In this document: positions 1 to 26,064 of the stretch, one piece after another | How positions within the stretch are numbered: the stretch's first letter is position 1 | How the letters are laid out: each line of letters opens with the position of its first letter | Source of the DNA: a virus | DNA: 26,064 nt | Direction: 5' to 3' (one strand) | IMG/VR virus record: IMGVR_UViG_3300033145_001111 | Span: 1-26,064 of that record | Program-made: the position numbers and the translations under genes | The notes under the pieces: generated by a model | Databases searched by the model: none | Told to the model about the DNA's origin: nothing | What the model saw: the letters and a program-made list of their open reading frames with translations, nothing else

Positions 1-54
1 CTTAGGTGTTCTAGCTATCTTAGTTGGAGTATGGCAAAAGATGAGAATAGGTGG
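1..54. repeat. Direct terminal repeat, left copy (genome closure)
   Basis: These 54 bases are identical to the last 54 bases of the window. They lie inside a capsid-like gene, and joining the two ends keeps that gene's frame open to its stop at 65-67. The simplest reading is a circular molecule, with the repeat an assembly overlap. A real short terminal repeat on a linear genome is possible but unlikely in the middle of a coding frame. Confidence 0.9.
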
Positions 55-67
55 TGGAAGTATTTAA
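1..67 (+). CDS. Putative major capsid-like protein, 3' end (continuation of 25769-26064)
   Basis: This is the C-terminal part of the capsid-like gene that starts at 25769. The frame begins at base 2, reads the end of the second transmembrane helix and the tail VWQKMRIGGGSI, and stops with TAA at 65-67. The first 54 bases duplicate the window end, so only 55-67 are unique here. The next capsid-like gene starts 13 nt downstream at 81, so the two are probably on one transcript. Confidence 0.8.
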   Translation, partial: LGVLAILVGVWQKMRIGGGSI

Positions 68-80
68 ACATCTATTGAAA

Positions 81-626
81 ATGTTTAAAAAAGGGCAAAC
101 TGCAGGACTAATTACTAGTCTTGTTTTCGGAATTGCTTCATTAGTTATTGGAGTTATAATTGCTTTTGTAATTGTATCTACATTATCAGGTGCAGGATTA
201 CTTGAATCTAGTAGAAGTACTGGAACTGTAACAGATGAAACGGATGGATTTATCAATTCAACAACTTATCAAATTGCAGGACTAGATACTAATTTTATTC
301 CAGGAACAATATCTATTGTAGCTAAGAATTTTACAGATGGAACAACCATTCCAGCTGCAAACTATACTCTTAGTTCTACAGGTGTTTTAACAAATGCAAC
401 TATTGTTGTATATACAAATGTTACCTTAGATTATTCTTTTAGCATATATTCTGCAGAAGAATTAAGTGGAGATGCACTTAGTGCAAATTTCACAAGAGGA
501 GTAGATAATGTATCAGCTAAAATTCCCACAGTATTACTTGTTGCAGCTATTGTATTAATACTTAGTGTATTAGCAATTCTTGTAGGAGTATGGCAGAAAA
601 TGAGAATTGGAGGCGGTTCTATTTAA
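81..626 (+). CDS. Capsid-like paralogue with inserted ectodomain
   Basis: A 181-residue tandem paralogue of the preceding gene. The first helix region (about residues 9-41) and the end (NVSAKIPTVLL onward, including MRIGGGSI) match almost residue for residue. The short loop is replaced by about 90 residues that look like a beta-rich domain and carry many N-glycosylation sequons (NST, NFT, NYT, NAT, NVT, plus NFT and NVS at the end). The DNA of the matching helices differs mainly at silent positions, so this is an old, selected duplication and not an assembly artefact. The likely role is a minor or decorated capsid subunit exposing the insert on the virion surface. ATG at 81 is preferred over GTG at 51 because it aligns with the paralogue start MF. 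An oligo-T terminator follows. Confidence 0.8.
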   Translation: MFKKGQTAGLITSLVFGIASLVIGVIIAFVIVSTLSGAGLLESSRSTGTVTDETDGFINSTTYQIAGLDTNFIPGTISIVAKNFTDGTTIPAANYTLSSTGVLTNATIVVYTNVTLDYSFSIYSAEELSGDALSANFTRGVDNVSAKIPTVLLVAAIVLILSVLAILVGVWQKMRIGGGSI

Positions 627-635
627 ACAAATCAA

Positions 636-668
636 TTTTTAATTTTTTTTTCTTTTTTTTTTAATTTT
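636..668 (+). terminator. Oligo-T transcription terminator
   Basis: A run made almost wholly of T (with short AA and single C breaks) lies 10 nt after the stop of the second capsid-like gene. Archaeal RNA polymerase terminates at such oligo-T tracts without needing a hairpin. This would end the capsid transcript and insulate it from the adhesin promoter just downstream. Confidence 0.75.
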
Positions 669-675
669 AGTAGGA

Positions 676-683
676 TTTATAAA
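676..683 (+). promoter_or_regulatory. TATA box (TTTATAAA) for the adhesin gene
   Basis: TTTATAAA is centred about 33 nt before the ATG at 713, directly after the oligo-T terminator. Archaeal transcription usually starts about 25-27 nt after the box, giving an almost leaderless message. Confidence 0.7.
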
Positions 684-712
684 GTTTGGATTATTGATAA
701 ATTCAATATAAA

Positions 713-3340
713 ATGAAATCTTATTTATTTTTAATTCTAAATTTTATACTATTACTTTTATTAATTCCAACAATTTCTTCTTTTAAACCTTCTGAATTTG
801 ATTTTGATTATCCTTCCATAGAATTTGATAACAATACGGCCTTTGTAAATAGATCTGATTTCTGGGATAATTTAGATACTCCTGATGATATTTTCATAGG
901 AGATTTAGATACTGATGGGGGTCTTTATATGGATTTAAATGATGTTATTTCTTTTGCTTGGGGTTATACAGGAATAGAAAACTTATATTCTATGCAATTA
1001 GAGAAATACCTTTATGATATTAGTAATAATGTTGTTTTAGATATAGGAGAAAGAACTCTTAGTGGAATAGGTGGTTTAATGATAGATTTTAAGAATTTAG
1101 GACACATAGATTTTTTTGATAATAATTTAACAACAACTGGAAACATAACCGCAAATTTAGTAACTGCAAATATTTCTATGAACTATCTTAATTCAGCAAC
1201 TTATACAACACTTCAAGATTGGAGTGATACAACTCAAAGTGCAGGGAAGATAAGTGGGGGAGTTTTTACTTCAAATGGAGATGGAACTGTAAAAGTATCT
1301 GCAGGAACAGGGATTATTAAATTAATTGATAGTCCAATAGCTCCTAACTACTTTTTTGATTGGGTTGAAAATGCAAGTGTTCCCTTAGTTGATAATGCTA
1401 CAAATTATATTTATATTGATGTAAATGGAGGAACTCCAGACATCAAAGCTACAATCATAAAATCAGATGCAAATAATAGGAATAAGATTTTATTAGGAAA
1501 AATATTTAGAGAAGGAAATGATTTACATAAGGCAGAAGCAGGAATGGTAATTACAGAAGCAACAAAAAGAACCCTTACTTATTTTACACAAGTGTTTGGA
1601 GAAGTTGTAAGGGCAAGTGGTTATCTTATTGCTGAAACAGGAAATAGATATTTAACCACAACTAATGGGGTTTTATTTGCAGGATTAACAAGATTAACTA
1701 CTACAGCAATAGATACCTCTGGTGCAGGTGTTCTTGAATATTATTATAGAGATGCAGGAGCAGGTTGGAATGAATTTGAAGCAGATACAATTAATAATTC
1801 TCATTGGGATGATGGAACTGGAACATTAAATACATTAACTCCAAATAGATATGGGGTTCATTGGGTTTATGGAGATGCAGATGGACATTTAATGGTAGTT
1901 TATGGACAAGGAGATTATACCTTAGCACAAGCAGAAGCAGTACAACCTCCAACAACATTACCAAATCATGTTGCTGAATTTGGGTTTATAACTGCAAAAA
2001 TAGTAGTTAAAGAAGGGGAAACCAATTTATTTGAAGTTGAAAGTGCTTATGATATTGCTTTTACTCCAAGTGGTGCAAGTGTTCATAATGAATTGAGTGG
2101 ATTACAAGGTGGAAGTGCAAATGAATATTATCATTGGACTTTTTCTGATTATACTAATAGATTTTTAGCAGATGGAACAATCCCAATGACTAGTAATTTA
2201 GATATGGGAACTAATAATATTACTAACCTTAGTGAGATTAGAAATTCAGTAAAATCAGATGTTATACCTGCCTTAAGTCCTGAAGTTTATTGGAAGTTTG
2301 AAGATGATTTATTGGATTCAAGTGGTAATGGAAAAACACTTTCAAAAATCGGAGGAATAGAAGCTTATGCTATAGGAATAGGTATTGAAACTAAAGCAAT
2401 AGATTTAGATGGCTCAACAGTTTATAAGGCAACAACTTACAGCCCTATTGAAAATGATGACCCTCGTTCTGTAAGTGTTTGGTTTAAAACTGTTTCAAAT
2501 AATAAAATGGCTATAGTTGATTGGGGAGATGTTTTAGCTGATACAAGAAATTCTTTTGGAATATGGCTTGAAGACTCTGGAGATAATTCTGTTATAACTA
2601 TTGTTTTTGGCTCTGAGTCATTAGTAGGAACAACTGAATATTTAAATGATGGAGAATGGCATAATGTAGTTGTAACTTATTCAGGGGGGCTTGTAACAAA
2701 TAATTTTATTATGTATATTGATGGGGTTGAGGAAACCTTAGGAAGTGTCCCCGCAATAACATTAGATACTGACTCAGATGATGTAGCAATAGGAAGGTCT
2801 TCTACTCATAATGGATTTTATTTTGATGGAAAAATTGATGAAGTCGCAATATTTGGAGATATTCTAACTCAAGAAGAAGTAACTTCAATCTATGATTCAC
2901 TATCTGGAAAATTAAATATTATTAGTAATGTAAAGATTACAGGAGATTTAGTAACTCTAGGTGCAAATACAGCAGAAGATTTTCTTGAAAGTTCTGTAGT
3001 TTTAGATAAAGAGGGAACAACTGCATTAAGTCATTTTACTACAACAAGCGAAGAAAGAACTAAGGATGGAGAGTACGACCATGAAAATGTCGACGACGAT
3101 TTAATAAAGGTTTTAGTTCCATTAAAAGAAAAAGTCCCCGAACATTATGTAAAGTCTGTTAGCAAATTAGTGGAATTAATGAGAGATGCAATTTATGAAA
3201 TTAAAACTTGGATGGGAATAACAGATGATAGAATTGAAGAATTAGAAACGGAAAACCAAAAGATAAAAGATTGCACTTCATCTTCAAAAGATTTCCCAGA
3301 ATATAAAACTTGCATTGCAGGGATGGACATTATATTCTGA
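713..3340 (+). CDS. Secreted LamG/fibre-like adhesin (putative receptor-binding protein)
   Basis: 875 residues. A Sec signal peptide (about 1-23, hydrophobic, ending TISS) is followed by a region with short Asn/Thr-rich repeats (NLTTTGNITANLVTANIS) like phage tail-fibre shafts. A beta-rich domain lies at about 170-450. A LamG/concanavalin-like jelly roll at about 520-735 has the typical opening PEVYWKFEDDLLDSSGNGKT and ending KIDEVAIFGDILTQEEV. A charged C-terminal helical part (about 780-855) includes a short coiled coil, and two Cys lie near the end. There is no C-terminal membrane anchor, so the protein is either released or attached to the particle through partners. It likely binds host-surface glycans. 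The domain mix of tailed-phage fibre features with LamG is unusual for a tailless virus. The exact family is unknown. Confidence 0.75.
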   Translation: MKSYLFLILNFILLLLLIPTISSFKPSEFDFDYPSIEFDNNTAFVNRSDFWDNLDTPDDIFIGDLDTDGGLYMDLNDVISFAWGYTGIENLYSMQLEKYLYDISNNVVLDIGERTLSGIGGLMIDFKNLGHIDFFDNNLTTTGNITANLVTANISMNYLNSATYTTLQDWSDTTQSAGKISGGVFTSNGDGTVKVSAGTGIIKLIDSPIAPNYFFDWVENASVPLVDNATNYIYIDVNGGTPDIKATIIKSDANNRNKILLGKIFREGNDLHKAEAGMVITEATKRTLTYFTQVFGEVVRASGYLIAETGNRYLTTTNGVLFAGLTRLTTTAIDTSGAGVLEYYYRDAGAGWNEFEADTINNSHWDDGTGTLNTLTPNRYGVHWVYGDADGHLMVVYGQGDYTLAQAEAVQPPTTLPNHVAEFGFITAKIVVKEGETNLFEVESAYDIAFTPSGASVHNELSGLQGGSANEYYHWTFSDYTNRFLADGTIPMTSNLDMGTNNITNLSEIRNSVKSDVIPALSPEVYWKFEDDLLDSSGNGKTLSKIGGIEAYAIGIGIETKAIDLDGSTVYKATTYSPIENDDPRSVSVWFKTVSNNKMAIVDWGDVLADTRNSFGIWLEDSGDNSVITIVFGSESLVGTTEYLNDGEWHNVVVTYSGGLVTNNFIMYIDGVEETLGSVPAITLDTDSDDVAIGRSSTHNGFYFDGKIDEVAIFGDILTQEEVTSIYDSLSGKLNIISNVKITGDLVTLGANTAEDFLESSVVLDKEGTTALSHFTTTSEERTKDGEYDHENVDDDLIKVLVPLKEKVPEHYVKSVSKLVELMRDAIYEIKTWMGITDDRIEELETENQKIKDCTSSSKDFPEYKTCIAGMDIIF

Positions 3341-3384
3341 TGGTAGTAGGTGGTATGATATAAAATATTAATTTTAAATACCTA

Positions 3385-3392
3385 AGATTTAT
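3385..3392 (+). promoter_or_regulatory. TATA box (TTTATATA) for the replication operon
   Basis: TTTATATA in the 3341-3502 gap predicts a transcription start near 3412-3418, leaving a leader of about 90 nt before the first gene at 3503. Such a long leader is exceptional here, where most promoters are nearly leaderless. It carries a possible hairpin. Confidence 0.6.
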
Positions 3393-3417
3393 ATATTAAA
3401 AAGATTTCTTTTAATTG

Positions 3418-3469
3418 TGCTTCACCCATTCTAAATCGTGAGGTTTTAAAGTAAGCACACTTTTTATCG
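3418..3469 (+). promoter_or_regulatory. Possible structured leader upstream of the replication operon
   Basis: TGTGCTT (starting near 3416) can pair with AAGCACA (ending near 3460), enclosing an inner TCAC/GTGA pairing. The rest of the 3341-3502 gap holds the TATA box and AT-rich DNA, and no gene is seen. The structure could be a translational control element or a small RNA. The short stems make this weak evidence. Confidence 0.3.
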
Positions 3470-3502
3470 TCGGTGGAAATTGTAAAGGTTCGCATAATCT
3501 AG

Positions 3503-3775
3503 ATGGGAAGGTTTTATAAAGGTTATTCTATAATAGATAATATGACAGATGACAAAATTTACAGGACACTTGAATTCTTTAAATCAACTGGTAAGAAAAT
3601 TCATATTAAAATTATAGCTGGAGCTGATGAAGGGTTATTTAGAAATGGTTTTGTTTTAGATGTTTCTTTAGATCAAAGATGTTTTGTATTTGTTGATGAT
3701 GTTCTTGGAGAGAGGCCTTATTTATTTGAAGAGGTTGATGAAAATATAAATGTTTATAGGGAGAAGGGAGAATGA
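3503..3775 (+). CDS. Small beta-barrel-like (Sm/SH3-like) protein, function unknown
   Basis: 90 residues with alternating beta-strand patterns: KIHIKIIAG, GFVLDVSLDQRCFVFVDD, PYLFEEV, NINVYRE. The Gly-Asn-Gly turn and the strand order resemble small SH3-fold barrels such as Sm-like proteins, but I cannot name a family. It opens the replication operon and overlaps the next small gene by ATGA, so the genes are probably translationally coupled. If the fold is right, nucleic-acid binding is plausible; this is inference. Confidence 0.7.
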   Translation: MGRFYKGYSIIDNMTDDKIYRTLEFFKSTGKKIHIKIIAGADEGLFRNGFVLDVSLDQRCFVFVDDVLGERPYLFEEVDENINVYREKGE

Positions 3776-3882
3776 TAGAATTTACTAATCCAACTGAACA
3801 AGACTTAGAAAGAGAAGATAGAGAATTAAAAAAGAACCAGGATGATTACTGGGGAGATAATGATGTGGGGGTTTGTTGTTGA
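3772..3882 (+). CDS. Small acidic protein, 36 residues, unknown
   Basis: The ATG overlaps the stop of the preceding gene (ATGA), and its TGA overlaps the ATG of the HNH gene, so it fills the space between them exactly. The product is very acidic (EQDLEREDRELKKNQDDYW) and ends in Cys-Cys. Tight coupling on both sides is the main evidence that it is real. Confidence 0.55.
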   Translation: MIEFTNPTEQDLEREDRELKKNQDDYWGDNDVGVCC

Positions 3883-4760
3883 TGGAAGAAGAAAATCAAT
3901 TATATAATCCTAATGCAAACATTAATAGGAAAAAAGTTTTAATTATTTTAGATAAAATAATATATCCTAAATCTTTAAAAGAAATAATAAATGGGATGGA
4001 TTTTAAGAAAAAAGAATTTGAATTTAATTTATTTTTAAAAGATTCTTATGTTTGGGTAATAAGTCTTCACGATACAAATGAAAAGAGATTAGATTTAATA
4101 ACTAAAGAGATTAGAAATGAATTTTGTAATCAATTTAGTAAGGGGGGGGTAATTCATTTTAATGGAACAGAATTTATTGAAGAGTTAAGCAATTTAAAAG
4201 AGAAAATAAACAATGGAATTCCAGAAAGATTATTCAATGAATGGTTTATGAATTTAGCTATCCATTTAAGTAAAATGAAACATCCATTAGATAATTCTGG
4301 AAAGATTAAAAAAAAATATTTACCTGGTAGCCATATAGTTTCATTTAAATATAAGGTAGATAATTTACCTATAGTTTATTCAAATTACTTATTTATTTCT
4401 TCTGATGGAACAATGTTATCTAAACCATATATAAACGAACTTGCAAAAAAATCAGAAAAAGAAGCTAATGAAAAATTATTTAATACTGAAAAAAAGAAAA
4501 AAATATCTAAAAGAAATCCCTTAGATTCAAAACTAAGGCATGAAGTATTCAAGAGAGATGGATATAAATGTTTAGAATGTGGTGCTACTAATAAAGAAAA
4601 AACATTACATTGCGATCATATTATTCCAGTAGCACAAAATGGAACTGATGAGATGGACAATTTACAAACTTTATGTGATGATTGTAATTTAGCCAAATCG
4701 GATAAATGTTGGAAGGGAAATTTAAATGAGGTGGAGAATGGAAAAACAAAAGCTATCTAA
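3882..4760 (+). CDS. HNH endonuclease-like protein
   Basis: 292 residues from ATG 3882. The C-terminal third holds an HNH domain with a zinc-binding frame: Cys-x2-Cys at about 229-232, the HCDHIIP core at about 243-249, the Asn of DNLQTLCDDCN, and Cys-x2-Cys at about 265-268. The first 200 residues are a charged mixed alpha/beta region I do not recognise; it could be the targeting part. It sits directly before and overlaps the replicative helicase. Plausible roles are nicking at a replication origin, genome processing, or homing/host-DNA attack. It is not recognisably a terminase. The ATG is preferred over an in-frame TTG at 3873 because it couples to the upstream stop. Confidence 0.85.
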   Translation: MEEENQLYNPNANINRKKVLIILDKIIYPKSLKEIINGMDFKKKEFEFNLFLKDSYVWVISLHDTNEKRLDLITKEIRNEFCNQFSKGGVIHFNGTEFIEELSNLKEKINNGIPERLFNEWFMNLAIHLSKMKHPLDNSGKIKKKYLPGSHIVSFKYKVDNLPIVYSNYLFISSDGTMLSKPYINELAKKSEKEANEKLFNTEKKKKISKRNPLDSKLRHEVFKRDGYKCLECGATNKEKTLHCDHIIPVAQNGTDEMDNLQTLCDDCNLAKSDKCWKGNLNEVENGKTKAI

Positions 4761-6423
4761 AGAAACAACTACAAAATTAATTCATAAAGACGCTGAAAAA
4801 TTTAGGGAGAAGAATCCTGAATTAAAAAAAGCAATAGAAACAGTTAGAGAACAAAGAAAGATGAATGTTAAATTAGATTCTGAGGCTGTTGGAGAATATA
4901 TTAAAAGTTGGGCAACGATGAAAAAAAATCCAGCAATGGTTTCTTCAATGAAATTGGTATCAAAAAATTCTGAATTTTCAATACAAGAATTAAAGGAAAT
5001 GATTAGTGATGAGAAAAAAGAAAGACAAGAAGAAAGTAAAAAACAAGAAGAACCAAAAAAGAAACCGGAAAACTTTAAAGAAGAAATATTCACATTACTT
5101 TTATTAAAAAAGTATGATGAAGCTAATGAATTAATAGTTGAAGAAATAAAAAGAAATAATTATATTTATACTGTAAAAGATGATGTTAAACCAGAAATTT
5201 GGATTTATAAAGAAGGAGTTTATGTGCCTCAAGGAAAATGTGAAATAGAAAAACAAGTTAGAAAGCTATTAGGGAAAGCATTCAAAATAAGTTTATCAAA
5301 TGAAATATTACATAAAATTAAAGCAGATACACAAATAGATATAGATGAATTTTTCAAGACAAATTACATTGATGAAGTTCCTGTGAAGAATGGGATATTA
5401 AATATCTTCACTAGAGAATTAAGTTTCTTTGATCCTAAAAAAATATTCTTCAATAAGCTTCCAATAACTTATAATCCTGAAGCAAAATGTCCAATAATAA
5501 TAAAATTCTTAGAAGATGTTTTAAAATCTAAGGATGATGTTCCAGTTATGTTAGAATTATTTGGTTTTGCAATGTTAAAAGAATATAGATTTGAAAAAGC
5601 ATTTATGTTTGTAGGTTCAGGAAGAAACGGTAAATCAAAAACAATTGAATTATTAAAACATTTATTAGGAATTGAAAACTGTTGTTCTGTTCCATTATCT
5701 CAAATTACTGCAGAGAATACTTCTGTTGAACAATTACATGGAAAGATGGTTAATCTTGCAGGAGATTTAAGTAATGATAGTTTAAAGAAAACAGGAATGT
5801 TTAAGCAAACTGTTGGAAGAGATTTAATTTCTGCTAAAAGAAAATATTTAAGAGATTTACCTTTTGTTAATTATGCCAAACATATCTTTGCCTGTAATGA
5901 ATTACCGAAAGTTTATGATCTTTCTGATGGGTTTTGGACTAAATGGGTATTATTAGAATTTCCATATAAATTTATTACACAAAAAGAATTTGATTCTTTA
6001 CCAGAAAAAGAAAGAGAAATGAAAAAAATATTAGATACGGATATTATACAAAAAATTACAACAGAAGAAGAAATGAGTGGGCTTCTAAATACGGCATTAG
6101 ATAATCTCCAACTATTAATTAATAATAAAGATTTTAGTTATTCAAAAGGAACTGCAGATATTAAAGATTTTTGGATAAGACAATCAGATAGTTTTGCAGC
6201 ATTTTGTATTGATAAAATTATTGGAGATTATAATAATCATATTTCAAAAAAAAATTTGAGAAAAGAATTCAATTTTTATTGTAAAAGAAATAAACTAAAA
6301 GGATCTTCAGACAAGGGAATTAAGGCAGCATTAGAGGATAGATATGGTGCTGTTGAATCACAAATAAGGATTGGAGAAGATAGAGAAAGGGTATGGGAAG
6401 GAGTGAGGTTTAAAGATGAATAA
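4738..6423 (+). CDS. SF3 replicative helicase (D5/P4-like)
   Basis: 561 residues. The charged, partly coiled N-terminus (1-115) has no visible archaeo-eukaryotic primase motifs. A D5_N-like region (about 115-275) follows. The SF3 ATPase has Walker A GSGRNGKS (about 294-301), a Walker B-like MVNLAGDLS (about 337-345), and motif C ending in the sensor Asn of FACNELP (about 384-390). SDGFWTKWVLLEFP lies just downstream of it, as in D5-like enzymes. A C-terminal winged-helix-like region begins near ISKKNLRKEF. The family forms hexameric rings that unwind viral or plasmid origins. ATG 4738 overlaps the HNH gene end and has a purine-rich GAGGTGGAG just ahead. No primase gene is recognisable elsewhere in the window, so priming is probably host-derived or done by an unrecognised protein. 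Confidence 0.92.
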   Translation: MEKQKLSKETTTKLIHKDAEKFREKNPELKKAIETVREQRKMNVKLDSEAVGEYIKSWATMKKNPAMVSSMKLVSKNSEFSIQELKEMISDEKKERQEESKKQEEPKKKPENFKEEIFTLLLLKKYDEANELIVEEIKRNNYIYTVKDDVKPEIWIYKEGVYVPQGKCEIEKQVRKLLGKAFKISLSNEILHKIKADTQIDIDEFFKTNYIDEVPVKNGILNIFTRELSFFDPKKIFFNKLPITYNPEAKCPIIIKFLEDVLKSKDDVPVMLELFGFAMLKEYRFEKAFMFVGSGRNGKSKTIELLKHLLGIENCCSVPLSQITAENTSVEQLHGKMVNLAGDLSNDSLKKTGMFKQTVGRDLISAKRKYLRDLPFVNYAKHIFACNELPKVYDLSDGFWTKWVLLEFPYKFITQKEFDSLPEKEREMKKILDTDIIQKITTEEEMSGLLNTALDNLQLLINNKDFSYSKGTADIKDFWIRQSDSFAAFCIDKIIGDYNNHISKKNLRKEFNFYCKRNKLKGSSDKGIKAALEDRYGAVESQIRIGEDRERVWEGVRFKDE

Positions 6424-6575
6424 TCTTAAAACACAGGGTACACATGGTATTCTTAAAAGTGTTAATGCTTACAACCTACATAGGGTTTCTAAAACACTAT
6501 GTTCTCCCTGTTCCCATGCAAATTTTACACATAAAACTTTCACAATTATTAATAAAAAGGAGGTAAAAAGTTAAA
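6424..6575. other. Noncoding gap with long imperfect inverted repeat (candidate origin or structured RNA)
   Basis: No gene is seen between the helicase and the ssDNA-binding protein. A nested fold is possible. ACAGGG (6434-6439) pairs with CCCTGT (6506-6511). ACAT pairs with ATGT further in. AGTGTT (6458-6463) pairs with AACACT (6493-6498). AACC pairs with GGTT at the centre. The GC-richer, structured DNA between two replication genes makes it a candidate replication origin or regulatory RNA. The last 20 bases carry the Shine-Dalgarno of the next gene. Confidence 0.45.
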
Positions 6576-6926
6576 ATGGAATACCAAGATGAACTAAAAA
6601 AACTACAAGAAGGATCTAATTATTGGAAACCAAAAGTTGGACAGTTCAAGGTGAAATCATTGACAGAACTTGAACATGCAGAACCCTATATCAAACAAAA
6701 ATCTGATGGAACTGCAGAATCACATGAACAAAAGAAAATTCAAATTGTTGTTGGTGGTGAAGAAAAAACCTGGACATTTGGAAAAGGTGCAACACCTGCT
6801 TCAACATATGGTCAATTAGTAGAATTAGCAACAAAGAAAGGCAATACATTGAAAGATGTAGAGTTTACTGTAATTGTTAAGTCTGATGGAACTAAGAATG
6901 ATTATACCATCGTAGCCTTAGATTAA
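6576..6926 (+). CDS. OB-fold-like single-stranded DNA-binding protein
   Basis: 116 residues. The strand pattern (VGQFKVKSLTE, KKIQIVVGGEEKTWTFGKG, STYGQLVELATKKG, LKDVEFTVIVKSDGTKNDYTIV) fits small archaeal and viral ssDNA-binding OB-fold proteins that read as W-x-P-x-x-G-x-x-K followed by a Gly-Gln-Leu helix. No membrane or signal segment is present. It follows the SF3 helicase, as expected for a replication cofactor. It has a strong Shine-Dalgarno (GGAGGT, 6559-6564), one of only a few here, which implies high protein output. The family call is from pattern only. Confidence 0.7.
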   Translation: MEYQDELKKLQEGSNYWKPKVGQFKVKSLTELEHAEPYIKQKSDGTAESHEQKKIQIVVGGEEKTWTFGKGATPASTYGQLVELATKKGNTLKDVEFTVIVKSDGTKNDYTIVALD

Positions 6927-7098
6927 AAATAATACCGCTACAGGGCTGTATATAGCTTATTTAGTGCTTGTAGGATTGGATTGCACCCTACACTTCACAT
7001 TCACATATCATACTCACTCAACCTTTTCACACTCTTGGTTGGGTGTAAACCTGGAGAGGTTTCGATTATCATCTTTTTCCTCTCCAGGAATTATAATC
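6927..7098 (+). ncRNA. Structured noncoding stretch, possible RNA
   Basis: 172 bases without a convincing gene. CTACAGG (6938-6944) pairs with CTTGTAG (6967-6973), with GCTG/TAGC inside it. GGATTGCACCC (6978-6988) pairs with GGGTGTAAACC (7041-7051) with one A-A mismatch and one G-U. A perfect 10-bp stem CCTGGAGAGG (7050-7059) / CCTCTCCAGG (7079-7088) has a 19-nt loop. The last stem ends 10 nt before the next ATG, so it could be a leader element, a terminator or part of a small RNA. No known RNA family was recognised. Confidence 0.4.
7050..7088. repeat. Perfect 10-bp inverted repeat
   Basis: CCTGGAGAGG and its exact reverse complement CCTCTCCAGG are separated by 19 nt ending in TTTTT. It is GC-rich against a low-GC background and sits between the ssDNA-binding gene and the zinc-finger gene. 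It may be a terminator hairpin, a protein-binding site or an RNA stem. Confidence 0.75.
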
Positions 7099-7332
7099 AT
7101 GACATTAAGAAAAGGAAAAATACAAAGGCCATGTACTAAATGCGGAAAGCAATTTCCCCCTAGTGGTAGATTTGATAGGATTTGTGATAATTGCAATCCT
7201 AAAGGTAAATGGCAAAGAAAACTATTAAAAATGCAAAAGAAGAGAATAAAAGAAAATAAACTAAAAAAACAGGTTTCTGAAGTACCCAAATCTAAGGACT
7301 TCAGGGCTTTAAAAGACAAGTTAGAAAAATAG
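7099..7332 (+). CDS. Small basic zinc-finger protein
   Basis: 77 residues. CTKCGKQFPPSGRFDRICDNC forms a Cys-x2-Cys...Cys-x2-Cys zinc-binding knuckle at about residues 12-32. A long Lys/Arg-rich helix follows. The likely role is nucleic-acid binding, perhaps in transcription control or DNA compaction. ATG 7099 is chosen because the frame further upstream would run through the noncoding stems and gives a low-complexity His/Ser/Phe peptide. Confidence 0.75.
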   Translation: MTLRKGKIQRPCTKCGKQFPPSGRFDRICDNCNPKGKWQRKLLKMQKKRIKENKLKKQVSEVPKSKDFRALKDKLEK

Positions 7333-7340
7333 TAGGAGGG

Positions 7341-7348
7341 TTTATATA
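7341..7348 (+). promoter_or_regulatory. TATA box (TTTATATA) for the tiny-gene cluster
   Basis: TTTATATA is centred about 25 nt before the ATG at 7370, with purine-rich AGGAGGG directly upstream as a possible BRE. The spacing predicts a leaderless message. Between the box and the start lies a short ACT trinucleotide run (7347-7367). Confidence 0.75.
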
Positions 7349-7369
7349 CTAATACTACTACTACTAATC

Positions 7370-7507
7370 ATGGAAAACAAAACATTAAACAAAATAAAAT
7401 GTAACTATTGTGGTTATGAATGGATCACAGCATCTAGGATGATTAAAGTATCATGTCCTAGTTGTTTAAATAAAGTTCAAAATAAAAAAACGGAGGAGAA
7501 AAAATGA
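7370..7507 (+). CDS. 45-residue zinc-ribbon protein
   Basis: CNYCGYEW (Cys 11 and 14) and CPSC (Cys 29 and 32) make a treble-clef or zinc-ribbon frame. A Lys/Glu-rich tail follows. It has its own promoter at leaderless spacing and overlaps the next small gene by ATGA. Related zinc ribbons are often annotated as archaeal transcription- or translation-linked proteins. The function here is unknown. Confidence 0.7.
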   Translation: MENKTLNKIKCNYCGYEWITASRMIKVSCPSCLNKVQNKKTEEKK

Positions 7508-7590
7508 TATACACAAAACTGTATAACCTTAGAGTTGCTATAAGAAATGCTTGGAACAGAAATGTTCTAAGAATCTACCAGCAATACTAA
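7504..7590 (+). CDS. 28-residue basic peptide, unknown
   Basis: The ATG overlaps the preceding stop (ATGA) and lies after GGAGGAG with suitable spacing. The peptide MIYTKLYNLRVAIRNAWNRN... is aromatic and basic and could form an amphipathic helix. The Shine-Dalgarno and coupling are the evidence. It could also be only a ribosome-retention ORF before the hairpin that follows. Confidence 0.4.
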   Translation: MIYTKLYNLRVAIRNAWNRNVLRIYQQY

Positions 7591-7598
7591 GACCAAAT

Positions 7599-7634
7599 AG
7601 TGCGGGGTTTTAAACCCCTTTTAATCCCTGCACT
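7599..7634 (+). terminator. Hairpin with two alternative pairings
   Basis: GGGGTTTTAAACCCC (7604-7618) can form a short strong hairpin. AGTGCGGGG (7599-7607) can also pair with CCCTGCACT (7626-7634) over 9 bp with one G-U. The two share the GGGG, so they exclude each other in part. It lies 10 nt upstream of the next small gene and could act as a terminator, an attenuator or a ribosome-site switch. Confidence 0.5.
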
Positions 7635-7645
7635 TTATATTCAAA

Positions 7646-7771
7646 ATGAAAACAAAATTAAATAAAAAGGTAACCTTAAGAGATATGATTAAACTTTTAA
7701 AAAGTTTAGGAATGAAAGAAATTAAAAGAATAACCCTGCAAGAAGATCATGTTTTAGTGGAGTGGAATTAA
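7646..7771 (+). CDS. 41-residue protein, unknown
   Basis: MKTKLNKKVTLRDMIKLLKS... ends ITLQEDHVLVEWN: an amphipathic basic helix, then a short beta hairpin. The stop is 1 nt from the next ATG, so it is in an operon with the following gene. No family recognised. Confidence 0.55.
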   Translation: MKTKLNKKVTLRDMIKLLKSLGMKEIKRITLQEDHVLVEWN

Positions 7772-7772
7772 A

Positions 7773-7967
7773 ATGACTTATGAACAATGTATTTATTGGG
7801 GAAAGTGTATTCAGAAGAAGAGAGGTATTTGTACAAGTGGATATGAACAATGTACAATATTTGGAAGAATGAGAGCAATAGATAGAGAAAAGACTTCTAC
7901 AGGATTAGAAAGATTTATAAGAAGATATGGAGAAGATTGGAGGATGGTTGCAGATGCAAGAGGATGA
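7773..7967 (+). CDS. 64-residue Cys-containing protein, unknown
   Basis: Four cysteines (CIYWGKC, GICTSGYEQC) in the first 27 residues could bind zinc. They are followed by a basic helical tail ending GEDWRMVADARG. The end overlaps the next small gene by 14 nt. This is a compact nucleic-acid-binding type by composition, but no family is recognised. Confidence 0.6.
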   Translation: MTYEQCIYWGKCIQKKRGICTSGYEQCTIFGRMRAIDREKTSTGLERFIRRYGEDWRMVADARG

Positions 7968-8091
7968 ACCAAGTATGGTTGCAAAATATCATAAGAGAAA
8001 AGACCTTGAAGAGGAATATACATTTGATGATAATGATTATCTAGTATTAAAAAATACTTCCCAAAAGGATGAAAATGTGAAATCAAAATGA
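7954..8091 (+). CDS. 45-residue acidic protein, unknown
   Basis: MQEDEPSMVAKYHKRKDLEE... is strongly charged. It overlaps the Cys-containing gene upstream and the recombinase start downstream (ATGA at 8088-8091). Coupling on both sides supports it. It may be a regulator of the recombinase, but this is only position-based inference. Confidence 0.5.
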   Translation: MQEDEPSMVAKYHKRKDLEEEYTFDDNDYLVLKNTSQKDENVKSK

Positions 8092-8600
8092 GAAAACCAA
8101 AGAAATTACCTATTGCAATCACAGAAGAAGAGTTCGCAAAACTTATTCAAAACACTAAATATCCACATTGGAAGTTAGCATTTGTATTAGGTTTTGGTGC
8201 AGGAATGAGAATCAGCGAGGTGGTTAAGCTTGAAGCAAGAGATGTTAATATGCAGGAGAAGAGTATGTTTATTAGACAAGCTAAAGGATCTAAGGATAGA
8301 ATAGTTCCAATGCCAAAAGGATTCATGCCAAAACATTTAAAATTTCTTCCAATGAAATGTGGAGCTAGAGCTTTACAATTTGCATTTAATAAATGTTGTA
8401 GGAAAGCAGGATTGTTAGAATTAAAACCAGAATTACATTTTCATAGCTTAAGACATGGATTTGCAAATCAATGTGTTTCAAATGGAATGCCAATTCATCA
8501 TCTTAGAACTTTAATGGGCCATAGCAATATCTCGACGACAAATGTTTATTTAGAATTAAATCCAAAGAATGCTTTGAAGAGTTATGAGGATCTCTTCTGA
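8088..8600 (+). CDS. Minimal tyrosine recombinase/integrase (catalytic domain only)
   Basis: 170 residues with a complete catalytic set in the usual order: Arg41 (GMRISEV), Lys69 (GSKDR), His119-x-x-Arg122 (HSLRH), His145 (MGHSN) and the nucleophile Tyr154 (TNVYLELNP). Typical XerC/D-like enzymes are about 300 residues with an N-terminal SAM-like core-binding domain, which is absent here. The protein starts right at the catalytic fold after a short basic arm. It could integrate the genome at a host site or resolve dimers of the circle. No attachment site could be identified from this sequence alone. There is no sign that an upstream half was lost: the space ahead is filled by another coupled gene. 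Confidence 0.93.
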   Translation: MRKPKKLPIAITEEEFAKLIQNTKYPHWKLAFVLGFGAGMRISEVVKLEARDVNMQEKSMFIRQAKGSKDRIVPMPKGFMPKHLKFLPMKCGARALQFAFNKCCRKAGLLELKPELHFHSLRHGFANQCVSNGMPIHHLRTLMGHSNISTTNVYLELNPKNALKSYEDLF

Positions 8601-8611
8601 TTTGTTACAAA

Positions 8612-8797
8612 ATGGGAAATGAATTTAATTTAAGTGATAAGATGATTGTACAATTTCCTTTTGAAGGATATTTTGATAAAAAAGATATTCAAAAGTTTAT
8701 TGATAATTTGAAGATGAGTTTAAAGAAACCAAAAGTAATGACTTTAAATCAAATAATAGGAGAAGTAAATAAATTAGCAGGTTCACAATTCAAATAA
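8612..8797 (+). CDS. 61-residue protein, unknown
   Basis: MGNEFNLSDKMIVQFPFEGYFDKKDIQKFIDNLK... has a mixed beta/alpha pattern with a C-terminal basic helix. The start context AAAATGGGAA is identical to that of four other genes downstream. It lies 11 nt after the recombinase stop. No family recognised. Confidence 0.6.
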   Translation: MGNEFNLSDKMIVQFPFEGYFDKKDIQKFIDNLKMSLKKPKVMTLNQIIGEVNKLAGSQFK

Positions 8798-8798
8798 A

Positions 8799-9122
8799 AT
8801 GGGAACAAATTACTATGCAAGAATAAATATATGTGAACATTGTAAAAGATACAATGAAATTCATATTGGAAAATCTTCTTTTGGTTGGAAGTTTGGAATA
8901 GAAATGCATGAAGGATATTATGAAAACTTTGAAAGTTTTATTAATTTTATTAAAAGAAAAGATGTAAAAATATTTGATGAATATGGAAAGGAGATAAGCT
9001 CAAAAGATTTACTAATTAAGATAGCTTCAAAATCTAATGACAAAAGCCACTTTGTTGCTTACCCTAAAGATAAATATGAGGATTGTGTAGAAGCTGACTT
9101 GCATTCAAGTGGCTTTTCTTGA
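8799..9122 (+). CDS. Phage-type 'MGTNYY' protein
   Basis: 107 residues. The opening MGTNYYARINICEHCKRYNE followed by IHIGKSSFGWKFGIE matches a small family often seen in tailed-phage genomes, which starts MGTNYY, has a Cys-x2-Cys pair and carries the IHIGKSS.GW signature. Function unknown. A phage-linked family in an archaeal virus suggests gene exchange with, or shared ancestry with, bacterial phage pools. The start context is AAAATGGGAA. Confidence 0.75.
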   Translation: MGTNYYARINICEHCKRYNEIHIGKSSFGWKFGIEMHEGYYENFESFINFIKRKDVKIFDEYGKEISSKDLLIKIASKSNDKSHFVAYPKDKYEDCVEADLHSSGFS

Positions 9123-9132
9123 TACAAATAAA

Positions 9133-9600
9133 ATGGGAAATATAAAAGAAAAACAAGATAGATTAAAAAAAATAAATGAATTGATAAAAGAAATAGCTAG
9201 TCATGACAGACATTTTTTCTTTAGTAAAACTAATGGAAATATTGCTAGATTTTTTATTAAAGGTAGTAAGATTTATTATGAAGATGAATACGAGAGAAAA
9301 TCAAAGCAAATAATATTTACTAATGAAGAAGAAGATAATGATTATGGATGGCATCAATTGAAATGGGTAAATCATGGTTCAACTTTAAAATCTCAAATAT
9401 TTTCATTTGCAAGTTTCATAAGGAATGGGAAGAAAATATATTTAGGTTCTTATCATTGGGGGTATACTTATGATGGTTTAATAAAAATACATCATAAAGC
9501 AAAAGACTTAGGGATTTGTTCAGATGCAAGTTTTAGTATATATAAAGGAGATGAAGAAGAAGGAGATAGAGTTTATAGAGAAAAGGAGGAAACTGCGTAA
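9133..9600 (+). CDS. 155-residue protein, unknown
   Basis: From MGNIKEKQDRLKKINELIKE: a basic N-terminal helix, then strand-rich Tyr/Lys/His-containing sequence. ATG 9133 is chosen because it has the recurrent AAAATGGGAA context and clears the previous stop by 10 nt; the longer frame from 9109 would overlap the previous gene. No catalytic motif is evident. Confidence 0.65.
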   Translation: MGNIKEKQDRLKKINELIKEIASHDRHFFFSKTNGNIARFFIKGSKIYYEDEYERKSKQIIFTNEEEDNDYGWHQLKWVNHGSTLKSQIFSFASFIRNGKKIYLGSYHWGYTYDGLIKIHHKAKDLGICSDASFSIYKGDEEEGDRVYREKEETA

Positions 9601-9610
9601 TTTAGGTAAA

Positions 9611-9997
9611 ATGGGAAACGATAATTATGCAACAGATGATAAGTTAATGGAAGTATTTGGTAGTTGGTTTGATCCATGTCCTTTAAATGATAATCCTGAT
9701 TTCAATGGATTAGAGATTGATTGGGAAGATCAAACTTATGTTAATCCTCCTTATTCAAAACCATTACCTTGGGTATTAAAAGCTATTGAAGAAAATAAAA
9801 AAGGATATACTATTGCAATGTTATTAAGGATGGATACTTCAACAAGATGGTTTAAAGAACTTCAAGAAGCAGGAGCAATGTTTCTTTGGATTAACGGAAG
9901 GTTAAGATTTGGAACTGGGAAACCTGCTCCTTTTCCAAGTATGTTAGTGATATTAAACAAAACTTCCCATAACATAGGAAAGGAGAAATCAAAATGA
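9611..9997 (+). CDS. Phage-type DNA N6-adenine methyltransferase (Dam-like)
   Basis: 128 residues. FDPCPLND (about 20-27) and YVNPPYS (catalytic NPPY, about 45-48) fit the compact phage adenine-methyltransferase family. RMDTSTRWFKEL and the INGRLRFG...PFPSMLVIL ending also fit it. It would methylate adenine in the viral (or host) DNA, perhaps to block host restriction. No cognate endonuclease is visible nearby. ATG 9611 has the AAAATGGGAA context. It ends in ATGA coupled to the next gene. Confidence 0.88.
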   Translation: MGNDNYATDDKLMEVFGSWFDPCPLNDNPDFNGLEIDWEDQTYVNPPYSKPLPWVLKAIEENKKGYTIAMLLRMDTSTRWFKELQEAGAMFLWINGRLRFGTGKPAPFPSMLVILNKTSHNIGKEKSK

Positions 9998-10155
9998 AGT
10001 TAAAAAAGAAAATACCAAAGATTGTATTAGAGTTTGATAATCTTTTTAAAAAGATGTTAGACCATAAAGATAAACTTAGTGATTATAGGGGTTTTAGAAA
10101 TAAGTTAATGAAGATTGTAGATAAGAGTGCAAAAGCGAAGGAGGATAAAACATGA
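9994..10155 (+). CDS. 53-residue basic protein, unknown
   Basis: Lys-rich and predicted mostly helical (KKKIPKIVLEFDNLFKKML...). The start overlaps the methyltransferase stop and the stop overlaps the next ATG (ATGA both times). This is a typical accessory viral microprotein. No family. Confidence 0.55.
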   Translation: MKLKKKIPKIVLEFDNLFKKMLDHKDKLSDYRGFRNKLMKIVDKSAKAKEDKT

Positions 10156-10322
10156 AAACAATTAAAGAATTAGAAGGAAATATTATACATCCTAATATGC
10201 CTATAACAACAGCTAAAATACAAACACTAAAAGATGTGTTGGAGTTGATTGATGAATTAAAGAAAAGTCATGGATTAACTTGGAATGAAGTTCAAGAACT
10301 AAAAAAGAGGATAACAGGATGA
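10152..10322 (+). CDS. 56-residue protein, unknown
   Basis: MKTIKELEGNIIHPNMPITT... then a helical region LKDVLELIDELKKSHGLTWNEVQELKKR. Coupled to the gene before it by ATGA. The helix-loop-helix pattern could be a small DNA-binding or dimerisation unit, but no family is recognised. Confidence 0.55.
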   Translation: MKTIKELEGNIIHPNMPITTAKIQTLKDVLELIDELKKSHGLTWNEVQELKKRITG

Positions 10323-10340
10323 TTTTCTATAAGGTGGAAA

Positions 10341-10520
10341 ATGGGAAGTAAAACAGAAAACAGTCCAAGATGTAATCTTTGTAATGAGATAATCACAAAG
10401 TATAAAATGGATTTAAATAATTCAGATAGCATTGAAATTAGAATATTAAATGAAGGATGGAGATTGATTTGTGGAGATTGTGCAAGAGCAATAGCAATTA
10501 AAATAATTCATAATTCCTAA
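10341..10520 (+). CDS. 59-residue zinc-binding protein
   Basis: CNLC (11 and 14) and CGDC (44 and 47) form a likely zinc site, separated by about 30 residues. The start context is AAAATGGGAA, preceded by the purine-rich AGGTGG. The likely role is nucleic-acid binding or a structural zinc fold. It sits between the two methyltransferase genes. Confidence 0.65.
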   Translation: MGSKTENSPRCNLCNEIITKYKMDLNNSDSIEIRILNEGWRLICGDCARAIAIKIIHNS

Positions 10521-10537
10521 ATGATACCAAATAGGAA

Positions 10538-10699
10538 ATGACAACTAAAAAAACAAAAGTAATAGAGAAGAATAGTAAATTTGAATATCAAGAGAGTGTT
10601 AATGAGTTTGCAGGAATGAGTTTTCATTGTCCAGATTGTGATGCAGAACTTCATATTCATGTTGCTCATGTTGCTATGGAGAAATTAAAAAGAAAATGA
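10538..10699 (+). CDS. 53-residue protein with one Cys-x2-Cys and His cluster
   Basis: HCPDCDAELHIHVAHVAMEKL gives two Cys and several His that could hold a metal ion. The N-terminus is Lys/Thr-rich. It overlaps the cytosine methyltransferase start by ATGA. No family recognised; coupling is the main support. Confidence 0.55.
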   Translation: MTTKKTKVIEKNSKFEYQESVNEFAGMSFHCPDCDAELHIHVAHVAMEKLKRK

Positions 10700-11400
10700 A
10701 AATACTAAATTTATATGCAGGAATTGGAGGAAATAGAAAACTCTGGGGAGATGAACATGAAGTTACTGCGGTTGAGCTTGATGAGAAGATTGCAGCAGTT
10801 TATCAATCTTTATTCCCACAAGACAAGGTAGTAGTGGAAGATGCACATCAATATCTTTTAGATCACTTCCAGGAGTTTGATTTTATCTGGAGTTCTCCAC
10901 CATGTCCAACCCATTCTGTATGTAATCATTTTCTTCATGCACAAGGAAATGTAAGGTATCCTGATATGTCTTTATGGCAAGAGATAGTTTTTCTTCAGAA
11001 ATGGTTTAAAGGATTCTGGGTAGTGGAGAATGTTAAAAGCTATTATCCCCCATTATGGCCTCCCAAGTTATTAGATAGGCACTATTTTTGGAGTAATTTT
11101 AAGATCTCTGATTTTGAAGTTGAAAGAAATTTTAATATTACTAATGCAAGGGCTTCAACAAGACAAGATAGTAAAGAAGACCTGGTCAATTTAGAAGACT
11201 TTCATGGAATAAAATTACCTAGTTTTGTAAAGAATAAAAGATTATTATTAAGAAATTGTGTATATCCTCCATTAGGATTACATATTTTTAATGAAATTCT
11301 AACAAAAAGCGAAATGGACAATAAAAATACAAATAAATTTACAAAGGGAAAAAGGAGAATAAAGGAAGATAGTTCCCATTCTCTTACTTTTACGAAATGA
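10696..11400 (+). CDS. Compact C5-cytosine DNA methyltransferase
   Basis: 234 residues. Motif I is LYAGIGGNRKLW (6-17). Motif IV is SSPPCPTHS with catalytic Cys70. Motif VI is VVENV (109-113). A motif X-like PPLGLHIFNEIL lies near the C-terminus. Typical enzymes exceed 300 residues. The target-recognition region and motif IX are much reduced here, so specificity may be relaxed or supplied by a partner. This is a viral protective or epigenetic methyltransferase, with no matching endonuclease seen. ATGA overlap at both ends. Confidence 0.9.
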   Translation: MKILNLYAGIGGNRKLWGDEHEVTAVELDEKIAAVYQSLFPQDKVVVEDAHQYLLDHFQEFDFIWSSPPCPTHSVCNHFLHAQGNVRYPDMSLWQEIVFLQKWFKGFWVVENVKSYYPPLWPPKLLDRHYFWSNFKISDFEVERNFNITNARASTRQDSKEDLVNLEDFHGIKLPSFVKNKRLLLRNCVYPPLGLHIFNEILTKSEMDNKNTNKFTKGKRRIKEDSSHSLTFTK

Positions 11401-11489
11401 ATGACATTCTATTATTTTTGATTTGTACAATAATTGTTTTTACCTTATGTAATATTTATGATGTAAAATGGGGTTTTGGTAAAAATTGA
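11397..11489 (+). CDS. 30-residue single-pass membrane peptide
   Basis: MNDILLFLICTIIVFTLCNIYDVKWGFGKN is one hydrophobic helix followed by a short polar tail. Its ATG overlaps the methyltransferase stop (ATGA). Short one-helix peptides are common in viral operons, but the evidence is only coupling and hydrophobicity. Confidence 0.45.
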   Translation: MNDILLFLICTIIVFTLCNIYDVKWGFGKN

Positions 11490-11512
11490 AAGACTAACAA
11501 TAAAAGAAAACA

Positions 11513-11522
11513 TTTATAAATA
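11513..11522 (+). promoter_or_regulatory. TATA box (TTTATAAATA) for the RHH gene
   Basis: TTTATAAATA is centred about 27 nt before the ATG at 11545, giving a leaderless message. The box itself is inside an inverted repeat, CATTTAT (11511-11517) / ATAAATG (11524-11530), so a bound repressor could cover it. Confidence 0.75.
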
Positions 11523-11526
11523 CATA

Positions 11527-11544
11527 AATGTTATTTATAACATT
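11527..11544. promoter_or_regulatory. Palindromic operator directly before the RHH start
   Basis: AATGTTATTTATAACATT is a palindrome with 7-bp arms and a 4-base spacer. It ends on the base before the ATG, over the predicted transcription start. The classic role would be autorepression by the ribbon-helix-helix protein it precedes. It resembles the TGTAAC...GTTACA palindromes at 14662 and 25679. Confidence 0.7.
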
Positions 11545-11724
11545 ATGGAAACAAAACCTTATTCTGTTACATTAAATAAAGAGAATGTTGCTAAAGCTAA
11601 GGAATTAATTAAAAGAGATGGTGGAAAACTTTCTCCTATATTAAATAATCTTTTAGAAGAATGGTTAGTAGAAAAAGAGCAGAAAAATAAAGAAGAGGAA
11701 GAAGAAATTGGGAATGCTGGATGA
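11545..11724 (+). CDS. Ribbon-helix-helix transcription regulator
   Basis: 59 residues. KPYSVTLNKENVAKAKELIK and GKLSPILNNLLEEWL give the one-strand, two-helix pattern of CopG/Arc-type dimers, where the strand (YSVTL) reads DNA. A Glu/Lys-rich tail follows. ATG 11545 is chosen because TATA spacing predicts transcription starting there; a longer TTG-started frame would begin upstream of the promoter. The palindrome before the ATG suggests autoregulation. It likely controls viral transcription units sharing similar palindromes. Confidence 0.8.
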   Translation: METKPYSVTLNKENVAKAKELIKRDGGKLSPILNNLLEEWLVEKEQKNKEEEEEIGNAG

Positions 11725-12454
11725 TCTTGGAGTTCCAACAAGTAGTATTCCTAAAATAGATATTGGTGGATTCTTTTCAAATACTTGGGTTTATGTTATT
11801 ATAATTGTTTTAGTAGGATTATTATTAATTATTGGAATTTGTATATTTTTATTTTTCTTAACTTATAAAAAGAAGATTGTTTTATTTGAAAATATTGCAG
11901 GGCAAGGATATCAACCAGTTTTAAAGACGAGGGCGAGGATAATTAAGTTAGGAGTTGGTGGAGAAGAATTATTAAAGACACTTGCTGGTGGGCATTATGT
12001 TTCTGCTTATGGAAGAAAGATGGGGAAGAATACTTATTGGTATTGTAAAGGCCAAGATGGTTATTGGTATAATATTGTTTTAGGAGATTTAGATACTAAA
12101 AGGGCTATGTTAGATATTGAACCTATTGATAGAGATGTGAGAATGTTTCATGTTGCATTAGATAGACTTTCACATCAAACTTATGATAAAACTTCTTTCA
12201 TGGAAAAGTATGGTGTTCACATGATGCTATTCTTATTTTTAATAGTTTTAATATTTGGAATGTGGTTTATCGTCGGTAAAATTGGAGATGCTACTGCACC
12301 ATTAGCTGCAGCAGCAGAGAATACTGTTGATATTCAAGAAGCCAATGATAATACCTTATCTAAATTAGATTCATTAATAAGGGCAATGGGATTTACTCCA
12401 AAAGAATTAGAGCCAGTTGGAGTGGGAGGCTCAGGATTAGAACCTGCAACTTAA
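11714..12454 (+). CDS. Two-helix membrane protein with large central domain
   Basis: 246 residues. Transmembrane helices lie at about 25-50 and 168-190. The polar central domain (51-165) is rich in aromatic residues (GKNTYWYCKGQDGYWYNIVLG). The C-terminal tail (about 195-246) has an Ala-rich helix. Same-side termini place the central domain on one membrane face. The ATG overlaps the RHH gene end by 11 nt. Likely a membrane-bound virion or assembly factor; no family recognised. Confidence 0.75.
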   Translation: MLDDLGVPTSSIPKIDIGGFFSNTWVYVIIIVLVGLLLIIGICIFLFFLTYKKKIVLFENIAGQGYQPVLKTRARIIKLGVGGEELLKTLAGGHYVSAYGRKMGKNTYWYCKGQDGYWYNIVLGDLDTKRAMLDIEPIDRDVRMFHVALDRLSHQTYDKTSFMEKYGVHMMLFLFLIVLIFGMWFIVGKIGDATAPLAAAAENTVDIQEANDNTLSKLDSLIRAMGFTPKELEPVGVGGSGLEPAT

Positions 12455-12455
12455 T

Positions 12456-12785
12456 ATGAAAATCTATTTAGAATTAGTTTTTTTTATTTTTCTTCCAATG
12501 ATTATTTTTATTAGTTGGTATTATTGGAATAGATTGAGTACAAAAAAATTATTAAAAAAATATCAAATTGAAAATGACAAATCAAAAAAAGGAGGAGAAG
12601 AATGCAAGGCCATTGAAAGAACAGAACCAAGTTCTGGAGCAACAAGTGAAAGTCCTATTGGACTTACAGAACCTGAAGGACGAGAGTTATTATCGGCAAC
12701 AAGTTCTGCTGATGATGGAAAGACAAGCAACAGCAACAGAAAGAATGGCAGAGGCATTAGAAAACTCCTCCGAAGAAGAAAGTGA
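12456..12785 (+). CDS. Membrane-anchored frame overlapping a coiled-coil gene (possible frameshift pair)
   Basis: The first 35 residues (MKIYLELVFFIFLPMIIFIS...) are a convincing membrane anchor followed by a basic stretch. After about residue 40 the frame becomes Ser/Glu/Pro-rich and then Arg-rich, the look of a shadow of the Gln/Glu-rich gene in the next frame. Either this is a real gene overlapping 12574-12822, or only its N-terminal part is real and it is joined to the coiled-coil frame by slippage or +1 frameshifting at the A7 run near 12583-12589. A one-base assembly insertion is a third option. Confidence 0.5.
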   Translation: MKIYLELVFFIFLPMIIFISWYYWNRLSTKKLLKKYQIENDKSKKGGEECKAIERTEPSSGATSESPIGLTEPEGRELLSATSSADDGKTSNSNRKNGRGIRKLLRRRK

Positions 12786-12822
12786 AGAAGAAGTTCCAGA
12801 GATAAAACCTAAGGAGGAATAG
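12574..12822 (+). CDS. Coiled-coil protein
   Basis: 82 residues from ATG 12574. Gln/Leu/Met heptads (LKEQNQVLEQQVKVLLDLQN...YYRQQVLLMMERQATATERMAEALE) indicate a coiled coil, followed by a very acidic tail (SSEEESEEEVPEIKPKEE). As a separate gene it would be soluble. If joined to the upstream frame it becomes a membrane-anchored coiled coil, a common design for virion scaffolds or viral spanins. The next gene starts 4 nt after its stop. Confidence 0.7.
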   Translation: MTNQKKEEKNARPLKEQNQVLEQQVKVLLDLQNLKDESYYRQQVLLMMERQATATERMAEALENSSEEESEEEVPEIKPKEE

Positions 12823-12826
12823 TTTT

Positions 12827-13081
12827 ATGGACGAGGAATTTAAGTTAGAACCTAAAGATATTTGGAATGCAGTTATATTAATTGCAGTAGGGATAATTCT
12901 GGTTATGAGTTATATAATAGTTAGTGAGTTCGTAGGAGCTAAGCAAGGGTGCAATGATCTTGGTGGAGAATTTAAATATAGCTTCCCAGATTATTACTGC
13001 GACACCATACCAATCTATAAGTATGAAGATGGTTGGGATTATTCTAGGGAAATTAATTTAAGTAATATTATATTTCCTTAA
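12827..13081 (+). CDS. Single-pass membrane protein with Cys-containing ectodomain
   Basis: 84 residues. An acidic N-terminus (MDEEFKLEPKD), a helix at about 14-34, then a short Tyr/Cys-containing outer part (GCNDLGGEF...YYCDTIPIY). It follows GGAGGAATAG at good distance. It ends against the convergent minus-strand gene with a 4-nt overlap. Function unknown, likely virion membrane. Confidence 0.65.
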   Translation: MDEEFKLEPKDIWNAVILIAVGIILVMSYIIVSEFVGAKQGCNDLGGEFKYSFPDYYCDTIPIYKYEDGWDYSREINLSNIIFP

Positions 13082-13218
13082 TTAATACTAAGAATAAATC
13101 TGATAAGAAATATTAATCCTAAGATAAAACCTATTGCACCCATTGCTAATGCTCCCATGTGCTTCTTTAATCTCTCCTGGAGTGGTTGTTTCTTATCTAA
13201 TATAGATCTAAGTTGCAT
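13078..13218 (-). CDS. 46-residue membrane peptide
   Basis: On the minus strand, MQLRSILDKKQPLQERLKKH is a basic amphipathic start followed by one hydrophobic helix (GALAMGAIGFILGLIFLIRF). Its ATG overlaps the ATPase stop as TAATG, so it is the last gene of the minus-strand operon. It could anchor or regulate the ATPase. The length and coupling make it credible. Confidence 0.65.
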   Translation of the reverse strand: MQLRSILDKKQPLQERLKKHMGALAMGAIGFILGLIFLIRFILSIN

Positions 13219-14174
13219 TATTCTAACTCCTCTGCATTAAATACTTCTTCTTTATCTTCTACTATCTCCTTTACTTTAACCTCATCCATATCCAAATTTA
13301 AAGGATTATTACTATGATGTTTCTGATTACCTTCTACAGGCATACACCCCCCCCTTTTAGCTAATACTTTATACTTACAGTATGTTTTTCTAGAAATTCC
13401 TAACATCTTTGCCTTGTTTTCTTGTGTAATCTTAAAAGGAAACTGAAATTGTTCAACTGCATCAATAATCTTTGAGTATATTTTTTCACTTTGCTGTATA
13501 TGGGTTGCTCTTTCTTCCTCATGTAGTGCAGAGAACAATGACCTCTTTTTGGTATCTATATACTCCTGACCTAATGGATTAAAGTCTGTAAATCTTCCTA
13601 ACTCATTTCTACTTCTCTTTGGATATTGATAACTATCAAAGTTCTTCTTACCAACTGAATATAACTTCTTCTTAGCATCTTCACCAAAATAAGCAAACCT
13701 TCCCCTTTGTAATGAATTGTTTGTATAACAATGTAATAAAAACTTACTTCTTCTTATTGCAATCTGTTTATTTAAGTCAAAGAATGAAGGAAGTATAATA
13801 ATAAATATCATATTCTTCTGACCAACTACATTAAGTATCTTCATTAATCTTTTCTGTTCCTTTTTCATTGCATCCTTTGAACTAAATACTAAAGAACCTT
13901 CATCAACTAATAAAACACTTTTATTTGGAAAAGATTCTATCTTTCTTATTGCATCATCATTATCAACACAAATATTATTTACTGTGAAGTTTCCATCAGA
14001 TAAATAATAACCAATCGTAATTCCTAATGTGGATTTTCCAACCCTTTCTAATCCATCAAGAAGTATTACTCCATCCCAATTCTTTTTATAAACAATATGT
14101 TTTAAAGTATCTAACCTTCTCTTTAAGAACTCATCCATGTAAAATTCATGTTCTTTAAGTTTTAATAAAGTCAT
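13218..14174 (-). CDS. P-loop ATPase, Zot/packaging-like
   Basis: 318 residues from ATG 14174 (a GTG at 14195 would add 7). Walker A is GLERVGKST (41-49) and Walker B is VLLVDEG (87-93). A sensor-like segment follows (QKNMIFIIILPSFFDLNKQI). RRSKFLLHCY is the type of motif seen in Zot- and FtsK-like viral morphogenesis ATPases. A C-terminal HTH-like segment (ENKAKMLGISRKTYCKYK, about 260-280) and an acidic tail suggest DNA contact. A putative role is genome packaging, extrusion or segregation. It is the core of the only minus-strand operon. Alternative: a DNA-partition or replication-initiation ATPase. Confidence 0.8.
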   Translation of the reverse strand: MTLLKLKEHEFYMDEFLKRRLDTLKHIVYKKNWDGVILLDGLERVGKSTLGITIGYYLSDGNFTVNNICVDNDDAIRKIESFPNKSVLLVDEGSLVFSSKDAMKKEQKRLMKILNVVGQKNMIFIIILPSFFDLNKQIAIRRSKFLLHCYTNNSLQRGRFAYFGEDAKKKLYSVGKKNFDSYQYPKRSRNELGRFTDFNPLGQEYIDTKKRSLFSALHEEERATHIQQSEKIYSKIIDAVEQFQFPFKITQENKAKMLGISRKTYCKYKVLAKRGGCMPVEGNQKHHSNNPLNLDMDEVKVKEIVEDKEEVFNAEELE

Positions 14175-14175
14175 T

Positions 14176-14592
14176 TTAGAATAGTTTTCCTTCACCTTTA
14201 GTAGGCATACCCATTCCTCTTTTGTTTTTTATTAATCTTAATTTCTTATCCAATTCAATAAGGTAACCCCTTAATTCTCCATTCTTTCCCATCCCAATAA
14301 TGTATAATTTTCCTCTAGCATCTTTTCCTTTTATACCAATGTTAGGAATTTGATTTAATATTTTTATAGACTTTTGTTTAATCTCATCAACTTTTTCTTG
14401 ATCATCTCCTTTAAAACTAAAACATAATTCATTCTCATAAGATTCTAATACTGAAAAAGTATGACTTAAATTCCAACTCATTAATCCTTGTTCAATCATA
14501 TATTCAATTTTATTTAATCTATCTAAGAAAGCAAAAGCATTATTAAATTCTGCAACATCTTCAGATGCCTTGGGCATAAAAGTATTTTCCAT
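14176..14592 (-). CDS. 138-residue protein, unknown
   Basis: First gene of the minus-strand operon. The helical N-terminal half (AFLDRLNKIEYMIEQGL...) is followed by a small alpha/beta part with repeated Lys-Gly turns (KGKDARGKLYIIGMGKNGELRGYLIELDKK). No catalytic motif or membrane helix. It immediately precedes the ATPase, so the two probably act together. No family recognised. Confidence 0.65.
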   Translation of the reverse strand: MENTFMPKASEDVAEFNNAFAFLDRLNKIEYMIEQGLMSWNLSHTFSVLESYENELCFSFKGDDQEKVDEIKQKSIKILNQIPNIGIKGKDARGKLYIIGMGKNGELRGYLIELDKKLRLIKNKRGMGMPTKGEGKLF

Positions 14593-14617
14593 TATAACAT
14601 TTATAGTATTTTAAACT

Positions 14618-14625
14618 ATTTAAAG
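14618..14625 (-). promoter_or_regulatory. TATA box (TTTAAATA on minus) for the ATPase operon
   Basis: On the minus strand TTTAAATA is centred about 29 nt before the ATG at 14592, again at leaderless spacing. It shares the 84-bp divergent region with the late plus-strand promoter. Confidence 0.65.
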
Positions 14626-14644
14626 ATTTCTAATTAGGGAAAAG

Positions 14645-14652
14645 TATTTAAA
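14645..14652 (+). promoter_or_regulatory. TATA box (TATTTAAA) for the long late operon
   Basis: TATTTAAA is centred about 28 nt before ATG 14677. No other clear promoter is seen in the tightly overlapping gene string that runs on to about 25656, so this may drive the whole late operon. Confidence 0.65.
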
Positions 14653-14661
14653 CTTTAAGTG

Positions 14662-14676
14662 TGTAACATTGTTACA
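14662..14676. promoter_or_regulatory. Palindromic operator, late-operon promoter
   Basis: TGTAACATTGTTACA (6-bp arms, 3-base spacer) ends on the base before ATG 14677 and covers the predicted transcription start. The exact reverse complement sits at 25679-25693 before the capsid gene. Likely bound by a viral dimeric regulator, possibly the RHH protein at 11545. Confidence 0.75.
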
Positions 14677-14895
14677 ATGAATAAGTCTTTAGTTGTTTTG
14701 GTTGTAGGATTATTATTTATTACTTCTATATTAATTCTAATGGAAGAGAAAGATTCGGAATTAGATTTCAATGGATTAAAAATTAATTCAGAAGATTATA
14801 ATTCAATAACTGAACCATTACCTGAAGGAAGATTTGTTTTATGTTCTATAAAAGATAACAAGTGTAATGTTATGTTTAAAGGTGGCTTAGAATAA
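14677..14895 (+). CDS. 72-residue secreted or membrane-anchored protein
   Basis: A hydrophobic N-terminus (KSLVVLVVGLLFITSILILM) is followed by an acidic outer part with two Cys (FVLCSIKDNKC). ATG 14677 is chosen from TATA spacing; a GTG at 14659 would lie within the operator. First gene of the late operon. Function unknown. Confidence 0.65.
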   Translation: MNKSLVVLVVGLLFITSILILMEEKDSELDFNGLKINSEDYNSITEPLPEGRFVLCSIKDNKCNVMFKGGLE

Positions 14896-14896
14896 G

Positions 14897-16822
14897 ATGA
14901 CTAATGGGGTGGCATCAATATTCACTCCAGGAGAGGGATTTCAATCAGTTACTCCCTCTGAATTTAGGGCAAGAACAAACCCTCTTTCTTCTGAAGCAAT
15001 AACAAGAAGAAGTAGTGGTTCTGGTGCAGGTGCAAGGCAAGGGGGAGGAGATGGTGGGGCTGTTGCAAGAAAAGCTGCACAATTAGAAGCACAACGATTA
15101 GCAGAATTAGAAAGGCAAAGATTAGCACAAGAACAAGCCTCAAGAAGAGTAGAGGCACAAAGGTTAGCAGATCAACAACAAAATATAATTAGATTTCAAA
15201 CTAAATCAACAGGAGGACAACCAATAAGAAATGTTCAACTAGGAAGGGATGTTGCAGAGTTTCAAAGAAGAAGTTTTGAAGAAGCAAAAAGAAAAGGAAG
15301 AAGATTAACACAAAAAGAAAAAGTAAAAATTGCAGGAGATGTTAGAACTCCTCAACAAGAAGTAATTAAAACAACTCCTCCAAAAATTGTTCATGGGATA
15401 ACTGAAGTAAGTAATGTTAAAACATTTAAAGAAAAATTTTTTGAATTACCTGGAGTAAAACAAATCTTTGAATTTGAACAGAAACAAGCAAAACAACCTT
15501 CCAGGATTAGTTCATTTATAGAAGGGAAAGCTCCAACAAAAATAAAGGTTATTGATCCTTCAAAAAAAGGATTTAGTTTAACCCAAAAGTTTTTTGAATT
15601 TTCAACAAGGGCAGAATTTTATAAACCAGGAGAGTTTGAAAGATTATCTGCAGAAGGAAAAGATCCACAAACAAATACTCTAGGAAATATTATTGTTGGC
15701 TCTGCAGATATAATATTTAAAGGACAACTTTTTGCACCATTTTTATCAACAGGTGCAGTAAAGAAAGGAGGGAAAGTTAAACAGAGAACAGAACAAGTTC
15801 AGAAAACAAGTGGAGTTAGATTTGATTCCCCAAAAGCAGAAGATGTTGTTGGAAAATTTGAAAGAGTATTTGCAAAAAAAGGGAGAGTAGGATTAGAAAA
15901 AGAATTAATTAAAACTTTCAAAGAATTAAAAACAGAAGAAAGTAGAAAAGGATTTGCAGAATTAACAAAGGTTCTATTAAAAAAAGATTTAATTAGGCCC
16001 CCTTCTGTTAGAGTTACACCAGCACCAATAGTAAGAACTTCTTTTCCTTCACCTCCTAAAATAGAATTAATTTTTGATATACGAACAATAAATGCACCGG
16101 CATTAACTCCTTCTCAATTAGGCAGTTCTTTAGGTGCAGGATCTATATTTGATAAAGATGCTCCTCCAATTCAAAGAACAGATGAAATTAGTTTAGCAAA
16201 AATAATAAATCCTCCAACTTCTAATTTTCAACAGAAAACTTCTGTAGTAGCTCTTTCTTCATTACTTCAACAATCAGGACAAAAACAAAAAGCAGATACT
16301 TTAACAAAACAAATTCAACAACAAATACCTAGACAAAGATTAGATACTTCTCAACCACAACTTCAAATTCAATTACCAAAATTAAAAACCCTTCAAAGAA
16401 CAAAACAGCAACAAGTTGTTAGTTTTCCAAGAATCCCTAAGATAACTAAACCTCCTAAAATCCCAAAAATAATTCCATTCAAATTCCCTAGAGCATCTAA
16501 ACCTTCTAAACAATCTTCAGGAAAATTCCAAGTATTAGGAAGAAGATTTGGAAAGTTTAAGATCGTTGGAACTGCAAGAACAGAAAGAGGAGCATTTGCA
16601 TTAGGAAAAAGATTTGCAGGAACAACATTAGGAGTAACATTTAAAGTTCCTAAATCTAAGATAAGTAAACTTCCTGGATTTAGAACTAAAACCACAGGCA
16701 AGGGAACATTATTTATAGAACCAAGAGGCAAAAGATTAAAGAAAAAAGGAAAGGAAGTACAAGAGATACAGATATTTAAACAAGCTAAGAAGAAAAAGAA
16801 GAAGGGAGGTAAGAAAAAATAA
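14897..16822 (+). CDS. Large basic Gln/Lys-rich protein, probable virion/nucleoprotein component
   Basis: 641 residues, strongly basic. The disordered Gly/Ser/Gln-rich start is followed by an Ala/Gln/Arg helical segment (about 55-95, AAQLEAQRLAELERQRLAQE), possibly a coiled coil. Charged and Pro/Gln-rich spacers come next. A compact basic domain near the C-terminus (about 545-615, FGKFKIVGTARTERGAFALG...FKVPKSKISKLPGF) precedes a poly-Lys tail. There is no signal peptide or membrane helix. It may bind DNA or scaffold the particle interior; an inner structural role is inferred from its place in the late operon. No family recognised. Confidence 0.7.
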   Translation: MTNGVASIFTPGEGFQSVTPSEFRARTNPLSSEAITRRSSGSGAGARQGGGDGGAVARKAAQLEAQRLAELERQRLAQEQASRRVEAQRLADQQQNIIRFQTKSTGGQPIRNVQLGRDVAEFQRRSFEEAKRKGRRLTQKEKVKIAGDVRTPQQEVIKTTPPKIVHGITEVSNVKTFKEKFFELPGVKQIFEFEQKQAKQPSRISSFIEGKAPTKIKVIDPSKKGFSLTQKFFEFSTRAEFYKPGEFERLSAEGKDPQTNTLGNIIVGSADIIFKGQLFAPFLSTGAVKKGGKVKQRTEQVQKTSGVRFDSPKAEDVVGKFERVFAKKGRVGLEKELIKTFKELKTEESRKGFAELTKVLLKKDLIRPPSVRVTPAPIVRTSFPSPPKIELIFDIRTINAPALTPSQLGSSLGAGSIFDKDAPPIQRTDEISLAKIINPPTSNFQQKTSVVALSSLLQQSGQKQKADTLTKQIQQQIPRQRLDTSQPQLQIQLPKLKTLQRTKQQQVVSFPRIPKITKPPKIPKIIPFKFPRASKPSKQSSGKFQVLGRRFGKFKIVGTARTERGAFALGKRFAGTTLGVTFKVPKSKISKLPGFRTKTTGKGTLFIEPRGKRLKKKGKEVQEIQIFKQAKKKKKKGGKKK

Positions 16823-16938
16823 TGACATTCGGAAGAAAAAAGATATTAGATTTAAGACCAAAAGAAATTGCTAAGAAAATAATAGCAAAGAATAAAAGGT
16901 TAAGAGTAGAAGCTAAAAAAGCAAAGAAACTAATATAA
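16822..16938 (+). CDS. 38-residue very basic peptide
   Basis: MTFGRKKILDLRPKEIAKKI... has about 16 Lys/Arg in 38 residues, mostly helical. The ATG overlaps the previous stop (TAATG), and the next ATG lies 1 nt after its stop. It resembles small viral DNA-condensing peptides such as the VP2-type chromatin proteins of fuselloviruses in size and charge only; no sequence relation is claimed. Confidence 0.55.
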   Translation: MTFGRKKILDLRPKEIAKKIIAKNKRLRVEAKKAKKLI

Positions 16939-16939
16939 A

Positions 16940-17731
16940 ATGGAAGAAGATTACAACGAGGTTGCAGAACAAGTTGGTGTTCATCAAGCAGTTCAACAAG
17001 GACAGCTAGTTAATAACCAATCACAACAAATGCAATACCAAATGGAAGATGTAGAAAAGAACTTAGCAGAAGCTCAATTAGATTGTGAAGAAACATTAAC
17101 AAAAATATATCACTTATTAAAACAAGATACACTTAAACCAAGTAAAGAAGGAGTTTTAGAATGGGTTTCTATTAAAGATAGTAAAAAAAGAGTTCTTACC
17201 GAAGAAGGTGTAGATAAAATTATGCAGATTATGAATGGTTATATTAACAAGGAAACATTACTTTCTAACTTTGATGATAAAATGATTGCAAGAAGAATGT
17301 TAAAGTTTTGTTTAGCACTTAATGCTTTAATGTTTATGAAGTATGAAATATATTTTAGAACACCTACATTAGAAGAATGTCAAGAGATATTACAATCAAG
17401 AATAGATGAAAAAGTTAAAAGAAAGAGAATGAATTTACAATTAATGAATAAAGAATTTGATGAAGAACAAATAAAACAATCAGTATTAAAAGAAATAGAA
17501 CCACAAATTGAATATGAAATACAGAAAATAAAGCAAGAACAAACTAAATTAAACCTAAGAGAATTTGAAATGATATTCACACAGCTAGAAGCATTAGTTG
17601 AGGCAACACATAACAGGGCATGGAAGGGGGAGGAAAGAGGAAGTTTAAGAAGACACTTTAATATCTCTGAAGTGATTGGAGGAAGAACAAATCAATTACC
17701 AGAAAAGAAAGGATTTTGGGGAGGAAGATGA
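16940..17731 (+). CDS. 263-residue helical protein, putative assembly factor
   Basis: The Gln/Glu-rich N-terminus (about 1-60) and a long charged region at about 150-215 (RIDEKVKRKRMNLQLMNKEF...IEYEIQKIKQEQTK) point to coiled coils. A central helical domain (GVDKIMQIMNGYIN...ARRMLKFCLALNALMFMK) lies between them. The C-terminus KKGFWGGR is Gly/Trp-rich. No membrane helix. It sits between the basic protein and the LamG genes. Likely a structural or scaffolding factor; no family recognised. Confidence 0.65.
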   Translation: MEEDYNEVAEQVGVHQAVQQGQLVNNQSQQMQYQMEDVEKNLAEAQLDCEETLTKIYHLLKQDTLKPSKEGVLEWVSIKDSKKRVLTEEGVDKIMQIMNGYINKETLLSNFDDKMIARRMLKFCLALNALMFMKYEIYFRTPTLEECQEILQSRIDEKVKRKRMNLQLMNKEFDEEQIKQSVLKEIEPQIEYEIQKIKQEQTKLNLREFEMIFTQLEALVEATHNRAWKGEERGSLRRHFNISEVIGGRTNQLPEKKGFWGGR

Positions 17732-18621
17732 TGGTAGAAAATAGAACAATAACAATATTAGTAATAGGAATGGTTTCATTAATAGTTGGAATTATAATTG
17801 CTTTTACTTTGGTACAGAATGTTCGTGGAATTTATGAGGATGTTGATCCTGATACAACTGAAAGTGCAACACAAAGTATATTAACAAATTCTTTAGCAAT
17901 TTTATCTCCAGTTGCACAAGGATTTATTAGTGGAACATCATCTGCAACAGCAACAAATGATTCATGGATGGAATTTGATGGGGTTAATGATGGGATAGAT
18001 GGAACATTTAATTTAGATACTAATTTATCAAAAGGATTTTCAATTTCAATATGGATGAAAACTACTGAAGATGATGATAACGATTTAAGGGATTTGATTA
18101 ATATAGATAATCTTACAGGAAATTTTCCAGAAATCTCTTTAATTACTAGAAACCAATCTGGAAATAAACAACAAGCTACATTAAGAATAAGAGGAAATTC
18201 AACTTGTGATTTATTTTCATTTACTACCAGAACCAATTCTATAGCCGATAACAATTGGCATAATCTTATAGGCGTTTATAATGGAACTGGAGTGAATTTG
18301 TATTTTGATTCAACATTAAATGCAACTAGAGTCCTTACACAAATGAGTTCTGGGTGCGAGGATTTATTTAAAGAACAAGAAATAGCAAGTTTTAATGTTA
18401 TGGATATAGGTGATGACTCTGCAAATTATAATGGTGCGATGGATGAATTGAGATATTATAATACAACCTTATCAGTAGGAAACATAACTCAAATCTACAA
18501 CTCAGGCAGACAAGCAAACTCATCACTACCTTCTGAGGGGTTAGTATTATGGTATAGTTTTAATGAGAATTCAGGACAAACAATTTATGATAAATCAGGA
18601 AATGGTAACAATGGAATTTAA
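17728..18621 (+). CDS. LamG protein with capsid-like first helix (protein A)
   Basis: 297 residues. The N-terminal helix (ITILVIGMVSLIVGIIIAFT) matches the first helix of the capsid-like proteins (LVFGIASLVIGVIIAFVIV). A LamG domain (about 85-255) follows, with FDGVNDGIDGTF, SISIWMKT, NNWHNLIGVYNG and YNGAMDELRYYN. The last 27 residues open a second LamG-type unit (EGLVLWYSFNEN...DKSGNGNNGI), but the gene stops there. There is no second helix. It carries many sequons. ATG 17728 overlaps the previous stop (ATGA); ATG 17731 is an alternative. The end overlaps the next gene by 11 nt. Probably a surface-exposed virion protein anchored by the helix. Confidence 0.8.
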   Translation: MMVENRTITILVIGMVSLIVGIIIAFTLVQNVRGIYEDVDPDTTESATQSILTNSLAILSPVAQGFISGTSSATATNDSWMEFDGVNDGIDGTFNLDTNLSKGFSISIWMKTTEDDDNDLRDLINIDNLTGNFPEISLITRNQSGNKQQATLRIRGNSTCDLFSFTTRTNSIADNNWHNLIGVYNGTGVNLYFDSTLNATRVLTQMSSGCEDLFKEQEIASFNVMDIGDDSANYNGAMDELRYYNTTLSVGNITQIYNSGRQANSSLPSEGLVLWYSFNENSGQTIYDKSGNGNNGI

Positions 18622-20065
18622 TAAAATATGTATTTTAATAATGTTCTTAGGAGCAATAATGTTATTATTAGTAGCACCTTTTGTTTCAGCGAAAGGAATG
18701 ATAGATTTAGAACCTGCACAAGTTAATTTAGCACAAGTTTTAGATAAAGAATATATTGTAAAAGAAAGTGGAGCATATTTTAAAGATTTAAAACAAGATA
18801 TTCCAATAGTTTGGATTGATAAAAAAGTAGGAACAACATATCATGTTGATAGTATAAAGGATTTTGATAAAGAAGAAAATGAATCAGTAACCTTAGAATT
18901 CTTTTATGATATTCAACCAGATTGGATCGCACACTATGCTCACTCAGGAAAGTTTGATAGATATTATTTCCCAACACAATGGGAATGGGAATCTAATTGT
19001 CCAACAGAAGATACTTGTGATGGTGGATGGGTAACCTTTGAAGTATATAATATAGAAGAAGGAACAGGAAGTTCAACTTTTCCTATTGGAATAACAGGAC
19101 CAACTTGGGCAAGAGATGGAGAGTTTTATGGGGAGTTTAATGGGGAGAGTAGTAATATTAATACAAGTTCAAATATTAATTTATCAACAGGGTTTACCTT
19201 TTCAGTTTGGGCCAATTCTAATTCTTTAGATACCGATAATGGGTTTTCTAGAAGGATTTTTAGAGGGAACAACAATTTTAGACCTTTTTTAGGAGTTCAT
19301 ACAACAGGGGTTTTTGAATTTAATGTAGCCAATAGTTCTGGAACTCAAGCAGAAATACTTACAAGTAGTGTTTCAACTAATACTTGGTATCATCTTATTG
19401 GAACTTATAATTCTACATCTAATAATTTTACAGTTTATTTAAATGGAATATTTAATAATACTGAATTGTTAATAGGAGGTATTGATGATTATAATAACAG
19501 TAATCTTGTTTTAGGACTAGCAAGTTTTAGTCAAGGGAGATTTGATGGTTTAATAGATGAAGCATTAGCATATAATATAAGTTTTACTCCTGAACAAGCA
19601 CTAACACTTTACAACAACTACACATTAACATCATTAGGACCAAAACGAACAGGAACTCCAAGCACAACTGGTTTAGTATTAGATATAAACTTTGATGATT
19701 TTTCAGTTGCAGATGTTTCAGGACAAGCCAATCATGGAACAAATACAAATGTAAGTTTTGGAGTAGTTGAAGATATTAATATTACTTTAATTGAAGATAC
19801 TGATTATTCAATTTCAGGAGATACTTTAACAATAATTAATCAAAATTTAGTATGGACAGGAATGGATGTTAGTTGGAATTACTTACAGAATACAGGAACA
19901 CAAAATGCTTTGAATAGATTAGAAAATAACTTCACAGCAGGTGTAGATAATGTATCTTCTAAGATCCCAACAATATTTACTATTGCTGCAATAATTCTAA
20001 TACTAACTATCTTACTTTTATTAATTGTAGTATTTAAAAAACTATCTTCAGTTGGGGAGTTATAA
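18611..20065 (+). CDS. LamG protein with capsid-like second helix (protein B)
   Basis: 484 residues from ATG 18611. A new signal peptide (about 1-28, ending VSA) is followed by a unique domain with Trp and Cys (about 30-175). A LamG domain (about 180-340, FYGEFNGESSNIN...FSVWANS) comes next. A LamG-like opening motif (GLVLDINFDDFSVADVSGQA) precedes a beta region like the insert of the 181-residue capsid-like protein. The C-terminal hairpin half (NNFTAGVDNVSSKIPTIFT...) equals the NFTxGVDxVSxKIPT second helix of the capsid-like proteins. Together with protein A, the two recreate a full capsid-like hairpin with a LamG ectodomain. Likely a surface subunit. ATG 18611 is preferred over the longer frame because it yields a clean signal peptide. 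Confidence 0.8.
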   Translation: MEFNKICILIMFLGAIMLLLVAPFVSAKGMIDLEPAQVNLAQVLDKEYIVKESGAYFKDLKQDIPIVWIDKKVGTTYHVDSIKDFDKEENESVTLEFFYDIQPDWIAHYAHSGKFDRYYFPTQWEWESNCPTEDTCDGGWVTFEVYNIEEGTGSSTFPIGITGPTWARDGEFYGEFNGESSNINTSSNINLSTGFTFSVWANSNSLDTDNGFSRRIFRGNNNFRPFLGVHTTGVFEFNVANSSGTQAEILTSSVSTNTWYHLIGTYNSTSNNFTVYLNGIFNNTELLIGGIDDYNNSNLVLGLASFSQGRFDGLIDEALAYNISFTPEQALTLYNNYTLTSLGPKRTGTPSTTGLVLDINFDDFSVADVSGQANHGTNTNVSFGVVEDINITLIEDTDYSISGDTLTIINQNLVWTGMDVSWNYLQNTGTQNALNRLENNFTAGVDNVSSKIPTIFTIAAIILILTILLLLIVVFKKLSSVGEL

Positions 20066-20796
20066 TGAAAAGATGTTTAATCTTATTAACAATTTTATTA
20101 ATCCTACCCTTAGTTAGTTCTTTAGACTTCCCACATCATAAACAAGATACAACCCTAGAATTTTCTATAACTTCTAACAATGGAACACAATGTAATTTAA
20201 CTAAAATTAATTCTCCTTATGGAATTATAACTATTAATCAAATAGGAACTAAATCCTTCCAAACATTTAACTTTAGTATTAATGGAGCAAACTATTCTGA
20301 ATATGGAACTTACTGTCATAATTTAGAATGTACTGATAGTGTTAAGATTGTAAGTGGGGAAAAATGTTATGAGATAAATTACTTTGGAAAGGAATTAACT
20401 TCTTCACAAGCTACAATTTATTTAGGGTTATTAGGAATTTTAATTTTTGCCTTATTTGCAATTTTCTTTGGGATGGGTTTTCTTCCTAAAGAAAATACTA
20501 AAGATGAACAAGGAAGAATACTTCAAGTGAATTACTTAAAACATTTTAGATTAGTTCTATGGTTATTTGCTTACTTCTTATTAATTGCAATAATGTATCT
20601 CTCTTCAAATGTTGCTTTTGCATTCCTTCCTGCACAATTATTTGCTAAAGTTTTATTTGCTATATTTGTAGTGTTAATGGCAGTTTCTCCAGTAGTAATT
20701 CTAGTATTAGGAATAAGTTTCTTTGTTAAATTCTTCCATGATAAAGAGTTTCAAAATATGTTAAATAGAGGGATCTTTCCAGGACAACAATTATAA
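20065..20796 (+). CDS. Signal-peptide protein with Cys-rich outer domain and three helices
   Basis: 243 residues. Signal peptide 1-19. Outer beta-type domain about 20-112 with Cys 43, 84, 89 and 101 and several sequons. Membrane helices at about 117-138, 163-180 and 193-222, the last long. The TAATG overlap at both ends shows strict operon coupling. Likely a virion envelope protein or assembly membrane factor; no family recognised. Confidence 0.75.
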   Translation: MKRCLILLTILLILPLVSSLDFPHHKQDTTLEFSITSNNGTQCNLTKINSPYGIITINQIGTKSFQTFNFSINGANYSEYGTYCHNLECTDSVKIVSGEKCYEINYFGKELTSSQATIYLGLLGILIFALFAIFFGMGFLPKENTKDEQGRILQVNYLKHFRLVLWLFAYFLLIAIMYLSSNVAFAFLPAQLFAKVLFAIFVVLMAVSPVVILVLGISFFVKFFHDKEFQNMLNRGIFPGQQL

Positions 20797-20996
20797 TGGC
20801 AAATATGAATCTTCCAAGAACAGAAATAATGAGGGTAGATGCAGAATTTAAAAAATACATTCAAAATTTAAGTAGGTTTAAATCTAACCAAGAAAAAACA
20901 GATATTAAATGTCCAAGAATAACTAAGGCAATGTTTAATCAATTTATGAAATATCCAGAATTAGAAAAAGAAATTAAAACAAGGGTGTTAAAATGA
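20796..20996 (+). CDS. 66-residue basic protein, unknown
   Basis: MANMNLPRTEIMRVDAEFKKYIQNLSRFK... is helical and basic, with one Cys, ending ITKAMFNQFMKYPELEKEIKTRVLK. No membrane helix. Coupled by TAATG upstream and ATGA downstream between two membrane genes. Possibly a small DNA-binding or adaptor protein. Confidence 0.65.
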   Translation: MANMNLPRTEIMRVDAEFKKYIQNLSRFKSNQEKTDIKCPRITKAMFNQFMKYPELEKEIKTRVLK

Positions 20997-21580
20997 AATT
21001 AAGAAACATAATTAAAAAAGAAAGAAGAATGAATAAAAAGGCTGCAATTGGAATTATATTCTTTTTTATAATCTTAATACTTATTTTAGTTGTAGGTTTT
21101 ATTTCTGTAATGGTTTGGAGTGTAGTAGATATTGCAAGTGATGAAATTACTCCAATCATGTTAGAGTTAGGGATGGTAGGGGAAACCAATCTTTCAGAAG
21201 TAGCAGATATAACTTTTGGTGTAGCAAATAGTTTTGTTCAAGCATTACCTTGGATAGTTGCAATAGGATATGTTCTAGCATTAATATTTACATTAGTATT
21301 TGTTTTAGTTGTTGGATTCAATCCCCATCCAGCATTCATAGGATTATATTTAGCACTAATGATTTTATTAGTATTCTTATGTATAATTATGAGTAATATG
21401 TATCAAGATATATATACTGGAACAGATGAAGTTGCCACAAGATTACAAGAACAAACTACAATGAGTTATTTAATCTTACATTCTCCATTTATCATGGCAC
21501 TAATTGCAATCATTGGTGGAATCATAATGTTTACAAGACAAGCTAATACTGAAGGAGGGGGAGGGGCATTTGGCATATAA
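20993..21580 (+). CDS. Four-helix membrane protein
   Basis: 195 residues. Helices at about 19-43, 85-107, 115-134 and 158-180. A Gly-rich C-terminus (NTEGGGGAFGI). A second possible start at 21029 (MNKKAAIG) gives a pilin-like N-terminus; the ATG at 20993 is kept because it overlaps the previous stop. Likely a virion-membrane or envelope-remodelling protein. Confidence 0.7.
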   Translation: MKLRNIIKKERRMNKKAAIGIIFFFIILILILVVGFISVMVWSVVDIASDEITPIMLELGMVGETNLSEVADITFGVANSFVQALPWIVAIGYVLALIFTLVFVLVVGFNPHPAFIGLYLALMILLVFLCIIMSNMYQDIYTGTDEVATRLQEQTTMSYLILHSPFIMALIAIIGGIIMFTRQANTEGGGGAFGI

Positions 21581-21581
21581 A

Positions 21582-24500
21582 ATGGTAATTTTAACACATA
21601 AAAAGCACACAGGAAGCCATACAATAAAAATAATGTTATTTTGTATAGTAATGCTTATGTCAATTTCACTTATTTCTGCCTTTGAATTTGATAATATTCA
21701 AAACATTAAGGAAACTATTGGGAAAGCTGGATATAAAGATATTGAGATTAAAAATGCTTTTGGATTAGGAGAAACCCTATGGAGTGGAACTTTAGATTCT
21801 AATACAAATACTTGTGGAATTAATTGTGAAGCAATACAAACTATAACTTTGCATGAAGATGGAAGTTTAATTGATGATGTAATATTTAAAACATTAAAAG
21901 AAGATGAAAGTTGGAAAGAAGAATCTATTATAAGTTATAACCTTCAAATAAAAATAGGAGAAGAATCTTATGAAGTTGATGATTATGAATCTCAATGTTC
22001 TAAATTACTTCATATAAATGGATCAATGTATCAAAGTTGTGAACAAGTTCAAACTGGAAGTCATACAGAATATAATTATGAATGGGAAGATTATATTATT
22101 GGAACTGAATTAGAAGCAGGAATTTATGAAGTTAAATTAAGTGGAAAGAAAAAAATGAGTAGAACTGTTGATTGGATTTATAAAACTCAGGGAGAAACTT
22201 TAAATGAATGGGCTACTTGGGAAGGTAGTAATTTAGGAGTTGGACTTATAAGTTATTATAAATTAGATGATAATTTAGCAACTACAAATGTTATAGATAT
22301 AGGTGGAACAAATAATGGAACTGCTTCTGCTAATACCAATACTTTAGATGCTACTGGAATATTAGGAACTGCTTTCGATTTTAATAATGCAGAAGAAGTA
22401 GATTTAAATGCTGTAGTTTTACCTTTAACTGGGCCATTAACATTTAATCACTGGGTTAAGTTTAGTACAACTGGAAGTCAAATAAGTATTGAACAAAATA
22501 ATGGGGGAGCAGGAAGATTAATATTTTATCCTTATAGGGATGGAAAAATTGCTCTTCAAGTTGATACTGATAGAATTATAGATTATACAATAGATATTTC
22601 AAATAATGATTGGCATATGCTTACTATAAGAAGAAACTCAACTGATGATTGGAGTTTATGGATGAATGGAGTTCATACAATTTCTGCAAATGAAAATGCA
22701 GCTTTAGAAAATACTCCTACTTTTATTTCTGATGATGGTGCAGAAGATATGGAAGGATTAATAGATGAAGTAGGGTTTTGGAATATTGCTTTAACAGCAC
22801 AACAAATAGAAGATTTGTGGAATGGTTCAACAGGATTAAATTTTGTAGGAGAAGGTTTTGGAGTTACCTTAAATTCTCCTGATGATTTAGATAGTTTATC
22901 TGCAAATAATATTGATTTCAATGGAACAGCTATAATATTTGGAGGAGATAGTTTAGTTAATATGAGTTTATGGCATAATGGAACCGGAACTTGGGAAAGA
23001 AACCAAACAGAACTTTTAACAGGAACTATTAATAGCACAATATTTAATTCAGATTTTATAGATGGAACTTATTTATGGAATATTGAATCTTGTAATGATA
23101 ATGGAGAATGTGTTTTTGCACCTGCAAATAGAACTTTTACAGTAGATACTACCTTCCCAAAAATTACAATTAACAATCCAACATCGATTGTAGATTTTGG
23201 AATCTTAGGGAGAAATGAAACACTAAATTGGAGTGTTAGTGATGTTGATTTAGATAGTGTTTGGTTTGGATATAATGGAACTAATACAAGTTTATTTGGA
23301 GCAAGTAATACTACTAAATTTTTATTAACAAACACCCCTCATAATCTAACATTTTGGGCAAATGATAGTTTAGGAAATACTAATTCAAGTTTTATATCCT
23401 GGAATTATAGTTTATTTCAAACAGCAGAATCATTTGTAACATCTACAGTTTCTGGAGCAGTAAATCCATTTACACTAAATATTACTACTAATGGAACACC
23501 AATAACCATTGTATATTTAAATTATAATGGAACTACAAGTTTAGCATCAATCTCTTCTAGTGGTAATGATTTTATTATAACAAAAAACCAAATATCCCCT
23601 GTAGTTTCAGTATCAAAAGAAGTTCCTTTTTTCTGGAATATAACCCAACAGGGAGGAGGAACTAAATTAACTGATACACAAAATCAAACAGTTGATCCTA
23701 TTCAAATTAACAAAACTTGTGGTGCAGGTTCTTCTGTAATATATAACTTTACTATTTCAGATGAAATAACCCAAGCAAAACTTGTGGGTGCAACAGAAAA
23801 TACTTCTGTTAAAATAGATTTAGATTTATACACTTCTGATAGGGCATTAAAATTATTAGATTCTTTTAATGAGTATTCTGAATTAAATTCTGCAGCAATA
23901 TGTATTAATAATAATTTAAGTGGAGGAGAACAATATAATTTAGATTTACAAGTTCAATATGGTGCAACTGCTTATTCTTCTGAGTTTTATAATATAGAAA
24001 GAGCCACACTTAATTCAAGCACACTTTCACAAAATATAACTTTATATGATTTACCAACTGCAAACACACAGAAATTTAAATTAAGAGTTAGAGATACTTC
24101 TTTCTTACCTATTGATGGTGCTTTAATAAAAATACAAAGGAAGTATATTGAGAATGGAACTTTCTTCACAACAGAAATTCCAAAGGCAGATGAAGGAGGA
24201 ATAAGTTCTGCTTCATTACAAGTTAATGATATAATCTATAACTTCTTTATATTTGATGCAGGAGAATTAATTGCTTCATTTACAAATGTAAGAGCAGTTT
24301 GTCAAACACCATTAGTATCACAATGTGAAATAGATTTCAATGCTTTTCAATCAGAAATAACTATTCCTAATTTTGAAGAAGGAGATGATTTTAATTTTAC
24401 ATTAGGCTTTAATGAAACTTCAAGATTAGTTTCAACACAATTTATAATCCCTAGTGGAGAACCCTCAACAGTTCAATTAATTGTAATTAGAGAAGATACA

Positions 24501-24893
24501 TTAGGAACTGCAGTTTGTTCAGATACTTTAACTTCTTCTGCAGGAACATTAACTTGTACTGTTCCTGCTAGTTTTGGGAATGCTACAGTTCTTGCTAAGT
24601 TATTTAAAGATGATGAAGAACAAGGAAAAGGGAATATTAAGTTAGATCAAAAATCCTCAGATATTTTTGCAGGGGTTCTAGTTTTCCTTTCAGTATTAGT
24701 TATGATGACTTTAGTTGGAGTAGGAGTTTCAGATAATCCAGTAGTTACTGGGGTATTTTTGTTTGTAGGAGTAATATTATTATTCGGAATAAACTTAGTG
24801 AATAATACTGGATTTATTGGAGCAACAGCAACAATACTATTCTTTGCAATAGCCATTATATTAGTAATAATAAAAGCAGCGAGGAGATCTTAA
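21582..24893 (+). CDS. Large LamG surface protein with membrane anchor (putative spike)
   Basis: 1103 residues from ATG 21582. A basic start and signal/hydrophobic segment (about 1-34) are followed by an N-terminal domain with Cys. A LamG domain spans about 220-420, opening GLISYYKLDDNLATTN and closing IDEVGFWNIALTAQQIEDLW. Ig-like repeats follow (about 425-620, VTLNSPDDLDSLSANNIDFN and FNGTAIIF types). Further beta domains include a possible carboxypeptidase-like unit (KLRVRDTSFLPIDGALIKI). The C-terminal anchor has two or three helices from about 1020, ending AARRS. Very many sequons. Probably the main host-attachment spike. ATG 21582 is preferred over the TTG at 21570. Confidence 0.8.
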   Translation: MVILTHKKHTGSHTIKIMLFCIVMLMSISLISAFEFDNIQNIKETIGKAGYKDIEIKNAFGLGETLWSGTLDSNTNTCGINCEAIQTITLHEDGSLIDDVIFKTLKEDESWKEESIISYNLQIKIGEESYEVDDYESQCSKLLHINGSMYQSCEQVQTGSHTEYNYEWEDYIIGTELEAGIYEVKLSGKKKMSRTVDWIYKTQGETLNEWATWEGSNLGVGLISYYKLDDNLATTNVIDIGGTNNGTASANTNTLDATGILGTAFDFNNAEEVDLNAVVLPLTGPLTFNHWVKFSTTGSQISIEQNNGGAGRLIFYPYRDGKIALQVDTDRIIDYTIDISNNDWHMLTIRRNSTDDWSLWMNGVHTISANENAALENTPTFISDDGAEDMEGLIDEVGFWNIALTAQQIEDLWNGSTGLNFVGEGFGVTLNSPDDLDSLSANNIDFNGTAIIFGGDSLVNMSLWHNGTGTWERNQTELLTGTINSTIFNSDFIDGTYLWNIESCNDNGECVFAPANRTFTVDTTFPKITINNPTSIVDFGILGRNETLNWSVSDVDLDSVWFGYNGTNTSLFGASNTTKFLLTNTPHNLTFWANDSLGNTNSSFISWNYSLFQTAESFVTSTVSGAVNPFTLNITTNGTPITIVYLNYNGTTSLASISSSGNDFIITKNQISPVVSVSKEVPFFWNITQQGGGTKLTDTQNQTVDPIQINKTCGAGSSVIYNFTISDEITQAKLVGATENTSVKIDLDLYTSDRALKLLDSFNEYSELNSAAICINNNLSGGEQYNLDLQVQYGATAYSSEFYNIERATLNSSTLSQNITLYDLPTANTQKFKLRVRDTSFLPIDGALIKIQRKYIENGTFFTTEIPKADEGGISSASLQVNDIIYNFFIFDAGELIASFTNVRAVCQTPLVSQCEIDFNAFQSEITIPNFEEGDDFNFTLGFNETSRLVSTQFIIPSGEPSTVQLIVIREDTLGTAVCSDTLTSSAGTLTCTVPASFGNATVLAKLFKDDEEQGKGNIKLDQKSSDIFAGVLVFLSVLVMMTLVGVGVSDNPVVTGVFLFVGVILLFGINLVNNTGFIGATATILFFAIAIILVIIKAARRS

Positions 24894-25324
24894 TGGGAAG
24901 TCAGATAACATTAACAATGTCTTTAGTATTTATAGCATTATTCTCAATAGCAATAATGGGATTTGCTATTGGATTTGCAAATGATAATGATGCTGTAATT
25001 AGTGTTGCAGATGATTCAGAAATTGATACTTTTTATTCAGATACGAGGAGTGATTTAACTACTGCAAAGTCAGATAGTGAAGGAACTTATGCTTCTATTA
25101 TAGATACTACTGTTGAACCTGGAAGTGATGTTGCACAATCTGCAGGGCCATTTGCAGTTAATGTAAAGAATGTTGTTGGAGTTGGAAAAAATGTTATTAA
25201 AGTTCCTTATCAGAAAATATTTGGAAGTGGAGCAGGATTTGGAATATTTTTCACAATCTTTGGTGCAGTAATATTATTCTTATTCGGATTATATTTATAT
25301 AAAACTTTAAGAGGAAATCCATAA
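24893..25324 (+). CDS. 143-residue two-helix membrane protein
   Basis: Helices at about 7-29 and 110-136 enclose an acidic Ser/Thr/Asp-rich loop (DDSEIDTFYSDTRSD...). The layout resembles the capsid-like proteins (helix, polar loop, helix, basic end TLRGNP), but the sequences are not clearly related. TAATG overlaps on both sides. Likely a minor structural membrane protein. Confidence 0.7.
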   Translation: MGSQITLTMSLVFIALFSIAIMGFAIGFANDNDAVISVADDSEIDTFYSDTRSDLTTAKSDSEGTYASIIDTTVEPGSDVAQSAGPFAVNVKNVVGVGKNVIKVPYQKIFGSGAGFGIFFTIFGAVILFLFGLYLYKTLRGNP

Positions 25325-25656
25325 TGGCATATTTATATAATTTACCCAATGCAACATCAGGAGCAGATACAATCTTATCACAAACTACAAATGTATTCCC
25401 CGCATTTACTCCATTAATATTATTCTTTGTATTTGGAGTTGTATTCCTTGGTGGAATTGCAAGACAAAGAGTAAAAACAGGAACAGCAGATTACTCTGCT
25501 TGGGCAATAATTGCATCAATGGCAACATTACTTCCAGCATTATTATTCTCAGTAAGTGCAGGATTTATTAGATTAGATTGGCTAATAATAGTTGTATCTT
25601 TGAATTTATTATCTGCCGTATGGTTTTTTATGGATAGAAAGATAAGTGAAGTCTAG
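25324..25656 (+). CDS. 110-residue three-helix membrane protein
   Basis: Helices at about 27-48, 62-81 and 86-103, with a short basic loop (GGIARQRVKTGTADYS) between the first two. Last gene before the capsid promoter. Probable virion membrane component. No oligo-T tract follows, so late transcripts may read into the capsid genes. Confidence 0.7.
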   Translation: MAYLYNLPNATSGADTILSQTTNVFPAFTPLILFFVFGVVFLGGIARQRVKTGTADYSAWAIIASMATLLPALLFSVSAGFIRLDWLIIVVSLNLLSAVWFFMDRKISEV

Positions 25657-25678
25657 TTGTAACAGAAACAAAAACTGC

Positions 25679-25693
25679 TGTAACAATGTTACA
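25679..25693. promoter_or_regulatory. Palindromic operator upstream of the capsid gene
   Basis: TGTAACAATGTTACA is the exact reverse complement of the 14662-14676 operator. It lies about 75 nt before the capsid ATG, upstream of the likely TATA region rather than over the start. Binding here could therefore activate rather than block. A half-site TGTAAC lies just upstream near 25659. Confidence 0.7.
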
Positions 25694-25696
25694 TTA

Positions 25697-25768
25697 CAAA
25701 TAAAAAGGACAAATACTTCTGATTATCATTAACTTTAATACTATTATTATTGTAAGGAGGTATAAAAT
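25697..25768 (+). promoter_or_regulatory. Capsid-gene promoter and Shine-Dalgarno leader
   Basis: An A-rich TATA-like segment near 25697-25706 (AAATAAAAA), or the TTTAATA near 25735, precedes the start; the box is not as clear as at other promoters. A strong Shine-Dalgarno, AAGGAGGT (25754-25761), lies 7-8 nt before ATG 25769. This contrasts with the mostly leaderless genes and suits a highly made structural protein. No gene is seen in 25657-25768. Confidence 0.6.
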
Positions 25769-26064
25769 ATGTTTAATCAAAAAAAAGCTCAGACAGGTGG
25801 TTTAATTACTAGCTTAGTCTTTGGAATTGCTTCATTAGTTATTGGAGTAATAATTGCTTTTGTAATAGTTTCAACTTTAACAGGTGCAGGATTATTAACT
25901 GGAACTTACCAATCATCAGCAGGAAATTTAAGTTCTAATTTCACAGCAGGTGTAGATCAAGTATCAGCTAAAATTCCAACAGTATTACTTGTTGCAGCTA
26001 TCGTTCTAATCTTAGGTGTTCTAGCTATCTTAGTTGGAGTATGGCAAAAGATGAGAATAGGTGG
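25769..26064 (+). CDS. Putative major capsid-like membrane protein, 5' part (continues at 1-67)
   Basis: The full product across the junction is 102 residues. A short polar N-terminus (FNQKKAQTGG) precedes a long helix (about residues 12-36). A short Thr/Ser/Gly/Asn loop carries two N-glycosylation sequons (NLS, NFT). A second helix (about 69-92) precedes a basic tail. Two hydrophobic helices joined by a Thr/Ser/Gly-rich loop in about 100 residues is the layout of spindle-shaped-virus capsid proteins (SSV1 VP1, His1 VP21). That family link is inference from layout, not from a database match. The start has a strong Shine-Dalgarno (GGAGG at 25756-25760, 8 nt ahead), which suits high expression and is rare in this genome. 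A near-identical hairpin follows in the next gene. Alternative: a pilin-like or other membrane structural protein. Confidence 0.75.
   Translation, partial: MFNQKKAQTGGLITSLVFGIASLVIGVIIAFVIVSTLTGAGLLTGTYQSSAGNLSSNFTAGVDQVSAKIPTVLLVAAIVLILGVLAILVGVWQKMRIG
26011..26064. repeat. Direct terminal repeat, right copy
   Basis: Identical to bases 1-54. If one copy is removed, the genome is a 26,010-bp circle. The repeat ends in the Met-Arg-Ile-Gly-Gly part of the capsid-like gene that starts at 25769. Confidence 0.9.

Follow-up and report, generated by a model that had tools for sequence, protein, structure and literature searches.

Introduction

A tiny protein of two helices is the building block of spindle-shaped archaeal viruses, and the way in which host-recognition domains are mounted on their particles is poorly known. 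Two hydrophobic helices with N-glycosylation sequons in the turn between them constitute the architecture reported for the capsid proteins of these viruses (PMC10866085). The core gene set of the spindle-shaped viruses of Thermococcales includes variable lectins of the ConA type that have transmembrane anchors (PMC12934983). Here, we describe two adjacent viral genes, A and B, that each join a LamG domain to one helix resembling that of a capsid-like hairpin encoded by the same genome. A contains helix 1 without helix 2, and B contains helix 2 without helix 1. The observation is real and unusual.

Genome and relatives

The window is an entire IMG/VR virus record of 26,064 nt. Bases 1–54 are identical to bases 26011–26064, and this 54 bp terminal repeat marks the window as a circular genome of ∼26.0 kb. 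About 20 related records were gathered from IMG/VR, from MAGs binned as Pacearchaeota and from apparently misbinned MAGs (Mycoplasmatota, Parcubacteria). The group is an undescribed, spindle-virus-like family with an uncultured archaeal host, and probably infects DPANN archaea. When A, B, the small capsid-like protein and the 1107-residue protein listed below were compared with annotated records of phages and viruses, the only matches were weak LamG ones in cyanophages.

The relatives have in common a gene block that encodes a K/R-rich protein, a 263-residue protein, a variable slot, membrane proteins of 243 and 195 residues, a protein of ∼1000 residues with three C-terminal hydrophobic segments, membrane proteins of 143 and 110 residues and at least one capsid-like hairpin. 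The members of this block discussed here, together with a second attachment locus and the large hairpin paralogs, are as follows.

16940–17731, forward strand: conserved 263-residue gene, upstream border of the attachment locus
20065–20796, forward strand: conserved gene for the 243-residue membrane protein, downstream border of the attachment locus
21570–24893, forward strand: conserved 1107-residue protein with LamG (motif first, the normal order) and three C-terminal hydrophobic segments
713–3340, forward strand: 875-residue fibre-like protein with LamG; second attachment locus
25769–26064, crossing the circle join to base 66 (25769–26010 then 1–66), forward strand: small capsid-like hairpin protein, 102 residues
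51–626, forward strand: large capsid-like paralog, 191 residues, with ∼100 loop residues between the helices; the ATG at 81 is the likelier start
Large paralogs in relatives: L023:9767-10384, L045:5286-5978, L075:3033-3605, L078:6154-6747

The 1107-residue protein is likely to be the end-fibre protein. A P-loop ATPase (window 13218–14195, reverse strand) has homologous genes in the relatives and is a packaging candidate. A helicase-like protein (window 4726–6423) matches L024 and not most other relatives, as if replication modules had been swapped. Sequence BPJI01000003.1 (38547 bases; L015 and L016), from a MAG labelled Parcubacteria, holds the same virus genome twice in tandem with a spacing of ∼19.3 kb; it is the assembly of a circular genome, and its label probably reflects misbinning.

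Capsid-like hairpin proteins

The model of the 102-residue protein consists of two long hydrophobic helices, residues 6–39 and 47–97 (51 residues in the second), with N-glycosylation sequons in the turn at positions 53 and 57, and so shares the α-hairpin layout of spindle-shaped virus major capsid proteins (SSV1 VP1, His1 VP21, SSV19 VP1). It has a pLDDT of 70 and represents a generic two-helix hairpin. The gene lies in a block that also encodes small membrane proteins and one giant fibre-like protein, a context that recalls the gene content of His1 and SSV1. This architecture and synteny, and not detectable homology, make a capsid identity of the hairpin a reasonable presumption. Comparison of the 102-residue family with SSV1 and His1 proteins using hhalign gave a probability of at most 2.5% and no sequence link. 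A PDB sequence search with the hairpin profile found no match, the hairpin matched no functional PHROG and a BFVD fold search with the hairpin model gave no E value below 0.85. A PDB fold search with this low-information model returned three unrelated helical chains, and solved spindle-virus capsid proteins were absent among the three compared.

Large paralogs with ∼100 residues between the helices are encoded in the window (191 residues) and in L023 (205), L045 (230), L075 (190) and L078 (197). Their loops form one family and the large paralog recurs beside the small one; it is possibly a minor decorated capsid subunit. Its presence in several relatives indicates that decoration of the hairpin is a habit of the family and that the loop accepts domains. 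A and B are the only proteins of the family that match just one of the two helices, if an ORF truncated at the end of its contig and two highly divergent hairpins are set aside. In one capsid-like ORF (L015:9803-10330) part of the N-terminal helix segment is repeated upstream of that segment (25.7 bits against the helix-1 profile).

The capsid-like proteins and the 195-residue membrane protein (20993–21580), like their homologs in L007-L026, start with [KR]-[KRGA]-[QAG] followed by a hydrophobic segment. Such starts resemble archaeal class III (prepilin-type) signal peptides, and a host prepilin peptidase may cut the virion proteins of the family. Cellular class III pilin-like N-termini of the host phylum (L046, L047 and L048) score 17–22 bits against the capsid-like helix-1 profile.

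Organization of the A/B gene pair

The coordinates originally predicted for A and B are correct, and the two genes can be divided into the following parts.

17728–18621, forward strand: gene A, 297 residues; helix 1, LamG and a trailing LamG-start motif
17749–17829, forward strand: residues 8–34 of A, corresponding to helix 1 of the capsid-like hairpin
18022–18486, forward strand: LamG (Laminin_G_3) core of A
18538–18615, forward strand: LamG-start motif GLVLWYSF..DKSGNGNNG, after the core in A
18611–20065, forward strand: gene B, 484 residues; signal peptide, N-terminal region, LamG, trailing motif, beta region and helix 2
18611–18691, forward strand: signal-peptide-like N-terminus of B (MEFNKICILIMFLGAIMLLLVAPFVSA); hydrophobic segment 6–24, then VSA-KG
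19142–19597, forward strand: LamG (Laminin_G_3) core of B, modelled as a ConA-like sandwich
19670–19738, forward strand: LamG-start motif GLVLDINF..DVSGQANHG, after the core in B
19739–19906, forward strand: beta region of B
19907–20041, forward strand: lead-in NFTAGVDNVSSKIPT and the helix of B that corresponds to helix 2 of the capsid-like hairpin

The start of gene A overlaps the stop of the upstream gene (ATGA), with GGAGGAAG just upstream, and A and B overlap by 11 bp in different frames; the flanking genes touch or overlap the pair. The signal peptide that had been proposed for B is borne out by its signal-like N-terminus. A and B carry 11 and 14 N-glycosylation sequons, respectively, nearly all of them in parts that are predicted to lie outside. 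The pair is known from one genome, and a search of viral contigs for relatives of B itself found none.

Capsid-like helices of A and B

Helix-1 and helix-2 profiles were built solely from the relatives. The C-terminus of B matches the helix-2 profile with 55.5 bits (iE 1 × 10−16), compared with 7.2 bits for the best unrelated of 705 ORFs and at most 6.8 bits in 20 genomes of the host phylum (691 ORFs with 459 hydrophobic segments). This agrees with the original prediction that B is a LamG protein ending in the second capsid-like helix with the capsid-like lead-in. B carries helix 2 of the hairpin family together with the lead-in NF[TS]xG[IV]DxVSxKIPT, with Thr at the position of the invariant Gly of the family (Gly83 of the small protein). 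In the AlphaFold model of B the C-terminal helix comprises 53 residues, similar to helix 2 of the capsid-like model (51). As judged by profile similarity, this segment is certainly helix 2 of the capsid-like hairpin.

The N-terminus of A scores 19.9 bits (iE 1.8 × 10−5) against the helix-1 profile. The best unrelated of the 705 ORFs reaches 6.8 bits, the best of the 691 ORFs (459 hydrophobic segments) of the 20 host-phylum genomes reaches 4.2 bits and one in 5,000 shuffles of the hydrophobic core of the helix reaches the score of A. The score depends on about 25 residues. A does not have the [KR]-[GA]-Q lead-in of the hairpin family; it begins MMVENRTITIL, and the near-invariant K5 and Q8 are missing. 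It keeps the equivalents of Leu16, Gly19, Ser22, Leu23 and Gly26 of the small capsid-like protein. The assignment of this segment as helix 1 of the hairpin is well supported by the profile comparison, and the view of A as a capsid-like first helix followed by LamG holds against unrelated ORFs, shuffles and cellular controls. Helix similarity stays above background in both proteins. Codon identity at identical residues is not above expectation; the duplication is therefore old, with no recent copying at the DNA level.

LamG domains and beta region

Both proteins exceed the curated Pfam cutoff for Laminin_G_3 (27.6 bits), A with 52.4 bits (8 × 10−14) and B with 71.7 bits (1 × 10−19). The model of B contains a ConA-like β-sandwich (strands within residues 185–321), and its best PDB matches include pentraxins and CBM40 (E ≃ 1 × 10−8). 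Within the whole family set the best match of A is B (215 residues, 25% identity, E = 1.6 × 10−6), and B in turn matches A most closely.

The trailing motif GLVL...NNG/NHG is present in both A and B, as had been noticed in the original prediction, and is colinear with the LamG alignment of the two proteins. GLVLxxxF...DxSGxxNxG is the usual opening strand of the domain and precedes the core in the 1107-residue and 875-residue proteins and in the LamG proteins of the relatives that were inspected. In A and B it follows the core, and the start of each core lies just at the usual end point of the motif, which points to circular permutation. Each protein is thus more likely to contain a single complete LamG in circularly permuted form than a LamG together with a leftover piece, so that the motif stands as first reported while its interpretation as a relic of splitting is the less likely one. 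In the AlphaFold model of B the motif stretch has a pLDDT below 50, and the permutation stays an inference from the order of the parts.

The beta region of B has the position and look of the last part of the loop of the large paralog, and BLAST alignments with 34–41% identity run from helix 2 part-way into it. This is suggestive of homology to that loop. Direct comparison with the loop of the 191-residue capsid-like protein gave 5.5 bits, which shuffles equalled; we therefore do not claim the homology.

The attachment locus

A and B occupy a variable attachment-protein locus. In the nearest relative, with 72% identity in the 263-residue protein, the 263- and 243-residue genes overlap directly, and hence A and B are extra. 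The slot is empty in five of the 12 relatives in which it could be read (L007, L018, L024, L093 and L096) and holds a fibre or lectin gene in the other seven (L015, L017, L020, L023, L025, L026 and L098); no capsid-like helix was found in the slot occupants of those seven.

The original prediction suggested that one ancestral gene had been split, leaving the hairpin distributed over two LamG genes. The distribution stands: there are two halves, in the right order and with consistent topology. The ancestral unsplit gene is so far without support, since the ∼20 related records contain neither an unsplit version nor a second split pair and A and B are absent from the nearest relatives; a search of 371 host-phylum genomes with the hairpin profile found no unsplit ancestor either. 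Such an ancestor is plausible. Equally open are the insertion of a signal-peptide–LamG unit into a gene of this kind, and tandem duplication followed by complementary losses.

Proposed mount and alternative explanations

The best explanation of these features, to which we give an even chance, is that A and B form a co-translated virion attachment pair on a split capsid-hairpin mount. Their helices would derive from a copy of the capsid-like hairpin of the virus itself. A, which begins at the stop codon of the preceding gene, would insert through helix 1 as a signal anchor, with its N-terminus inside and its lectin outside; with helix 1 able to serve in this role, A can do without a signal peptide. 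For B, which begins within the 3′ end of gene A, export would rely on a cleavable signal peptide, needed because helix 2 comes last, and would be stopped by that helix. Both lectins would then face the side of the turn or loop of the capsid hairpin and its sequons. The two helices would pair and together take the place of a single capsid subunit of the lattice, such that one subunit position would carry two lectin domains for host binding. Since the halves retained by the two proteins are exactly complementary, pairing in a capsid subunit position is the simplest reading. That the halves, each with its circularly permuted lectin, assemble into one decorated subunit inside the capsid lattice is a possibility that we advance more tentatively than the attachment pair itself. 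We are far surer of the homology of the anchors than of the pairing of A with B; presence in virions, this pairing and glycan binding are inferred, as is the capsid nature of the hairpin.

Homology of the helices is silent on pairing, and A and B could be independent single-pass proteins with capsid-derived anchors that rebuild no hairpin, each helix lying against normal capsid subunits or in the virion membrane. Separate divergence after a tandem duplication is conceivable given the LamG similarity of A and B. We regard this as somewhat unlikely, because two overlapping, adjacent genes retain one complementary half each in the correct order and topology. It is also conceivable that A and B are displayed on the host surface during infection, for adhesion or exclusion of a second virus, and that their helices are membrane anchors only. 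Packaging of A and B in virions is presumed, and ConA-like domains also occur in cellular surface proteins, as the weak LamG match to the TafC fimbrial protein model illustrates. The locus, however, lies inside a conserved block of presumed virion genes, where relatives have fibre genes, and the anchor is taken from the presumed main protein of the particle itself; a role on the host surface is accordingly improbable.

A narrower doubt concerns A, whose helix might be an ordinary signal anchor, similar to helix 1 through its composition, leaving B as the only capsid-related protein. The score of A is far below that of B, one shuffle in 5,000 matches it, and cellular pilin-like N-termini in the 371 genomes searched reach 17–22 bits on the helix-1 profile when the KKGQ columns are included. 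When these columns are left out and the helix alone is compared, A scores 19.6 bits, above every cellular match (16.5 bits or less); the five conserved Leu, Gly and Ser equivalents are retained and the gene adjoins B. We consider an ordinary anchor in A slightly more improbable still. Finally, the pair could be the decaying remnant of a single fused gene, with A cut by a stop codon and the start of B fortuitous, as might be read from the end of A directly after the LamG-start motif and from the overlap of the two reading frames in different frames. Both frames are fully open, though, B opens with a well formed signal peptide that would be unexpected inside a fused gene, and the trailing motif completes a permuted LamG and leaves no fragment, which makes decay a very remote prospect.

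If A and B do use the hairpin halves as a split mount, the capsid lattice itself would be the docking platform, and a capsid subunit could be split and rejoined while bearing large outward domains. The receptor-binding system would be grafted on the capsid protein and not on a tail or spike. Such a platform would account for the spread of attachment domains among these tailless viruses. The pair would also be a natural two-component display scaffold. More broadly, the pair draws attention to a group of viruses, probably infecting DPANN archaea, that decorate their hairpin loops repeatedly.

Comparison with known systems

Our literature search, with subscription journals mostly outside its coverage, found no paper on DPANN spindle viruses that describes a split-hairpin lectin arrangement. 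The LamG region of the TafC family fimbrial protein (NCBIfam NF052521) matches A with 22 bits and B with 43.5 bits, far under the family cutoff of 410 bits, and the match is limited to the LamG part. VP4 (C792), the end-fibre protein of SSV1, is a large β-rich attachment protein with C-terminal hydrophobic segments and is analogous to the 1107-residue protein of the window. It has no sequence relation to A or B and, unlike them, is anchored by its own C-terminal segments and not by capsid helices.

VP1 and VP3 of fuselloviruses (SSV1; PMC9608457) resemble the hairpin pair of the window in being main and minor paralogous forms of a hydrophobic capsid protein of two helices, whose turn or its vicinity carries N-glycosylation sequons. 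The two pairs have no detectable sequence relation, and the present virus differs in having a large paralog with ∼100 turn residues and hairpin halves joined to lectins. In the accessible text of the report on Thermococcales spindle-shaped viruses (PMC12934983), ConA1 and ConA2 are, like A and B, ConA-like lectins for which a transmembrane anchor is predicted; they are modular and variable and occupy fixed positions in the spindle-virus genomes. A and B differ from them in carrying one lectin each, split over two overlapping genes. That text describes no anchor of the present kind, whereas the anchors of A and B are halves of the virus's own capsid-like hairpin.
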